This document shows, one piece after another, positions 1 to 64,000 of a stretch of 64,000 nucleotides of DNA. The DNA is from Allomuricauda ruestringensis DSM 13258 (lineage in GTDB: Bacteria > Bacteroidota > Bacteroidia > Flavobacteriales > Flavobacteriaceae). The notes beneath the pieces are model-generated. The model had not been told where the DNA came from. It was given only the letters and a program-made list of their open reading frames with translations, and did no database searches. The DNA lies in contig NC_015945.1 of the NCBI RefSeq assembly GCF_000224085.1, forward strand, positions 2,596,501 through 2,660,500, read 5' to 3'. Position numbers and translations under genes: made by a program. The stretch's first letter is position 1, and each line of letters starts with the position of its first letter.

Positions 1-1
1 A

Positions 2-145
2 TCCACTGTGGGACAATACCAAACCAATAAGGCCTATGAGATGGTCGAAACGTATTTATCACAACATCCTGATATGGAGCCATCGTTAAAGGGCAAGCTT
101 TTGCAGGCTTCGGATGATCTGTATCGTTTTGTAAATCAGGAGTAA
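2..145 (+). CDS. C-terminal fragment of an unrecognised protein (truncated by window edge)
   Basis: Frame 2 is open from the window edge to a TAA at 143-145 and gives 47 residues, ending in DLYRFVNQE. The piece is rich in charged and helix-favouring residues and shows no motif that I recognise, so no function is given. The start lies outside the window. Its last third has a second, diverged DNA copy at 2230-2280 (46 of 51 bases identical to 81-131), which lies in a non-coding scar. That duplication shows that this gene end took part in a local rearrangement. Confidence 0.6.
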   Translation, partial: STVGQYQTNKAYEMVETYLSQHPDMEPSLKGKLLQASDDLYRFVNQE

Positions 146-292
146 AGGCAATTTTTCTTCGTATTATGTGACTTTAGTTACAAGGAAATCACTCTAAATA
201 GTTGTTTTTCAATGTCTTGATGACGAGGATCATTGTATTCTTATAGCAGTGGCCATACTTTAGTTCCAATAAATTTTATAAATACGAGTACC

Positions 293-973
293 ATGAAAAA
301 GATTTTAATGTTGGTGTTCGTTGTTCTTGGAACAATGACACTGATGGCACAGGACAGGGATAGGGACAGAGTCCAAGATTCCGATCAAGATCGAGACCGT
401 TTAATGCTGATCGATGGCGATGTACTTCAAATTCGAGATCGAGACCAGATGCGTTTGCAAGACCCCATTACGTTGAACGATGGAACGGTTGTTAATCCAA
501 ATGGAATCTATTTTACCCGAGATCGAGACAGACTTAGGTTAAAAGATGGTGAATGTTTGGATAGTGATGGAATTAAATATCGCAATGAGTATCAGTATCG
601 TTACAAAGTAATGCAAGCTGATAAAGGACTTACCGATGCACAGATTCAACAACGCAACCAAAACAGGTATCAATTGATGCTGATTGACGGAGATGTATAT
701 CAAATCAGAACACAGTCGCAAAATAGATTACAACAGCGACTTGAACTTGCAGATGGGACCACGGTTAATCCAGACGGTACCTACATGAATCAAAATCGTC
801 AGCAATTGAGGCTTCAAGACGGTGAATGTTTGAATTTGAATGGTGAAAAGTTCACAAACATGTACAAGCATCGTAAAATGATGGTAAACAAGAATATGAA
901 GTCCATCAAAAACATGAAGTCTAAAAAGTCCATGAACAAATCAGCCCTTAAGAAAAAAGGGGGCGTCATGTGA
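293..973 (+). CDS. Secreted DUF6799 protein with two repeats and a basic tail
   Basis: Protein of 226 residues starting at ATG 293; an upstream TTG at 233 would add 20 residues before an obvious signal peptide, so 293 is preferred. Residues 1-20 are a Sec signal ending LMAQ. Residues 21-36 are almost only Asp and Arg (DRDRDR type). Two homologous repeats follow at about 36-96 and 127-187, each with the pattern LMLIDGDV.QIR, then DGT.VNP.G, then RL.DGECL. This matches the DUF6799 type of repeat known from Bacteroidota (family assignment from memory). The tail 191-226 is rich in Lys and Met. Role unknown; a periplasmic or surface protein is likely. A weak promoter-like pair (TTG at 233, TACTTTAG at 256) lies upstream. 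Confidence 0.8.
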   Translation: MKKILMLVFVVLGTMTLMAQDRDRDRVQDSDQDRDRLMLIDGDVLQIRDRDQMRLQDPITLNDGTVVNPNGIYFTRDRDRLRLKDGECLDSDGIKYRNEYQYRYKVMQADKGLTDAQIQQRNQNRYQLMLIDGDVYQIRTQSQNRLQQRLELADGTTVNPDGTYMNQNRQQLRLQDGECLNLNGEKFTNMYKHRKMMVNKNMKSIKNMKSKKSMNKSALKKKGGVM

Positions 974-1041
974 TGATACTGGATATAGGGTTTGATCAAT
1001 AGTATATGGTCGGGCCCTTGTTCTTTCTTAATTGATTTATC

Positions 1042-1950
1042 ATGAAACGGTATGTACTCTTAAGTGTAATCTTGTGTTTAGGTGCCATAATGGGTGCATT
1101 TGGACAAAAGACCAATAAGGAAAAGGCCAATAGGGAAGATTCTTATGTTTTGATGGATGTAAGTTATATGAACGATGCGGTATTTATGGGTAGGCGAGAT
1201 TCCATAACCGCTCCGTACCTATTGCCATCCATTGGATATTATGACAAATCGGGACTGTTTGTTGATGCCACTGTATCCTATCTTACAAGTTCAGACGAGC
1301 AACGCGTGGACCTTTTTTATTTAACCGGAGGGTATTTGTTTGATTCCAATAATTGGAGCGGAGGTGTTTCCGGAACGGCTTATTTTTACAATGAAGATAG
1401 TTATAATGTACAATCCGAGGTGGTCGCGGATATTACGGGATTGATCAGTTACGATTTTAAATTGCTGGAACTATCGCTCTACGCCAGTTCATATTTTAAT
1501 AAGAATAGCTCACCCGATATTTTTTTAGGTTTTATGGCCGATCATACCTTTAGGGCATTTGACGATCATTTATTGTTTGCCCCCCGATTTTCGGTATTTG
1601 CAGGATCCCAATACTTTTATGAAGAATACTACACTACCAGTCGATTGGGCAATAGAAAAAGCAGTGGTGGACAGGGCAGTGGTCCAGGGGGTTCTGTTGG
1701 CCCGGGAACCGAAATTACGACCGTGCAAATTGCAGAGGCATCTGAATTCAATGTACTCAATATGGAACTAGGCTTTCCTTTCCAATATCATTTCGACCAA
1801 TTTATTTTGTCGTTTACACCTAGTTGGGCATTTCCCCAGACTCCTGCAACCCTCACAACAGATACGGGTACATTTGAAGAGGATTTGGAGAATGTATTTT
1901 ATTGGTCCGTGGGCTTAAGCTACTGGTTCAATACAAATAAGAAGAAATAA
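1042..1950 (+). CDS. Predicted outer-membrane beta-barrel protein, function unknown
   Basis: Protein of 302 residues. A signal peptide (residues 1-22, ending GAFGQ) is followed by alternating hydrophobic/polar stretches rich in Tyr, Phe and Gly, typical of outer-membrane beta-strands; the C-terminal strand contains YWSVGLSYWF. A Gly/Ser-rich insert (SSGGQGSGPGGS) around residues 210-224 looks like a flexible surface or periplasmic loop. It follows the DUF6799 gene on the same strand after 68 bases and may be cotranscribed with it. No substrate can be inferred. Confidence 0.75.
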   Translation: MKRYVLLSVILCLGAIMGAFGQKTNKEKANREDSYVLMDVSYMNDAVFMGRRDSITAPYLLPSIGYYDKSGLFVDATVSYLTSSDEQRVDLFYLTGGYLFDSNNWSGGVSGTAYFYNEDSYNVQSEVVADITGLISYDFKLLELSLYASSYFNKNSSPDIFLGFMADHTFRAFDDHLLFAPRFSVFAGSQYFYEEYYTTSRLGNRKSSGGQGSGPGGSVGPGTEITTVQIAEASEFNVLNMELGFPFQYHFDQFILSFTPSWAFPQTPATLTTDTGTFEEDLENVFYWSVGLSYWFNTNKKK

Positions 1951-1955
1951 GGTTT

Positions 1956-2198
1956 CTATTTTCTTTTGGGCAAATACAGTTCATAGGTTTCGGTCTCTGT
2001 GGTTATCCTATCCAAGTGCTCATAAAGGATTTATACTTCATTAAAAAATGAATGTAGACAAAACCATCTGTATGTGTAAAAATTCCTTGGTGATGCTCGG
2101 AATAAAACCCAATGAATTCCCCTTTGATATTTTCAAATGAAAACTTTTGTGATTTTACACCCTCACGGTAACCTTTCACTTCGGGCAAACGAAGGGTA
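1956..2198 (-). pseudogene. Truncated, frameshifted remnant, possibly acetolactate decarboxylase-like C-terminus
   Basis: Reading the minus strand from 2197 gives clearly protein-like sequence (LRLPEVKGYREGV, then FENIKGEFIGFYSEHHQG, then IFTHTDGFVYIHFL). At about 2020-2022 the frame must shift by one base to continue as EHLDRITTETETYEL, ending LPKRK and TAG at 1956-1958. The GFYS..HQG.FTH....HIHF arrangement reminds me of the C-terminal part of alpha-acetolactate decarboxylase-like proteins of Bacteroidota; this is a recollection, not a search. There is no start codon: coding similarity stops exactly at 2198, where a copied piece of the flavoprotein gene begins. It is therefore a dead gene end. 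Confidence 0.6.
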
Positions 2199-2280
2199 AC
2201 AATATGGGAAAGAATAAGACATACGATGTTATCATTAAAGGGCAAACTTTTGCAGGCTTCGGATGATTTGTATCGTGTTG
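2199..2280 (+). repeat. Mosaic scar: copies of two neighbouring gene ends joined together
   Basis: Bases 2199-2237 match 2821-2859 at 37 of 39 positions, that is, the last bases of the leader plus the first codons of the flavoprotein gene. Bases 2230-2280 match 81-131 at 46 of 51 positions, that is, the 3' part of the gene at the left edge. The two copies meet in a short shared stretch (ATCATTAAAGG against ATCGTTAAAGG). The fused reading frame starts at ATG 2204 and stops after 20 codons at TGA. The rest of this gene-free stretch (2281-2371) shows nothing that I recognise. Confidence 0.8.
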
Positions 2281-2371
2281 GGATAGAGCGAGCCAATCTT
2301 CATGGATTTGATGGATGTTTATTTTAATTATGGAATAGATTTTAGTATTCCACATACTCCTAGATGCAGCA

Positions 2372-2746
2372 CTATGAACAATCCACACAAGTACCCGTTA
2401 AAACACAGTTGACACTTTCTACTTTATAACCCATAGGCAATGAAAAATCAACTTTTTCTTCTAAACAAACTATAGTTTGGCAACTGGTACAACGAAAGTG
2501 GAAGTGGCTATCTGCTAAGGTCTTCCCATCACAGTCCATGCAGATTGCAAAATACTGCTTACCGTTCTCTGCTACAATATTGTGAACCAGACCATCTTCA
2601 CAAAACCGGTTTAAGATTCTGTATATGGTTGCCCTGTTGATATCTATATCGATCTTGTCCTCAATTGCATCATGGCTCATGGCCTTGCCACTCCGAGATA
2701 ATAAATCCAAGATCGCTTGTTTTGTTGGTGTGCTTCTTCTTTTCAT
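2372..2746 (-). CDS. Fur-family metal-responsive transcriptional repressor
   Basis: Protein of 124 residues, slightly short for Fur/Zur/PerR. Residues 1-60 form the winged helix (IYRILNRFCEDGLV is the typical recognition and wing part). The dimerisation domain carries H81, H83, C86 and C89 in HFHFRCTSC, and C120/C123 in CVDCS, which fits a structural zinc site made of two CxxC pairs. The gene is divergent from the flavoprotein/MerC pair, with 79 bases between start codons and a palindrome there. This suggests local autoregulation and control of that pair. Which metal or signal it senses (Zn, Fe, peroxide, Hg) cannot be told from sequence. Confidence 0.88.
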   Translation of the reverse strand: MKRRSTPTKQAILDLLSRSGKAMSHDAIEDKIDIDINRATIYRILNRFCEDGLVHNIVAENGKQYFAICMDCDGKTLADSHFHFRCTSCQTIVCLEEKVDFSLPMGYKVESVNCVLTGTCVDCS

Positions 2747-2756
2747 AAATTATTAA

Positions 2757-2771
2757 TGCGACATTGTTGCA
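2757..2771. promoter_or_regulatory. Candidate operator for the Fur-family repressor
   Basis: TGCGACATTGTTGCA is a near-perfect 15-base dyad (one imperfect pair besides the centre), and flanking AT bases (TTATTA.., ..ATAATA) extend it. It lies 11 bases upstream of the repressor start codon and overlaps the -33 element of the opposite gene. TGC-ACA/TGT-GCA dyads of this size fit dimeric Fur-family binding; the assignment is inference from position and symmetry. Confidence 0.55.
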
Positions 2772-2796
2772 ATAATATAAATTATTCATAAGTTTG
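2767..2796 (+). promoter_or_regulatory. Flavobacterial promoter of the flavoprotein-MerC operon
   Basis: TTG at 2767-2769 and TAAGTTTG at 2789-2796 are separated by 19 bases, an exact match to the Bacteroidota TTG-N19-TAnnTTTG pattern. The start codon follows 30 bases after the -7 element. The TTG is inside the right arm of the dyad at 2757-2771, so a bound repressor would hide it. Confidence 0.6.
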
Positions 2797-2825
2797 ACAA
2801 ATATTATAGCCTTACAAGTCACAAT

Positions 2826-3734
2826 ATGGGAAAGAATAAAATATACGATGTTATCATTATAGGAGGGAGTTATGCAGGGCTTTCGGCAGCTATGGCCCTC
2901 GGAAGGTCGTTAAGACAAACCTTGGTCATTGATGGGGGCGAGCCATGTAATAGGCAAACCCCGCACTCCCAAAATTTTTTGACGCAAGATGGAAAACCTC
3001 CCAAGGAGATTGCCGACCTCGCAACAAAGCAGGTTCAGGACTATGAAAGTGTTGTCTTTTTTAAAGGCTTCGCATTCAAAGTAAATACCTCTACAAGTGG
3101 TTTTCTTGTTCGTACAGATACAGGGGATGTTTTTGAGGGAAAGAAATTGATTATGGCCACGGGCATCAAGGATTTGATGCCTCAAATTCCAGGTTTTCGG
3201 GAATGTTGGGGGATTTCCGTGATACACTGTCCCTATTGCCATGGGTATGAATACCGCGGAAAAAAAACAGGGATATGGGCGCCGGCAGCAAAAGCATTTC
3301 ATTTGGCTCCGTTGTTGCTCAACCTTACCGACGATCTTACCCTACTAGGCCAAGAAGTGTCAAATTTTACCGAAGAAGAGGTGAAAACACTCCAAAAACA
3401 CGGTGTTAAAATGGTAAACCATAATGTTATGGCCATTGAACATAACAATGGATACCTCCATAAAGTGGTCCTTGATAATGGGGATAAAATTTCCTTTTCG
3501 GCCGTTTATGCAGGTGTTCCATTTGAACAAAGTTCGGATATTCCCGAAACGCTGGGCTGCGAACTTACGGAACATGGGTTTATCAAAACCGACCATTTTC
3601 AGAAGACCACTGTGCCTGGAGTGTTTGCTTGCGGGGATAACAGTATCCGTATGCGATCAGTTGCCCAGGCTGTGGCATCAGGTAACTTGGCAGGTGCCAT
3701 GGCCAATATGGAACTTTCAAAAGAATCTTTTTAA
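2826..3734 (+). CDS. Thioredoxin-reductase-like FAD-dependent oxidoreductase with CPYC centre
   Basis: Protein of 302 residues, the size of bacterial thioredoxin reductase. The N-terminal FAD dinucleotide fold is clear (GGSYAG at 13-18), C135/C138 form a CPYC redox pair in HCPYCHGYE, and the C-terminal FAD motif is FACGDN. The second nucleotide-binding loop, expected near residue 150 as GxGxxG/A, reads GIWAPAAKAFH and lacks the glycine pattern, so NADPH use is doubtful. It stands between a divergent Fur-type regulator and a MerC gene 9 bases downstream. A role in thiol or metal stress is inferred. No thioredoxin gene is adjacent. A short copy of its 5' end lies at 2199-2237. Confidence 0.85.
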   Translation: MGKNKIYDVIIIGGSYAGLSAAMALGRSLRQTLVIDGGEPCNRQTPHSQNFLTQDGKPPKEIADLATKQVQDYESVVFFKGFAFKVNTSTSGFLVRTDTGDVFEGKKLIMATGIKDLMPQIPGFRECWGISVIHCPYCHGYEYRGKKTGIWAPAAKAFHLAPLLLNLTDDLTLLGQEVSNFTEEEVKTLQKHGVKMVNHNVMAIEHNNGYLHKVVLDNGDKISFSAVYAGVPFEQSSDIPETLGCELTEHGFIKTDHFQKTTVPGVFACGDNSIRMRSVAQAVASGNLAGAMANMELSKESF

Positions 3735-3743
3735 ACAAATTCA

Positions 3744-4130
3744 ATGAAGATAAAAAGTCCAACTTTTGATATCATAGCCCTTTTTAGTTCCCTTATATGC
3801 GCCGTTCATTGTGCGGCTGCACCCATTGTGCTATCATTCTCATCCTTATCCAGTCTACATTTTTTACACAGTCCACTTATTGAATGGTTGTTTATCGGGC
3901 TTGGTGTTGTATTTGTATTTGTTACCCTTTGGCCAAGTTATAAAAAAGTACACCATAACGCTAGAACTTTGCTTATTGCCGCCCTTGGTTTTGGTATAAT
4001 TGCACTGGGCAGATTAGATTTCAGTGAAACTTGGGAAGTCATAAATACGGTGTTTGGAGCCATCATGGTCTCTGTGGCCCATTTTATAAACTGGAGGCTG
4101 TTGCGTTTTAGGGGAGGACATAAACATTAA
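3744..4130 (+). CDS. MerC-domain integral membrane protein
   Basis: Protein of 128 residues with four predicted transmembrane helices. C19 and C23 flank H22 in LICAVHCAA within the first helix, the thiol site typical of the MerC family, and the C-terminus ends GHKH. Classical MerC carries mercuric ions across the inner membrane, but in flavobacteria MerC-domain genes usually sit without merA, often beside a Fur-type regulator as here, so a more general soft-metal role is possible. It begins 9 bases after the flavoprotein stop and is almost certainly cotranscribed with it. Confidence 0.85.
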   Translation: MKIKSPTFDIIALFSSLICAVHCAAAPIVLSFSSLSSLHFLHSPLIEWLFIGLGVVFVFVTLWPSYKKVHHNARTLLIAALGFGIIALGRLDFSETWEVINTVFGAIMVSVAHFINWRLLRFRGGHKH

Positions 4131-4233
4131 AGTGCCCGGGGGACAGACTTGATTATAATTTTAGCATCGATTTAACCATGTTTTGATGGGGAGAATGTGC
4201 AAAAATATAAGAAACAGCACCTTGTAGTATTTT

Positions 4234-4695
4234 CTATGTACACAGTTTATGGGAAAGCCCTTCATTGGTCTTGCAAATATTGTCCCATATTTTTCTAAAC
4301 TTTATTTCGTCTGGAACATAGAAAATCAATTCTTTTTTGTTTTTCCTCAACAATATGGCATTTCGTTTCTTTTCCCATGGAAAATAGCTTTCATGATCTG
4401 TGATGTAATCTAACCTGGTGATTTTGGCAATTGCTATTGTTCTTCTCCCAATGGGAAATATCAGTACTTTCTTTTTAATCACCAGTTTGCCACAATCGAT
4501 AATGATTTGATAGCGGCCCAATAGCATCCATATAGCACCAATACCAAACCACAGCCACAGAATCAAAAGCAAGAACAAGGTGATGTTAAACCCTTCGTAA
4601 AGGATTTTTTCAGCCATAAGTAAAGCCATGGCCAGTAAAAATAAGCGAACAAGTGTTGATATCAGGTTAAAATAACTTCGGTATTCCAATCTCAT
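4234..4695 (-). CDS. Small membrane protein, possibly PH-like cytoplasmic domain
   Basis: Protein of 153 residues from ATG 4695 (a TTG two codons upstream is possible). Two transmembrane helices lie at about 15-32 and 38-58 and are followed by a beta-rich soluble part (YQIIIDCGKLVIKKKVLIF, then RRTIAIAKITRLDY). That order, a helix pair and then a strand series with a basic turn, resembles bacterial PH-like membrane proteins, but I cannot confirm the family. The gene is AT-rich relative to its neighbours. It is followed upstream on the same strand by another small membrane protein after 71 bases. Function unknown. Confidence 0.65.
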   Translation of the reverse strand: MRLEYRSYFNLISTLVRLFLLAMALLMAEKILYEGFNITLFLLLILWLWFGIGAIWMLLGRYQIIIDCGKLVIKKKVLIFPIGRRTIAIAKITRLDYITDHESYFPWEKKRNAILLRKNKKELIFYVPDEIKFRKIWDNICKTNEGLSHKLCT

Positions 4696-4766
4696 ACACA
4701 AATCTTCACATTTTTAGGTTCATTATGTAGATGTGATGTTGCTTTGTTATTCAAAATAGGTATCAT

Positions 4767-5168
4767 TTAAAATGGAGGTGTTTCCCAAGTACATGTTGTA
4801 CAGTTCAGTAAGCTATCTGGTATGGGTTTGTCCATATAAATCTTGTTGAACGTTGGTTTGTCGATACTGTACTTGACCAAGAATTTTTTCCCGACAAGGG
4901 TTTTCATTTTCAAATAGTGGTTCTCTCGGAATTTATAACCAAGGTTGTACTTTCCTTTATATTGTTCTTTTTTTACATTGAAATTGTACACTAGCCAACG
5001 CGACTCAGTCCCAACAATCCTATATTCAACTATTTTTGCAATGGTATACTTTGTATTGGTTCCTTGTACGAATTTTTTCTTCTGATAGTTTAAAAGAAGC
5101 AGGTAGGCTATTACGGTAAGGATACTGACCATTGGGAGAATAGTATAAATCAATTTGCTCAATTTCAT
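4767..5168 (-). CDS. Single-pass membrane protein of unknown function
   Basis: Protein of 133 residues from ATG 5168; an alternative start at 5243 would add 25 residues without a signal-like stretch ahead of the helix. One transmembrane helix at about residues 8-27 is followed by a beta-rich domain with the pattern VGKKFLVKYSIDKP, then DKPIPDSLLNC. This reminds me of a common flavobacterial hypothetical family whose ends read VGK.F.V.YS..NP....ILLD.PIPD. Two Cys close to the C-terminus (NCTTC) are notable. No role can be assigned. AT-rich, like its downstream neighbour. Confidence 0.65.
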   Translation of the reverse strand: MKLSKLIYTILPMVSILTVIAYLLLLNYQKKKFVQGTNTKYTIAKIVEYRIVGTESRWLVYNFNVKKEQYKGKYNLGYKFRENHYLKMKTLVGKKFLVKYSIDKPTFNKIYMDKPIPDSLLNCTTCTWETPPF

Positions 5169-5275
5169 GTGGTTTATAACCTTAAATGGATTCAGCACAA
5201 TTTTAAGTTCCCCTCTCTCGCTGCCGTACAAATGTATCGCCAAGTAGCAGCGAGATTGAGAAAATGAGCTCGGCT

Positions 5276-6352
5276 TTATTTACTCTCCTTAGATTCCATG
5301 GCCATTTCGCATCCATAATTGTCTGCAAAGAAATTGTCCAGTTCATCGGCTTTTAGGGCCAATTGTTTTACATTCTCCTTGATGGTTTCCTTATAATCTG
5401 TGAAAATATCTGAGATATGTGTTCGGTATGAAATAAAAATTTTGTTTTCATGTATGCCCAAATAATAAGGGGCCACCCTATTGCCCAATAGGTAGGGCAG
5501 TAAATCGTTGAGGTTCTGTTTGGGCAACTTGTTCAGTGGGGAAGTAACTATCAAATAATCCTTATTTAAAACAAAAATCCGGATGAGGGCACTCCCTTGG
5601 TGAAACTCCCAGAAATCCCTTCCGGCCCTTCCCAAAATGGGGTCTATGCCAAGTTCCGAGATAGCGCTTTCAGCAAATTGGGCAAAATCGCTTTTTTTGG
5701 ATTCCTCCCAAGCAGCGGAGTTGATGGTATTGCCGCAGTTTGAGCAGAACTCGGTGACTTCTTCAATATAGGTGTCGCAAGAGTTGCACTTAATCCTAAA
5801 AGAAGTTCCTTCTGCATTGGCAAAATCCTTCATTTCCTTGATCAAGTCGGAATGTTTAATACCAAAACCTACGTTGTCCGCATTGTTCAGCTTGGAAGTG
5901 GTAACACCAACGAGTACACCAGCTTCGTTGAGGATTGGCCCTCCGGAGTTGCCAGGATTGACTGCAGCATCCGTTTGAATGTAGCTTCGGTTTCCCACAG
6001 GCTGGCTTATCGATGAGATGATACCCTCTGTTATGGTAAAGGGCATACCAAAAGGATAACCGTTTATAAATACCTTTTGGGTATTGGTGAGCATGATTTC
6101 TTCTTGGAGCGAAACACCATGTTCTTTGTAGTCCATTTCCTCTGGATGAAGAAAAGCAAGGTCTGCCTCGGGATTGGCCATGATTACTTTTGCCACATAC
6201 CTGTCTTTTTTGTGATTTTCTACGGCTACCATTTTTTCACCTTGTACCACATGATAATTGGTGATGATATAACTGTGTCCGTTTATAATGAATCCGCTTC
6301 CTGTTCCCGAAGCTGTTATGACTTTAAATACTGATTTATGAATATTTTCCAT
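5276..6352 (-). CDS. Cytoplasmic trypsin-like serine protease with zinc ribbon and C-terminal chaperone-like domain
   Basis: Protein of 358 residues. Residues 1-180 are a trypsin/HtrA-type S1C fold with triad H34 (TNYHVV), D64 (EADLAF) and S136 (NPGNSGGPI). There is no signal peptide or membrane helix, so it should act in the cytoplasm, which is unusual for this family, and there is no PDZ domain. A zinc ribbon follows, with C189, C192, C203 and C206. Residues of about 225-350 (starting near ISELGIDPILGR) look like the YbjN/type III-chaperone fold by strand and helix order; that is a tentative reading. It is the second gene of a minus-strand pair, 17 bases behind the 390-residue protein. The substrate is unknown. 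Confidence 0.8.
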   Translation of the reverse strand: MENIHKSVFKVITASGTGSGFIINGHSYIITNYHVVQGEKMVAVENHKKDRYVAKVIMANPEADLAFLHPEEMDYKEHGVSLQEEIMLTNTQKVFINGYPFGMPFTITEGIISSISQPVGNRSYIQTDAAVNPGNSGGPILNEAGVLVGVTTSKLNNADNVGFGIKHSDLIKEMKDFANAEGTSFRIKCNSCDTYIEEVTEFCSNCGNTINSAAWEESKKSDFAQFAESAISELGIDPILGRAGRDFWEFHQGSALIRIFVLNKDYLIVTSPLNKLPKQNLNDLLPYLLGNRVAPYYLGIHENKIFISYRTHISDIFTDYKETIKENVKQLALKADELDNFFADNYGCEMAMESKESK

Positions 6353-6369
6353 GGGTATTTTATTAGTGG

Positions 6370-7542
6370 TTATCCAAACAATTTTGAGAAGAATCCCTTT
6401 TTGGAGCTGTTGTGCGATGCTGTTCCTACCGTGCCGTCCAAGAAACTGTGATATGTCTCCAATAACATCGGCGCCGCCTCATCAAGACTTTTTCCCGAAA
6501 CCTGTTCAAGTACGTTGTAGATGGCATTTTTGTGGTGTTCTTCTACATTAAAGCAGTAGATGATATACAAAAAGGAGTATTGCAGATAGTAGCAGAGCAT
6601 TAAGTCATCATTCTTTTGGACATAACTGTTCAGATTCTTCTCAAGACTTTTGGCATGCTGCTGCAAAATAGAGGAAGAACTTCTCGACTTTATGGAAATC
6701 AATGCCTCGGCATGATAAATGTTGTCCAAATATTCCTCTTTGGTCATTTCGCATAGTTTTTGCATAAAACCAAAGGATTTATCAACCCTTTGCTGAAATC
6801 CTAAGTTTCCATTCATAAGGGTGTTTACGTAGAATTCGAGCAGTGTCCTGAGACTGCCATGTACACAGGGAATGTTCACAATCTTTAGTATTGATATCAA
6901 CGAAATGTCCCACTGAAAATCGTTCCATCGCTTTTCTTGAAAAAGGGCGCTGTAATTTTTGTAGTCATCCAGGATATTCTCAATTTGAAGCCAAACCTGT
7001 TCCTTTTCTTCTGAAATCAATGGGGTTACTTTAGGCTCTTGGTAGAATTCAGCGTTATATTTTTCTATGAACTCATCGTCGTAATTGTCTGCACTTATGC
7101 AAATTTCCCTCAGCAAATAATAGATTTTGTAGGGTTGGCAAAGCTCTATCGGAGTTTTGTACTCGAACCAGAGCGTATCGTTGTGCAAAATAATCTGTGT
7201 CAGTTTCAAAGGATGAAAATTGACTTCGGCGACCTTTCTGTACAGGGCAACTTTGTTGGTATTCTCCGTTATTTTAAGAAAAGGTGCCTTAACGGAAAAA
7301 GTATCATCCGTTATAGTAATGTGGATTTCCGTGGAGCCTTGACTTTGGACGATCTCAATGTCCTTGTCAGTGTCCTTGCCCTTTAGCAATGCTGGATTGA
7401 TATAATTAATGGTCTCGACCAATGCCTTTTTGTAGTCTTTGGCATCATGTGCCTGTGTGGCCGTTTCCCAGTACGATACATCAATAAATGGCTCACCCTT
7501 ACTTTTAATAGGTCTTTGGAACCTAGGAAGTACGTGTTTCAT
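6370..7542 (-). CDS. Conserved hypothetical protein paired with the trypsin-like protease
   Basis: Protein of 390 residues without signal peptide or transmembrane helices. The N-terminal half (residues 15-165) has alternating strands and helices in an order that could be another YbjN/type III-chaperone-like domain. The C-terminal half is mostly helical, and the last residues are a Gly/Ser linker ending SSKKGFFSKLFG, a motif-like basic-hydrophobic tail. The gene directly precedes the protease gene (17-base gap), so the two are probably one transcript and may form a complex. I do not recognise the family. Confidence 0.7.
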   Translation of the reverse strand: MKHVLPRFQRPIKSKGEPFIDVSYWETATQAHDAKDYKKALVETINYINPALLKGKDTDKDIEIVQSQGSTEIHITITDDTFSVKAPFLKITENTNKVALYRKVAEVNFHPLKLTQIILHNDTLWFEYKTPIELCQPYKIYYLLREICISADNYDDEFIEKYNAEFYQEPKVTPLISEEKEQVWLQIENILDDYKNYSALFQEKRWNDFQWDISLISILKIVNIPCVHGSLRTLLEFYVNTLMNGNLGFQQRVDKSFGFMQKLCEMTKEEYLDNIYHAEALISIKSRSSSSILQQHAKSLEKNLNSYVQKNDDLMLCYYLQYSFLYIIYCFNVEEHHKNAIYNVLEQVSGKSLDEAAPMLLETYHSFLDGTVGTASHNSSKKGFFSKLFG

Positions 7543-7636
7543 AGATTTATAGGTTAAGAATTATAAAATCAGATTCGGATGAGGTTGAACCGCTGTTTTT
7601 GAAGAGGTTGTTGAAAACAGCAATGCTAATATCGTC

Positions 7637-7670
7637 TTTTTTTAATTAGTACCTATTCTAATTAAAAAAA
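7637..7670. terminator. Perfect AT-rich inverted repeat between two minus-strand units
   Basis: Arms of 13 bases at 7637-7649 (T-run then AATTAG) and 7658-7670 (CTAATT then A-run) pair perfectly around an 8-base loop. The dyad lies 42 bases past the stop of the S66 peptidase gene and about 95 bases ahead of the next minus-strand gene, so it could end the first transcript. It is weak for a terminator because it contains only two G-C pairs; a protein-binding dyad is the alternative. Confidence 0.4.
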
Positions 7671-7711
7671 TATAAGCGATGGTAAGCAATGGATTGTGGC
7701 TTGGGAGTTGG

Positions 7712-8764
7712 TTAACTCACCGCAGGCTCCATTAATCGTAGTTGTTTTTTATAGGCATTAAAGTAGGCCTCAATGCCTATGGGAAGGGTTGAATTTTGCG
7801 GTATGTGCCCAAAGCTCATACCGTAAGCGGCGGGAATGCCCAATGGGGAAACCCTGTCCATTATTACTTCCCTTAAGGTGAAATTTTCGGTTGTACGTTT
7901 ACGGTCGCACCCTTTGCAAACACCAAAAATGATTCCCTTGGCCTTGGTAAAGCTTTCAACATCGGCAAGTTGTGTGAGCATGCGATCTATACGATAAGGG
8001 GCTTCCTCCACATCTTCCAATAGTACCAATTTGTCCGTAAAGTCTATTTCATAAGGAGTTCCTATCATGGCGGCCACCAAGGTTAAACTACCTCCTACAA
8101 GTTCGCCCTGACCAACACCGGCGGTAATCGTATATCGGTAATATTCGCTGTTGCGGTATTGTTTTGGGTCTTTTAATATGGCATTTTTGATGGGCAGTGT
8201 TTGCTGTGGTTCCATCAACACTTTTTTGAAGTAAACCTGACTATACTCATCATCGAGTGTTTTTCCGACAGGTCCGTGAAAACCAATAAGACCGGTTTTT
8301 TTATAAATGGTATTGATCAATGCGGTGATGTCGCTAAAACCGATCAACGCCTTTGGATTGTTTGTGATGCAATCATAATCCAATAGGTCAAGGATACGGG
8401 TGCATCCATACCCGCCACGGGCACAGAGAATGGCATCAATGTCCGGGTTGGCAAACATTTCGTTCACATCTTTTGCGCGTTCTTCATCGGTATTGCTGAA
8501 ATAACCGTAATTACCTTTTATGCGGTCGGTGTGATAGGTCTTGAAACCCATTTTTTGCAGCGTGTCCAAAGCCAGAAAGAGTGCTTCCTTTTCTATGGCA
8601 AATCCAGGTGCGACAAGGCCAATGGTATCCCCAAGTTTTAATTTTTTGGGTTTAGTTTTGGGCTTGGGGTCGGGGAAATATTGATTGCCCCAAGTGGTTT
8701 GGTGTAAAAGGGTTGCAGCTCCCAGAGCTGTTGCCGATTTTAAAAAACTTCTTCTTTTGGACAT
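7712..8764 (-). CDS. LD-carboxypeptidase, peptidase family S66, Tat-type signal
   Basis: Protein of 350 residues from ATG 8764. Family S66 cleaves the L,D bond of peptidoglycan tetrapeptides during murein recycling. Visible marks: the ARGGYG loop, GFSDITALI with the nucleophilic Ser, and GHIPQNSTLPIG with the catalytic His near the C-terminus. The N-terminus SKRRSFLKSATALGAA is a twin-arginine-like signal, so export to the periplasm is likely, whereas the classical LdcA is cytoplasmic. A longer start at 8779 would place codons in an inverted repeat (8773-8785) that belongs to a dispersed element, which argues for 8764. Confidence 0.87.
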   Translation of the reverse strand: MSKRRSFLKSATALGAATLLHQTTWGNQYFPDPKPKTKPKKLKLGDTIGLVAPGFAIEKEALFLALDTLQKMGFKTYHTDRIKGNYGYFSNTDEERAKDVNEMFANPDIDAILCARGGYGCTRILDLLDYDCITNNPKALIGFSDITALINTIYKKTGLIGFHGPVGKTLDDEYSQVYFKKVLMEPQQTLPIKNAILKDPKQYRNSEYYRYTITAGVGQGELVGGSLTLVAAMIGTPYEIDFTDKLVLLEDVEEAPYRIDRMLTQLADVESFTKAKGIIFGVCKGCDRKRTTENFTLREVIMDRVSPLGIPAAYGMSFGHIPQNSTLPIGIEAYFNAYKKQLRLMEPAVS

Positions 8765-8771
8765 TATTGAA

Positions 8772-8858
8772 TCCCTCATTGAGGGTTTGATTCCCCGACG
8801 TTCACGTCGAAATGAATTAATTTTTTCGTTTGAATACCTCGTGGGCTTGCCTCGAAGT
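8772..8858 (-). repeat. Dispersed intergenic repeat element, copy A
   Basis: Contains the dyads CCCTCA/TGAGGG (8773-8785) and CGACGT/ACGTCG (8796-8809) and a block at 8831-8858 that, on the opposite strand, resembles 60621-60652 (the CTACCTCGGGGCAAGCCTCGG type). Such short dyad-rich elements between genes are common in flavobacterial genomes. It lies just upstream of the S66 gene start. No coding potential. Confidence 0.5.
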
Positions 8859-8915
8859 AGTTAATTTATCAATACAAAATATAAAAATGCACAAAATTTA
8901 GAAGAACAGCATCAA

Positions 8916-10235
8916 CTAATCACTGTTTCTTTCGTCTCTTCGTAATTGTCTTTGGATTTTTCTAATGGCCGATTCGATGGATTTTTCGGGTTCTATGATA
9001 TTGTATTCGCCCCAAAAATCAGGATCTGAGAAACCAGACGCCTCATCACTTAGAATAATGGATTTTTTGATTCTTTGGCGATATTTTGGTCTTTCGGTCT
9101 TGCTTACTCTTTCCCAATCGGTGATTGCCATTTCAGCCGTCATACTGTACTGTGAATTAAACCATTTATCGGCCCAGTCCACTTTAAATTCCATAAATAC
9201 ACTGCTATAGCCGTAATGCCATTTCCCATCTTTTTCTCGGTAATCAACACGGTAGGACACCTCTGTGGGCCACACATCCACTTTTGCGGGCTTTCTGCGC
9301 ACAAAAAGTTCCGCGGCTTTGTCCCTATCTGTAATGTTCAAGGAAAAAATGGCACCTGTTAAGATTTTATTCTCGACATCGATGTACAGTTCTCCGCGAT
9401 ATAACGGCTCCAAAATACCTTCATGCTGATTAAATTTGATGACGTAGATCAACCGGTCATTGGTCATTGTGGAACGATCAAAGATGAATTTGTAGTTGGA
9501 TAACGACTCTTCCGAGAATATATATTCCGGATATTTCATCATATCTACATACAAAGTGTTGTAAGGCCCCCCCTGAAGCTTTAGAGCCACGGTGTCCAAT
9601 TTGCTGTAATCGGTGCTTTTTCTCGCCTTGTAAAGCTCAACGGCATCATCCCGGGTGGAACTGTAAGGTGTTTTGTATATATTGACCACCGCTTCGGCCA
9701 AGGAAACATTTCTTCTTCGTCTTTTTATGGTTTCTCTATAGAAGGCCGTCATTAAAGCGGGATCTTCAAAATAATTCTCATCCCTGTTCTTTAGGGTCTC
9801 CTTAACCAAAGCCAATGCATCTTTTGGTGCATTCACATTGATTTCCGAAAGCCTTGTAACGGATACCTCTAGGGATATTTCGTTTTTTTCGCGCTCAAGG
9901 CTGGCAATGGGAACCTTTTTGGTTTTGTAGCCCAAAAATGAAACCACCACATTTTTGTCGATATATGCTTTGGGCACTTTTAAAAGAAAGTTTCCTTCTG
10001 TATTGGTAATGGTGCTAATGTTGGTACCTTCCACAGTGAGTGTGGCAAAAACCAAAGATTTATTGCTCGATGCTTCTTTGACCTCCCCACTGTACTCATT
10101 AAAATCGACCTCTACACCGTCTTGTTGGAAAGCAAAGGCCTCTCCTGGGCCTAGCAGTGCCATAGCGCATATTGCCGATAGCAATAATGCATTGTGCTTT
10201 AGGTTTAAAATCAATGATGGGATTCTCAGCGGCAT
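8916..10235 (-). CDS. CarboxypepD_reg-like domain protein, exported
   Basis: Protein of 439 residues. A long signal-like N-terminus (hydrophobic stretch at about 15-36) precedes a CarboxypepD_reg-like beta-sandwich at about 45-130 (EVKEASSNKSLVFATLTVEG, then NTEGNFLLKVP, then VVVSFLGYKTK), the same module that starts many TonB-dependent receptors. The remaining 300 residues have alternating charged and aromatic strands (for example KVDVWPTEVSYRVDYREKDG) but are too short for a receptor barrel. Known relatives are periplasmic or outer-membrane-associated proteins of unknown function. Monocistronic as far as can be seen. Confidence 0.8.
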   Translation of the reverse strand: MPLRIPSLILNLKHNALLLSAICAMALLGPGEAFAFQQDGVEVDFNEYSGEVKEASSNKSLVFATLTVEGTNISTITNTEGNFLLKVPKAYIDKNVVVSFLGYKTKKVPIASLEREKNEISLEVSVTRLSEINVNAPKDALALVKETLKNRDENYFEDPALMTAFYRETIKRRRRNVSLAEAVVNIYKTPYSSTRDDAVELYKARKSTDYSKLDTVALKLQGGPYNTLYVDMMKYPEYIFSEESLSNYKFIFDRSTMTNDRLIYVIKFNQHEGILEPLYRGELYIDVENKILTGAIFSLNITDRDKAAELFVRRKPAKVDVWPTEVSYRVDYREKDGKWHYGYSSVFMEFKVDWADKWFNSQYSMTAEMAITDWERVSKTERPKYRQRIKKSIILSDEASGFSDPDFWGEYNIIEPEKSIESAIRKIQRQLRRDERNSD

Positions 10236-10349
10236 ATCGGCAATTTTTCTTTGTTACTTTTATTAAATATACAAAATTTTGGACACAAGTTTCCGTATCG
10301 CTTTAGTTAAAAAACCGAATAATCTACTTAAAATCAGTTTAGAAGAACT

Positions 10350-12797
10350 TTAGTCCACCATAAAGAGCGCATTGGCAAAAAACAGCTTGCCGTTTTCCCA
10401 AAATCCTCGGAACAAGGGGTTGTCCACCAAATAAATTACTTGGCCGCGACCAAGGTTTTCCACTCCGAATATTAAAGATTCAGAAATCTTTTTCTGTGCC
10501 TCTGTACCTGCAAAACCAGAAAAGGGTTTGGTGTTTTGTTCTAGGTACACCGCATTTCCGTTGTCCAGGTACTCGTAAGCATTACTTCCGAGTTTTAAAG
10601 AGAAATAATTGGAACCATAGCCGTAGGCCAACGGATTGGAGTTATCCACTTTGGTTTTAAAGATTGCGCCGGTAATCGCTCCCTTAATTCGTTCCCGCTC
10701 CCAATCTTTATAGGGTTGGGGTGTGTTTTCGGTGGAATCTTTTTTCACTTTCTTTTTCTTGATTCCAAAGCCTTTTTTACCATCAAGGGCATTAATGGAA
10801 CCGCCCATGGCAATAATTTTCCCACCTTGCCTTACCCAATCTTTTAGCTCGGATAGCTGGTCTTCGTCAAAATGACTTCCATATCGTCCATCGGGCAAAA
10901 CCAAAATGTTGTACTCGTTCAAGTCCACTCGGTTTGCATATTCATCATCAATAACGGTAATCGGGTAATGCAATTGTTGCTCAAAAAAGTGCCAAATTTC
11001 CCCAAAGCGAAGCGTTGAGGTAGGGCCACCGGACAATACGGCAATCTTGGGTTTGGTTATCATTTGAATGGAAGAAGAACCAAAATCTTTTCCTGAATCC
11101 ACAAAACCTGTACTTGTGGAAGTAATCTCTTTTTCAAATTTAGAAGCAATGGTTTGCAGGGTTTGGATAAAACCTTCCTTGTTTTCGTTATCACCTTTGG
11201 TGATGATCAAGGTACCACGATTAAAGGATTTACCTTCGATACTAAAAGGGTGGTCCGCTTTACGAACCCGTATACCTTTGTTCAAGAGAGCTGCTAAAAA
11301 GCGCGCATCATGCATGCTGTTCCAATCGGTCAGGTAGGCATAACTTCCACTATTGATGTTGGAAGAAGCCAATGTTTCCTGTATATTTTGATCGGAAACC
11401 GAAGACGTGGAGGCAACGGCATCCAATCCATAGGCGTAGGGCAGCGACCAAGCCGTAATATCGTACGTCAGTGAATCCGAAAGTTTGGCATTGGGTTCGA
11501 ACAATACTTTTACCAAGGTGCCTTTGGGCTGGTCGGTAGAGACCACCATACCATTTTTGTTGATGGACAGGCTGCCGTTGTTTCCAGTGCCATAACTATG
11601 TCCTTTGTAAGAACCACTTGTAAGGTCACCATATTCAATGCTGTGTTTTTTCAAAAGGGATTTAAGGGCATTTAATTTATCCTTGTCACCTTTTAGCACA
11701 TAGCTTTGGTATTTAAACTCCTTATTTTGATGGAATTTCCTGAATTCCTCATTTAATTTCTCTGCGTTTTGGGATGATACCTCCACGGTGGAAAGCCCAG
11801 TGGTAAAGTGATGGGCAATACGGTCTTTTAGGGTAAGTGTGTCACCGATAGCAGTAATAATCCCAAGCCCAGCTCTGCCACTTCCACCTTGTTCGTAGGT
11901 CATTCCAACAGAGCCGTTGTAGATGGGGTAGGTGTCACCATAGCTGGGGTACAATAGGTCAAAAACTTCTTTGGTGAAGTAAAACCAACCATTGGCATCA
12001 AAATATTTTGCATGGTTTCTGCCCAAGGTCACCTGAAAATCACGTTGGAAATCGGTAATCACTTCGTGATAGGGTTCGGCAGCAGGCGCAAAATAGTATG
12101 GGTTGTTTACGCCTTGCTCATGGAAATCCACATGGATGTGGGGCAGCCATTGGTTGAACATTTTTAACCGTTGTTGGCTCTCTACCTGTGTTAGCCATGC
12201 CCAGTCGCGGTTCAAATCGAACATATAGTGGTTGCTACGTCCGCTCCACCAACCTTCATGGTGTTCCTTGCTGTTCGAATCTACTTGATAAGGGGTATTC
12301 TTATATTGATTGTACCAATTGCTGTACCTGTCGCGCCCATCAGGATTAATACACGGATCCATGATTACCACCGTGTTTTCTAAATAAGAACTCTTTTTGG
12401 TCAAAAGTTCATATATGGTCTTCATCGAAGCTTCGGTACTTACGCTTTCATTGCCATGTACGTTATAACTCAACCAAACAATTGCCTTGGAAGCATTTCC
12501 CGTTCCTTCGGTATCTTTTAGGTGCTCTTGCCTAATGTTTTCCAAATTTGTAAGGTTTTCTGCTGAGGACACGTATGCCAAAATCAAAGGCCTGCGTTCA
12601 TTGGTCTTTCCATAAACGGTAAGTTGTACCCTGTCCGGGGCAGATTCTGCCAAATACTCGTAATAATCCACCACTTCGTGATGGCGGGTAAACTGAGTTC
12701 CGAGTTCGTATCCCAAAAATTCGGAAGGGGATTTTAGTTGTTGTGCCGAAACGGAAATTGATCCTAAAAGGATGAGGGAAAATAAAAATCTGGTCAT
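10350..12797 (-). CDS. Secreted M14-family zinc carboxypeptidase
   Basis: Protein of 815 residues from ATG 12797 (a signal peptide ending SVSAQ follows directly; a start 8 codons upstream would bury it). The M14 zinc site is NVHGNES (HxxE) near residue 110, and HIHVDFHEQG holds the later His. The catalytic domain occupies roughly residues 30-350. The C-terminal half contains a class-I glutamine-amidotransferase-like stretch (IAVLSGG, later NILVLPDGRYG and WVRQGGKIIAMGGS) that probably has a structural role. Large two-part M14 proteins of this kind are common in Bacteroidota and are expected to digest external peptides. Confidence 0.87.
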   Translation of the reverse strand: MTRFLFSLILLGSISVSAQQLKSPSEFLGYELGTQFTRHHEVVDYYEYLAESAPDRVQLTVYGKTNERRPLILAYVSSAENLTNLENIRQEHLKDTEGTGNASKAIVWLSYNVHGNESVSTEASMKTIYELLTKKSSYLENTVVIMDPCINPDGRDRYSNWYNQYKNTPYQVDSNSKEHHEGWWSGRSNHYMFDLNRDWAWLTQVESQQRLKMFNQWLPHIHVDFHEQGVNNPYYFAPAAEPYHEVITDFQRDFQVTLGRNHAKYFDANGWFYFTKEVFDLLYPSYGDTYPIYNGSVGMTYEQGGSGRAGLGIITAIGDTLTLKDRIAHHFTTGLSTVEVSSQNAEKLNEEFRKFHQNKEFKYQSYVLKGDKDKLNALKSLLKKHSIEYGDLTSGSYKGHSYGTGNNGSLSINKNGMVVSTDQPKGTLVKVLFEPNAKLSDSLTYDITAWSLPYAYGLDAVASTSSVSDQNIQETLASSNINSGSYAYLTDWNSMHDARFLAALLNKGIRVRKADHPFSIEGKSFNRGTLIITKGDNENKEGFIQTLQTIASKFEKEITSTSTGFVDSGKDFGSSSIQMITKPKIAVLSGGPTSTLRFGEIWHFFEQQLHYPITVIDDEYANRVDLNEYNILVLPDGRYGSHFDEDQLSELKDWVRQGGKIIAMGGSINALDGKKGFGIKKKKVKKDSTENTPQPYKDWERERIKGAITGAIFKTKVDNSNPLAYGYGSNYFSLKLGSNAYEYLDNGNAVYLEQNTKPFSGFAGTEAQKKISESLIFGVENLGRGQVIYLVDNPLFRGFWENGKLFFANALFMVD

Positions 12798-12928
12798 GCT
12801 TGGGTTAATTGGTTCTACCAAATCTACTAATAAATTGAGGCAGAAACCTAATTTTATTGGGGCCGACCCGCTAAAATTGCATAAAATTCAATTAACGTAT
12901 TTTTGGGACGAGAAAAAAAGAAGAGACT

Positions 12929-12936
12929 TATCTTTG
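12929..12936 (+). promoter_or_regulatory. Candidate -7 element upstream of bshC
   Basis: TATCTTTG matches TAnnTTTG exactly and ends 20 bases before the chosen bshC start, the spacing also seen at mnmA (28201). A second exact match, TATTTTTG, lies at 12898-12905 with a TTG at 12877-12879 (18-base spacer). Either or both may be used. Confidence 0.4.
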
Positions 12937-12956
12937 AAAACCTCATTGCAGTTTTA

Positions 12957-14561
12957 ATGGAAGTAGAATGTATACCCTTTAAGGAGACCGGTTATTTTTC
13001 CCAATTAATTTGTGATTATCTCGATCAGAAAAAAGATTTATCCCCCTTTTTTAACAGATACCCTTTGCCCGAAAACTTTGAAGACCAAATCACGGAAAAG
13101 GCCGCTAACTATCCAAAAGCACATCGAAAAGTCTTGGTCAATGCTTTAAAGCAGCAATACCAAGGTGTTGAGATTTCCAAGGCAACCCAAAAAAATATGG
13201 ATACTTTGTCCAAAGAAACAACATTTACGGTGGTAACAGGGCATCAGTTGAATTTGTTTACAGGCCCGCTATACTTCCTTTATAAAATTGTTTCCACCAT
13301 CAATTTGACCAAACAACTCAATGAGAAGCATCCAAAAAACCATTTTGTACCGGTGTATTGGATGGCTACGGAGGATCATGATTTTGAGGAAATCAATTAT
13401 TTTAACCTACACGGTAAAAAGGTGCTTTGGAACAAAAAGGCATCTGGAGCGGTAGGTAGGTTATCTACCGAGGGCCTGGAAGATGTATTCGAGATATTCT
13501 CCGCAGAACTAGGCAACCTCGGGTTGACGGATAATTTGAAAGAGCTGTTCAAAAAGGCATATTTGGAGCATCCCAACCTTGCTGAGGCCACTCGATACTT
13601 GGCCAATGCTTTGTTTGGTAATGAAGGATTGGTGATTGTGGACGGTGATGATAAAAGTCTGAAGGAATTACTCATTCCCTACGCCAAAAAGGACATATTG
13701 GAGCATACGCCTTATGGGAAAATATCCGAGACGATTGAATCATTGCAAGGTGTTTCCTCTGATTATAATATTCAAGTAAACCCTAGAGAAATCAATTATT
13801 TCTATTTAAAAGAGGGTTTTCGGGAGCGAATCATCTTGAAAAAGGGAAAATATCATGTAATCAACACCCATATCGATTTTACCAAGGAAGAACTTTTAAA
13901 GGAACTTGACGAGCATCCCGAACGGTTTTCGCCCAATGTGGTGGCGCGCCCACTATACCAGGAGGTGATTTTACCTAACCTTTGCTATATTGGTGGGGGA
14001 GGAGAACTGGCCTATTGGCTGGAGCTCAAATCCTATTTTGATGAAGTGGGAGTAACTTTTCCTATGTTGATGCTTCGAAATTCAGCTTTGCTGATAACGG
14101 AAAAGCAATTCGAAAAAGTAGAAAAAATGGGATTAAAGGTTTCCCATTTATTCATGAAACAACATTCGCTCATCAATAAAAAGATACGGGATATCTCCAA
14201 TATTGATATTGATTTTTCGCCACAGAAACAGTTGTTGGAAGAGCAGTTCCAGCACATGTACGAACTGGCCGAACAAACCGACAAAAGCTTTTTGGGAGCG
14301 GTAAAGGCACAGGAGGTAAAACAGAAAAAAGGTTTGGATGCCCTTGAAAAACGTTTGTTAAGGGCACAGAAAAGAAAACTCAAAGATCATGTGGTGCGCT
14401 TAACGGACTTACAGAATGAGTTGTTTCCCAACCAATCATTACAAGAAAGACAGCTCAACTTTTCAGAAATATACCTGGAAATGGGAGAGGATCTGATTCC
14501 TTTATTATTGGATGCCCTAGATCCGTTTTCCAAAGGGTTTACTGTTTTAAGGCGCAATTGA
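12957..14561 (+). CDS. bshC: Bacillithiol biosynthesis cysteine-adding enzyme BshC
   Basis: Protein of 534 residues from ATG 12957, close to the usual BshC length. BshC joins cysteine to glucosaminyl-malate in the last step of bacillithiol synthesis. The core motif VVTGHQLNLFTGPLYFLYK (residues about 90-110), then FVPVYWMATEDHDFEEIN and CYIGGGGELAYW are characteristic; a coiled-coil insertion lies at about 430-490. The start at ATG 12957 is preferred because an earlier start (12903) would give a Lys/Arg-rich tail overlapping the promoter-like element. bshA and bshB are not in the window, as is usual for unlinked bsh genes. Confidence 0.93.
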   Translation: MEVECIPFKETGYFSQLICDYLDQKKDLSPFFNRYPLPENFEDQITEKAANYPKAHRKVLVNALKQQYQGVEISKATQKNMDTLSKETTFTVVTGHQLNLFTGPLYFLYKIVSTINLTKQLNEKHPKNHFVPVYWMATEDHDFEEINYFNLHGKKVLWNKKASGAVGRLSTEGLEDVFEIFSAELGNLGLTDNLKELFKKAYLEHPNLAEATRYLANALFGNEGLVIVDGDDKSLKELLIPYAKKDILEHTPYGKISETIESLQGVSSDYNIQVNPREINYFYLKEGFRERIILKKGKYHVINTHIDFTKEELLKELDEHPERFSPNVVARPLYQEVILPNLCYIGGGGELAYWLELKSYFDEVGVTFPMLMLRNSALLITEKQFEKVEKMGLKVSHLFMKQHSLINKKIRDISNIDIDFSPQKQLLEEQFQHMYELAEQTDKSFLGAVKAQEVKQKKGLDALEKRLLRAQKRKLKDHVVRLTDLQNELFPNQSLQERQLNFSEIYLEMGEDLIPLLLDALDPFSKGFTVLRRN

Positions 14562-14726
14562 TCGCTGCCTGATTTCATTCAATACATTGATCTTTTTCAA
14601 AAAAGATTGCAACCAAAGTAGGGTATTTACACTTAGGGTTGTTTCATAATTGTAAATAGCTATGAAAATTTAAATTTTGAGTTGGTTAACTCATATGTTT
14701 AGGTTGGTTTTGATTTTATTTTATTG

Positions 14727-14757
14727 AAAAGCCCCGGAGTGGTTCCCGGGGCTTTTT
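14727..14757. terminator. Bidirectional intrinsic terminator between bshC and pgmB
   Basis: GCCCCGG (14731-14737) pairs with CCGGGGC (14746-14752), extended by A4 on the left and T5 on the right. It ends converging transcripts of bshC (plus) and pgmB (minus). The 165 bases between the bshC stop and this hairpin show no gene. Confidence 0.85.
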
Positions 14758-14781
14758 GCTTTTTATGGCTTAAAAATGGAT

Positions 14782-15441
14782 TTAGAACAAATCCTTGAAA
14801 TGTGACTTTACTTCGAACAACGTAGCCTCCTTCATGGTATTGAACCTAATATCGGCATGTCCTACGCGCTCTTCGGGACCAATGCCCACACTGTGGAATT
14901 TTCCGGCTTTGGCAGCATCTATCCCTTTTTCGGCATCCTCAAAAACAATACAATTTTCTGGACGCAGCCCTAATTTTTCCGAAGCATAAAGGAAAATATC
15001 CGGGGCAGGTTTGCTTTTGGCAACGCTATTGCCATCACCGATTACATCAAAAAAATGAGTGGCCTTGAGCTGTTTCAACACTTTTGGGGCATTTTTACTG
15101 GCACTTCCAAGGGCAACGCTAAAGCCCTCGGACCTTAAATGTGTTAAAAGTTCCCTGGCGCCCGGCAAATAATCCTCTTGGGTCATGCTACCCAAACTTT
15201 CAACATAGATATCGTTTTTTTTTGTGGCAAGTTCAAGAATGGTCGCATCGTCCAAGCTAACACCGTTATGGTCCATAATCACTTTTATGGAATCCATTCT
15301 GGAAATTCCCCGCAGTTTTTCATTAAGGGCACGATCAAATTGCCAACCCATATCGGCCGACAATTTTTTCCAAGCAGCGTAATGCAGTTCAGCAGTATCT
15401 GTGATTACGCCATCCAAATCAAAAATAAATCCCTTGATCAT
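14782..15441 (-). CDS. pgmB: Beta-phosphoglucomutase (HAD family)
   Basis: Protein of 219 residues. It converts beta-glucose 1-phosphate to glucose 6-phosphate in the use of maltose or trehalose by phosphorylases. HAD motif I is FDLDGVITDTAELHYAAW, with the two Asp and the His used by beta-PGM; LRGISRMDS is the substrate-specificity region, SASKN holds motif II Ser, KSKPAPDIFL is motif III and FEDAEKGI motif IV. The usual partner, a maltose phosphorylase (GH65), is absent here; the alpha-glucan genes glgB and GH31 lie 40 kb away. The gene is alone between a terminator and the guaA promoter. Confidence 0.88.
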   Translation of the reverse strand: MIKGFIFDLDGVITDTAELHYAAWKKLSADMGWQFDRALNEKLRGISRMDSIKVIMDHNGVSLDDATILELATKKNDIYVESLGSMTQEDYLPGARELLTHLRSEGFSVALGSASKNAPKVLKQLKATHFFDVIGDGNSVAKSKPAPDIFLYASEKLGLRPENCIVFEDAEKGIDAAKAGKFHSVGIGPEERVGHADIRFNTMKEATLFEVKSHFKDLF

Positions 15442-15588
15442 GGTCCGTGTTATTTTAAGGGCAAAGAAATAATGAAATCAGTTAAGAAAAAAACTATATA
15501 AGATTGTGCTTTTTTCAAAAGAAAGTGTAAGGCGACATTGGAAAGATTGACTTGTTAATAACCCGTTGGAACAACTTCATGGAAAAAG

Positions 15589-15620
15589 TTGTCTTAAATA
15601 TCCTTTAAAAGATACTTTTG
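15589..15620 (+). promoter_or_regulatory. Promoter of guaA
   Basis: TTG at 15589-15591 and TACTTTTG at 15613-15620 are separated by 21 bases; the -7 element is an exact TAnnTTTG. The guaA ATG follows 28 bases later. Another TATTTTTG at 15638-15645 is too close to the start codon to be the main promoter. Confidence 0.55.
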
Positions 15621-15648
15621 CAACTAAAGCAAATTGCTATTTTTGCCC

Positions 15649-17181
15649 ATGCATAACAACGTACTTATCCTAGACTTTGGTTCCCAGTACACACAACTGA
15701 TCGCAAGACGCGTTAGGGAACTCAACATTTACTCAGAAATTAAACCCTACAATAAACTGCCCGAGGATTTATCGGATTACAAGGCGGTTATCCTTTCTGG
15801 TTCACCATCTTCGGTGCGCTCGGAGCATGCCCCGCACCCCGATTTGTCCGAAATAAAAGGTAAGAAACCTTTATTGGGAATCTGCTACGGCGCACAATAT
15901 TTGTCCCATTTTCATGGTGGGAACGTGGCACCATCAGCCACCCGTGAATATGGTAGGGCCAATCTGTCCTATGTAAATTCAGAAGACGATTTTTTACAAG
16001 ATATCGGTGAAGGAAGCCAAGTGTGGATGAGCCATAGCGATACCATTAAGGAGCTTCCAGAAGGGGCCATTCGTTTGGCCAGTACCCACGATGTGGAAAA
16101 CGCAGCTTACAAGATTGATGGTGAAATGACTTATGGAATTCAGTTTCACCCAGAAGTGTACCATACCACCGATGGTAAAAAGCTCTTGGAAAACTTTTTG
16201 GTGAACATTGCCGGGCTGCAACAAAATTGGACCCCGGATGCTTTTGTGGAAACAACGGTAGAGGAACTAAAAAAAGAGATCGGCGACGAAAAAGTGATTT
16301 TGGGACTGTCCGGGGGAGTTGATTCCAGTGTGGCCGCCATGTTGTTGCACAAAGCGATTGGCGATCATTTGTACTGTATTTTCGTGAACAACGGTCTTTT
16401 GCGCAAAAACGAGTTCGAAAGTGTTTTGGACCAATATAAGCACATGGGATTAAATGTTAAGGGCGTTGATGCTTCGGCACGCTTTTTGGGTGCCTTGAAA
16501 GGAGAATCGGATCCTGAAGGAAAAAGAAAAATCATCGGCAGGGTCTTTATTGAGGTTTTTGATGATGAGTCCCACAAAGTAGAAAATGCAAAATGGTTGG
16601 CGCAAGGAACCATTTATCCGGATAGGATTGAATCGGTTTCGGCCAGCGGTGGACCATCAGCGGTAATTAAAAGTCACCATAATGTGGGCGGATTACCAGA
16701 CTACATGAAATTGAAAGTGGTGGAGCCCTTGAAAATGTTGTTCAAGGATGAGGTGCGAAGAGTAGGGGCAAGTATGGATATGCCAGCGGAGATTTTAGGA
16801 AGGCACCCATTTCCGGGCCCTGGTTTGGGAATCCGTATCTTGGGAGACATTACCCCGGAAAAGGTGGCTATTTTACAAGAAGTGGACGCCATTTTTGTTG
16901 ATGGACTCAAAAAATGGGGACTTTATGACAAGGTTTGGCAGGCCGGAGCCATGCTTTTGCCCGTAGATAGTGTAGGGGTTATGGGAGATGAGCGCACCTA
17001 CGAAAAATGTGTGGCGCTCAGAGCTGTTGAAAGCACCGATGGAATGACGGCCGATTGGGTAAATTTACCCTACGAATTCCTACAAAAGACCTCTAATGAT
17101 ATAATAAACAAGGTTAAGGGCGTTAATAGAGTGGTGTACGACATTAGCTCAAAACCACCGGCAACTATAGAATGGGAATGA
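15649..17181 (+). CDS. guaA: GMP synthase (glutamine-hydrolysing)
   Basis: Protein of 510 residues from ATG 15649 ([16 protein letters not shown]). It turns XMP into GMP with glutamine and ATP. The class-I amidotransferase domain has C79 (LLGICYGAQ) and H167/E169 ([10 protein letters not shown]). The ATP-pyrophosphatase loop is GLSGGVDSS at about 219-227, and the C-terminal dimerisation domain ends PPATIEWE. Its stop codon overlaps the next start in ATGA (17178-17181), so the LysM protein downstream is translationally coupled to it. Confidence 0.96.
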
Positions 17182-19364
17182 AAAAACAAATTTTACAACT
17201 GGTTTTTACCATGGTCTTTTTGTTGGCCATGGTGCCAGTATCCGCACAAAACTATGCAACACATGCTGTAAAAGAAGGAGAAACGCTCAAGAGCATTTCG
17301 CAAAAATACAGGGTGACGCCCTACAGCATATTACAGGCCAACAAGGAAATCAAAAGCGATTCCGATGTAAAGGAAAACACAATTCTTATAATTCCCTTGA
17401 ACGGAAAACCTGCTGAAAACAAAACGGAGACAAAAGAAGAAGAACAAGAGGAAGAAAAGGTAAAACCAATTCGTTTTATCCGACACCGGGTAAGAAGAAA
17501 GGAAACTCTTTTTGGACTAACGCAGAAATACAACATTACCGAGGATCAACTAAAGCGTTACAATACCAAATTGTATTCAGAAACCCTAGGTCGTAGAATG
17601 ATTCTTCAAATCCCAGTATTTCCTGAGGTGGATCCCGATGAAGAAAAGGAGTTGGATTTTGAAACCTATACCGTTCAGCCCAAAGAAACCCGATGGAGCA
17701 TTGCCCACAAATATGGAATAAGTGTGGATAGCCTATTGGTGTTGAACCCGGAATTGGACAAGAACACCAATTATTTGGCAGCGGGCCAGGAATTAAAATT
17801 ACCTAGGCCCAAAGGCGATAGCCTTAAGGAGCAAAAGGTGGAATTGTTCACTTCCTATACCGTACCGCCAAAAATGACCCTTTACAGTTTGGGAAGGGAG
17901 TATGGTGTTCCAACGGATTCCATAGTAAGGTTGAACCCTGAGATTGTGAAAGAGGGCGGTCTTAAAGTGGGGATGGTGGTACGACTTCCTAAAAAGAAGA
18001 ACAAAGAGGGTGAGGTAAATACCGACAACTTTATTTTTTATGAAGTAAAGCCCAAGCAGAATATTTTTAGGATTACCCAAAACCTGAAAATCACTAGGGA
18101 TGAGCTGTTCCGTTTGAATCCGGCCTTGGAAAATGGGCTAAAAGCCGGGATGGTTTTAAAATTGCCCAAAGAAAAGGCAGAAGAATTGGAAGTGAAAAAT
18201 GCCTTGGTTTTGGATAAGATCAATTTGGTGGACAGTATTAATGTGGAAAACAAGCCCAAATTGGTTTTTATGCTTCCTTTCCGATTGGACAAGGTAAATG
18301 TGGCCGATACTGAAAAGGCCGAAGCACTGATCAAAAACCGTAGGGACATCGCCTTGAGCCTTGGGTTTTATACAGGGGCTATGGTGGCTTTGGATTCCAT
18401 TAAAAAGTTAGGGGTTTCGGTGGATGTCAAGACCTACGATACCCAACTGGACCAAGTCAAGGTCAAAGAAATCCTTTTTAGGGAAAACCTAACCGGGGTA
18501 GACGCCATTATAGGCCCATTGGCGGCCGGACCCTTGGACGAAGCAGCTGTTCAAGCTTCAGCAAAAAACATTCCGGTGATCGCTCCAATTGCTTCAGACA
18601 GTAAATTGAGCCACGGCAATGTATTCTACTCTATACCAAGGGATGTTGTACTACGGGATAAAATGCTGTCCCACATGGAAAAAATCCATAAGAACGAAAA
18701 CATAATAATCATTGCAGATTCGACCCATCAAGTAGCACATGATTCCATTTTGAGCAAATTCCCAGCAGCACAAATCGCAAAGGTAATCGACAACAAATCA
18801 TTGCATTTGGATGAATTTTTGGTCAAACTATCCGAAGACAAGGAAAATTGGGTGTTTCTGGAAACAGATCAGCCCAATATGGTGGCCAGCGTCACTTCTA
18901 TTTTGAACTCGGCCAATACCTCTTCCGTGGGAGCATCAGAAGAGACCAAGAAAATCAAGGTACGTATGTTTACCACCAGTTATAACGATGCTTTTGATGA
19001 TGAGGCGGTGTCCAGGACACATCTTTCCAATCTTAAGTTTACCTATCCATCGTTCTACCGGGTGTCTGGGAATGATGCCTTTACCAGGGCATACATGAAA
19101 AAGTACAATGGAAACTTACCGGATAGATATGCTGTTCGCGGTTTTGATGTAACTATGGACATACTGCTGAAGCTCGCGTACAAGAAGAACCTTTTCGAAA
19201 CTTCAAAGTATATCGGTTTAACAGAATATGCAGGAAATGGATTTGATTATTTCAACGATTGGACCTCTGGCTATTTTAACCGTGCCTGCTATATTATGCA
19301 GTATGATGACCTTACATTAAAAGAAGTTGAGCCCAAGAAAAATGACGTCAAAAGTAACCTATAA
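17178..19364 (+). CDS. LysM-repeat protein fused to a periplasmic-binding (receptor ligand-binding) domain
   Basis: Protein of 728 residues with a signal peptide ending PVSAQ. About five LysM-type repeats fill residues 25-340 ([76 protein letters not shown]), so it should bind peptidoglycan. Residues of about 350-720 form a type-1 periplasmic-binding fold ([34 protein letters not shown]). This layout is a known Bacteroidota family annotated as LysM peptidoglycan-binding protein, function unknown. The ATGA overlap with guaA and a 23-base overlap with osmC put it in one transcript with unrelated enzymes. Confidence 0.88.
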
Positions 19365-19746
19365 CGGAAACCTGCGTACCACCTGTGTGCACATACGTTC
19401 CGGAAACCAGTTTATTACAGATGCCCCGGTTGATAATAACGGAAAGGGCGAGGCCTTTTCACCAACCGACACGGTAGCGACCGGCTTGGCCAATTGTATG
19501 ATGACCATGATGGGAATAAAGGCCCGTGATATGGATGTGGATTTAACAGGGTCCACTGCCGAGGTAACCAAGCGCATGGCGGCCAACCCGAGAAGAATCT
19601 CAAAAATCGAAGTAAAATTCGAGTTGCCGTCATCGGTGTCCGAAAAACACAGGAAAATTTTGGTACATACTGCCAATACCTGCCCGGTGCACTATAGCCT
19701 GCACCCCGATATTGAAAAAGTAATCGACTTTAATTGGGTAAAATAA
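19342..19746 (+). CDS. OsmC/Ohr-family protein
   Basis: Protein of 134 residues from ATG 19342. OsmC/Ohr proteins reduce organic or lipid hydroperoxides with two cysteines. Here the first is in ATGLANCMMTMMG and the second in ANTCPVHYSLHP, at the spacing normal for the YhfA-like OsmC branch. The start lies 23 bases inside the preceding LysM gene, and the 3' end overlaps the DUF922 gene by 13 bases, so translation is chained. Cytoplasmic. Confidence 0.88.
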   Translation: MTSKVTYNGNLRTTCVHIRSGNQFITDAPVDNNGKGEAFSPTDTVATGLANCMMTMMGIKARDMDVDLTGSTAEVTKRMAANPRRISKIEVKFELPSSVSEKHRKILVHTANTCPVHYSLHPDIEKVIDFNWVK

Positions 19747-20267
19747 TTTCCATAGGATGTATTTTTCTACTTGGTTTTTTGGGATTTGCACAAGAAATCG
19801 AGGAGGGAGTCCCTTGGAATGAAAACATACGGCTTGCTTGGGCCGATTTTAAGGGGAAAGTGCCACCAGCGGAGGAATCTGCGGCAACCACTGCAAGCGG
19901 GATCAGCTATACCTATTCGGCCAATCTGTTGCACCACGAGGTTAAGCTGGATTTTGAGGTAAACGCTTATTTCTACCCCAACGAGTCTTGGTACCGACCC
20001 GAATTGTGCAACGAAAACACATTGGCCCACGAACAGCTCCATTTTGATATTACCGAGGTATTCGCCCGTAAGATGCGTGAAAAATTGCGTAGGACTTCTT
20101 TTTCCGATGATGTTAAGGCTGAGGTCAGGAAAATTTATTCCGATATTTTAAGGGAGCTGCAAACCTACCAAGAGCGATACGATTGGGAAACCAACTTTTC
20201 CAGAAACCGTGAAAAGCAGTTGGAATGGAACCAAAAGATAGCCGAAGCCTTAAAGGTTTGGCAATGA
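19734..20267 (+). CDS. DUF922 protein, putative exported zinc-protease-like
   Basis: Protein of 177 residues starting at TTG 19734; no ATG lies upstream in frame, and the hydrophobic signal (IISIGCIFLLGFLGFAQ) would be lost from any later start. After the signal comes the DUF922 pattern (VPWNENIRLAWADFKG, then SGISYTYSANLL). HEQLHFDITEVFARKM contains an HExxH-like HEQLH with downstream Asp/Glu, the reason DUF922 is thought to be a zinc peptidase. The C-terminal 50 residues are a charged helix. It overlaps osmC by 13 bases and ends the guaA operon. Confidence 0.8.
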   Translation: MGKIISIGCIFLLGFLGFAQEIEEGVPWNENIRLAWADFKGKVPPAEESAATTASGISYTYSANLLHHEVKLDFEVNAYFYPNESWYRPELCNENTLAHEQLHFDITEVFARKMREKLRRTSFSDDVKAEVRKIYSDILRELQTYQERYDWETNFSRNREKQLEWNQKIAEALKVWQ

Positions 20268-20384
20268 TTCCTGCCAAAAATCGACCAATTTTTTCGATTT
20301 CTTGATTGGGTACGATATATAGGGCTAACTATCTGGAAACTATTTGAGAACTTCATCCCAAAGTAATTTCAAAAAAAAACAGGT

Positions 20385-20579
20385 TTGATTTCTTTGGAAC
20401 AACAGAACGAGTTATCACAATTAATTTCAGACACTTACGGCACCTCCGAAGCCTTCACCCAACATTTGGAGCTATGCTTGGAAATGTTGTTCTATCTGGA
20501 AGAAGACACCTTTTCCCGAGTAGAGATACAGGAAGTAGCAACGGCACTTAGGAGAGTGGTCAGAGTTTTGAGGGGGTAG
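20385..20579 (+). CDS. Small hypothetical protein (64 residues)
   Basis: Starts at TTG 20385 (ISLEQQNELSQLISDTYG) and is 64 residues long. The sequence is amphipathic and helical, with acidic and Arg-rich ends (TALRRVVRVLRG), and has codon choice like real genes. There is no other gene on this stretch. No known domain. It follows DUF922 by 117 bases. Moderate support only, because the start is non-ATG and there is no recognised homologue. Confidence 0.5.
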   Translation: MISLEQQNELSQLISDTYGTSEAFTQHLELCLEMLFYLEEDTFSRVEIQEVATALRRVVRVLRG

Positions 20580-20629
20580 ATAATAAATTTTAAAGCTTTC
20601 AGAACCTTCGACTTCAACTGGACGTTTTT

Positions 20630-21115
20630 TCAGACTAAGGATAGTTTGTTGTTTAATTCATTCCAAAATTCGTCGTGAAGCGCCTTATTCCCTTTCTTCA
20701 ATTCAAATATTAGTTGAGAAACATTGAAATATTCCGCATCTACTAGCCATTTAGCACCATTATTGTAAACGGTTACGTTCCTTGATATATTTATATATGG
20801 TTTTCTCTCATAACAATTAAATAAAACCTCTTTGATAACATTGTATTGAGATTCAAAGAATGGTTTTATATGGTTAAATAACTTTTTTTCTCCTTCTTTA
20901 GTAAATGCAATTTGTAAAAAACTATGGAAATCTCTCTTATGGATTGAATCCTTGCTCTTTTTAGAGAATAAGGGTCTTAAGTTATTGCTCTTACTAATCG
21001 ATAGAAGGTGTTCGGCTATATCATTATCAATATTGTTGAATTCAATTTCCTCAATAAGGCAGTTGGCATAATACTTCTTTGAAGACTCATTCAAATAAAT
21101 TCTATGTGTGGTCAT
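20630..21115 (-). CDS. AT-rich hypothetical protein, possibly acquired
   Basis: Protein of 161 residues rich in Asn, Lys, Ile and Phe, without signal or membrane segments. Base composition is visibly more AT-rich than in the neighbours on both sides, suggesting recent acquisition. Its start overlaps the stop of the isomerase gene by 4 bases (21112-21115), so it could be translated after it. No domain recognised. A soluble, mostly helical protein with a beta-like segment (YINISRNVTVYNNGAKWLV). Confidence 0.6.
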   Translation of the reverse strand: MTTHRIYLNESSKKYYANCLIEEIEFNNIDNDIAEHLLSISKSNNLRPLFSKKSKDSIHKRDFHSFLQIAFTKEGEKKLFNHIKPFFESQYNVIKEVLFNCYERKPYINISRNVTVYNNGAKWLVDAEYFNVSQLIFELKKGNKALHDEFWNELNNKLSLV

Positions 21116-21975
21116 ATATCACACCGCATAAAGCCATCTTTTAAAGCCTCTATCTTATTATCCCAAGTAGGAATAAATTCTTGGGCCACGTATCCCGTAA
21201 ACCCAGTATCGTGAATCGCTTTAATAATGGCAGGGTAGTACAATTCTTGGGTTTCATCAATTTCGTGCCTGCCCGGAACACCGGCCGTGTGGTAGTGCCC
21301 AAAATAAGGATGGTAGTTTTGAATGCTTCGGATAATGTCGCCTTCTTGGATCTGCATGTGGTAGATATCATAAAGCAATTTAAAATTATCACTTCCCAAA
21401 TGCTTGCAAAGTTCAACCCCCCATAAAGAGTTATCGCACATGTAATCTGGATGGTTTACTTGGTTAAAAAGCTCCATTTGAATCACCACACCATGTTCTT
21501 CGGCCAAAGGCATAATTTGTGAAAGACCATCTACGCAGTTTTGAAGTCCCACATAATCGTCCATTCCATTGCGGTTGCCACTAAAACAGATAAGGTTGGT
21601 GTAACCCGCCCCGGCCACTTTCGGAATCATTTCCGTGTAGTTTTTGATTAGCTGCTCGTGGTATTTTGGGTTGTTCCAACCCTCGGCCAAACCAATTTCC
21701 GCACCATTGCACATGGAACAATGTATGTCGTACTTCTTCAATATGGGCCATCTATCGGGACCTACGAGATCAATGGCCTTAACACCCAGTTCATTCAGGG
21801 TCTTTAAAAAATCCTCTAGGGGAATATCGTTAAAACACCACTCGCATACGCTATGGTTAATGTTATGTTTTAGTTTGAATTCTTTGGTTTGCCCTTGGCT
21901 GGCGGCCATGGCAGAGGCTGAGGCCAGACCTGCAGACCCAACGGCAGCAGTGGCTATAAAATTTCTACGTTTCAT
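21112..21975 (-). CDS. Hydroxypyruvate isomerase-like TIM-barrel protein with Tat-type signal
   Basis: Protein of 287 residues. The N-terminus KRRNFIATAAVGSAGLASA is a twin-arginine-like signal, so the protein is probably periplasmic. The rest is an AP-endonuclease-2-type sugar isomerase barrel: VIQMELFNQVNHPDYM with a metal-binding Glu, LLYDIYHMQ, GHYHTAGVPGRHEID and VAQEFIPTWD with the second catalytic Glu. The His/Asp/Glu set matches hydroxypyruvate isomerase (Hyi), but exported versions in Bacteroidota may act on other sugars, so the substrate is open. Divergent from the DUF3820 gene with a 43-base gap. Confidence 0.85.
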   Translation of the reverse strand: MKRRNFIATAAVGSAGLASASAMAASQGQTKEFKLKHNINHSVCEWCFNDIPLEDFLKTLNELGVKAIDLVGPDRWPILKKYDIHCSMCNGAEIGLAEGWNNPKYHEQLIKNYTEMIPKVAGAGYTNLICFSGNRNGMDDYVGLQNCVDGLSQIMPLAEEHGVVIQMELFNQVNHPDYMCDNSLWGVELCKHLGSDNFKLLYDIYHMQIQEGDIIRSIQNYHPYFGHYHTAGVPGRHEIDETQELYYPAIIKAIHDTGFTGYVAQEFIPTWDNKIEALKDGFMRCDI

Positions 21976-22018
21976 TTTTCGGATTTGTTCTGGGAAAGAT
22001 AGTATTTTCGACCTAGAT

Positions 22019-23969
<1,951 letters not shown>

Positions 23970-24011
23970 CCACCTGAAATACCAATAAAATATTTCTACT
24001 AAATAATATTC

Positions 24012-25880
24012 ATGGAAGAAAAGAAGCTGGATATTAAGTCCATTATTGGATTTGTACTGATTTTTGGGATACTCATTTTTATGTTTTATCAAAATCAGCC
24101 TACGCCAGAAGAGTTAGAGGCACAAAAAGCGGAGCAAGCGCAGATAGAGGCAGAGGAAGCCAAGTCAGAGGAGGCGGTCAAAACTGCACCCGTACAGGAA
24201 ACACCGACCATCAATTTAAATGATTCCACAGCGGTGGCCGAGTACAAAAATACCGTGGGTGCTTTTGGATTTACACAAACGACTGATGGAACCACCATTC
24301 TGGAAAACGAAGTACTTCAACTGAAAGTAGCCAATAAAGGAGGACAGATCGTTGAGGCCAAAATGAAGAATTTTGTCACCTATGATTCCGTTCCCGTATA
24401 TTTGGTAAAAGATGGCAATGCCAACTTTGCACTGAATTTTACCACATCGGACAATCGCGTTCTCAGTACGGCCGATTTGTATTTTGAACCGTCACTTACC
24501 CAAAGCGGGGACAACCATGTGCTTTCCATGAAGGCCAAAGTGGCCAACAATCAATTTTTGGAGTACCGCTACGAAATGAAGCCGGATGAATATTTGGTGG
24601 ATTTTACCGTGCGTTCCCAAGGTTTGAGCGGAGTTTTCAACACCAGTAAGCCCGTTACTTTGGAGTGGGACCTTAAAGGTATTCGCCACAACAAAAGCGT
24701 GCAGTATGAAAATAGATATACCCGTCTAACGTATAATCATGATGATGGAAGTATCAGTAAACTTTCGGAGAGCAGCGATTTTGATGAGGAAACCGAAGTG
24801 GATGTAAAGTGGCTGTCGTACCGTCAACACTTTTTTAGTTCCATTTTGGCTACAGACAATCATTTTAAGACTGCTGATCTGACATCTACAAACTTGGTCG
24901 AGGAAGAGAGCAAAGAACTTCAATTTACGAAAGCATATACCACACGGGCCCCTTTGGAGCTGCAAGGAGGTGAACTCTCGCAGAATATGTACTGGTATTA
25001 CGGGCCCACCGATGTAAAGGTATTGGATGATTATAAGGATTTGGGTCTTGCCGATTCCATTCCGTTTGGATGGGGAATCTTTGGTTGGATCAACCGTTAC
25101 GTATTTACGCCCTTCTATACCTTTTTAAGCTCGTTCTTGCCCTATGGGATTGCCATTGTGATCATGACGATTTTGGTTCGACTGGCACTTTCGCCCGTCA
25201 CTTATAAATCCTATTTGTCGCAGGCCAAGATGAAGGTGTTAAAGCCGGAGATTTCGGAAATCAGCGAAAAGTACAAGGACAATGCCATGAAAAAGCAACA
25301 GGAGACCATGAAGGTTTACAATAAGGCAGGGGTAAGCCCCATGAGCGGTTGTGTGCCCGCCTTGTTGCAGTTGCCCATTTTCTACTCCCTGTTCATGTTT
25401 TTCCCGACTTCCTTTGCGCTGCGCCAAAAACCATTTTTATGGGCAGAGGATTTATCATCTTACGACACTATTTTTGAGTTGCCGTTCACTATACCCTTTT
25501 ACGGTGACCACGTATCCTTGTTCCCGATTTTGGCATCCGTGGCCATATTCTTCTATATGCAGATGACAACGGGACAGAGCATGCAGATGCAACAGCAACC
25601 GGGAATGCCAAACATGAAATTTATCATGTACCTATCGCCCGTTATGATGTTGTTCTTCTTTAACAACTACGCAAGTGGGTTGAGTTTGTACTATTTTGTC
25701 TCCAACTTGATTACCATCTTTATTATGCTGGCGATTAAGAATTACATTCTGGACGAGGATAAAATCCATGCCCAAATACAGGAGAATAAGAAAAAGCCTA
25801 AAAAGGAAAACAAGTTCCAGCGTAAAATGCGCGAGATGATGGAACAGGCCGAAGAGCAAAAGAAATCAGGAAAAAGATAA
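24012..25880 (+). CDS. yidC: Membrane protein insertase YidC
   Basis: Protein of 622 residues. YidC inserts and folds inner-membrane proteins, alone or with Sec. The N-terminal helix (SIIGFVLIFGILIFMFY) is followed by an acidic low-complexity linker, then the large periplasmic beta-sandwich (about 90-340), then the conserved core of five helices (YGIAIVIMTILVRLALSPVT; the cytoplasmic hairpin with MKKQQETMKVYNKAGVSP; LLQLPIFYSLFMFF). The conserved Arg of the hydrophilic groove is in LVRLALSP. The basic C-terminus (KKPKKENKFQRK) fits ribosome binding. Genes pyrG-yidC in this order are common in flavobacteria. Confidence 0.96.
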   Translation: MEEKKLDIKSIIGFVLIFGILIFMFYQNQPTPEELEAQKAEQAQIEAEEAKSEEAVKTAPVQETPTINLNDSTAVAEYKNTVGAFGFTQTTDGTTILENEVLQLKVANKGGQIVEAKMKNFVTYDSVPVYLVKDGNANFALNFTTSDNRVLSTADLYFEPSLTQSGDNHVLSMKAKVANNQFLEYRYEMKPDEYLVDFTVRSQGLSGVFNTSKPVTLEWDLKGIRHNKSVQYENRYTRLTYNHDDGSISKLSESSDFDEETEVDVKWLSYRQHFFSSILATDNHFKTADLTSTNLVEEESKELQFTKAYTTRAPLELQGGELSQNMYWYYGPTDVKVLDDYKDLGLADSIPFGWGIFGWINRYVFTPFYTFLSSFLPYGIAIVIMTILVRLALSPVTYKSYLSQAKMKVLKPEISEISEKYKDNAMKKQQETMKVYNKAGVSPMSGCVPALLQLPIFYSLFMFFPTSFALRQKPFLWAEDLSSYDTIFELPFTIPFYGDHVSLFPILASVAIFFYMQMTTGQSMQMQQQPGMPNMKFIMYLSPVMMLFFFNNYASGLSLYYFVSNLITIFIMLAIKNYILDEDKIHAQIQENKKKPKKENKFQRKMREMMEQAEEQKKSGKR

Positions 25881-25904
25881 TCTCGAGTCAGTATACTTTT
25901 GGTT

Positions 25905-25944
25905 CAAATAAAAAACTCCCTCAAGATTTTTCTTGGGGGAGTTT
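25905..25944 (-). terminator. Intrinsic terminator, T-run on the minus strand
   Basis: A 14-base stem (25913-25926 with 25931-25944, one G-T pair, TTTT loop) is followed on the minus strand by TTTTTTATTT. On the plus strand only three T follow, so it mainly ends minus-strand transcripts but may also stop yidC. Confidence 0.7.
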
Positions 25945-26127
25945 CCATTTATAGGTATAGTTTGGAAAGATTTGGGACTCCAAAGATGCGACATCACGCC
26001 TATCCAAAAAATTAAAAGTTGTAAAACCGTTGGTTTTTGTGGGTAAATAATCCCTTGTTGATGTGTCATCGATGAACGGTAAATTTTGCGCAATAAAAAA
26101 CCCCCTCAATTTGTTTTGAGGGGGCAT
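25921..26127 (-). CDS. Doubtful 68-residue reading frame between two terminators
   Basis: Starts at ATG 26127 inside the hairpin that ends the fasciclin transcript and stops inside the next hairpin. The middle (FIDDTSTRDYLPTKTNGFTT, then NFLDRRDVASLESQIFPNY) looks protein-like. It may be the end of a decayed gene rather than a functional small protein. No family recognised. Otherwise the 275 bases between yidC and the fasciclin gene hold only the two hairpins. Confidence 0.25.
   Translation of the reverse strand: MPPQNKLRGFFIAQNLPFIDDTSTRDYLPTKTNGFTTFNFLDRRDVASLESQIFPNYTYKWKLPQEKS
26095..26124 (-). terminator. Intrinsic terminator of the fasciclin gene
   Basis: CCCCCTCAA (26101-26109) pairs with TTGAGGGGG (26116-26124) around a 6-base loop; on the minus strand it is followed by a T6 run. 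It lies 32 bases past the stop codon of the fasciclin gene. Confidence 0.85.
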
Positions 26128-26155
26128 TTTGCACTATCCATCAATCAAAAATCGT

Positions 26156-28024
26156 TTAGTTTGAAGTGTCCGGGATGAGTACAGTATCCACTACGTGGAT
26201 GACACCATTGATTGCTTGTACATCCACGGCATCAATACCAATGCCCATGTTTCCTGCACCGTCGGTAATATCTGCAATGTTATCCCCAGTTCCTGGTAGG
26301 TTGATGGTAATCATATCGCCTTCCAAAGTAGTAGCGGTGGCTCCATCGCTCAAATCACCGGCACGTACATTGGCACCTGCCACAACGTGGTGTTGCAATA
26401 TTGGGATTAGGTCAGCTTCGGCCGGAATACTGGCCAAGGCATCAAATGAAGCGTTGGTAGGGGCAAACACGGTGAATGGATCGCTCCCGGCACCGTCTTG
26501 GGCAGATAATACGCTTACAAAATCCGTACTTGGGGTCAACTCTGTCAATGCTGTGACCAAAGTGGAGAAGTTCGGATCGGCAGCGGCAAAAGTTACCACT
26601 GTTGGCAGGTCGATAACAGCATCCACGGTATGGATTACGCCGTTGCTTGCTACAATATCCGCCATTGCCACACTACTTGTACCATTTAAGGTTACACCAT
26701 CGTCGGTATTAATGTATAAACTTAAATTCTCGTCAGCAGCATACTCAGCAACCGTGTTCACATAAGAATTTGTCAAATCCCCAGAGAACGCAGCAGCTCC
26801 CACAATCACGTGATTGGCCAAAATAACATTTAAATCATTGGAATTTGGATTGGTAAATGCACTAAAGGCATCGTTGCCAGGAGCAAATACAGTGAACGTT
26901 TCTTCTTCGTTGGATAGTAAATCGGTGAAAGTTGTATTCCCGCCTTCGGTCAAAGCAACTACCAAAGTGGAAAGTCCTGGGTTGGCAACCACGTGGTCCA
27001 CAATATTTGGAATATCTATTACGGCATCAACTACATGAACAATACCGTTGATCGCTTTTACATCCGCAGCTACTACGGAGGCAACACCATTGAAGGTAAC
27101 ACCATCAGAGGTATCGAAGAACAAGCTTACATTTTGCTCACCAGCTCCAGTAGCCAAAGTACTTGTATAACCGGAACCGAGTCCTGTTAAGTCTGTTGAA
27201 GTAACCTCCCCACTAATTACGTGGTTGAGCAATACATTGGTCAATACGTCAACAGGAACGTCCTCTAGGGCTGCACCATCAAGAAAAGTTTCAAATGCTT
27301 CATCGGTTGGCGCCAATACGGTGAAAGGTCCATTTCCGCGCAATACCGTGGGAAGGTCTCCATCGGCTGCGATAAGGGCAGCAACCAAATTCTCTAGGTT
27401 TTCGTTGCCAATGGCCAAATCGGTAATGGGCATTAGGATAATGTCGGCCAGTTCATCCAAAATGGCCTGGGGCAATAAAACCTTATCTACAATATGTACA
27501 ACGCCATTGGAAACTTCAATATCTGCGGTAGTCACCTCAGCGGCAACATCGGTTGCATCTTGAATAAACACGCCACCTTCGGTGGTTACTTGCAAGGAGG
27601 AACCCTGTAAGGTTGTTAGGCTCATACCGTCGCTTAAATCGGTTGAAAGTGCAGCATCGCCCACCACGTGATAAGTTAAAATCACAGCTAGCAAATCTTG
27701 CAATTGTTCGGAACTAAAATCATCCAAAGAATCAAAACCGTCCAGTTGTGCAAGCAAGTCTGTAAATGCTTGATTGGTTGGGGCAAAAACCGTAAATGGT
27801 CCTTCACCACTTAAAGCAGCAACCAAGTCGTTATTGGCACTCTCATCCGCTTTTTGAAGGGCGGCAACCAAAGTGCTAAGTTCGGCGGTTGCCTGTGCGG
27901 CTTCAACAATATTATCTCCTTCCTGTTCGGGAGGCATAGGTCCATTGTCATCATCGGAACACGATGTGAATCCAATGAATACTAGTAAAAGGGTCAATCG
28001 GGTTAAATGTTTTAAAGCTTTCAT
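26156..28024 (-). CDS. Lipoprotein with four fasciclin (FAS1) domains
   Basis: Protein of 622 residues. The lipoprotein signal ends in GFTSCSDDD, where Cys is acylated and the following Asp residues are typical for Bacteroidota lipoproteins. Four FAS1 domains follow at about 40-185, 190-320, 325-455 and 460-620; each repeats FTVFAPTNQAF-type H1 motif (first: GPFTVFAPTNQAFTDLL) and ends with a GVVHIVD/GVIHVVD-type H2 motif. FAS1 domains mediate adhesion or carbohydrate contacts on cell surfaces. The gene has its own terminator and stands alone. The repeats are similar but diverged, consistent with old tandem duplication. Confidence 0.93.
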   Translation of the reverse strand: MKALKHLTRLTLLLVFIGFTSCSDDDNGPMPPEQEGDNIVEAAQATAELSTLVAALQKADESANNDLVAALSGEGPFTVFAPTNQAFTDLLAQLDGFDSLDDFSSEQLQDLLAVILTYHVVGDAALSTDLSDGMSLTTLQGSSLQVTTEGGVFIQDATDVAAEVTTADIEVSNGVVHIVDKVLLPQAILDELADIILMPITDLAIGNENLENLVAALIAADGDLPTVLRGNGPFTVLAPTDEAFETFLDGAALEDVPVDVLTNVLLNHVISGEVTSTDLTGLGSGYTSTLATGAGEQNVSLFFDTSDGVTFNGVASVVAADVKAINGIVHVVDAVIDIPNIVDHVVANPGLSTLVVALTEGGNTTFTDLLSNEEETFTVFAPGNDAFSAFTNPNSNDLNVILANHVIVGAAAFSGDLTNSYVNTVAEYAADENLSLYINTDDGVTLNGTSSVAMADIVASNGVIHTVDAVIDLPTVVTFAAADPNFSTLVTALTELTPSTDFVSVLSAQDGAGSDPFTVFAPTNASFDALASIPAEADLIPILQHHVVAGANVRAGDLSDGATATTLEGDMITINLPGTGDNIADITDGAGNMGIGIDAVDVQAINGVIHVVDTVLIPDTSN

Positions 28025-28200
28025 GTTGTTTTAGATGTTTGTTTAACAATGTGAAAATATAATTAAACAAAATAACAACAATAATGTTTAACATTTTAGG
28101 TTAAAACTTTAACAAAATTAAAATTCCAAGGATGTGTTGGTTATAATTTCACAACTGTTGCTTTAGGATATATTTACCATTATTAATTAACGTCAATTCG

Positions 28201-28208
28201 TATTTTTG
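28201..28208 (+). promoter_or_regulatory. -7 promoter element of mnmA
   Basis: TATTTTTG is an exact TAnnTTTG, 18 bases before the mnmA ATG. No good TTG is found at the usual distance. The rest of the 202-base divergent region is AT-rich and shows no other clear site. Confidence 0.45.
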
Positions 28209-28226
28209 TAGCCTTAAATCATTGCA

Positions 28227-29417
28227 ATGAAAAAGGTTGTTGTTGGACTTTCTGGGGGAGTGGATTCAAGTGTAGCTGCCTATTTGCTCAAAGAGCAGGG
28301 GTATGACGTAATAGGGCTGTTTATGAAGAACTGGCATGACGATTCCGTGACCATTTCGGAGGAATGCCCTTGGTTGGAGGACAGTAACGATGCATTGATC
28401 GTGGCCGAAAAACTGGGAATCCCTTTCCAAACCGTTGATTTGAGTGCGGAGTACAAGGAGCGCATTGTGGATTATATGTTCAATGAGTACGAAAGAGGAA
28501 GAACCCCAAATCCAGATGTGCTTTGCAATCGGGAGATAAAATTTGATGTGTTTATGAAAATCGCCCTGCAACTGGGGGCTGATTACGTAGCAACGGGACA
28601 TTATTGCAGAAAAGGAACCATCCAAAATGATGATGGTACGGAAACCTACCAGTTATTGTCCGGTAAAGACCTGAACAAAGACCAATCCTATTTTCTTTGT
28701 CAATTGTCGCAAGAACAATTGTCCAAGACCTTGTTCCCAATTGGTGAATTGTTGAAGCCTGAGGTTCGAAAAATAGCAGCAGACAATAATTTGATTACGG
28801 CCGATAAAAAGGACTCTCAAGGATTATGTTTTATCGGAAAAGTACATCTGCCCGAGTTTTTGCAACAAAAATTAAAGCCCAAAAAAGGGGTAATCGTGGA
28901 AGTGCCGAATGATGCCGCACAATTTTCGATCACTGTTCCAGCATTTCAGAATGAGCGGGAAAAATTGGTTTTCCAAGCCGAAAAGCCTGTGTATTCCGAA
29001 ACAGACGGGAAAGTGGTCGGGGAGCACCAAGGCGCGCATTATTTTACCATTGGGCAGCGAAAAGGCCTCAATGTGGGCGGAACCAAGGAACCTTTGTTCG
29101 TAATCGATACCGATGTGGAGAAGAACATCATCTATACCGGTCAGGGGAAAACGCATCCGGGGCTCTTAAGAAATACGCTGTTCATAAAGGAGGATGAACT
29201 CCATTGGGTACGCCCGGATTTGGCTTTGCAGGAGGATGAAACCATGGAAGTTATGGCGAGAATTCGATATCGACAGCCATTGCAAGCGGCAACACTCTAC
29301 AAAGTAGGGAACGGTTTGTACATGGATTTCAAAGAAAAACAGTCCGCCATTACCGAAGGGCAGTTTGCCGCATGGTATAGCAATGATGAGTTGATCGGGT
29401 CAGGAGTGATTTCTTAA
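28227..29417 (+). CDS. mnmA: tRNA-specific 2-thiouridylase MnmA
   Basis: Protein of 396 residues. MnmA adds sulfur to uridine 34 of Lys, Glu and Gln tRNAs using ATP and a persulfide. The PP-loop is [15 protein letters not shown] at residues 5-19. The catalytic Cys pair lies in [12 protein letters not shown] and [18 protein letters not shown] and [12 protein letters not shown] are further family motifs. The C-terminal half is the beta-barrel domain. Complete. The similarity of its PP-loop DNA to guaA is due to the shared ATPase fold. Confidence 0.95.
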
Positions 29418-29471
29418 CCGGAATCCTTATTTATTTTGTTTATTTTGGTGGAAATCTGAATCCAAACTTTC

Positions 29472-30413
29472 ATGCAAAATAAAATCACACAACTTTTTGG
29501 AATAGAATACCCTATCATCCAAGCGGGAATGGTCTGGGCCAGCGGTTGGCGTTTGGCCTCTGCGGTTTCCAATGCAGGTGGATTGGGATTACTTGGGGCG
29601 GGAAGTATGTATCCCGAGGTGTTGGAGGAGCACATCATAAAATGTAAAAAAGCAACCGATAGGCCTTTTGGGGTCAATGTTCCCATGTTGTATCCCGACA
29701 TTGAAAAGTTGATGGACATAATTGTTGGCCAAGAGGTGAAAATTGTATTTACTTCTGCGGGAAATCCGAAAACCTGGACCAAATTTCTTCAAGAGAAAGG
29801 AATTACCGTGGTTCATGTGGTGAGCAGTGTAAAGTTTGCATTGAAAGCCCAAGAAGCCGGAGTGGATGCCATAGTGGCTGAGGGTTTTGAAGCTGGTGGA
29901 CATAACGGAAGGGATGAGACCACGACCATGGTATTGATACCTTCTGTAAAAGAGAAAATACAAATACCCTTAATTGCCGCTGGAGGTATTGCCACGGGCA
30001 GGGCTATGTTGGCAGCTATGGTTTTGGGTGCTGATGGCGTTCAAGTAGGGAGTAGGTTTGTAGCCTCCCCTGAAGCATCGTCCCACGAACTCTTTAAAAA
30101 GAGGGTGGTTGATGCACAAGAGGGTGATACCCAATTGACCTTGAAGGAATTGGCACCTGTAAGATTGCTCAAAAACAAATTTTTTAAAGATGTACAGGAA
30201 GCCTATGCCAAAGGTGCTTCCATAGAAGATTTAAAAATCTTATTGGGAAGGGCCCGGGCCAAACGCGGCATGTTTGAAGGGGATATGGAAGAAGGGGAAC
30301 TGGAAATAGGCCAAGTTTCCGGCTTGATCCATAACATAACACCTGCAGCGGAAATAGTTAAAGAATTAATGGCTGAGTTCAATCAGGCAAAAGCGGAAAT
30401 TCAGCACTATTAA
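29472..30413 (+). CDS. Nitronate monooxygenase / FabK-like FMN enzyme
   Basis: Protein of 313 residues. The TIM-barrel FMN family includes nitronate monooxygenase and enoyl-ACP reductase II. Marks: the opening YPIIQAGMVWASGW, NAGGLGLLGAGS, AEGFEAGGHNGRDE with the active-site His, PLIAAGGIATGRAM and GADGVQVGSRFVAS. The order matches the 2-nitropropane-dioxygenase family. NMO and FabK cannot be separated safely by eye; the lack of FabK context (no fatty-acid synthesis genes nearby) favours NMO. It follows mnmA by 54 bases, probably on the same transcript. Confidence 0.88.
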   Translation: MQNKITQLFGIEYPIIQAGMVWASGWRLASAVSNAGGLGLLGAGSMYPEVLEEHIIKCKKATDRPFGVNVPMLYPDIEKLMDIIVGQEVKIVFTSAGNPKTWTKFLQEKGITVVHVVSSVKFALKAQEAGVDAIVAEGFEAGGHNGRDETTTMVLIPSVKEKIQIPLIAAGGIATGRAMLAAMVLGADGVQVGSRFVASPEASSHELFKKRVVDAQEGDTQLTLKELAPVRLLKNKFFKDVQEAYAKGASIEDLKILLGRARAKRGMFEGDMEEGELEIGQVSGLIHNITPAAEIVKELMAEFNQAKAEIQHY

Positions 30414-30462
30414 AGCATTACGCTATAAGTTTAGGAAACTTTTAATACTTTTACCCTGCGCA

Positions 30463-30936
30463 ATGAGAACACTAATCCCCACACTACTCTTCTTTGTGCT
30501 CGCCTCGCATTGCCATGGGCAAGTGGAGCGGGACAAAGCACTCCATTTTTTGGGAGGTAATCTCTTTGGCCTTGCTGGGGCCGGAATTGCCAAGCAAGCC
30601 ACTGATGGTAATCGAATATGGACTTTTGTAGGTTCGGTAGCGGGGAGTACCCTTATCGGTCTGGCCAAAGAAACCGTGGATGCAGGGCAGCGACCAAATG
30701 GTTGGGACAACGATGATCTCGCCGCAACCATTTTAGGGGGCGTTACCGTGGGCGTTACCATAGACCTTTTCTCTAAAAAAGATGATAGAAGGCACTTGCG
30801 CGGTCGTTACTCTAACCTAAATTTGAAGAAGCGAGAACAGTTTCTTCACCCAAAATCGGAATTTGTTGTATTGGATGGCAAACTCCCGTCATTGAATACA
30901 TTGGGGCTTTCCAATCGGGAGTTTAGTGTTGAATAA
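30463..30936 (+). CDS. Exported hypothetical protein, YfiM/DUF2279-like
   Basis: Protein of 157 residues with a signal peptide ending CHGQ. The pattern VERDKALHFLGGNLFGLAGAG, then GLAKETVDAGQR, then DNDDLAATILGG is shared with small YfiM/DUF2279-type envelope proteins (similarity by motif memory). Glycine-rich helices suggest membrane association. The C-terminal 50 residues are basic and polar. No function known. Confidence 0.65.
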   Translation: MRTLIPTLLFFVLASHCHGQVERDKALHFLGGNLFGLAGAGIAKQATDGNRIWTFVGSVAGSTLIGLAKETVDAGQRPNGWDNDDLAATILGGVTVGVTIDLFSKKDDRRHLRGRYSNLNLKKREQFLHPKSEFVVLDGKLPSLNTLGLSNREFSVE

Positions 30937-30983
30937 TTTTACGGATACTTGTTGTCACATCGAGCACCCGCCTGTACGGTCGC

Positions 30984-32315
30984 TTAAATAATCCCCCTAG
31001 CTTTTATTTCTAGGTATTTATTGATGGTGTTGACGGTCAATTCCTCGGGTTTGGTCAAAATGGTCTGGATGCCATATTTCTGAAGTTCTTTTTGCATCAG
31101 CCGTTTTTCCATAGAGAACTTTTCCGCAATGGTTTTATGGTAGATTGCCTGTAAATCTTCTGCATCTTCTGCAACAAGGGATTCCAGCTCCGTATTTTCA
31201 AAGAAAATAACTACCAGTACATGTTTTTTGGCCATGGCCAGTATAAAGGGCAATTGACGTTTTAAGCCGGATATGTGCTCAAAATTAGTGTAGAGCAATA
31301 ATAGACTTCGTTGGTTGACCTTTCGTTTTACCTGGGCGTACAATAAGCCAAAATCTGAATCGGAAAAAGCAGTGGAAATATTGTACAGATTTTCCATGAT
31401 AGTATTTAGGTGCGTGATTTTCTGCACGGCGGGAACAAAGGTTTCAATTTTTTTGGAGAATGTGAGCAATCCTGTTTTATCGTTTCGTTTTAGGGCAACA
31501 TTGGAAAAGGCCAAGGCCGAATTGATAGCATAATCCAATAGGCTCAAGCCATTAAAGGGCATTTTCATGACCCTTCCCGTATCAATTATGGAATAAATGG
31601 GCTGTGACCTTTCATCTTGGTATTGGTTTACCATTAATTGGTTCTTTTTTGCCGTGGCTTTCCAATTTATGGTTCGCACATCGTCCCCTTTAATGTATTC
31701 TTTGATCTGTTCAAACTCTTGGGTATGTCCAATGCGTCTTATTTTCTTCAGTCCAAATTCCGTCAAACGATTGCTTGTGGCCAAAAAATCGTATTGCTGC
31801 ATTTGTATGATGGAAGGATAAACCGGCACCATTTGGTCCTTTTGGAACACAAATTTCCTTTTGATGATGCGTAGGGGAGAGGATGCAAATACAATTAGGT
31901 TGCCGAAAACATATTCGCCACGTTCCACAGGACGTACTGAGTATTCGAAAAAATGTGGTTGGCCTCTTAGTAATTGAGTTTTATGTTCAAAATCCCTTTT
32001 TTGGAACTGAACCGGTAATTCATCGATTATGGAAACGGCTGTTCTGAAAGGGTATTTGGAGCTTAGATGTACCGATAGTATATTTTGATCGCTGTTCGAT
32101 AATTTTTGGGGCAGGTTCCGCTGGGCTTTGATGGCCTTGGAGGTCGAGAACAATAAATAGAGGTCGAACACAAGGAGTACCATCAAAAGAAACACCAACA
32201 ACCAAGCTATAGGGTATAGGAGCGGTACCCAATAAGAAATTACAAAACATGCGGAAAGCACGGCGATGTACCTAAAAAAAGTGTTGTGGATGTATAGCGA
32301 CCGAATGAATGCCAT
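30984..32315 (-). CDS. DUF58 domain protein
   Basis: Protein of 443 residues. Two N-terminal transmembrane helices (about 10-55) precede a beta-rich region; the DUF58 core is IRRIGHTQEFEQIKEYIKGD, then VRTINWKATAKKNQLMVNQY, followed by a von-Willebrand-A-like fold with IYSIIDTGRVM. DUF58 proteins accompany MoxR ATPases. It is the last of six minus-strand genes; the ATPase gene ends 3 bases before it starts. Confidence 0.9.
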   Translation of the reverse strand: MAFIRSLYIHNTFFRYIAVLSACFVISYWVPLLYPIAWLLVFLLMVLLVFDLYLLFSTSKAIKAQRNLPQKLSNSDQNILSVHLSSKYPFRTAVSIIDELPVQFQKRDFEHKTQLLRGQPHFFEYSVRPVERGEYVFGNLIVFASSPLRIIKRKFVFQKDQMVPVYPSIIQMQQYDFLATSNRLTEFGLKKIRRIGHTQEFEQIKEYIKGDDVRTINWKATAKKNQLMVNQYQDERSQPIYSIIDTGRVMKMPFNGLSLLDYAINSALAFSNVALKRNDKTGLLTFSKKIETFVPAVQKITHLNTIMENLYNISTAFSDSDFGLLYAQVKRKVNQRSLLLLYTNFEHISGLKRQLPFILAMAKKHVLVVIFFENTELESLVAEDAEDLQAIYHKTIAEKFSMEKRLMQKELQKYGIQTILTKPEELTVNTINKYLEIKARGII

Positions 32316-32317
32316 GC

Positions 32318-33301
32318 TTATCGAGGGATTTCAACAGACTCCATGATCATGGAAACTACATTTTCGGTGGTCATGCCTTCCATTTCCCTTTCCGGGGTTA
32401 AAATTACGCGATGGTTTAGCACGGGAACCAAGGCTTTTTTTACGTCTTCGGGAATCACAAAATCCCGTCCGGAAATGGCTGCAAATGCTTTGGCCGAGGT
32501 CAAGGTGGCAATGGAAGCCCTTGGTGAAGCGCCCAGATACAAATGTGGATGGTTTCTGGTTTGTATTATAATGTTGGCGATGTAATCCAATATTTTTTGC
32601 TCCACGACCACTTCGTGAATGTTCTTTTTGAATTCCAACAGTTTTTTAGGGGTAAGTACTGCCTTAATTTGGTCTTGTGGTTTTTCGCCCTTGCGTTCGT
32701 GGTGGTTTTGTAAAATCACAACTTCTTCTTCAACGGACGGATAATCCACTTTGATCTTAAAAAGGAACCGATCCAGTTGTGCTTCGGGCAGGGCATAGGT
32801 TCCTTCTTGCTCTATGGGATTTTGGGTGGCCAATACCATAAATGGTTGCCCCATTTTGTAGGTAGTGCCGTCCACGGTGGCCTGCCGTTCTTCCATCGTC
32901 TCAAAAAGAGCCGCTTGTGTTTTGGCCGGGGCACGGTTTATCTCATCGATCAAAATAATATTGGAGAAGATAGGGCCTTTTTTAAACTCAAACTCCGTGG
33001 TTTTGGTATTAAAAACGGAAGTTCCCAAAATGTCACTTGGCATCAAATCGGGCGTAAACTGAATTCGGCTGAACTCTGTTTTGAGCGTTTTTGCGAAGAG
33101 CTTGGCGGTCACGGTCTTCGCAATGCCGGGAACACCCTCGATCAGCGCATGTCCATCGGCCAAAATGGAAATGATCAGAAGTTCTATAAAATCCTTTTGG
33201 CCCACGATAATGGTGGATAATTCTTTTTTTATTTGTTTTACGGTTTCCCTCAATTCTTCCAAGGGAACTCTATTGTCAAAGTTCAAGTCGTTATTTTCCA
33301 T
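32318..33301 (-). CDS. MoxR-family AAA+ ATPase
   Basis: Protein of 327 residues from ATG 33301 (a TTG one codon earlier is possible). Walker A is EGVPGIAKT, Walker B ILIDEINRAPAKTQAALFE, sensor-1 ATQNPIEQEGTYALPEAQLDRF, and the lid holds GASPRASIAL-like GASPRASIATL. MoxR ATPases act as chaperones for VWA or DUF58 partners; that partner is the next gene. The start overlaps the end of the DUF4350 gene by 11 bases. Confidence 0.95.
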   Translation of the reverse strand: MENNDLNFDNRVPLEELRETVKQIKKELSTIIVGQKDFIELLIISILADGHALIEGVPGIAKTVTAKLFAKTLKTEFSRIQFTPDLMPSDILGTSVFNTKTTEFEFKKGPIFSNIILIDEINRAPAKTQAALFETMEERQATVDGTTYKMGQPFMVLATQNPIEQEGTYALPEAQLDRFLFKIKVDYPSVEEEVVILQNHHERKGEKPQDQIKAVLTPKKLLEFKKNIHEVVVEQKILDYIANIIIQTRNHPHLYLGASPRASIATLTSAKAFAAISGRDFVIPEDVKKALVPVLNHRVILTPEREMEGMTTENVVSMIMESVEIPR

Positions 33302-34505
33302 CAACGTTTGCTTTAAATGCTTCTATTTTTTGATTCAGGTTTTTCAATTCAATTTCGGTTACATACTGTTTGGTCCTCAGTTTTGAAATCATGCCTATCA
33401 AGGCTTTTACATCTTCCAAATCGGTATTGCTCCGCATGGCCAGGTTCCGCAAGAATGTTTCATCCTCCAAATTTTGGGTGGAAACATGCAATTTGGTACG
33501 GAGGTATTCCAAAAAGTAATCAATTTTATGTTTTGTTATCAGGTGCAGTTCCCCTTTTTCAAAGTACATATCAGCTATGGTCCGCGTAAAGGCCAAGGTC
33601 TGGTTTTTTAACGGGGGTACAATGGGAATAGCACGTTGTTTCCGCTTACCTTCAAAAATAATGTAGATGAGCGCACCGATAAGGACAAGGTAATAGGCCC
33701 ATTTAAATTCTTTGGTGTTCAAAAAGAGGTACATGGGCGAAGTGTAAAAGGATTTTCCCGATTTGTGGAAGTTGTCCATGTAGATTTGTCCTTTACTGTC
33801 CAGGTAAGATAATAGTCCCGCAGTATATGCTTGATTATTATCCTTTAGGATAAAGTAGTTGGTGAATGCTTTTGGAAAACTGGTCAAAACAATCGTTCCC
33901 TTGCCAAAAGGTTGTTTTATGGTGTTTATATGTTTGGTGATGGTGTCCGTACTATCCGCTTGGGCATACACTTGACCAAGAACCGTTGTTCGTAAAGTGT
34001 CTATTTGATCAAAACCGGGGGTGTAATAATCCTTGCCAAATGTTGCCGGTTTGTTCTTGAATTTTGGATTTACGAGCTCATAATAAAAAAGAGGTTCCAG
34101 ACCGTTGTTATAAACGCTCCCTTGTTCCAAATGTAAGGTGTCCAGTAATTTTTTTTCAAAAGACCTTGAAGCTACAAATAGCATATTTCCTTGTTCCACC
34201 CATTCCAATAGGGAGTTTAATTCGGCCTCTTCAAAAGAGACGGATTCATTCACAAAAAAGTACGTGCCTTTTATGGAGTCGGTACGGGTTAGGAATTCGA
34301 AAGGCGGTTTATGGATTTGTTGTATTGCATCTGGAAAGTGCTTTTCCATCAAATCGTTCAATACAAGGGTGCCGTAAGGTATTTTATGATGGGAAACATA
34401 AGATGGGAACCAGTTGATTTTTTTTGGTTTGTTGTATTCCATCAAAAATATGGCCCCAAGGGTCAGTACACCGATCGCTATGTAAACCCAACCCTTTTTA
34501 AACAT
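33291..34505 (-). CDS. DUF4350 membrane protein
   Basis: Protein of 404 residues. An N-terminal helix (YIAIGVLTLGAIFLMEY) anchors a periplasmic DUF4350 domain (about 30-250; SYVSHHKIPYGTLVLNDLM, then EEAELNSLLEWVEQGNMLFV). A second helix near residue 270 (WAYYLVLIGALIYIIFEG) is followed by a cytoplasmic helical tail. The domain resembles a glutamine-amidotransferase-like fold without catalytic residues. It overlaps the DUF4129 gene by 8 bases and MoxR by 11. Confidence 0.87.
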   Translation of the reverse strand: MFKKGWVYIAIGVLTLGAIFLMEYNKPKKINWFPSYVSHHKIPYGTLVLNDLMEKHFPDAIQQIHKPPFEFLTRTDSIKGTYFFVNESVSFEEAELNSLLEWVEQGNMLFVASRSFEKKLLDTLHLEQGSVYNNGLEPLFYYELVNPKFKNKPATFGKDYYTPGFDQIDTLRTTVLGQVYAQADSTDTITKHINTIKQPFGKGTIVLTSFPKAFTNYFILKDNNQAYTAGLLSYLDSKGQIYMDNFHKSGKSFYTSPMYLFLNTKEFKWAYYLVLIGALIYIIFEGKRKQRAIPIVPPLKNQTLAFTRTIADMYFEKGELHLITKHKIDYFLEYLRTKLHVSTQNLEDETFLRNLAMRSNTDLEDVKALIGMISKLRTKQYVTEIELKNLNQKIEAFKANVDGK

Positions 34506-35229
34506 CTGTAATTGCGTTTTTTAAGGAATTAAATATAACTTCTGCTTTTTGGTAACGTTCGTGGTCAATATCAAATTCCCCATACCAAACGTAGTCGTAG
34601 AGCAAGGTAGCTTTCCCAAAAGCATTTTTCAGGGTGCTTTCGGAGAGTTCCGTTATGTAATCATCATTTGTTTTTTGCTGTTGCCAGTCTATCAGTTCCC
34701 GTTCCGATAATAATTGTAAGATGTAGAGGTAATAGTACCGAATGGCGAGCCTATAGTTTTTATCCGCTAGGGCATTTTTGACCAATTGTTGTATGTCCTC
34801 GTTTTTAATGATGTGTTCCTCCTCCGATAGGGACACCACATTCGGATTTTTCTTGTTTTTGCCAATCCCGTACATATTGGAGTTGACAAAGAAGCGAATT
34901 ACCAGATATAAGAATAAGACAAGGAGCAAATAGGGGAGGATCTCCAAAAAAACGGCCAAATAACCTTCGGCGTTTCCCACGCCAAAAATCCATTCAAAAA
35001 AGCGACGTAAAATAGTATAGAACCAATTGGTGACGTCGGTCCACCAACTGCTTTCGGTCTTTACTTCCTCATAATTGAACGCACTATCGTTCTTATAAGT
35101 TTCGAGGTCTTCTTTACTGAATTCAATAGGTTCAATGTCCGATTCATCATATTTGACAATGGAATCATTTTGGGCAAAAAGTATTGTCCAAGATAAAAGT
35201 AAGTATGATAAGATCAGTTTTTTGAGCAT
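34498..35229 (-). CDS. DUF4129 membrane protein
   Basis: Protein of 243 residues. A signal peptide or first helix (LILSYLLLSWTILFAQ) and a central helix (YLAVFLEILPYLLLVLFLYLVIRFF) flank a periplasmic piece; the C-terminal DUF4129 domain (about 150-240) has NYRLAIRYYYLYILQLL and TNDDYITEL. In actinobacteria DUF4129 also sits with MoxR/DUF58. The gene starts one base before the stop of the preceding one ends, so the operon is tightly packed. Confidence 0.85.
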   Translation of the reverse strand: MLKKLILSYLLLSWTILFAQNDSIVKYDESDIEPIEFSKEDLETYKNDSAFNYEEVKTESSWWTDVTNWFYTILRRFFEWIFGVGNAEGYLAVFLEILPYLLLVLFLYLVIRFFVNSNMYGIGKNKKNPNVVSLSEEEHIIKNEDIQQLVKNALADKNYRLAIRYYYLYILQLLSERELIDWQQQKTNDDYITELSESTLKNAFGKATLLYDYVWYGEFDIDHERYQKAEVIFNSLKNAITDV

Positions 35230-36123
35230 CTATTCCTCTGAAGGTTTCCCAAGGCTTTCAATACGTTCAAAAGTACCTGTAAAATTTTTCTTTTCGTTGA
35301 GGTTGAAAAATATCAAGGATGTGGACACTAAAAAAATAATGTTCATCAGGAACCTGACCAAGGTGCTCAATATATTTAGCAAAAGATATATGGGGTCGTT
35401 AAAAACATTAAAATTCTCCGCATCCATTTCGCCGGAAAACACGCCCATTTTAATCCACGTGTAGATAATGGTTGGCAAACTAAAGGCATAGGTGGCAATG
35501 GCAACAATAATGTAAACTACAAAAAGGGTCACAAAGGTCATCCACCAATTTTCTTTGATCAAGGTAAAACTATACTGGTAGGATTCCATGGCGTCTTTTT
35601 TAAGGAATACCAAAATGGCAAACGAAACGGATAAGGGTACGGCAAGGTAAATCCCGGGAATTAAACAAAATATTGCGCCTATCATTACGGACAAACCGAC
35701 CAAAATTCCCAAACCGATCAGAGACCAAAAAGAACCATATACGCCTTGACGGATTTCATCATAATTTACGGCTCCTTTGTTGTTGATATATGATTTTATG
35801 TAGTGCAACACGGTTCCCTGCGCCAGAACATAGGCCGCGATAGAACTTAGTATCAAGGCCAATATGGCAAAAACCATAATAAATGGTGAATATGTTTGGG
35901 TAGCCGTTGGATTGCCGATGGCACTCAGATTAAAAATATCCCCAATGGTAAACATATAAAACCCCATGGAAATCAGCATGATCACAATGTAGGGGCCTAC
36001 AATTTTTAAAATGGTGCTAAAAAAAGGTTTAAACTCATTTCTGATAAAGCCAAAGGAATCGGAAAGTATCTCTCCCAATTCCCGTTGTTTTTTAAATTCG
36101 ATGTAGTTATTGGATGTCTGCAT
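35230..36123 (-). CDS. Polytopic membrane protein of the MoxR/DUF58 operon
   Basis: Protein of 297 residues with about six transmembrane helices (IVGPYIVIMLISMGFYMF; FIMVFAILALILSSIAAYVLA; LIGLGILVGLSVMIGAIFCL, and others). The cytoplasmic N-terminus reads YIEFKKQRELGEILSDSFGFIR. The LIPGIYLAVPLSVSFAI stretch is typical for the glycerophosphodiesterase-associated membrane domain family, but no catalytic domain is present. It abuts DUF4129 with no spacer and overlaps the SpoIIM gene by 17 bases. Confidence 0.75.
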   Translation of the reverse strand: MQTSNNYIEFKKQRELGEILSDSFGFIRNEFKPFFSTILKIVGPYIVIMLISMGFYMFTIGDIFNLSAIGNPTATQTYSPFIMVFAILALILSSIAAYVLAQGTVLHYIKSYINNKGAVNYDEIRQGVYGSFWSLIGLGILVGLSVMIGAIFCLIPGIYLAVPLSVSFAILVFLKKDAMESYQYSFTLIKENWWMTFVTLFVVYIIVAIATYAFSLPTIIYTWIKMGVFSGEMDAENFNVFNDPIYLLLNILSTLVRFLMNIIFLVSTSLIFFNLNEKKNFTGTFERIESLGKPSEE

Positions 36124-37078
36124 GAGCGGTTTTTCTGTGGATTTGGTATGGATAAATGATGTAGTAAAAAATTATTAAGGACAACGATCCCAGTATGATG
36201 AAAATTGCCAACCCATCCGGCATTTCGGTGTGTCTGGTGACGAAGCCTTCCAAAAAACCCGCAATAATAAAAAAAGGAACTGTGCTTACCATTATTTTTA
36301 GCCCGTTTTTAACCCCTCGTTTAAAAGATTCCAGTCGAGTATAAGTGCCCGGAAAAAGTAAGCCATTGGCCAAGACCAGTCCGGCGCATCCTGCAATAAT
36401 TATTACGGATATTTCAATGGTTCCATGGATCCATATGGTTCGGGCCGATTCCCACAATAGTCCTTTTTCATAAAAAAAGTATTGGAAACTCCCCAGCATA
36501 ATTCCGTTCTGTAGTAAAATGTATAGCGTACCGACCCCTAAAAAAATACCAAATGCAAATGCGTAAATGGCCACTTTAATATTGTTGATGGTAATGCCCA
36601 AAAACATATTGAACGCCCCTTGTTCTTTGTAAACCGCCATAGGGTCGCCTTTTTCAATATTTTCTAGTGTCATATTCACATATCCATTGCCTAGTATGGA
36701 TCGCACAAAATCACCCTCGTTGGCAGAGGAGAATGCGCCAATGGTCACAAAAAAGGCAAATACCAAGAAAGAAATCAATAATTCCCTGTGGTGGGCTATG
36801 AACATGGTCGGAAATTCTGTTTTCCAAAAATGGACAATACGATTTCGGGATTCCCGTTTGGTCTTATATATTTTTTGATGGGCTTGGGAGGCAAGGGTGT
36901 TCAGGTAAACCTGTGTGTTGCTCCCAGGGTAAAAGGTCTTGGCGTAACTCAGGTGATCGGTGATCTCAATGTAAAGATCCGAAAGCTCATCGGGGTGAAG
37001 TTGCCCTTTATTGAGCAAGGCATTTTCAAAAGCGGCCCATTTATCCTTATTTTGCCTAACAAAAGCGGCTTCGCGCAT
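36107..37078 (-). CDS. Stage II sporulation protein M (DUF95) family membrane protein
   Basis: Protein of 323 residues; first gene of the minus-strand operon. The cytoplasmic N-terminus (FVRQNKDKWAAFENAL) precedes the DUF95/SpoIIM membrane domain with five to six helices; WIHGTIEISVIIIAGCAGLVLANGLL carries the conserved HG.-E pattern of the family. Non-sporulating bacteria keep SpoIIM homologues next to RDD, MoxR and DUF58 genes as here. The divergent RDD gene starts 35 bases away, so both promoters share a very short region. Confidence 0.92.
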   Translation of the reverse strand: MREAAFVRQNKDKWAAFENALLNKGQLHPDELSDLYIEITDHLSYAKTFYPGSNTQVYLNTLASQAHQKIYKTKRESRNRIVHFWKTEFPTMFIAHHRELLISFLVFAFFVTIGAFSSANEGDFVRSILGNGYVNMTLENIEKGDPMAVYKEQGAFNMFLGITINNIKVAIYAFAFGIFLGVGTLYILLQNGIMLGSFQYFFYEKGLLWESARTIWIHGTIEISVIIIAGCAGLVLANGLLFPGTYTRLESFKRGVKNGLKIMVSTVPFFIIAGFLEGFVTRHTEMPDGLAIFIILGSLSLIIFYYIIYPYQIHRKTAHADIQ

Positions 37079-37113
37079 TAAATTTGATGGTTTGTAAGTA
37101 AAGAAACTAAAAT

Positions 37114-37830
37114 ATGGAACAATTTCAAATAGAAACGGCCCAAAATATAACCATCAGCCAAAACACATCCCACCTTGGTGAGCGCATGCTGGCTTATATT
37201 ATTGATAGTTTCATCATTTTGGTATACACCATTTTAGTTATTGTTTTTTTGATTTCCATTGAGGTTGATATGGACGACCAATGGGTTTTTTATTTGATAC
37301 TTACCTTGCCCGCTTTTTTTTATTATCTGCTTTTTGAAACCTTGATGGATGGCAAGACCATTGGAAAGGGGGCCATGAATTTACGAGTAGTAAAATTGGA
37401 TGGTTCCAAACCTAATTTTGGAAATTATTTTGTGCGATGGGCCCTTCGAATTATCGATGTGGGCCTTACCTCCGGAGGTGCTGCCGTGTTGACCATTCTA
37501 ATTAGGGGAAAGGGACAGCGAATCGGTGATATTGCTGCAGGAACCACGGTGATAAGTGAAAAGAAGCGAGTATCGTTGTCCGATACTTTGTTAAGGGAAC
37601 TGCCGGAGGATTACAAGCCCACATTTCCGCAGGTAACTGTTTTTAAAGACCAGGAAATGCAAACCATCAAAGAGTTGTACGATAAGGCCAAAATAAATGG
37701 CAATCACAATATTATAGTATCGTTGGATAAACGCATCAAAGAAGTATTGGGGGTGCAGACAGTTCTGCAGCCCATCGAATTTGTAGATGTTGTCATCAAG
37801 GATTACAACTACTATACACAAAAAATGTAG
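37114..37830 (+). CDS. RDD family membrane protein
   Basis: Protein of 238 residues. The RDD domain (about 18-150) has two or three helices: LGERMLAYIIDSFIILVYTI with the conserved Arg and Asp, FLISI, YLILTLPAFFYYLLFE, then GKTIGKGAMNLRVVKLDG. A cytoplasmic C-terminal tail of 85 residues follows. It is divergent from the SpoIIM gene, and this pair is conserved in Bacteroidota, so it is likely part of the same system. The TRIC-type gene follows after 2 bases. Confidence 0.9.
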   Translation: MEQFQIETAQNITISQNTSHLGERMLAYIIDSFIILVYTILVIVFLISIEVDMDDQWVFYLILTLPAFFYYLLFETLMDGKTIGKGAMNLRVVKLDGSKPNFGNYFVRWALRIIDVGLTSGGAAVLTILIRGKGQRIGDIAAGTTVISEKKRVSLSDTLLRELPEDYKPTFPQVTVFKDQEMQTIKELYDKAKINGNHNIIVSLDKRIKEVLGVQTVLQPIEFVDVVIKDYNYYTQKM

Positions 37831-37832
37831 TC

Positions 37833-38447
37833 ATGCTATATCAAACTATAGATATATTGGGAACTGTGGCCTTTGCCATTTCCGGGGTTTTGGTCGCTAT
37901 GGAAAAGCGTCTGGATTTATTTGGTGTGCTTATCATTGCATTTGTCACCGCGATTGGTGGCGGGACATTGAGGGATTTGATGATTGGCAACACCCCCGTG
38001 GGCTGGATGCAAGACCTTACCTATGTGACCACTATTTTTATTACGGTAGTATTTGCCATCATATTTGTGAACAAGCTCAAATACCTCAGAAAATCGTTGT
38101 TTCTGTTCGATACTATCGGTATTGGACTTTATACGATGGTTGGGGTGGAAAAAGGTTTGGAAGCGCAACTGTTGCCCATTATGTGCGTGTTTTTGGGCAC
38201 AATGACGGCCTGTTTTGGTGGTGTGATACGAGATATGCTTTGCAACGAAATCCCAATTATTTTCCGAAGAAAGGAAATTTACGCGACCACTTGTATTTTG
38301 GGAGGTGCCAGTTATTTTCTCTTTATGCAATTTCCCATAAAAGATAGCTACGCCTACGTGGCAGCTATTTTGGTCGTTATCTCATTAAGGTTGATTGCGG
38401 TTAAGTTTGATGTTCGCTTGCCCAACATTTATAAAAAGGAAGCCTAA
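37833..38447 (+). CDS. TRIC-type trimeric intracellular cation channel family protein (UPF0126)
   Basis: Protein of 204 residues with about six to seven helices and an internal twofold repeat. DILGTVAFAISGVLVAMEKRLDLFG and VTAIGGGTLRDLMIGNTPVGW mark the first half; LGTMTACFGGVIRDMLCNEIP the second. These GGG/GG-RD motifs are shared with prokaryotic TRIC channels, which form trimeric cation pores. It is only 2 bases behind the RDD gene, so the two are cotranscribed. Confidence 0.92.
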   Translation: MLYQTIDILGTVAFAISGVLVAMEKRLDLFGVLIIAFVTAIGGGTLRDLMIGNTPVGWMQDLTYVTTIFITVVFAIIFVNKLKYLRKSLFLFDTIGIGLYTMVGVEKGLEAQLLPIMCVFLGTMTACFGGVIRDMLCNEIPIIFRRKEIYATTCILGGASYFLFMQFPIKDSYAYVAAILVVISLRLIAVKFDVRLPNIYKKEA

Positions 38448-38602
38448 GAAATCCTTTCCTAACTTTTTTCAATATTGGTTAATTATTGCTTAGTACAATT
38501 AACTTTTTGTTAATCAATTTTACTTTTCGTTAGTCCTGTCTCCTTAAGTATACCGCTACATTGGCTCCCAAGTAACATAAATAACCAATCAGTAGTACAG
38601 GT

Positions 38603-39748
38603 ATGAGAACATCGCAATCATTGATCATTACATTTTTAGGGTTGATTTCACTTCTTGGAATCAATCAGGCTAGTGCCCAAGGGTGCGTTGCTATCCGACA
38701 TTTTTCCTCCTGTGTAGGGAACACTTTGGAGAATAATTTATTGGGTCCAGGCGACATTCAAATTGGGAGCAATTACAGATATTTCAAATCCTTCCGCCAT
38801 TTTAGGGGAACCGAAGAGGAACCGGACAGGGTTTCCAATGAGACCGAAGTTATCAACCATTCCCATTCTTGGGATTTCTTCTTGACCTATGGAATATCCA
38901 ACAGATGGTACGCCAGTATTACCATCCCCACCGTTATAAATACACGTTCCTCATTGTACGAACATGGGCGCGATGAGCGTAACACCACTTTTTCCCGTGG
39001 CTTGGCCGATATTCGGGTAGGTGTTGGCTATTGGCTGTTCGATCTCGAAAAACACCAAAACGGCAATTTAGCATTGGGCTTGGGCCTTAAACTACCAACG
39101 GGAAGCTACAATGCCTCCGATATTTTTTACAATGTTGGGCCAGAGGGAAGCCCACAGGTAAGACCCGTGGATCAAAGTATTCAGCCTGGGGATGGCGGAT
39201 TTGGAATAACCTTGGATTTTCAGTTTTACCAAAAGATTGCCGAACGATTTTTTGCCTATGGCGGTGGTTTTTATTTGATCAATCCGAGGGAAACCAACGG
39301 TACACGGACATTTAGGGAAACTTTAAGCCCAATTTTGGAAAATGAAGCCATTATGGCCGTTCCAGACCAGTTTTCACTCCGCGCCGGGCTAAGCCATAGT
39401 TTAAGCAATACCATTTCTGCCTCATTGGGAGCACGGTACGAAGGTGTGCCCGTAAAGGATCTTATTGGTGGTAACGAAGGTTTTAGAAGACCCGGGAATG
39501 TACTCTCCATTGACCCTGGAATCGCTTTTATGAAAGATAATTTCTCCTTGAACCTGAATGTGCCGTTTGCAGTGAGAAGGGAACGTCCGCAAAGTGTTAC
39601 TGATTTGGAAACACAACAGATGACAGGAGAGCCTAGAGAGGGGGATGCCGCTTTTGCAGATTATTTGATCAATGTAGGGGTCTCGTACCGATTTGCACGC
39701 AGTAAGGTAAAGGTTGACCCGGAACTAATGAATGAATTCAATAATTAA
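38603..39748 (+). CDS. Outer-membrane transporter-like beta-barrel protein
   Basis: Protein of 381 residues with a signal peptide ending ASAQ. The first mature residues, GCVAIRHFSSC, contain a Cys pair. The rest is a beta-barrel with WDFFLTYGISNRWYASITIP, DIRVGVGYWLF, GLGLKLPTGSYN and a C-terminal LINVGVSYRFA strand, as in the phenol-degradation MetA-pathway-like outer-membrane family. The substrate is unknown. The DoxX-like gene follows after 17 bases. The 155 bases upstream are AT-rich and hold no gene. Confidence 0.75.
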   Translation: MRTSQSLIITFLGLISLLGINQASAQGCVAIRHFSSCVGNTLENNLLGPGDIQIGSNYRYFKSFRHFRGTEEEPDRVSNETEVINHSHSWDFFLTYGISNRWYASITIPTVINTRSSLYEHGRDERNTTFSRGLADIRVGVGYWLFDLEKHQNGNLALGLGLKLPTGSYNASDIFYNVGPEGSPQVRPVDQSIQPGDGGFGITLDFQFYQKIAERFFAYGGGFYLINPRETNGTRTFRETLSPILENEAIMAVPDQFSLRAGLSHSLSNTISASLGARYEGVPVKDLIGGNEGFRRPGNVLSIDPGIAFMKDNFSLNLNVPFAVRRERPQSVTDLETQQMTGEPREGDAAFADYLINVGVSYRFARSKVKVDPELMNEFNN

Positions 39749-39765
39749 ACCTCTTTAATCCACCT

Positions 39766-40257
39766 ATGCGAAAATCCATTAAAGAAAATTTGCTGGCCAT
39801 TTCCATTGGCTTGGTATATTTTTGGTTTGGGGCATTAAAACTTGTCCCAAACCTTAGTCCAGCTGAAGATTTGGCAAAAAACACCATTCATCGGCTCACT
39901 TTTGGGTTGATACCTGATGAGGTTTCCATAATCCTACTTGCCTTTTGGGAAGTAGGATTGGGCTTTTTGTTTGTGTTCAGGTTTTTTAGAAGACAAGCTG
40001 TAATAATGGCTTTGATCCACATGGTATGCACCTTTACACCGCTATTCTTTTTTCCGGGCGATGTTTTTGGAGAAGAACCACTATCCTTGACCTTTGTTGG
40101 GCAATACATTATGAAAAACCTCATAATTATTGCAGTCCTTGTTTCCATTTATGAAAGAAAAAAGGTTTCCGAAAAGTCTGGAGAACCAATAAGGAACCAA
40201 AAATACAGTTTGTCGAACCGTATATTAATCGGCAAAAACCTCTTCAAAAAAGTGTGA
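39766..40257 (+). CDS. DoxX-like membrane protein
   Basis: Protein of 163 residues with four transmembrane helices (AISIGLVYFWFGALKLVPNL, IILLAFWEVGLGFLFVFRFF, VIMALIHMVCTFTPLFFF, NLIIIAVLVSIYE). The GALKLVP pattern in helix 1 is common in DoxX/DUF417-type proteins. Role unknown; a respiratory or detoxification link is only family lore. Its last 33 bases overlap the end of the convergent hydrolase gene. Confidence 0.7.
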   Translation: MRKSIKENLLAISIGLVYFWFGALKLVPNLSPAEDLAKNTIHRLTFGLIPDEVSIILLAFWEVGLGFLFVFRFFRRQAVIMALIHMVCTFTPLFFFPGDVFGEEPLSLTFVGQYIMKNLIIIAVLVSIYERKKVSEKSGEPIRNQKYSLSNRILIGKNLFKKV

Positions 40258-40944
40258 CATACGCTGCCAAGACCGATCACTGGCCAAAGGATTGTACATC
40301 ATGCCATCATCGGGTGCATTGGCATTGGGGTTGGTAAAAGCATGTCCTGTATGACCAAAAACATCCATTTCCCAAACTGCATTGCGTTCGGTGAGTTCGT
40401 AACCCAAGGAAACGATATCTTTGGGAAATGCCAGCGGATCTTCCCAACCGTGAAGCACCAATACTTTTGCCTTGATGTCCCCTTCGTGGTCCAGATCGGG
40501 CGGGTCAAAGATGCCATGGAAATACACCACTCCTTTGATGTCGATGCCGGAACGCGCCAAATCCAAAGCGCATTTTCCACCAAAACAAAATCCTATGATT
40601 CCGACCTTTTCGGTGTTGGCCAAATCATGTTCTTTTATTTTGTCGAGTGCTAAAAGTATCCGATCGAGCAGTTCTTGGCGGTCGGCCAATAATTCGTTCA
40701 TCAATGCTTCGGCCTCGGTCGCATTCTTGGCTCTCTTTCCTTTGCCGTACACATCAATGGCAAATGCCAAGTAACCTTGTTTGGCAAGTTCGGTGGCTTT
40801 GTCCGCTTCAAAGTCTGATTGCCCTGCCCATGTGTGGGAGACCAAAACCACAGGGCGTTTGCCCTTAATGCTATCATCGTAGGCAACCACTCCTTGGTAA
40901 GATTGTCCACTGGCTGCATAAGTAAAATTGTTAGTCTGTATCAT
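40225..40944 (-). CDS. Dienelactone hydrolase family protein
   Basis: Protein of 239 residues, alpha/beta-hydrolase. The nucleophile elbow GFCFGGKCAL uses Cys as in dienelactone hydrolases; VLHGWEDPLAF holds the Asp and GHTGHAFTNP the His. AIDVYGKGKRA and VVLVSHTWAG are family motifs. No signal peptide, so it is cytoplasmic. Monocistronic. The natural substrate is unknown, as in most members. Confidence 0.88.
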   Translation of the reverse strand: MIQTNNFTYAASGQSYQGVVAYDDSIKGKRPVVLVSHTWAGQSDFEADKATELAKQGYLAFAIDVYGKGKRAKNATEAEALMNELLADRQELLDRILLALDKIKEHDLANTEKVGIIGFCFGGKCALDLARSGIDIKGVVYFHGIFDPPDLDHEGDIKAKVLVLHGWEDPLAFPKDIVSLGYELTERNAVWEMDVFGHTGHAFTNPNANAPDDGMMYNPLASDRSWQRMSHFFEEVFAD

Positions 40945-40998
40945 ACTGGGTTTAGTTTTGTATTGAGGGCCGTTAAATTATAGTATTTTTTGATCGGG

Positions 40999-41715
40999 TT
41001 ACAACACCTCGGCCTTGAGAATGTATATGTTTTGCCATGGCCAATCCCCATCGCCCACAGGTACGTTATTTATGGCATCCACCACATCCATTCCTTCAAT
41101 CACTCGCCCAAAAGGAGTGTAAGAGCCATCAAGGTGATAGGAGCCTGGATTGGTAACTACAATAAAGAATTCGTACGGTGAGGCCAATTTATGGGGGTTG
41201 TCCCTTTCGCTGCTGGGCATGGAAATGGTTTCACGGTGGTGCTTATGGCCTTTTTTGGCATCAGGTGGTAGCAGGTATCTTCCTATTCTGCTCCGTTTTC
41301 GGGCTGTCTTCCTGTCATCGGAGTTGCCCCCTTGAATAATAAAATCCTTCACAACCCTGTGGAACTGAGTGCTGTCAAAATACTTCTGTCGGGCCAAATA
41401 AATAAAATTGGCTTTGTGGTAAGGTACGTCATCATACAACTGTACGGTAAAACTGCCCATGGTAGTGGTGATTTTTACCTTATCTTTCTTTAAGTTTTTT
41501 TCGTAATCGAAAAAGAAGTCGATGGCATTCTCCTCGGTAAGTTTAAAGGGCTCTTCCTCTTCTTCTTCCGTGGCGGTAGCATCTATTTGGATTTGGGGAA
41601 CAGTGTCCGTTTTTGCAATATTTTCCTCAACTTTGTCCTTATCCTTCTTTGGGGATTCCCCGCAGGAAACGAACAAAAAAAATAATATACTTGTAGTTAA
41701 AGCCGATTGTCTCAA
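40999..41715 (-). CDS. Lipoprotein cyclophilin-type peptidyl-prolyl isomerase, TTG start
   Basis: Protein of 238 residues. The start is TTG at 41715: a stop lies upstream in frame before any ATG, and the lipoprotein signal SILFFLFVSCGES begins at once, so a later start would lose it. An acidic linker (ATATEEEEEEPFKL) leads to the cyclophilin domain (about 85-235): GSFTVQLYDDVPYHKANFIYL, HRVVKDFIIQGG, SYTPFGRVIEGMDVVD. It should help fold envelope proteins. Its start codon lies 4 bases from that of the opposite Nudix gene. Confidence 0.87.
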   Translation of the reverse strand: MRQSALTTSILFFLFVSCGESPKKDKDKVEENIAKTDTVPQIQIDATATEEEEEEPFKLTEENAIDFFFDYEKNLKKDKVKITTTMGSFTVQLYDDVPYHKANFIYLARQKYFDSTQFHRVVKDFIIQGGNSDDRKTARKRSRIGRYLLPPDAKKGHKHHRETISMPSSERDNPHKLASPYEFFIVVTNPGSYHLDGSYTPFGRVIEGMDVVDAINNVPVGDGDWPWQNIYILKAEVL

Positions 41716-41719
41716 CAGT

Positions 41720-42358
41720 ATGGATTTTAATAAATTTTGTCAACTTGCTCTAAAATTAAAAAATCTCCCACTTCCTGGGGAAGATTCCCATCATAAAATG
41801 TCCCCTGAGCTTCGTATTCAATGGTTGAAGGAGAACAGACAAGATATAAACCCCAAGCGGGCAGGGGTCATGGCGCTATTCTATCCAGATTTGGAACAAG
41901 AGACCCGTTTACTTTTGATCCTGCGGAAAGTATATCAGGGCGTGCATTCCAACCAAATCGGGTTCCCCGGTGGAAAGGTGGAAAAGATGGACAGGGATCT
42001 ATTGCAAACTGCCTTAAGGGAAACCCATGAGGAAGTTGGCGTACCACCTACCGAGGTTGAAGTGATCAAAGAACTCAGTGAAGTGTATATTCCGCCCAGT
42101 AATTTTTTGGTAAGACCCTATATCGGGATCTATCCGAATCCGCGACCGTTTATCAAAGAAGAAAGCGAAGTGGAAAGCCTGGTGGAGGTGTATCTCAGGG
42201 ATTTTTTGGATGATTCCAACCATATTGAAGAAATTTTGAGCACTTCTTACGCAAAAAACATAAATGTACCGGCCTTTAAATTAAACGGTTACACGGTTTG
42301 GGGAGCTACCGCCATGATGATGAGCGAGATCAAGGAGCTTTTACGACAGGTGCTTTGA
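41720..42358 (+). CDS. CoA pyrophosphatase-type Nudix hydrolase
   Basis: Protein of 212 residues from ATG 41720; an open frame further upstream is antisense to the isomerase gene. VHSNQIGFPGGKVE is the UPF0035 mark of NudL-type CoA pyrophosphatases, and LLQTALRETHEEVGV is the Nudix box with the RE..EE metal ligands. It should split CoA to acyl-phosphopantetheine and 3',5'-ADP. It is likely cotranscribed with the acyltransferase 40 bases downstream, although a promoter-like element lies between. Confidence 0.9.
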   Translation: MDFNKFCQLALKLKNLPLPGEDSHHKMSPELRIQWLKENRQDINPKRAGVMALFYPDLEQETRLLLILRKVYQGVHSNQIGFPGGKVEKMDRDLLQTALRETHEEVGVPPTEVEVIKELSEVYIPPSNFLVRPYIGIYPNPRPFIKEESEVESLVEVYLRDFLDDSNHIEEILSTSYAKNINVPAFKLNGYTVWGATAMMMSEIKELLRQVL

Positions 42359-42368
42359 TGCTATTTTG

Positions 42369-42376
42369 TAAATTTG
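42369..42376 (+). promoter_or_regulatory. Candidate -7 element upstream of the acyltransferase gene
   Basis: TAAATTTG is an exact TAnnTTTG, 22 bases ahead of the ATG at 42399. No TTG is found at the usual distance, so support is partial. Confidence 0.35.
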
Positions 42377-42398
42377 CAGTCAACAATCAACGCTATAC

Positions 42399-43220
42399 AT
42401 GGGTCTGTTTAAGAAAAATCCTTTTGGACATATTTTATTTTTTAAACGATGGCTGATCCGTATCGCCGGTATGATGACACACCAGCGTTACAAAGGATTT
42501 AATACTCTCGAGATCGAAGGATCGCAGATTATCCGTGATTTACCGGAAAACAATGTTCTTTTTGTGAGCAATCACCAGACCTATTTTGCCGATGTGGTGG
42601 CTATGTTCCATGTTTTTAATGCCAGTTTGAGCGGGAGGGAGGACAATATTAAAAATTTGGGCTATCTCTGGAACCCTAAATTGAATATTTACTACGTGGC
42701 GGCCAAGGAGACCATGAAAAAGAGTCTATTGACCAAAATTTTGGCCTATGCCGGTTCCATAAGTATAGAGCGAACCTGGAGGGCGGGTGGTCAAAATGTG
42801 AACCGACAGGTGAAGTTCAGTGATATTTCCAATATTGGAAAGGCGCTAAATGATGGCTGGGTGATCACGTTTCCGCAAGGTACCACAACGCCATGGAAGC
42901 CATTGCGAAAAGGCACCGCGCACATCATCAAAAAATATAAACCTGTTGTGGTTCCCGTGGTTATTGATGGATTCCGACGTTCTTTTGACAAAAAAGGACT
43001 TCGTGTAAAGAAAAAAGGAATCTTGCAATCCATGCAAATCAAGGAGCCATTGGATATTGATTACGACCACGAGTCCATTGATGCCATATTGGAAAAATTG
43101 GAGTACGCCATTGAGCAACACCCATCTTTCCTAAAGGTAATTCCTCAGAAGGAGCTTCTTGCCTACGAGGAAGAAAACCAAAAAAGACGCTACAGTTATA
43201 AAGGCAAGTTGGACGGCTAG
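42399..43220 (+). CDS. Lysophospholipid acyltransferase family protein
   Basis: Protein of 273 residues. The PlsC-type motif I is VSNHQTYFADV (NHxxxxxD; here NHQTYFAD), followed by SISIERTWR and motif III FPQGTTTPWKPLRKGTAHI, where the usual EGTR reads QGTT. The divergent EGTR box is known in some Bacteroidota members. It is peripheral to the inner membrane and makes phosphatidic acid or remodels lipids. Its end overlaps the convergent anti-sigma-like gene by 4 bases. Confidence 0.85.
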   Translation: MGLFKKNPFGHILFFKRWLIRIAGMMTHQRYKGFNTLEIEGSQIIRDLPENNVLFVSNHQTYFADVVAMFHVFNASLSGREDNIKNLGYLWNPKLNIYYVAAKETMKKSLLTKILAYAGSISIERTWRAGGQNVNRQVKFSDISNIGKALNDGWVITFPQGTTTPWKPLRKGTAHIIKKYKPVVVPVVIDGFRRSFDKKGLRVKKKGILQSMQIKEPLDIDYDHESIDAILEKLEYAIEQHPSFLKVIPQKELLAYEEENQKRRYSYKGKLDG

Positions 43221-43861
43221 ACCTCTAACCTTTTAAGGTCGTTGTAGTTTTTTCTAAGTCTTTTTAGTAAAATTCCATAAAGGAGTTTGTAGAACAGCCA
43301 TATTAAAAATAGGATAGCGGCTATAAATACTACGGATATCCCAATCACCATGGCCCAAAATGTTATGCTGTCCCCGTCTTTGGATGCAGCTTCAACAATT
43401 TTCTGTCCCTCGGGACCATAAAGGAGTGCCCCGTACATGTTTATGATCAAATAGGTAGTAAAGATGATAAGATTGAACCACACATATTGTGTTACGGTTC
43501 GTTTTACCTTTAATATGGTTCTCATCAAATTCTTGGAGGAATCCGTGAATGAGATTTTCTTGTAATTAATGTAAAACTTATAGATAAAGTAAAGGATAAT
43601 GGCGTAGTTGATGATGTTGAGAGCCATGACAACCTTATAAATATGCATGTCCTTTAGCTCCTGCATGGTTTCGGGACCGCTAAAAATAATATTGATACCC
43701 GCCCAGAATACAAATTCTATGATGCTGATATAAAAAATCCACTTAACTATGGATGATGACTTTTTCTTGGTCATCGGATAGATTTGCTCATAGGACAGCT
43801 TGGGAAGGTCTGCTTCCCGTTTTTGCCAATCTTTTTTCAAGAGCTCCAGTTCATCCAGCAT
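43217..43861 (-). CDS. Four-helix membrane protein downstream of ECF sigma factor, likely regulator
   Basis: Protein of 214 residues. A charged cytoplasmic N-terminus (DELELLKKDWQKREADLP) precedes four transmembrane helices (WIFYISIIEFVFWAGINIIF; VVMALNIINYAIILYFIYKF; YVWFNLIIFTTYLIINMYG; FWAMVIGISVVFIAAILFLI). It starts 2 bases after the sigma factor stop. Position and shape suggest an anti-sigma role, but none of the known anti-sigma folds (zinc-containing ASD, FecR) is visible. Function not proven. Confidence 0.7.
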   Translation of the reverse strand: MLDELELLKKDWQKREADLPKLSYEQIYPMTKKKSSSIVKWIFYISIIEFVFWAGINIIFSGPETMQELKDMHIYKVVMALNIINYAIILYFIYKFYINYKKISFTDSSKNLMRTILKVKRTVTQYVWFNLIIFTTYLIINMYGALLYGPEGQKIVEAASKDGDSITFWAMVIGISVVFIAAILFLIWLFYKLLYGILLKRLRKNYNDLKRLEV

Positions 43862-43863
43862 AA

Positions 43864-44358
43864 TCAAGGATTTAATATGGTTCTTAATTTATTTTTTACC
43901 CTGCTCATCTTCACTCTCGCATTTACTTCTGTAATACCCAAAGTTTCGGCTATCTCGGTATAATCCTTGTCTTCCAGATAGAGGAATACCAAGGCTTTGT
44001 CAATATCACCAAGCTGTTTTATGGCGTCGTACATCAGTTTTAACTGTCGTTCTTCCGTATCATCATAATCAGTGGCCTTGATTTTATAGAGGACCGACTC
44101 AAAATCCTGAGTCTTTACCCTTTTTTTTGATTTTCGGTACAAGGTGATGGCCGTATTCAAGGCAACCCGGTACATCCATGTACTAAACTTGGCATCTCCC
44201 CGAAACTTTGGATATGCTTTCCACAATTGAATAGTGATTTCTTGGAACAGATCGTTGTGGGAATCTTTGTCGTTGGTATACAGGCTACATACCTTATGGA
44301 CAATATTTTGATTGTCCTCAAGTTCCGTCACAAAACGATGTTCCAGTTCTTTGTTCAC
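43864..44358 (-). CDS. ECF-type RNA polymerase sigma factor
   Basis: Protein of 164 residues starting with GTG at 44358 (no ATG before residue 60). Region 2 is at about 20-85 (DLFQEITIQLWKAYPKF, RGDAKFSTWMYRVALNTA), region 4 at 105-160 with KALVFLYLEDKDYTEIAETLGITEVNARVKMSRVKNKLR. It directs polymerase to a few promoters. The next gene, 2 bases downstream, codes for a membrane protein and may control it. Confidence 0.92.
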   Translation of the reverse strand: MNKELEHRFVTELEDNQNIVHKVCSLYTNDKDSHNDLFQEITIQLWKAYPKFRGDAKFSTWMYRVALNTAITLYRKSKKRVKTQDFESVLYKIKATDYDDTEERQLKLMYDAIKQLGDIDKALVFLYLEDKDYTEIAETLGITEVNARVKMSRVKNKLRTILNP

Positions 44359-44431
44359 TAAACGGTTGGTAAAGTTGCTTTAATTATAAGTATGCAGAAA
44401 GCAACTTTTGTTACAGTGTTTGATGAAAAAT

Positions 44432-45859
44432 CTATTTACGATAGTCCAGTGCAGGAGGTCTGTTGCCCAACATGGGAATATATTTGAAGTCTTTTCCTCT
44501 TCTTTCCTCCAATTCCTTTTTGGCGGCTTCAACCGTTTTTGGATTTTCAAAAATATCCATTGCAGTAAGTGCTATGGTTTGGGCGGCTACCATCATTCCT
44601 TTGGAGCCGATACTCATACCACCGGCAGCTACGGCTTGCCAACTGTGTGCAGGTGTTCCGGGTACCCAAGTCGCCGTTCCCAAGCCAGCTGTTGGTACGG
44701 TAAAACTAACGTCTCCCACATCGGTAGAACCAAATGCATTGGCTGTTTCTTTGTAAGGTTGAATTTTTTCGGCTGAGGAAATGTCCGGCGCACCTTTGCC
44801 CAAAGTTTTGGATATTTTTTCGGCAAAGACCTTTTCCTCTTCATTGTAAGTAACCCCACCTACTTTTACCAAGTTGTCGTACATTATTTTTTGCACGGTC
44901 AGGTTGGGCAGGAGTTCGTGGGTGCCACCGATCATTTCATACTCCATGGTAGTTCCTGTTCCCATGGCAGCACCTTCTGCTGCTTTTACGATCCTATCAA
45001 AAATATCCACGACCACATCCCGGGTGTTGTGTCTTGCATAATAATAAACTTCAGCAAAGTCGGGAACAACATTTGGCGCTTTACCTCCATCGGTGATTAC
45101 GTAGTGAATTCTTGCATCTTCGGGGACATGTTCGCGCATCATGTTTACCATGGCGTTCATGGCCTCTACGCCATCCAAGGCCGAACGTCCCATTTGTGGT
45201 GCGGCCGCGGCGTGCGCAGAAACCCCATGGAACCTGAATTTGGCAGATTTGTTGGCCAATGCAGCACCGGCACTGGCAGCATTTGCCGAACTTGGGTGCC
45301 AATGCAGAGCTACGTCCACATCATCAAACACGCCTTCGCGAACCATATAAACTTTACCGGAACCACCTTCTTCGGCCGGGCATCCGTAAAAGCGAATGGT
45401 TCCTTTAATATTGTTGGTATCCATCCAGTCCTTTACCGAAATGGCTGCGGCGGTGGATGCTGTTCCAAACAAGTGGTGCCCACAGGCATGTCCAGCAGCT
45501 TTACCAGCGGATTTTTTCTCTGGTACCGCCTCTTGGGATAAACCAGGTAAAGCATCGTATTCTCCCAAAATACCAATTACAGGATATCCCGATCCATATT
45601 CTGCTTTAAAGGCGGTTGGGATACCAGCAATCCCTGTTTCGATGGAAAACCCGGCATCGGAAAGGGTTTTTTGTAAAAGGGCGGAACTTTGCTCTTCCAA
45701 ATATCCCATTTCAGCTAAGTTCCATATTTCATGGGCAATTTCGATGTATTTTTCAGATTTGGACTCTAAAGCCTTGATTACATCGTTTTTCTTTTTTTGG
45801 GCATGAATACCCATGGTGCACAAAAGTAGCAATGCACCTAACGGGAGAAATTTTTTCAT
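44432..45859 (-). CDS. Exported M20-family amidohydrolase (AbgB-like)
   Basis: Protein of 475 residues with a signal peptide ending GIHAQ. The M20 metal site shows GHACGHHLFG, PAEEGGSGK and a late His (PGTPAHSWQA). It matches the AbgB/hippurate-hydrolase type, which cleaves N-acyl amino acids or p-aminobenzoyl-glutamate. Being periplasmic, it likely supplies amino acids. Monocistronic. Complete in length. Confidence 0.9.
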   Translation of the reverse strand: MKKFLPLGALLLLCTMGIHAQKKKNDVIKALESKSEKYIEIAHEIWNLAEMGYLEEQSSALLQKTLSDAGFSIETGIAGIPTAFKAEYGSGYPVIGILGEYDALPGLSQEAVPEKKSAGKAAGHACGHHLFGTASTAAAISVKDWMDTNNIKGTIRFYGCPAEEGGSGKVYMVREGVFDDVDVALHWHPSSANAASAGAALANKSAKFRFHGVSAHAAAAPQMGRSALDGVEAMNAMVNMMREHVPEDARIHYVITDGGKAPNVVPDFAEVYYYARHNTRDVVVDIFDRIVKAAEGAAMGTGTTMEYEMIGGTHELLPNLTVQKIMYDNLVKVGGVTYNEEEKVFAEKISKTLGKGAPDISSAEKIQPYKETANAFGSTDVGDVSFTVPTAGLGTATWVPGTPAHSWQAVAAGGMSIGSKGMMVAAQTIALTAMDIFENPKTVEAAKKELEERRGKDFKYIPMLGNRPPALDYRK

Positions 45860-45938
45860 GGGTCGAAGTTTTTTTGAGTTAGATGCTAAAGATACAAAAA
45901 AACCAACCCTGAGATGACCTGCTCAAGCAGGGAATACT

Positions 45939-45946
45939 TAAATTTG
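45939..45946 (+). promoter_or_regulatory. -7 element of the NDH-2 gene
   Basis: TAAATTTG is an exact TAnnTTTG. The transcript would begin near 45953, just after ATG 45952, which supports ATG 45961 as the real start of the NDH-2 gene. Confidence 0.4.
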
Positions 45947-45960
45947 TCGGTATGTCGAGC

Positions 45961-47268
45961 ATGAACATTCCTCAATCCAGCTATCCAAGAGTCGTAATTA
46001 TAGGCGGCGGTTTTGGAGGCATTGCATTAGCTAAAAAATTAAGTAAAAAAGAAGCCCAAGTGGTCTTGTTGGATAAACACAATTACCACAATTTTCAACC
46101 CCTGCTGTATCAAGTATCCACGGGAGGATTGGAGCCGGATTCCATAGCATACCCCATTAGAAAAGTGTTGCAGGGCTATCCCAATTTCTTTTTTAGATTG
46201 GCACAGGTGAAGGAAGTTAAAACGGATACCAAACGAATCAAGACCAATATCGGGGAGATTTTTTATGATTATCTGGTGGTTGCTACCGGTTCGGAAACCA
46301 ACTTTTTTGGCAATAAAAATATTAAGGCCAAGGGTATGGCCATGAAAACGATTCCGCAATCCTTGAATTTACGAAGCTTGATCCTGGAGAATTTTGAGCA
46401 GGCACTTTTAACGGATGATCTCCATGAGCGCGATGCATTGATGAACTTCGTTATAGTGGGCGGTGGCCCCACAGGGGTTGAACTTGCCGGTGCCTTGGCC
46501 GAGATTAAAAAAGGAATACTGCCCAAGGATTATCCCGATTTGGATACCCGTAGGGCACAAATAAACTTGGTGCAAGGCGGCGATAGGATTTTACCGGCAA
46601 TGAGCGAAAAAGCATCTGAGAAAGCAGAAAAGTTTTTGGAAGAGCTTGGGGTAAATGTTTGGAAAAACATCCGTGTAACCGATTACGATGGCAAAAAGGT
46701 AACCACAAACACCAAAACAATTTTTGAGGCAGAAACCTTGGTGTGGGCTGCAGGAGTTAAAGCAGTGGGGCTAAAAGGTTTGGATGTCAGGGAACTTCTT
46801 AGCAGGGACAATCGTTTAAAGGTAAACGAGTTTCATCAAATTGTGGGACTGGAAGATGTTTTTGCCATTGGGGATGTGGCCCAAATGGTGACCGAAGAGT
46901 TCCCCCATGGACACCCTATGATGGCTCAACCTGCCATACAACAAGGGAGAAACTTAGGGGACAACTTGGTCCTGTTGATGGATGGTAAACCGATGAAACC
47001 TTTTGTTTATAAAGATAAAGGCAGCATGGCAACCGTAGGAAGGAACAAAGCAGTGGTAGATTTGCCAAAATTCAGGTTTCAAGGCGTGTTTGCTTGGTTT
47101 GTTTGGATGTTTGTGCATTTGTATTTCCTGATCGGTTTTAGAAATAGGGTAGTGGTCTTTATCAATTGGGTGTACAATTATATCCGCTTTGATCGTGAGG
47201 CACGTTTGATCATCCGACCTTTTAAAAAGCAGAATAAGGTAGAAAAGAATACCCTGATGCAGGACTGA
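45961..47268 (+). CDS. Type II NADH dehydrogenase (NDH-2)-like oxidoreductase
   Basis: Protein of 435 residues from ATG 45961 (NIPQSSYPRVVIIGGGFGG); ATG 45952 would give three more residues but sits at the predicted transcription start. FAD loop GGGFGG, NADH loop IVGGGPTGVELAGALAE, second FAD site VFAIGDVAQM. The C-terminal part has a hydrophobic stretch (FAWFVWMFVHLYFLIGF) that anchors it to the inner membrane. It passes electrons from NADH to menaquinone without pumping protons. Confidence 0.93.
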   Translation: MNIPQSSYPRVVIIGGGFGGIALAKKLSKKEAQVVLLDKHNYHNFQPLLYQVSTGGLEPDSIAYPIRKVLQGYPNFFFRLAQVKEVKTDTKRIKTNIGEIFYDYLVVATGSETNFFGNKNIKAKGMAMKTIPQSLNLRSLILENFEQALLTDDLHERDALMNFVIVGGGPTGVELAGALAEIKKGILPKDYPDLDTRRAQINLVQGGDRILPAMSEKASEKAEKFLEELGVNVWKNIRVTDYDGKKVTTNTKTIFEAETLVWAAGVKAVGLKGLDVRELLSRDNRLKVNEFHQIVGLEDVFAIGDVAQMVTEEFPHGHPMMAQPAIQQGRNLGDNLVLLMDGKPMKPFVYKDKGSMATVGRNKAVVDLPKFRFQGVFAWFVWMFVHLYFLIGFRNRVVVFINWVYNYIRFDREARLIIRPFKKQNKVEKNTLMQD

Positions 47269-47363
47269 TTTAGTTTGCTGAATTTCAAATGTCAAGGTTA
47301 AAATTTAGCTAATAACCATGGTGGGTTGTTCAAGCTTTGATAAATTGTAGTAAAACACTTACC

Positions 47364-47878
47364 ATGTACAAGCTGGCCTCTTTTCTCACGTTAACCCGTA
47401 TATTGTTGTTAGGTCTGACGATTCACGCCCAAAGTAGTGCTGTTATTACCAAAACCGCGGAGTCTCCAATCTATATTGAGGGTTTTAATTATCCAAAATT
47501 TGATGAATTGTCCCATTTTGCCTGGTTCAGTATCAATTTTGAAGCTTTGGAGGGTACGAAATTCAAGTTATTGGCGAACATTATCGACGCTACCACGCTG
47601 ACAGGTTCAGTGTAGGTGTACAGCTAAACCAAAGGATCGGTAAAAAACTTTACCTGTTGGGAGGATATCAAAAAGAATGGGATTTGTACAATCGTGGCAG
47701 GGGATATCCAAACCCCGACCCGCGTCAAGAAATTTTTCTCGGCATGGAACACCAAGTTCGCGAAAATATGCTTTTGGATGTACAGATGGTTCGCCCAATA
47801 GATGAATCCAATTTTTACAGCCTAGGGCTAGAGGGAGTGGGCACTCGACTTGAGATGGGAACCCGAATAAAATTTTGA
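47364..47878 (+). pseudogene. Outer-membrane protein gene with one frameshift
   Basis: The first frame starts at ATG 47364 with a signal peptide (LLLGLTIHAQ) and reads to about 47560 (HFAWFSINFEALEGTK). The continuation is in another frame (IQVIGEHYRRYHADRFSVGVQ, then KKLYLLGGYQKEWDLYN) and ends GTRLEMGTRIKF at 47878, a typical last beta-strand. One base is missing near 47560. Joined length is about 171 residues. It is either a true pseudogene or a sequencing error. It runs convergent with xerD, 6 bases apart. Confidence 0.75.
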
Positions 47879-47884
47879 GATTTT

Positions 47885-48781
47885 TTATCTTCTCGGGTGA
47901 AATTCCTTAAGTACTTTGGTCAAGTGGGTACGGTTCACATGCATGTACACCTCGGTAGTGGTAATGCTCTCATGCCCCAACATTTGTTGTATAGCTCTTA
48001 GGTCGGCACCATTTTCCAAAAGATGGGTAGCAAAGGAGTGTCTAAACGTGTGCGGACTTATATTTTTATCCAGCCCAATTTTTTCTGCAAGCCTTTTAAC
48101 AATGGTGAAGATCATGGCCCGGGTCAATTGTTTGCCTCTACGGTTTAAAAAAACAAAATCCTCGTGTTCTTTTTTTATGGTCAAATGCACCCGAACCTCT
48201 TTCCAATAAATGTTGATGTATTTTTGGTTCACATCACTGATCGGGACAAAACGTTGTTTGTTTCCTTTCCCCGTTACTTTTATAAAGTCCTCATCAAAAT
48301 ACAGGTCGGATAGTTTTAGGTTGATCAGTTCCGATACCCGAAGACCACAGCCATATAAGGTTTCCAAAATTGCCCTATTGCGTTCTCCTTCAGGTTTGGA
48401 TAGATCGATGGCGGCAATCAAATTGTTTATTTCCTCCTCGGAAAGGGTGTCGGGCAACTTTCTTCCAATTTTTGGGGTTTCGATAAGATCCATAGGATTA
48501 TCCTCCCTGTAATCCTCAAAAACCAAATAGGTAAAAAATCCTTTTAAACCCGAAATGATCCTTGCCTGTGTTCTAGGGCTCACTATTTTGGCAATATCAT
48601 AAATAAACTGTTGAACCGTTTCTCGAGGAATCACAACTGGTTTTTCATCAATTGAATTATCCTCAAGAAAATGAACGAGTTTTTGAAGGTCCATAGCATA
48701 ATTTGAAATGGAATTTTGGGAAAGACCTCGCTCTATTTTCAAATAATTTTGGTAGTCTTTTAGTGCTTGCTGCCAGTTCAT
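47885..48781 (-). CDS. xerD: Site-specific tyrosine recombinase XerD
   Basis: Protein of 298 residues from ATG 48781; an earlier start (48832) adds 17 residues not normal for XerD. With XerC it resolves chromosome dimers at dif. N-terminal SAM-like domain (NYLKIERGLSQNSISNYAMD) and catalytic domain with LYGCGLRVSEL (Arg), SPHTFRHSFATHLL (His, Arg), LGHESITTTEVYMH (His, Tyr). All catalytic residues are present. No phage or integron genes are near, which supports the housekeeping role. Confidence 0.93.
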   Translation of the reverse strand: MNWQQALKDYQNYLKIERGLSQNSISNYAMDLQKLVHFLEDNSIDEKPVVIPRETVQQFIYDIAKIVSPRTQARIISGLKGFFTYLVFEDYREDNPMDLIETPKIGRKLPDTLSEEEINNLIAAIDLSKPEGERNRAILETLYGCGLRVSELINLKLSDLYFDEDFIKVTGKGNKQRFVPISDVNQKYINIYWKEVRVHLTIKKEHEDFVFLNRRGKQLTRAMIFTIVKRLAEKIGLDKNISPHTFRHSFATHLLENGADLRAIQQMLGHESITTTEVYMHVNRTHLTKVLKEFHPRR

Positions 48782-49009
48782 ATCATCAAATATAGTGACA
48801 TTCCATTTTCGGTATTGATTAAAAGTATGCATTGGTCAACTCAAATTGCCCTTTGGTCAATTGGGGGGATTAAAAAACCACAAGTTTCAATACTTTCCGA
48901 ATAGAAATTGAATGGATAAATAATGGAAAATGCTCGTTTTGTAGGAAAATTATATCAAAAGGCACTTTTTTACCGATGAAGACGTTCTGTTGTTAATAAA
49001 ATTTTAACA

Positions 49010-49534
49010 ATGAAGAAAAAGACATTTGTAATGGTGATCATAGCTTTGGTTGCCGTAAGTTTTTCATCCATGGCACAACGAGTGGATCGGACAAATTTTA
49101 AAGCAGGAGTTCATTTAGGGATTCCATTTGGAGATATTTCTGATCTTTCAAATTTTGAACTGGGCCTGGATTTAGGATATCATTGGGGAGTTTCGGAACT
49201 CATTGATGCAGGTATCGCCACAGGATTTATGAATGCCTTTATAAACAACGATACGGCAGATTTTGGCCCTGTGGTGGTGGAGGGTAACTTTCCCAATATC
49301 CAATATGTTCCTGTAGCGGGTGCTTTTAGAATATACCCCACCTACGATTTTAAGATCGGTGCCGATGTAGGATATGCTGTTGGAATAAATGATGGTAATA
49401 CAGGAGGGCTTTATGTAAGGCCCATTATTGGTGCCAATCTGAATAGCACCACCGAAATAAACATTTCTTACGTAAAAATAAGTGATGATTACGATTTCTC
49501 GATGGCGGCATTGGGAATTTTGTTTTTGTTTTAA
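49010..49534 (+). CDS. Small outer-membrane beta-barrel protein (first of three)
   Basis: Protein of 174 residues. Signal peptide ends SSMAQ; eight strand-like segments follow (KAGVHLGIPFG, LGLDLGYHWGV, VAGAFRIYPTYDFKIGADVGYAVG) and the last residues are ALGILFLF, an outer-membrane sorting end. Similar in size to OmpX/OmpW-type barrels. Function unknown. The 228 bases between xerD start and this gene are AT-rich without clear signals. Confidence 0.75.
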   Translation: MKKKTFVMVIIALVAVSFSSMAQRVDRTNFKAGVHLGIPFGDISDLSNFELGLDLGYHWGVSELIDAGIATGFMNAFINNDTADFGPVVVEGNFPNIQYVPVAGAFRIYPTYDFKIGADVGYAVGINDGNTGGLYVRPIIGANLNSTTEINISYVKISDDYDFSMAALGILFLF

Positions 49535-49610
49535 AAAGAAAAAGTAACTGTTTTAACCCCAAATCTTGCAGTTTAAACTATGAATATTAACCACTAATTA
49601 CACTTAACAA

Positions 49611-50072
49611 ATGAAAAAATTACTTTTAGTTTTTGCATTATTTATGCTTGGTAACCTGGCCGTTAAGGCCCAAACAAATTACAGGGCTGCCTTGGGGTTG
49701 GGCATTGACCTTTATGATGAGGCTACCTTTTTTGGAGCTACCGGGAAATATTTTTTTTCCGATAATCATGTAGGCCAAGCGGATTTGGGTTTCGAGGACA
49801 ATGCCACCATTGCCACCTTTCTGTATTCTTTCCACAAAGGATTTTTTAGGGCACCCGGCTTACGCTGGTATGCAGGGGTTGGACCGAGTATTATTTTTAT
49901 TAAAAACTCGGACAACATTTTTGCGCTACGCCCTCATTTGGGACTCGATTTTAAGATAGATGGAGTTCCTTTTGTGCTTAATTTTGATTGGCGGCCATCG
50001 GTTGTACTCAGTAATGTAGGTGAAAATGAAGTCGCAGCTTTTGGTTTTGGGCTTCAATTTGCCATTGAATGA
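49611..50072 (+). CDS. Small outer-membrane beta-barrel protein (second of three)
   Basis: Protein of 153 residues with a signal peptide ending AVKAQ. Strands such as YRAALGLGIDLYDEATFFGATG, YAGVGPSIIFIK, RPHLGLDFKIDG and a final AAFGFGLQFAIE show the alternating barrel pattern. It follows the first barrel gene by 76 bases. Sequence identity between the three neighbours is low by eye, so they are a family cluster rather than recent copies. Confidence 0.75.
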   Translation: MKKLLLVFALFMLGNLAVKAQTNYRAALGLGIDLYDEATFFGATGKYFFSDNHVGQADLGFEDNATIATFLYSFHKGFFRAPGLRWYAGVGPSIIFIKNSDNIFALRPHLGLDFKIDGVPFVLNFDWRPSVVLSNVGENEVAAFGFGLQFAIE

Positions 50073-50139
50073 TGATTTCTTGAAAAAACACCTAATTAAA
50101 TAAACATTTTATTTTTTTAAGCTGAAAAAATGACATTGC

Positions 50140-50147
50140 TATATTTG
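50140..50147 (+). promoter_or_regulatory. -7 element upstream of the third barrel gene
   Basis: TATATTTG is an exact TAnnTTTG, 29 bases before ATG 50177. No clear TTG at -33; the region is T-rich. Confidence 0.45.
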
Positions 50148-50176
50148 TAACCTTAACTAAAATTAAACCTTTAATT

Positions 50177-50689
50177 ATGAAAAAAGTATTTGTATTAACA
50201 GTTCTTTTTGTTGGTCTTGCTATTATGAACTCCTATGGACAGGAAGGTTTTGCAGCTAAAGCAGGATTCAATAACGTATCTATGAGTTTTGACTCAGGTG
50301 ATGAGTTTTTTGGAGATGTAAGCGACAGTGAATTGGGATTTTATCTCGGAGGAGGCTATAATTTCTACCTCTCTGAAGAATTCGACATTGAACCTTCTTT
50401 GCTTTTGAGTTTTGTAAATGATTTGACATCATTATATGTTCCCGTAATGTTCAAATATAAGGTTGCCGACAAGTTTAACATTCAAGCAGGTCCGCAAATC
50501 AATTATTTGTTGGAAGACGTGCCAGACGGTGAATTTGGACTTGACGTAGCTTTTGGAGGTGGTTATCAAATCGATGACAATTGGTTTGTTGAAGCCAGAT
50601 ACGGCCTTCAAATAAGCAGAGGCGGTGATTTTGGGGATGTTGTAGATATCAACACCCTTACAGTCGGTGCTGGATACAGGTTCAACTAA
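50177..50689 (+). CDS. Small outer-membrane beta-barrel protein (third of three)
   Basis: Protein of 170 residues, porin-family type. Signal peptide ends NSYGQ. Barrel strands: FAAKAGFNNVSMSF, LGFYLGGGYNFYLSEEFDIEPSLLLSF, YVPVMFKYKVADKFNIQAGPQINYLL, ending TVGAGYRFN, a C-terminal Phe-Asn strand. This pattern is close to the common outer-membrane beta-barrel (OMP_b-brl) domain. It has its own promoter element and a strong terminator, so it is a single transcription unit. Confidence 0.8.
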   Translation: MKKVFVLTVLFVGLAIMNSYGQEGFAAKAGFNNVSMSFDSGDEFFGDVSDSELGFYLGGGYNFYLSEEFDIEPSLLLSFVNDLTSLYVPVMFKYKVADKFNIQAGPQINYLLEDVPDGEFGLDVAFGGGYQIDDNWFVEARYGLQISRGGDFGDVVDINTLTVGAGYRFN

Positions 50690-50711
50690 TTATCTGGATA
50701 ACCAAAAATAT

Positions 50712-50745
50712 AAAAAGCGAAAGGGATGCCCTTTCGCTTTTTTTT
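50712..50745 (+). terminator. Strong intrinsic terminator after the third barrel gene
   Basis: A 14-base stem (50712-50725 with 50729-50742; AAAAAGCGAAAGGG type) with a three-base loop, followed by a T-run to 50745. Confidence 0.9.
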
Positions 50746-50776
50746 GTGCTTGAAAAAATACCATATTTTTACAGCT

Positions 50777-51193
50777 ATGAAACTAATGATCATTAACGGC
50801 CCCAACCTTAATCTTTTGGGAAAGCGTGAACCCGAGGTTTATGGGAGCACCTCATTTGAAGACTACTTTGAACAACTTCAAGAAAAATTTCCACAAGTGG
50901 AATTGGAATACTATCAATCCAATATCGAAGGGGAACTGATTGGTAAAATACAGGAAGTGGGTTTTAATTATGACGGTATTATTCTAAATGCAGCTGCCTA
51001 TACGCATACTTCTGTAGGCATTGGTGATGCGGTGAAAGCTGTGGAAACTCCGGTAATCGAAGTACATATCTCCAATACGCACCAGCGTGAGGAATATCGG
51101 CATGTGTCTTACATATCACCAGGAGCCAAAGGTGTTATCCTAGGATTTGGGCTCCAAAGCTATGATTTGGCCATCCAGAGTTTTCTAGGCTAA
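50777..51193 (+). CDS. aroQ: Type II 3-dehydroquinate dehydratase
   Basis: Protein of 138 residues from ATG 50777 (KLMIINGPNLNLLGKREPEVYG); an upstream start at 50726 falls in the terminator. It makes 3-dehydroshikimate in aromatic amino-acid synthesis. The flexible loop Arg and Tyr (GKREPEVYG), ILNAAAYTHTS and EVHISNTHQREEYRH carry the active-site residues. Its 3' end overlaps the convergent DUF3817 gene by 9 bases. Confidence 0.95.
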   Translation: MKLMIINGPNLNLLGKREPEVYGSTSFEDYFEQLQEKFPQVELEYYQSNIEGELIGKIQEVGFNYDGIILNAAAYTHTSVGIGDAVKAVETPVIEVHISNTHQREEYRHVSYISPGAKGVILGFGLQSYDLAIQSFLG

Positions 51194-51466
51194 ATTCTTC
51201 AAGTATTTTTTATCGGCGTAAAAGGTGCCGAAGGGCAGGAGCGATGCTACAAAAAGAATAATGAACCTTTTCAATTTCCATTTTCTTTCCCAGCAAAAAA
51301 CTATGGCCACCACTACATATAGAATAAACAATATTCCATGTGCCATTCCAACAACTTGGTTTGGTTCAGGAATATCTGCCCAATGCTTTAACGGCATGGT
51401 CATTCCGAAAAGGAGTAGATAGGAAATACCTTCTAAAATAGCAGTGGCCCTAAAAATTTTAAGCAT
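51185..51466 (-). CDS. DUF3817 small membrane protein
   Basis: Protein of 93 residues with three helices (AILEGISYLLLFGMTMPLK, GMAHGILFILYVVVAIVF, FIILFVASLLPFGTFYAD). EGISYLLL and HG-LF-LY are the DUF3817 signature. Function unknown. It starts 3 bases after the lpdA stop and is probably cotranscribed with lpdA. Confidence 0.88.
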   Translation of the reverse strand: MLKIFRATAILEGISYLLLFGMTMPLKHWADIPEPNQVVGMAHGILFILYVVVAIVFCWERKWKLKRFIILFVASLLPFGTFYADKKYLKNLA

Positions 51467-51469
51467 AGT

Positions 51470-52861
51470 TTATAGGTGGATTACTTCATCATAAGCATCG
51501 GCAACGGCTTCCATTACCGCTTCGCTCATGGTGGGATGCGGGTGTACCGCTTTAAGTACTTCGTGACCTGTGGTCTCCAATTTTCTGGCAACTACGGCCT
51601 CAGCGATCATATCGGTTACACCAACACCGATCATGTGGCAACCTAGCCACTCACCGTATTTGGCATCAAAAATAACCTTTACAAAACCATCTGGAGTGCC
51701 TGCAGCTTTTGCTTTGCCACTTGCGGAGAAAGGAAACTTGCCAATTTTAAGGTCGTATCCTTTTTCTTTGGCCTGTTTTTCCGTCATTCCAACAGAGGCT
51801 ACCTCTGGGATACAGTAAGTACAGCCTGGAATGTTTCCGTAATCCAAGGCTTCTACATGCATTCCGGCCAATTTTTCTACACAAAGGATTCCTTCTGCGG
51901 AGGCAACGTGAGCCAAGGCTTGGCCTGGAGTAACATCACCAATGGCATAGTAACCCGGAATGTTGGTCTGGTAGTAATCGTTCACCAATATTTTATCTCT
52001 GTCCGTTGCAATTCCAACATCTTCCAGACCGATGTTTTCAATGTTGGTTTTGATTCCAACAGCGGAAAGAACAATATCGGCCTCGATAACTTCTTCCCCT
52101 TTTTTGGTTTTTACGGTGGCTTTTACACCATCACCAGATGTATCAACTTTGGTGACCTCGGCAGAGGTTTTGATTTTTACGCCTGATTTTTTGAAGCTAC
52201 GCTCCAATTGCTTGGAAATATCTTCGTCCTCAACAGGAACAACGTTCGGCATATATTCCACAACAGTAACTTCTGTGCCCATGGAGTGATAGAAATAAGC
52301 GAACTCCATACCAATGGCACCACTGCCCACCACGATCATTTTCTTGGGTTGCTTTTTCAAGGACATAGCCTCGCGATAACCGATTACCTTTTCACCATCC
52401 TGTGGAAGACTTGGTAGCTCACGGCTACGCGCTCCTGTTGCGATTATGATATTATCGGCAGAATATTCGGTAGTTTCTCCGTTTTCGGCCTTTACTTCCA
52501 CTTTTTTGCCCGGTTTTACCTTTCCAAATCCATTAATGACCTCAATCTTGTTTTTCTTCATCAAGAATTGAACTCCCTTGCTCATTCCATCGGCAACTCC
52601 ACGGCTTCTTTTTACAACGGCATCAAAATCATAACTTACATTTTCAGCACTCAAACCGTAGTCTTCGGCGTGCTTTAAATATTCGAATACCTGAGCAGAT
52701 TTTAGAAGGGCCTTGGTCGGGATACACCCCCAGTTAAGACATACACCTCCCAAACTTTCTTTTTCTACAATGGCTGTTTTGAAACCCAATTGTGACGCCC
52801 TGATTGCAGTAACATATCCACCAGGACCACTTCCCAAAACAATTATATCGAACTTGCTCAT
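51470..52861 (-). CDS. lpdA: Dihydrolipoyl dehydrogenase
   Basis: Protein of 463 residues. E3 component shared by pyruvate and 2-oxoglutarate dehydrogenase complexes. FAD loop LGSGPGGYVTAIRA; redox disulfide GGVCLNWGCIPTKALL; NAD loop VVGSGAIGMEFAYFY; FAD site YYAIGDVTPG; the His-Glu dyad of the partner subunit in VHPHPTMSEAVMEA. All are present. No E1 or E2 gene is adjacent. An exact-consensus promoter and a small hairpin precede it. Confidence 0.96.
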   Translation of the reverse strand: MSKFDIIVLGSGPGGYVTAIRASQLGFKTAIVEKESLGGVCLNWGCIPTKALLKSAQVFEYLKHAEDYGLSAENVSYDFDAVVKRSRGVADGMSKGVQFLMKKNKIEVINGFGKVKPGKKVEVKAENGETTEYSADNIIIATGARSRELPSLPQDGEKVIGYREAMSLKKQPKKMIVVGSGAIGMEFAYFYHSMGTEVTVVEYMPNVVPVEDEDISKQLERSFKKSGVKIKTSAEVTKVDTSGDGVKATVKTKKGEEVIEADIVLSAVGIKTNIENIGLEDVGIATDRDKILVNDYYQTNIPGYYAIGDVTPGQALAHVASAEGILCVEKLAGMHVEALDYGNIPGCTYCIPEVASVGMTEKQAKEKGYDLKIGKFPFSASGKAKAAGTPDGFVKVIFDAKYGEWLGCHMIGVGVTDMIAEAVVARKLETTGHEVLKAVHPHPTMSEAVMEAVADAYDEVIHL

Positions 52862-52892
52862 TAGATTTTGATTTTAGTTGTTAGATTAGAAC

Positions 52893-52911
52893 CCTGCCTT
52901 TGATCGGCAGG
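52893..52911 (-). other. Leader hairpin of lpdA
   Basis: CCTGCC (52893-52898) pairs with GGCAGG (52906-52911) around a 7-base loop, directly downstream of the lpdA -7 element, so it would form at the very 5' end of the transcript. A role in mRNA stability is conceivable; no known riboswitch is recognised. Confidence 0.4.
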
Positions 52912-52913
52912 TG

Positions 52914-52945
52914 CAAAAGTACGGAAATCCATCCCCATTTCCCAA
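52914..52945 (-). promoter_or_regulatory. Promoter of lpdA
   Basis: On the minus strand TTG (52945-52943) and TACTTTTG (52921-52914) are separated by 21 bases, the same arrangement and the same -7 octamer as at guaA. The ATG follows 52 bases downstream. Confidence 0.6.
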
Positions 52946-52980
52946 GTTGAAAAAACGCAAATATGGGTTTGTTTGTGAAA

Positions 52981-53517
52981 TCAAGGTTTGCCTGTCCCGA
53001 ACATCTTTTTATTGAAGTCTTTGGACGCTCCTTTTGGTATGGACAACGATTTCCAATCGTGGCCTTTTATCATTTTGCCCACGAATACAATTTGACCCAC
53101 ATGACTTGCGTAATGTGCCAATTGCCGGTTGATGGCCTCCACAATGGAGTGTTCTTCGTTCCTGATTTTAACTTTGCTTTGGAAATTGGACGGGTTAATA
53201 CTGCCCAGGGCCTCAAAAAGGCATTTCCACCCTTTTTCCCAGGCAGTTATCATTTCTGATTTTGAGGTATAGGGCTCTTCAAATTCCATGTCGCGGTTAC
53301 GCCAGGATTTTTCTCCGTCTTCGGATAAAAAATTGGTCCAACGGCTCATCATGTTGCCTACAATATGTTTTACAATGATGGCAATGGAATTATCGGAATC
53401 GTTGTGTTTCCAATGAATATCGGCATCTGAAATTTGGACAAAAGTTTTGTCCCCCATGGTTTTGTACCGTTGGAACTCAAATTTTACGCTAGCTATATAA
53501 TTCTCTTGGAAGTCCAT
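52981..53517 (-). CDS. DUF1572 (DinB-like) protein
   Basis: Protein of 178 residues. Four-helix bundle of the DinB/DUF1572 type: FQRYKTMGDKTFVQISDADIHW, SNSIAIIVKHIVGNMMSRW-like segment SIAIIVKHIVGNMMSRWTNF with the first metal His, and RQLAHYASHVGQIVFVGKMI with the other His ligands. Members may be metal-dependent thiol transferases that use bacillithiol, which fits the presence of bshC; this link is inference. It lies head to tail with the msrB gene, no spacer. Confidence 0.87.
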   Translation of the reverse strand: MDFQENYIASVKFEFQRYKTMGDKTFVQISDADIHWKHNDSDNSIAIIVKHIVGNMMSRWTNFLSEDGEKSWRNRDMEFEEPYTSKSEMITAWEKGWKCLFEALGSINPSNFQSKVKIRNEEHSIVEAINRQLAHYASHVGQIVFVGKMIKGHDWKSLSIPKGASKDFNKKMFGTGKP

Positions 53518-53922
53518 CTATTCTTCAGGGTCAAAATCAATGCTCACCGAGTTGATGCAGTACCGCTGACCGGTCGTTTCTTTGGGACCATCGTTAAAAA
53601 CATGTCCTAAATGACTTCCGCAATTGGCGCAGACCGTCTCGGTACGGACCATTCCATGGGAGGTGTCCCGAATGTATTCGATGGCGCCTTCAACGGCTTG
53701 GTCAAAAGAAGGCCATCCGCAACCACTTTCAAACTTGTGTTCGCTTTCAAATAATTTGGCATTGCATGCTTTGCAATGGTAGTCGCCATTTTCAAAATGA
53801 AGGTCGAACTTGCCCGTGTAGGGGCGTTCGGTCCCCTTTTGTCGTAAAACATAATATTCTTCGGGAGATAGTTGTTGTTTCCACTCCTCTTCGGTTTTGT
53901 TTAGGCCGTATTTTTTGTCCAT
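53518..53922 (-). CDS. msrB: Peptide-methionine (R)-S-oxide reductase, cytoplasmic
   Basis: Protein of 134 residues from ATG 53922; longer frames overlap the neighbouring msrB stop. It reduces methionine-R-sulfoxide in proteins. Zinc Cys pairs CKAC and CANC, ESGCGWPSFD, GHVFNDGP and catalytic Cys in RYCINSVSIDF. No signal peptide, so cytoplasmic. Directly upstream of the DUF1572 gene and 16 bases downstream of a second, lipoprotein msrB. Confidence 0.95.
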   Translation of the reverse strand: MDKKYGLNKTEEEWKQQLSPEEYYVLRQKGTERPYTGKFDLHFENGDYHCKACNAKLFESEHKFESGCGWPSFDQAVEGAIEYIRDTSHGMVRTETVCANCGSHLGHVFNDGPKETTGQRYCINSVSIDFDPEE

Positions 53923-53938
53923 ATAGTTTTTAAAACGT

Positions 53939-54430
53939 TTAGTTGTTGTCAGGTATAAAATCAAGTGCAGCTCCGTTGATACAATGTCTTTTCCCTGTGG
54001 TGTTGCTTGGCCCATCATTAAAGACATGCCCTAAATGACCTCCACATACTGCACAATGTTCTTCGGTACGGGCAACGCCAATTTTATAGTCGGTATCAAA
54101 AGCTACGTTTCCTTTGATTTCCCTATCAAAACTGGGCCATCCGGTTCCGGATTTAAACTTATGTTCACTTTTGAAAAGGGGAGTTCCACAACCTGCACAA
54201 ACATAGGTGCCTTTTTGCTTGTTATCCAAAAGTTCGCTGGAAAAAGCATTTTCCGTAGCAGCTTTTCGGAGCACGTAATACTCCATATCGGTAAGTTCCG
54301 CCCGCCACTCGGCATCGGTTTTGTTTACTTTGAAGTCAGTTTCCTTGGTAGTTTCTTTTTTCTCTTCCTGCGATGTTCCCTTGCATCCAAAAAATATGAC
54401 TAGAGCAAGTAATAGCAATCTTTTTCCCAT
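53939..54430 (-). CDS. msrB: Peptide-methionine (R)-S-oxide reductase, lipoprotein form
   Basis: Protein of 163 residues from ATG 54430. A lipobox (LLLALVIFFGCKG) gives a lipid anchor, so this copy acts in the periplasm or outer membrane. After a Lys/Glu/Thr linker the MsrB domain shows CAGCG, SGTGWPSFD, CAVCGGHLGHVFNDGP and the catalytic Cys in RHCINGAALDF. It and the next msrB are clear paralogues with different locations. A longer start at 54502 would run through a terminator hairpin. Confidence 0.95.
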   Translation of the reverse strand: MGKRLLLLALVIFFGCKGTSQEEKKETTKETDFKVNKTDAEWRAELTDMEYYVLRKAATENAFSSELLDNKQKGTYVCAGCGTPLFKSEHKFKSGTGWPSFDREIKGNVAFDTDYKIGVARTEEHCAVCGGHLGHVFNDGPSNTTGKRHCINGAALDFIPDNN

Positions 54431-54490
54431 GATTCGTTTTTTATGTAATTGGACGGATTTGGATAGGAATCCTTTCAAAAAAATCCAATA

Positions 54491-54522
54491 AAAAAGTCCC
54501 ATTGATTTCCAATGAGACTTAA
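54491..54522 (-). terminator. Intrinsic terminator after the collagen-like lipoprotein gene
   Basis: An 11-base stem with one G-T pair (AAGTCTCATTG with CAATGGGACTT on the minus strand, 54522 to 54496) is followed by TTTTTTATT. It ends the gene at 54542-55120 before the msrB pair. Confidence 0.75.
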
Positions 54523-54541
54523 GATACTATTTTTATGGGAC

Positions 54542-55120
54542 TTAGTTGATGTCCAACTTTGTCACCTGTTCTTCGCCAATATTTAAGGCGGACATTACGT
54601 TTTCAATATTTGAGGTGTCCAGTTTTGAAGCTTCTGCAAACTCGCTGGGCAGGATAACGATTCTAAAGATTTGGTCATCCGTAAAATCGGTGCTTATACC
54701 TGACAGGTCGAAATTACCATCAATAAAAAGTTCCAGATCCACAAAAGTGTGGGCAAATACATATTGAATGGTACCTCCCTGCAAAAAGTAATTCTGTGGA
54801 ATTTGGGTCCAAGCATCTGCGGTAGAACCATCGCTCAAGTCAATTAAACCATCATGTCGGTAGACCAATACGGCATCAGATTCAAATACTTCGAAATCGG
54901 TTACATCGGAAAATGTAATCAATGTACTAAAAAGGTTAGCCTCGCCATCGTAACCAAAATTTACGCCTTCCACTTCAACAACCTGTCCTTGGATACCGTC
55001 AAGACCATCTTGCCCATCTAAACCATCAAGACCGTCAAAACCCGGAGGACCTTGAGGACCTTCGCATGCTGCGAAAACAAAAACAATAACAACGCCTAAA
55101 ATTGTACTAAATTTATTCAT
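54542..55120 (-). CDS. Collagen-like repeat lipoprotein
   Basis: Protein of 192 residues. Lipoprotein signal VVIVFVFAACEG, followed at once by about nine Gly-X-Y triplets (GPQGPPGFDGLDGLDGQDG and on), a short collagen-like helix. The rest (about 48-192) is a beta-rich domain (LFSTLITFSDVTDFEV, DAVLVYRHDG, WTQIPQNYFLQGG). Short collagen segments followed by a globular domain are common in Bacteroidota lipoproteins of unknown role. It likely forms a trimer on the surface. Confidence 0.85.
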   Translation of the reverse strand: MNKFSTILGVVIVFVFAACEGPQGPPGFDGLDGLDGQDGLDGIQGQVVEVEGVNFGYDGEANLFSTLITFSDVTDFEVFESDAVLVYRHDGLIDLSDGSTADAWTQIPQNYFLQGGTIQYVFAHTFVDLELFIDGNFDLSGISTDFTDDQIFRIVILPSEFAEASKLDTSNIENVMSALNIGEEQVTKLDIN

Positions 55121-55282
55121 GATTTTGGATTTTTTGATTTGTGTTCAATTTATCTGTTGTTGCAATGAAATCAAAAAGCGTTCCATTTTTAAAAAAATGT
55201 TGTTTCTATTGTCAAACCTGTTGTCATAATCGTATTCTTGCTTAAAGATGCTTATTATTGTACAGCACTAAACCCTCTAAAT

Positions 55283-57178
55283 ATGTCCAAGGTAGTTCCT
55301 CATAGTTTTTTTACTGATTTTGATATCAACCTTTTTAAAGGAGGGAAACATTTTCGGCTTTACAATAAATTGGGGTCGCACCTTACCGAGGTCGATGGTG
55401 TAAAGGGCACTTATTTTGCTGTTTGGGCCCCTAGTGCAAAATCGGTAAGCGTTATCGGTGATTTTAATTATTGGACTGCCGGGGAACATCAATTGAATGT
55501 TCGATGGGACGGCAGCGGTATTTGGGAAGGATTTATTCCAGGAGTGGACAAGGGAAGCAAGTACAAGTACAAGATACATTCCAACAACAACGACATCTGG
55601 ACCGAAAAGGCGGATCCGTTTGCGCGCTTTTGCGAGCAACCGCCGCAAACAGCGTCCTTGGTTTGGGATGATACCTACAATTGGAAGGACAAGAACTGGA
55701 TGGTTGCCCGTGAAGAAAAGAACGGGTTGGACAGGCCGTATTCCGTCTACGAAGTGCATTTGGCCTCATGGAAGAAAAAAAATGGCTGGGAGTCGCTCAG
55801 CTATCTGGAGATGGCAGAAGAACTTGCCGACTATGTGGAGGAGATGGGCTTTACCCATGTGGAGCTGATGCCCGTAATGGAACACCCTTATGACCCCTCT
55901 TGGGGCTATCAAATAACCGGGTATTTTGCGCCTACTTCCCGTTTTGGCAAACCAGAGGACTTTAAGGTACTGGTAGATGCTTTGCACCAACGCGGTATCG
56001 GTGTCATTTTGGATTGGGTGCCGTCGCACTTTCCAGAAGATGCCCATGGACTCGGTTATTTTGATGGGTCACATCTATATGAACACCCGGATAGAAGAAG
56101 AGGGTATCACCCCGATTGGAAAAGCCTCATTTTTAATTACGGAAGAAACGAAGTACGGGCCTTTTTGATAAGCAATGCCATTTTTTGGCTCGATCAATAC
56201 CACGTGGATGGATTACGGGTCGATGCCGTGGCATCTATGCTTTATTTGGACTATTCTCGCGAAGATGGTGAATGGGAGCCCAACATGTATGGCAATAACG
56301 AGAATTTGGAAGCTATGTCCTTTTTGCGGGAGATGAACCAAGAAGTTTATGCCAGTTTTAAAGGGGTGCAGACCATTGCAGAGGAATCCACAGCCTTTAC
56401 AGGTGTTACAAAACCAGTGCATTATGGCGGATTGGGCTTTGGTATGAAATGGATGATGGGCTGGATGCATGATACCTTGGAGTTTTTTAAAAAAGACCCC
56501 ATTCACCGATCGTATGATTTAAATGCCATTAGCTTTAGCCTTACCTATGCCTTTACCGAGAACTTTATGTTGCCTTTTTCGCACGACGAGGTGGTATATG
56601 GCAAACAATCCTTATTGTATCGAATGCCTGGGGACGAATGGCAACGTTTTGCCAATCTGAGATTGCTCTTCGGTTATATGTTTACCCATCCAGGAGGCAA
56701 TCTTTTGTTTATGGGGGGCGAGTTTGGGCAGTCCTCTGAATGGAACTTCCAAGAGGGCTTGGAATGGCACTTGACACAATACGATTTCCATTCAGGTGTA
56801 CAAGAAGTCATCAAGGATTTAAACAAAATGTACAAGGGCCAACCAGCGCTTTATGAAAAGCAGTTTAAGCCAGAGGGCTTCCAATGGATTGAGTACAATG
56901 ACCAAGAAAACACGGTCATATCATACATTAGAAAAGGAGCAGACCCCAAAGATGATTTGATCATTGTTTGCAATTTTACCCCTGTGCCTCGGGAAAACTA
57001 TAGGTTGGGCATTCCAAAGATTTCGACCTTAAAATTGCTCTTTAATAGCGATGATAAAAAATACTCGGGCAGCGGAATGGGCAAAAAAACAGTAAAGCCT
57101 TCCAAAACCGCATGGAATGGGTACGAGCAATCCGTTTTGATGAACCTTCCTCCCTTGGGCGTGGTCGTATATCGATAA
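55283..57178 (+). CDS. glgB: 1,4-alpha-glucan (glycogen) branching enzyme
   Basis: Protein of 631 residues from ATG 55283 (SKVVPHSFFTDFDINLFKGG). Residues of about 15-120 are the CBM48 domain (YFAVWAPSAKSVSVIGDFNYW), then the GH13_9 barrel: ELMPVMEHPYDPSWGYQ, GLRVDAVASML with the nucleophilic Asp near 313, TIAEESTAF with the acid/base Glu near 366, and FSHDEVVYGK. The C-terminal beta domain ends NLPPLGVVVYR. It transfers alpha-1,4 chains to make alpha-1,6 branches. No glgA or glgC is nearby. The GH31 gene follows after 96 bases. Confidence 0.95.
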   Translation: MSKVVPHSFFTDFDINLFKGGKHFRLYNKLGSHLTEVDGVKGTYFAVWAPSAKSVSVIGDFNYWTAGEHQLNVRWDGSGIWEGFIPGVDKGSKYKYKIHSNNNDIWTEKADPFARFCEQPPQTASLVWDDTYNWKDKNWMVAREEKNGLDRPYSVYEVHLASWKKKNGWESLSYLEMAEELADYVEEMGFTHVELMPVMEHPYDPSWGYQITGYFAPTSRFGKPEDFKVLVDALHQRGIGVILDWVPSHFPEDAHGLGYFDGSHLYEHPDRRRGYHPDWKSLIFNYGRNEVRAFLISNAIFWLDQYHVDGLRVDAVASMLYLDYSREDGEWEPNMYGNNENLEAMSFLREMNQEVYASFKGVQTIAEESTAFTGVTKPVHYGGLGFGMKWMMGWMHDTLEFFKKDPIHRSYDLNAISFSLTYAFTENFMLPFSHDEVVYGKQSLLYRMPGDEWQRFANLRLLFGYMFTHPGGNLLFMGGEFGQSSEWNFQEGLEWHLTQYDFHSGVQEVIKDLNKMYKGQPALYEKQFKPEGFQWIEYNDQENTVISYIRKGADPKDDLIIVCNFTPVPRENYRLGIPKISTLKLLFNSDDKKYSGSGMGKKTVKPSKTAWNGYEQSVLMNLPPLGVVVYR

Positions 57179-57274
57179 AAAAGCAACTAAAACGTTATAG
57201 TTGATTGCTTTTCAAAACATATTTTTAATTATTCAGGCTTTTGTAGTTCTTTTGCTAGCCTCAACTGATTACAG

Positions 57275-59674
57275 ATGATAACCAATACAGAAGTTGCAAA
57301 AAGAGGGAATCAACACCCCGATCACATAGTCGATTTTAGACAAGAAAACGACAAAATGTATTTTACCACCCAAAACGGTGTTATTCTACAAGTTACCATT
57401 CTAAGGGATAGTGTGGTCCGCTTCAGGTATGCCACGGAATATGTTTTTGAACCAGACTTCTCCTATGCCATAAGTGAAGATGTCAACCTTGGGTACAATG
57501 AACTTACCGTAGAAGAGGAAATACCGGAATATGTGATAATCACGTCCAAAATCAAAATATATATCAACAAGGCCAATCTTAAGGTTCAGATTGTTGATAT
57601 GGATGATGTGATCCTTACCGAGGACGAACTCGGTTTCCATTGGGAAGAGAACTTTGACTTTGGCGGGAACGTGGTAAAAATGAGCAAGGTGTGCCATTCC
57701 GGCGAAAGCTATTATGGAATGGGGGATAAGGCATCGCACACCAACCTAAAAGGGAAAAGGGTGAACAATTGGGTAACGGATTCCTACGCCTATGGCAAGG
57801 ATCAGGAACCATTGTACAAGTCCATTCCTTTCTATATTGGGCTAAAAGAAAACATAGCTTACGGTATATTTTTCGACAATTCGTTCAGTACGTATTTTGA
57901 TTTTGCTGCCGAAAAACGAAATGTCACCAGTTTTTGGGCCGATGGGGGCGAAATGAACTATTACTTTTTCTACGGCCCCAGAATGCAGGAGGTCGTGGAA
58001 TCTTATACCGATTTGACCGGTGTTCCAGAACTTCCGCCACTTTGGGCCTTGGGTTTCCACCAATCCAAATGGAGTTATTACCCGGAGCAAAAGGTAAAAG
58101 ATATAGCCTCGAAATTTAGGAAATTGAACATACCCTGCGATGCCATCTATCTGGATATTGATTATATGGATGGGTTCCGGTGCTTTACCTGGAACAAGCA
58201 ATATTTCCCCAATCCCAAAAAAATGATCGAGGAAATGGAGGATGATGGCTTTAAGGTCATCACCATGATAGATCCCGGAATCAAGATAGATCGCGATTAT
58301 TGGGTATATCAACAGGCCATGGACAATGGATTCTTTTGTAGAAGGGCGGATGGCCCCCATTTTAAAGGCAAAGTATGGCCAGGTGAATGTAAATTTCCGG
58401 ATTTTACCAATCCCCGAGTTCGAGAGTGGTGGGCGGACCTGTATAAAGAAATGATTGCGGACCTGGGCGCGAGCGGGGTTTGGAACGACATGAACGAACC
58501 CGCTGTAATGGAAGTTCCCTCAAAAACCGCCAATTTGGATGTGAGGCACGATTATGATGGTCACCCTTGTAGCCATAGAAAAGCACATAATGTATATGGA
58601 ATGCAAATGGTACGTGCCACCTATGAAGGTGTCAAAAAATTTATGTTCCCCCGCAGGCCTTTTGTGCTTACCAGGGCAGCGTATGCCGGTACACAGCGCT
58701 ATTGTGCCACTTGGACAGGCGATAATGTAGCCACATGGGAACACCTATGGATTGCCAATGTACAGATGCAACGTTTGTGCATGAGCGGATATTCCTTTGC
58801 AGGTTCCGATATTGGTGGATTTGCCGAACAGCCCAATGGCGAATTGTTTGCACGTTGGATGCAGCTGGCCGTTTTTCATCCATTTTGTAGGGTGCACTCA
58901 AGTGGTGACCACGGAGATCAAGAACCTTGGTCGTTCGGTGATGAAATCACGAACATAGTTAGAGAGTTTATCGAGCTGAGGTACCAACTAATGCCTTACC
59001 TCTACACCATGTTCTATAATTACATCAAAGAAGGTTTTCCGATGCTTCAATCCTTGGTTTTTTATGATCAAGAAGATTATCAGACCCATTTCCGTACCGA
59101 TGAGTTTATATTTGGAAAACAAATGTTGGTATGTCCCGTGCAAGAGCCCAATGCACAGGGTAGGAGAATGTATTTCCCTAAAGGAAAGTGGTACAATTAC
59201 TGGACCGATGAATTAGTAGAGGGAGGTGTTGAACGTTGGGTGTCTGCAGAAATCCACCGCATTCCATTGTTCGTTAAAGAAGGCGGCATGATCCCCAAAT
59301 ACCCGGTACAGCAATATGTAGGGGAAAAGGAAATTGAAAAGCTGGCCATTGATGTCTATTTCAAGGAAGGAACCGAAAGATCAGAGGTATACGAAGACCA
59401 ACAAGAAGGTTACGATTACAAAAAAGGAAGGTATAGCTTAAGGCGGTTTAAATTGACGGGCAAGGAAAACGAATTGATCATTCAGCAGTTCAAGGATGGC
59501 AATTTCATTACACCGTACAACAAATTTAAAATGACCTTCCATGGACTTCCCTTTACCATTGAAACTGTGGAGCTGGACAATGAAGAAGTCGATTTAAACG
59601 ATATTAAGTTGAATGGCAATAACTCGATAGAAGTTGGCAAGGATTTCACGGAGCTTCACATCTTCGGAAAATAA
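57275..59674 (+). CDS. GH31 alpha-glucosidase
   Basis: Protein of 799 residues without a signal peptide, so cytoplasmic. GH31 marks: GLGFHQSKWSYYPEQ-like ALGFHQSKWSYYPEQKV, AIYLDIDYMDGFRCFTW, SGVWNDMNEPAVME with the nucleophilic Asp, and CATWTGDNVATWEHL with the acid/base Asp; GSDIGGF follows. N-terminal beta-sandwich (about 1-240), barrel (240-590), C-terminal beta domains. It removes glucose from alpha-glucans or maltose. With glgB upstream it suggests an alpha-glucan turnover unit. Confidence 0.94.
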   Translation: MITNTEVAKRGNQHPDHIVDFRQENDKMYFTTQNGVILQVTILRDSVVRFRYATEYVFEPDFSYAISEDVNLGYNELTVEEEIPEYVIITSKIKIYINKANLKVQIVDMDDVILTEDELGFHWEENFDFGGNVVKMSKVCHSGESYYGMGDKASHTNLKGKRVNNWVTDSYAYGKDQEPLYKSIPFYIGLKENIAYGIFFDNSFSTYFDFAAEKRNVTSFWADGGEMNYYFFYGPRMQEVVESYTDLTGVPELPPLWALGFHQSKWSYYPEQKVKDIASKFRKLNIPCDAIYLDIDYMDGFRCFTWNKQYFPNPKKMIEEMEDDGFKVITMIDPGIKIDRDYWVYQQAMDNGFFCRRADGPHFKGKVWPGECKFPDFTNPRVREWWADLYKEMIADLGASGVWNDMNEPAVMEVPSKTANLDVRHDYDGHPCSHRKAHNVYGMQMVRATYEGVKKFMFPRRPFVLTRAAYAGTQRYCATWTGDNVATWEHLWIANVQMQRLCMSGYSFAGSDIGGFAEQPNGELFARWMQLAVFHPFCRVHSSGDHGDQEPWSFGDEITNIVREFIELRYQLMPYLYTMFYNYIKEGFPMLQSLVFYDQEDYQTHFRTDEFIFGKQMLVCPVQEPNAQGRRMYFPKGKWYNYWTDELVEGGVERWVSAEIHRIPLFVKEGGMIPKYPVQQYVGEKEIEKLAIDVYFKEGTERSEVYEDQQEGYDYKKGRYSLRRFKLTGKENELIIQQFKDGNFITPYNKFKMTFHGLPFTIETVELDNEEVDLNDIKLNGNNSIEVGKDFTELHIFGK

Positions 59675-59712
59675 AATTTTGTAATTTTCATAATACAAAA
59701 ACGATTTTACCT

Positions 59713-60522
59713 ATGAAAAAGCTTAGTCTTACTTTTTTGGTGTTTCTGGCAGTGGTAGGATGCAAGACCAATCCATTTACAGGAAAGAGCACACTTAATT
59801 TTTATGACAACAGTCAAATGTTTCCCATGGCTTTCTCCCAATACGATCAGTTTTTGGAAGAAAACAAAGTGGTCAAAGGAACATCGGATGCCCAAATGAT
59901 TACAAGGGTAGGGCAGCGAATTGCTTCAGCTGCGGAACGTTGGTTGGACGCTAACGGATATCCAGGTTACCTAAAGGACTATCAATGGGAATATAACTTA
60001 GTTGAGGACGAAACGGTAAATGCGTGGTGTATGCCGGGGGGCAAGATTGTGTTTTATACCGGAATTTTGCCCATAGCCCAGAACGAAACAGGTGTTGCAG
60101 TGGTCATGGGGCATGAGGTGGCACATGCATTGGCCGATCATGGTGCCCAGCGCATGAGTGCAGGTACACTCCAGCAAATTGGTGCTGTAGCTGGTAATGT
60201 GGCGATTAAGGACGATGAGACCAGAGGGCTGTTCAATCAAGCCTATGGTGTAGGCTCCCAGATTGGGGTAATGCTTCCCTTTAGTCGAAACCACGAAACC
60301 GAGGCAGATAGAATCGGTTTGCAAATTATGGCAATTGCCGGATACAATCCGGATGAGGCCGCTAAACTCTGGCAACGTATGAAAGCGGAATCGGGCGGAC
60401 AGGCACCCCCGGAGTTTTTGAGCACACACCCGTCCAACGATACCAGAATCAACAATTTGACCCAATGGGCCCCTGCTGCAAAGCAAGAAGCACGTAAATT
60501 TGGGGTAACATCGTTCAAATAG
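59713..60522 (+). CDS. M48-family metalloprotease lipoprotein
   Basis: Protein of 269 residues. Lipoprotein signal LTFLVFLAVVGCKT. The zinc motif is MGHEVAHALADHGAQR (HExxH), and ETEADRIGLQIMAIAGY supplies the third ligand. WCMPGGKIVFYTGIL is typical of the Oma1/BepA-like branch. It should degrade misfolded outer-membrane proteins in the periplasm. TPR repeats of full BepA are absent. It follows GH31 by 38 bases. Confidence 0.93.
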   Translation: MKKLSLTFLVFLAVVGCKTNPFTGKSTLNFYDNSQMFPMAFSQYDQFLEENKVVKGTSDAQMITRVGQRIASAAERWLDANGYPGYLKDYQWEYNLVEDETVNAWCMPGGKIVFYTGILPIAQNETGVAVVMGHEVAHALADHGAQRMSAGTLQQIGAVAGNVAIKDDETRGLFNQAYGVGSQIGVMLPFSRNHETEADRIGLQIMAIAGYNPDEAAKLWQRMKAESGGQAPPEFLSTHPSNDTRINNLTQWAPAAKQEARKFGVTSFK

Positions 60523-60543
60523 ATGTAAAGAATAATTAGTGAA

Positions 60544-60669
60544 TGTCACTTCGAGCCAAACGGAAAATCCAGCAATACCAAAAAGGGTTTTTCAAAAAGA
60601 TTCGAAGTGACATTTTTATGTAAACTACCTCGGGGCAAGCCTCGGAGCATTCAAATCTCGATTATCGAG
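60544..60669 (+). repeat. Dispersed intergenic repeat element, copy B
   Basis: TGTCACTTCGA (60544-60554) is the inverted complement of TCGAAGTGACA (60602-60612), with 47 bases between. A second block at 60621-60652 (CTACCTCGGGGCAAGCCTCGG type) resembles the minus strand of 8831-8858, and CTCGA/TCGAG (60657-60669) is a further dyad. A short third relic (TGTCACATCGAGC) lies at 30953-30965. No reading frame. It probably forms RNA hairpins between the M48 and UMF1 genes. Confidence 0.6.
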
Positions 60670-60681
60670 TAAATAAAAATT

Positions 60682-62004
60682 ATGGCACAGACACTGGCAC
60701 TCAAAGGAAGCAAAAAACTGTTGAATGCTTGGGCATTTTACGATTGGGCCAATTCGGTGTACAGTTTGGTGATCTCCTCGGCCATTTTCCCGCTTTTTTA
60801 TGGCCTATTGTTTAGGACCGCAGGCATAGAGCAGGTCACTATTTTTGGTGGTGAAATTGCTAGGGCGCCATTGATCAGTTATGTAACCTCTCTAGCCTTT
60901 GTTTTTATAGCCATTGTAACCCCTCTCGTCTCGGGCGTGGCGGATTATTTGGGCAACAAAAAAGTATTCCTCAAGTTCTTCTGCTATTTGGGAGCGACCT
61001 CGTGCATTGGATTATATTGGTTCTCTTTGGAGTACATTTATTTTGGCCTCGCCTGTTATTTCTTTGGGCTTGTCGGGTTTTGGGTGAGTTTTGCCATCAA
61101 TAATTCCTATTTGCCCGATATCGCCTATCCGGAACAGCAGGATGGAATCAGTGCCAAAGGATTTTCTTTGGGATATATTGGCAGTGTTATATTATTGATA
61201 TTTAATTTGGCTATGGTGATGGAACCCGATTTTTTCGGCATCACGGATAGTGGTGGTGAGGTTGCAGAAATCAAGGCCATGAAATATTCCTTTATCTCCG
61301 TCGGAATTTGGTGGATACTCTTTAGCCAATACACTTTTGCACATCTACCCAAAGGGTACAAACGTGAAGGAGAACGCCATCACATCATCCTGAATGGTTT
61401 TAAGGAATTAAAGCAGGTCTGGCACCAACTCGGTGAAAATAGAAAGTTAAAACGTTACCTAGGTGCATTTTTCACCTATAGTATGGCGGTACAGACCATT
61501 ATGTTGATCGCCACATATTTTGGGGAAGAGGAAATTGTATGGGGCTCCGATAGTGAGCGTACTACAGGATTGATCGTAAGTATTCTTTTGATTCAGATTG
61601 TGGCCATTTTAGGGGCAACGGTTACGGCAAGGGCCTCCAAGGTTTTTGGAAATATCCGAACGCTTATCGTCATTAACGTAATTTGGACATTGCTTTGTGT
61701 GTATGCCTATTTCCTACAAACCCCCATGGACTTTTACATTGCCGCTGGATTGGTCGGAATAGTCATGGGAGGGATTCAAGCCCTGTCCCGTTCCACGTAT
61801 TCCAAGTTTTTGCCCGAGACTACCGATACCACATCGTTTTTCAGTTTTTATGATGTTGCGGAAAAAATAGGCATCATCATCGGAACACTTATGTACGGAA
61901 TGGTGGCACAACTTACGGGAAGTATGCGTAACAGCACTATATTCTTGGCCATATTCTTTTTAATCGGTATCTTTTTGCTGACTCGCGTCAATAAAAAGGA
62001 CTAG
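60682..62004 (+). CDS. UMF1-family MFS transporter (Atg22-like)
   Basis: Protein of 440 residues with about twelve helices. The opening LLNAWAFYDWANSVYSLVISS is the UMF1/Atg22 hallmark; GVADYLGNKKVFLKF is the MFS loop 2-3 motif, and GGIQALSRSTYSKFLPE lies in the second half. Yeast Atg22 exports amino acids from the vacuole; the bacterial substrates are unknown. The ChbG gene follows 4 bases later, so they are cotranscribed. Confidence 0.93.
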   Translation: MAQTLALKGSKKLLNAWAFYDWANSVYSLVISSAIFPLFYGLLFRTAGIEQVTIFGGEIARAPLISYVTSLAFVFIAIVTPLVSGVADYLGNKKVFLKFFCYLGATSCIGLYWFSLEYIYFGLACYFFGLVGFWVSFAINNSYLPDIAYPEQQDGISAKGFSLGYIGSVILLIFNLAMVMEPDFFGITDSGGEVAEIKAMKYSFISVGIWWILFSQYTFAHLPKGYKREGERHHIILNGFKELKQVWHQLGENRKLKRYLGAFFTYSMAVQTIMLIATYFGEEEIVWGSDSERTTGLIVSILLIQIVAILGATVTARASKVFGNIRTLIVINVIWTLLCVYAYFLQTPMDFYIAAGLVGIVMGGIQALSRSTYSKFLPETTDTTSFFSFYDVAEKIGIIIGTLMYGMVAQLTGSMRNSTIFLAIFFLIGIFLLTRVNKKD

Positions 62005-62008
62005 ACAC

Positions 62009-62929
62009 ATGAAAAACTTCTTATTAATTGCCCTCTCAATTTTGTTGACAGGAATGGGGCTCCATGCCCAAAAAAGTCTCCAGGAACGACTTGGATTCTC
62101 TGCGGAGACCAAACTTTTGATCATTCATGCGGATGATCTTGGAGTGGTCCATAGCGTGAACAAAGCTACATTCAATGCCCTGGAAGAAGGCTCCGTGAAC
62201 AGCGCCAGTATTATGGTGCCCACACCATGGTTCCCCGAAGTAGCCCAATATGCAAAAGCAAACCCTGACCATGATCTGGGCATACACTTGACCTTGACCA
62301 GCGAATGGAAACTGTTACGATGGGGACCTGTGGCATCCCGCTCCGAAGTAGCAAGCCTAGTGGACACCAATGGATATTTTTATAGCGATTGTAACAAACT
62401 TTGGGAAAATGCCAAGATAGAGGAGGTCGAAATTGAACTACGTGCACAGATTGATAAGGCGATTGCTATGGGAATCAATCCAACTCATTTGGATAGTCAC
62501 ATGGGGTGTTTGTTCGCAACAGATCCCCGCTACTATAAATTGTACACAAAATTGGGGAGGGAATATGGTATTCCGACCATGGTCAACCATCAAATAAAAC
62601 AATTGGGAGGAGAAGGTGCTCCCGAACCCATGGAGGTGATCAATCAAATTTTTGGGGCTGCTACCCAAGACTATGATAAGGATGCCATGTCAAAATATTA
62701 TGCCGATACGCTTAAGGCCTTGGAGCCTGGAGTTCATGTAATGATCATACATTGCGCTTATTATAATCTGGAGAGTCAAGGTATGTCTTTTGAACATCCA
62801 TACTGGGGAGCCAAATGGCGCCAAAACGATTACGATTTTTTTACCAGTGAGGAATGCGCCAAGATTTTGGAGGAAGAAAACATAAAGTTGGTCACTTGGA
62901 AAGAAATAGGTGAATCAATGCAAGAATAG
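62009..62929 (+). CDS. ChbG/YdjC-family carbohydrate deacetylase, exported
   Basis: Protein of 306 residues with a signal peptide ending GLHAQ. The YdjC fold shows IIHADDLGVVHSVN (Asp-Asp metal/catalytic pair), DLGIHLTLTSEW with the metal His, and PTHLDSHMG with the last His. ChbG removes acetyl groups from chito-oligosaccharides; the substrate here is open. It is 4 bases behind the UMF1 gene, which may import the product (inference). A strong terminator follows. Confidence 0.9.
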   Translation: MKNFLLIALSILLTGMGLHAQKSLQERLGFSAETKLLIIHADDLGVVHSVNKATFNALEEGSVNSASIMVPTPWFPEVAQYAKANPDHDLGIHLTLTSEWKLLRWGPVASRSEVASLVDTNGYFYSDCNKLWENAKIEEVEIELRAQIDKAIAMGINPTHLDSHMGCLFATDPRYYKLYTKLGREYGIPTMVNHQIKQLGGEGAPEPMEVINQIFGAATQDYDKDAMSKYYADTLKALEPGVHVMIIHCAYYNLESQGMSFEHPYWGAKWRQNDYDFFTSEECAKILEEENIKLVTWKEIGESMQE

Positions 62930-62948
62930 ATGCAAGACAAGTTGCATA

Positions 62949-62975
62949 AAAAAGCCCTGAATTCAGGGCTTTTTC
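62949..62975. terminator. Bidirectional intrinsic terminator
   Basis: GCCCTG/CAGGGC (62954-62969) is a perfect stem around AATT, flanked by A6 and T5, between the chbG-like gene (plus) and the DUF2807 gene (minus). Confidence 0.9.
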
Positions 62976-63002
62976 ATTTTTTGATTGATGATAAACTCGG
63001 TC

Positions 63003-63728
63003 TTATCCTTTGGATATATCTCCCGAACCGGAAGCTTTTGATTTTATTTTTTTTGGATTTCCCCGGTAATGGATGTCACCCGAACCGGACACTCTGGCAT
63101 CAATGGATTGGTGGGCGGTAACTTTAATGTCAGCAGAACCGGAAACCGTTGCTTTCACAAAATCGGCCTCTAGGTCGTAGGCTTTAATATCTCCTGAGCC
63201 CGAAACCGACACGGTAAAGTTTGTTGCCCTACCGGACAAGTTTATATCTCCCGAGCCTGAAAGTGCAGCTTCTACTTCTTCTGCTTCCACCATAAGACTA
63301 ACATCGCCCGAGCCCGACATGCTTGCATTAAAACGGTTGGACTTGATCATGGTTTTGCCCACAACGTCGCCAGAGCCTGATAGACTCACAAATTCAATGG
63401 ACTCCACCGGTACGGTAATATGAATGCCCTTGTTCCAACTGGATGGCTTGAGATTCATGCCCTTTTCCGCTTTAATGACCAATTTTCCATCTTTAACCTC
63501 TGTTTTAATGTGCTCCAATAGGTTGGATTCTCCTTCGAGGATAATTTCTCCCTCATTCCCCGATACCAGGTCTACATCAAACCAACCTGCAAGGGCGACA
63601 CCGTCATAGTTGCCGACGGAGCGTTCAATGGTAACATAATTGCCATTTCCTTTAACTCGTTTTCCCCATTGGGCACTGGTACAGGCCATCATTCCCAATG
63701 CAAGCGTAAGTGTGATAAGTTTTCTCAT
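63003..63728 (-). CDS. Head-GIN/DUF2807 domain protein
   Basis: Protein of 241 residues with a signal peptide that ends MACTSAQ; the Cys may be a lipobox. The DUF2807 domain (about 30-240) is a right-handed beta-helix; here SGSGD recurs about eight times with intervals of 18-20 residues (LSGSGDVVGKT, MSGSGDVSL, LSGSGDINL, VSGSGDIKAY, and others), each probably one turn. Function unknown. The next gene upstream also looks like a beta-rich adhesin-like protein. Confidence 0.9.
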   Translation of the reverse strand: MRKLITLTLALGMMACTSAQWGKRVKGNGNYVTIERSVGNYDGVALAGWFDVDLVSGNEGEIILEGESNLLEHIKTEVKDGKLVIKAEKGMNLKPSSWNKGIHITVPVESIEFVSLSGSGDVVGKTMIKSNRFNASMSGSGDVSLMVEAEEVEAALSGSGDINLSGRATNFTVSVSGSGDIKAYDLEADFVKATVSGSADIKVTAHQSIDARVSGSGDIHYRGNPKKIKSKASGSGDISKG

Positions 63729-63761
63729 GATTTTGTGTTTAAAATTGTTTTTGATTTGATG

Positions 63762-64000
63762 TTAATTTTGATAAAATGAGATTCCACCGTAGTCACTGGT
63801 AATACTTACCCTGTTTCCGGAATTTGCTTTTCCGTAGTAACCACTATAATATTTCTCGGTAGATTTTTCTTTACTGATGTTGATTTCAAAATCCTCCTTA
63901 CCACTTACACCGGCATATTCGGTAGAAATCTCAAAATCGAAATGGTATCCTGGGTCATACCCTATTTTAATGCCTGTGTAATCGGTCCGTATTTCCACGT
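63762..64000 (-). CDS. C-terminal part of a beta-rich protein (truncated by window edge)
   Basis: The frame is open from the window edge and ends at 63762, giving at least 78 residues. Ser, Tyr, Gly and Glu-rich strands (IRTDYTGIKIGYDPGY, STEYAGVSGKEDFE, VSITSDYGGISFYQN) resemble DUF4097/adhesin-type beta-helices. It precedes the DUF2807 gene by 33 bases on the same strand, so both are likely one operon. The start lies outside the window. Confidence 0.6.
   Translation of the reverse strand, partial: VEIRTDYTGIKIGYDPGYHFDFEISTEYAGVSGKEDFEINISKEKSTEKYYSGYYGKANSGNRVSITSDYGGISFYQN

Follow-up and report, generated by a model that had tools for sequence, protein, structure and literature searches.

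A scar of about 100 bases lies between a dead gene end and a trio of genes in the window (the whole stretch of 64,000 nucleotides that was analysed, part of the 3.84 Mb, single-contig genome of a marine flavobacterium), and it is a real product of sloppy DNA joining. From comparisons of this locus with itself and with its counterparts in related genomes, we propose, with a probability of roughly 0.4, that the scar is a non-functional mark at the boundary of two cargo cassettes stacked behind the same M1 aminopeptidase gene. The features of the locus are as follows (positions in the window; G001 and TY007 are the two other scar-bearing genomes).

1..145, plus strand: 3' end of the M1-family aminopeptidase gene (PF01433; 851 aa in the genome), ending in ...DDLYRFVNQE*
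82-131, within the M1 3' end: aminopeptidase stretch matched by the scar
293..973, plus strand: DUF6799 protein gene (PF20606), first cargo gene behind the aminopeptidase
1042..1950, plus strand: gene of a 302-aa protein without Pfam match, labelled OMP by us, second cargo gene
1956..2206, minus strand: 3' remnant of an acetolactate decarboxylase-like gene, with its frame broken near 2019 and its 5' part missing
2196..2241, plus strand: copy of the flavoprotein gene start (source 2818-2863)
2199..2206: join 1, ACAATATG, common to the flavoprotein start and five of the seven aligned decarboxylase relatives
2204..2266, plus strand: chimeric 20-codon reading frame, not conserved in G001
2231..2241: join 2, where the flavoprotein start and the aminopeptidase end have ATCATTA, then three of four bases, in common
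2231..2291, plus strand: putative second aminopeptidase 3' tail, with 2281-2291 leading up to the position of the stop in G001 and TY007
2292..2371: spacer between this tail and the Fur-family gene, common to the window genome, G001 and TY007
2372..2746, minus strand: Fur-family regulator gene (PF01475)
2826..3734, plus strand: thioredoxin-reductase-like flavoprotein gene (PF07992), with the source of the copy at its start
3744..4130, plus strand: MerC-family gene (PF03203)

In a search of the whole 3.84 Mb genome, positions 2196-2241 matched the flavoprotein start at 2818-2863 (91% identity; E 1.9e-11) and positions 2231-2280 matched the aminopeptidase end at 82-131 (46 of 50 bases; E 1.3e-13). 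Both matches are significant, and the identities of 37/39 and 46/51 that had been counted by eye for these segments in an earlier, sequence-only reading of this DNA agree with the printed sequence. When the 64 kb window was compared with itself (E<=1e-4), three matches were obtained, namely the two scar segments and a 32-base palindrome at 62946. The frameshifted minus-strand remnant noticed in the same reading is the 3' part of the acetolactate decarboxylase-like gene: it corresponds to residues ~151-236 of a 236-aa relative located at the same place and on the same strand, with 86% identity in the longer stretch, and the full-length relative matches PF03306, which makes the remnant a pseudogene of that family. 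The three pieces, said to meet without spacers, do adjoin; they do not abut exactly, and overlap instead by common bases at 2199-2206 (or slightly more) and at 2231-2241.

At join 1, the flavoprotein start reads ACAATATGGG where most of the aligned decarboxylase relatives (5/7) read ACAATATG; the closest decarboxylase relative, L018, and L052 differ by one base each. At join 2, the sequence common to the flavoprotein start and the aminopeptidase end is ATCATTA(T/A)AGG (seven exact bases, then 3/4), and the window genome's own M1 gene carries one more difference. In 200,000 random breakpoint pairs from positions 1-4200 of the window (pairs less than 30 apart being dropped), the chance per join was 1.2e-4 for at least eight common bases and 6.3e-4 for at least seven; the short common bases pointed out earlier are thus present at both readable joins, beyond chance, as in microhomology joints. 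Join 2 reads TT in the window genome and CC in both G001 and TY007, CC being the aminopeptidase sequence. If CC is original, the exact overlap at the break of join 2 would be about one base, with the 10/11 stretch located two bases away.

Three Allomuricauda/Flagellimonas-type genomes carry the scar: the window's own, the metagenome-assembled genome (MAG) of Allomuricauda sp. MCMED-G25 (G001, locus L106) and Muricauda sp. TY007 (locus L109). With positions 1951-4130 as the query, the scar was matched across in two of 71 genus genomes, the window's own (which is included in the 71) and G001, four candidates being scored per genome; TY007 matches positions 1-4262 of the window in one piece (89.7%). 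The joins are the same in all three aligned genomes, so the scar is no assembly error and predates their split. An assembly or chimera artefact has next to no probability, since the same joins stand in three separate assemblies, one of them a single complete contig and one a MAG, and nothing was found to speak in its favour. The decarboxylase gene is truncated in all three genomes, and no relative was found to have the same arrangement with intact genes. Its remnant has decayed differently in each of them (the frame is broken near 2019 in the window genome, G001 has an in-frame stop, and in TY007 the frame is open over the fragment), and the flavoprotein piece resembles its own source less in G001 (81% over 43 bases, E 5.7e-7) and TY007 (78% over 58 bases, E 5.7e-8) than in the window genome. 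Judging from the third codon positions of the OMP gene (0.85 for G001 versus TY007, 0.79 and 0.81 for the other pairs), G001 and TY007 look closer to each other than to the window genome. Further right, at 4262-7656, the window has four genes that are absent from G001 and TY007, where MerC is directly followed by the LD-carboxypeptidase gene: two are without Pfam match, one is trypsin-like (PF13365) and one has a TY-Chap1 match below cut-off. The trypsin-like and h390 genes also precede LD-carboxypeptidase in G015, G016 and G053.

The order M1 - DUF6799 - OMP - decarboxylase - ArsP occurs in G002, G018, G015 and G053; OsmC, thioredoxin-like, sigma-factor, NYN and TrmE genes then follow in G002 and G018, with fewer of these elsewhere. 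Several relatives have a full-length acetolactate decarboxylase at the locus, mostly followed by ArsP, and these genomes show the order without the module, as the sequence-only reading had expected of them. In G018, the decarboxylase is read in two pieces in different frames (L019:8049-8758), possibly a separate frame break. Among 25 OMP loci of named genomes (at most two per protein, several of them from the same genomes as the G-labelled ones), eight have a near-complete decarboxylase adjoining OMP (in two pieces in L108), two (L106 and L109) have the remnant only, with the flavoprotein gene behind it, and 15 have no decarboxylase at E<=1e-8, including L118, which extends just 0.4 kb past OMP. 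In the six relatives whose module neighbourhoods were read (G012, G016, G075, G009, G066 and G045), the module genes have other neighbours; Fur was not detected adjoining the flavoprotein gene in G075, G009 and G066, nor MerC there in G045. One of these, G075, combines a full-length decarboxylase behind M1 with a flavoprotein-MerC pair located elsewhere. These observations fit the suggestion that the scar is tied to the arrival of the Fur/flavoprotein/MerC module, in that the scar borders the module and the module genes are located elsewhere in these six relatives; what we read differently is the aminopeptidase piece.

The slot behind M1 holds different genes in different relatives. A close M1 match was found in 33 of the 71 genus genomes, and 30 of these loci (the window's own and that of G001 included) were classified according to which reference gene comes next: DUF6799 in 15 (in one case only at 1.1 kb), DUF4198-HupE in seven, TrmE in four, decarboxylase in two, Sig in one and none within 1.5 kb in one.

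The aminopeptidase piece of the scar had been taken for a 51-base copy of the end of the gene at the left edge of the window. The match itself stands, and the piece probably extends further, to about 2291: it reads on in frame to a stop in both sister genomes (FVGME* in G001, FVEME* in TY007), at the very length of their own FVNQE* tail, the stop being lost in the window genome. Furthermore, the second tail position is Met in none of 15 DUF6799-type M1 loci and in 12 of 15 loci with other cargo (Fisher p 1e-5, for an association noticed after the fact among related genomes, and hence no independent test). This pattern indicates that tails go with their cargo, and that the scar holds a tail of the non-DUF6799 type, even though DUF6799 follows the gene at 1-145. 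We therefore regard the third piece as probably not a copy of the genome's own peptidase end, and the displaced tail of a second allele as the more likely source, in which case one of the three joins may be no join at all. As a point on the other side, the core of the tail (51 bases) is most similar to the M1 genes of these genomes themselves (46/51 in the case of the TY007 piece and 45/51 in that of G001), the next best scores, 42 and 43/51, being to another DUF6799-type gene.

Our interpretation of the second tail has a parallel in Flagellimonas marinaquae, a single case (L115 and G054 are the same genome), where the order is M1 (tail KMK) - DUF4198 - HupE - decayed second M1 3' end - DUF6799 - OMP (region L115:6975-9130, cargo assigned with Pfam). 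The decayed end, at 8874-9095 of L115, matches the DUF6799-type locus L188 over all 257 query bases (74%), through the tail and the downstream spacer, whereas its match to L115's own M1 gene stops after 206 bases (77%). Read most simply, these alignments suggest that the inserted cargo brought a new tail and that the old one was pushed aside.

From the second tail, the F. marinaquae parallel and the gene orders, we propose the following course for the scar. The ancestor slot would have read M1 tail - spacer - Fur - flavoprotein - MerC. Another cassette, made up of DUF6799, OMP and decarboxylase, would have come in front with its own M1 tail, entering by an exchange in the M1 gene on one side and by a sloppy, short-homology join on the other, which would have cut the decarboxylase gene. 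The old M1 tail, belonging with the spacer and the Fur module, would have been pushed to the far side, where it decayed into what is now 2231-2291. The 40-base piece of flavoprotein start may have been added as filler, either by template switching or by a small tandem duplication that was later trimmed. The order of arrival and the filler mechanism are the most conjectural parts of this proposal, and the filler is left unexplained by its displaced-tail part. The proposal is consistent with the occurrence of the scar in three genomes, the variable slot, the in-frame second tail, the F. marinaquae case and the short homologies. Against it, no M1 - Fur - flavoprotein - MerC order was found among the 30 M1 loci (within 1.5 kb; a limited sample), and the closeness of the tail to the genomes' own M1 genes is what a plain copy would also give. 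Moreover, since the near relatives G002, G018, G015 and G053 carry DUF6799-OMP-decarboxylase, this would by parsimony be the older cargo and the Fur module the newcomer, which fits poorly with the stacking order that we propose.

Two other ways of making such a composite were weighed, and each has a foothold in the joins. Had a break occurred between the decarboxylase gene and an incoming module, a single episode of template switching (of the type of microhomology-mediated break-induced replication, MMBIR) could have copied first 40 bases located 0.6 kb downstream and next 50 bases located 2.1 kb upstream, before running into the module. Two short inserts matching nearby DNA, with common bases at the joins, are what this path would leave; the MMBIR paper describes insertions of nearby sequence at junctions, as well as stretches from elsewhere that follow microhomology junctions (PMC2621351), and short, linked, repair-mediated duplications are described in vertebrates (PMC2671141). 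Such a path would make the in-frame stop at native length a coincidence, and it has to accept that both inserts stand in direct orientation, a weak point (1 in 4 by chance if orientation is random), so that we hold it to be rather unlikely. The direct orientation of both pieces, together with the backward join from flavoprotein start to peptidase end, speaks instead for the fossil of a tandem duplication, in which the region from the aminopeptidase end to the flavoprotein start was duplicated through ATCATTA...AGG and each copy then suffered one deletion, the join point alone being spared. The succession of a forward, a backward and a forward join is that of a duplication join point between two deletions, the short direct repeats at joins 1 and 2 agree with it, and duplications and deletions at short direct repeats are reported as common in Salmonella cultures (PMC3411829). 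Yet a tandem duplication requires a third join at 2280/2281, where the sequence reads in frame to a native-length stop in two genomes, and no duplicated-gene intermediate was seen in the 71 genus genomes (four candidates each) or at the 25 OMP loci (at most two rows per protein), two overlapping sets, though such an intermediate may be extinct; a tandem duplication appears unlikely on balance.

The possibility that the scar is kept by selection, as a short peptide or as a regulatory site for the convergent genes, is very improbable. The chimeric 20-codon frame seen in the sequence-only reading is indeed present and open in the window genome, and TY007 keeps its start and stop; in G001 both the start codon and the stop are lost, which is why a functional peptide is not favoured. 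Of the segments compared among the three genomes, the 35-base flavoprotein piece is conserved best (0.91-0.94). Measured against the third codon positions of OMP (0.79-0.85), the decarboxylase remnant is slightly more alike (0.86-0.89), the peptidase piece is on a par (0.80-0.89) and the spacer falls below (0.76-0.79), a series that shows no consistent constraint, and Rfam gave no match in the window at gathering scores. The scar is probably not functional.

Searches for the origin of the sequence to the right of the 50 matched aminopeptidase bases, 2281-2371, gave no source in positions 1-2000 and 2801-9000 of the window on both strands, where nothing rose above 300 shuffles (in the best case, 12/300 were as good). 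Among other loci (L001 and L002 left out), E<0.01 was reached only at those of the three scar-bearing genomes, and a comparison with 28 M1 loci of relatives and six module loci reached no better E than 0.04. Downstream of Fur, G016 matches in the Fur gene end only, and G012 and G045 gave nothing beyond shuffles. With regard to the scar segments themselves, separated direct repeats of this kind (<=120 bp, E<=1e-8) were found in 12 of 58 loci with a length of 12 kb or more (1.02 Mb in total, counting overlapping sources), five of these being the scar itself and seven others; they are uncommon, and not unique, in the sampled loci.

The proposed stacking can be set beside several known systems. 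Genomic islands and cassettes leave displaced 3' ends of their target genes at insertion sites. A decayed second target 3' end beyond the new genes is plain in F. marinaquae and likely at the scar; here, in contrast to island insertion, the target is a protein gene, no integrase was found with Pfam among the neighbouring genes scanned, and there is an additional 40-base filler whose source lies within the adjoining cassette. A scan of the window for tRNA genes found none. Homology-facilitated illegitimate recombination of Acinetobacter, reportedly described by de Vries and Wackernagel in 2002, would give the layout of the scar from one homologous anchor (here M1) and one short-homology join; the event at the scar is deduced from sequence alone. 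In short-patch double illegitimate recombination, short intragenomic segments are placed at a foreign site and replace tens of bases, leaving the locus otherwise unchanged; the scar likewise holds short intragenomic segments, but the order of the locus has changed too. The MMBIR model, which draws on E. coli, yeast, Drosophila, mammalian and human cancer data (PMC2621351), resembles the scar in its short pieces of nearby sequence at a microhomologous junction, and differs in that replication at the scar is conjectural. The spontaneous rearrangements of Salmonella (PMC3411829) likewise have joins at short direct repeats, with 11-27 bp at the junctions of five verified duplications, but these were single events in cultures, whereas the scar is old, fixed and composite, with ~7-8 bp.

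Extending the proposal, we tentatively suggest that the M1 3' end is a recurrent landing site in the genus, where cassettes bring their own last M1 codons, swap the tail and leave a displaced one behind. The cargo at this site would be unrelated (DUF6799-OMP-decarboxylase, DUF4198-HupE, Fur-flavoprotein-MerC), and the scar would be the fossil of one stacking, with filler copied from the neighbouring cassette. Short composite joins are seldom legible once fixed. The present one can still be read in three genomes, its sources lying 0.6 and 2.1 kb off, and in F. marinaquae different cargo has displaced the tail of this same gene. Should tails prove to go with cargo, accessory genes might be exchanged by way of a gene end, no integrase being needed, and past cassette changes could be traced by the decayed tails. 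Our search of the literature, far from exhaustive, found no description of this locus.

On a larger scale, synteny is broken over a long range where the scar and the module lie. The genes to the right of the module (trypsin-like, h390, LD-carboxypeptidase onward) adjoin an aminotransferase gene (PF00202) in relatives; in the window genome, this gene ends near 2,483,453 and M1 starts at 2,594,090, ~111 kb on. This break at the right flank implies more than one rearrangement. A gene that we label glycosidase-like, near the left end of the intervening block, is ~105 kb from M1 in the window genome and ~93-99 kb from it in G018, G015 and G053; other parts of the left-end probe match other places in G018, G016, G015 and G075, and a mid-block probe gave a weak match only. 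Given these scattered and weak matches, a movement of the entire block is not demonstrated. A simple inversion is not favoured as the cause of the break, because the relative orientation of M1 and LD-carboxypeptidase is alike in G016, G018, G015 and the window genome.

Repeats and an RNA element were also observed. A dispersed palindromic repeat of ~110-150 bp, which we call MITE-like (ends GAGGCTGTCTAAAA / TTTTTAGACAGCCTC; L144:5471-5582, corresponding to ~2483470-2483582 of G000:C1), has one copy at the left border of the putatively moved block and no match in the 64 kb window. Its matches number 33 in the window genome (many being pieces of one copy), two in G001, two in G018 and none in G015 and G016, counts that include the query's own place and its G001 counterpart. 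Near the same left end, a TPP riboswitch (RF00059, just above gathering score; L144:6480-6585) precedes a gene labelled PnuC-like by us. At another synteny break of the window genome, a hairpin repeat that we call REP-like (L091:7816-7904) lies beside the sigma-factor gene; it is matched in G001, G018, G002 and G016, and by a single short stretch in each of G015 and G053.
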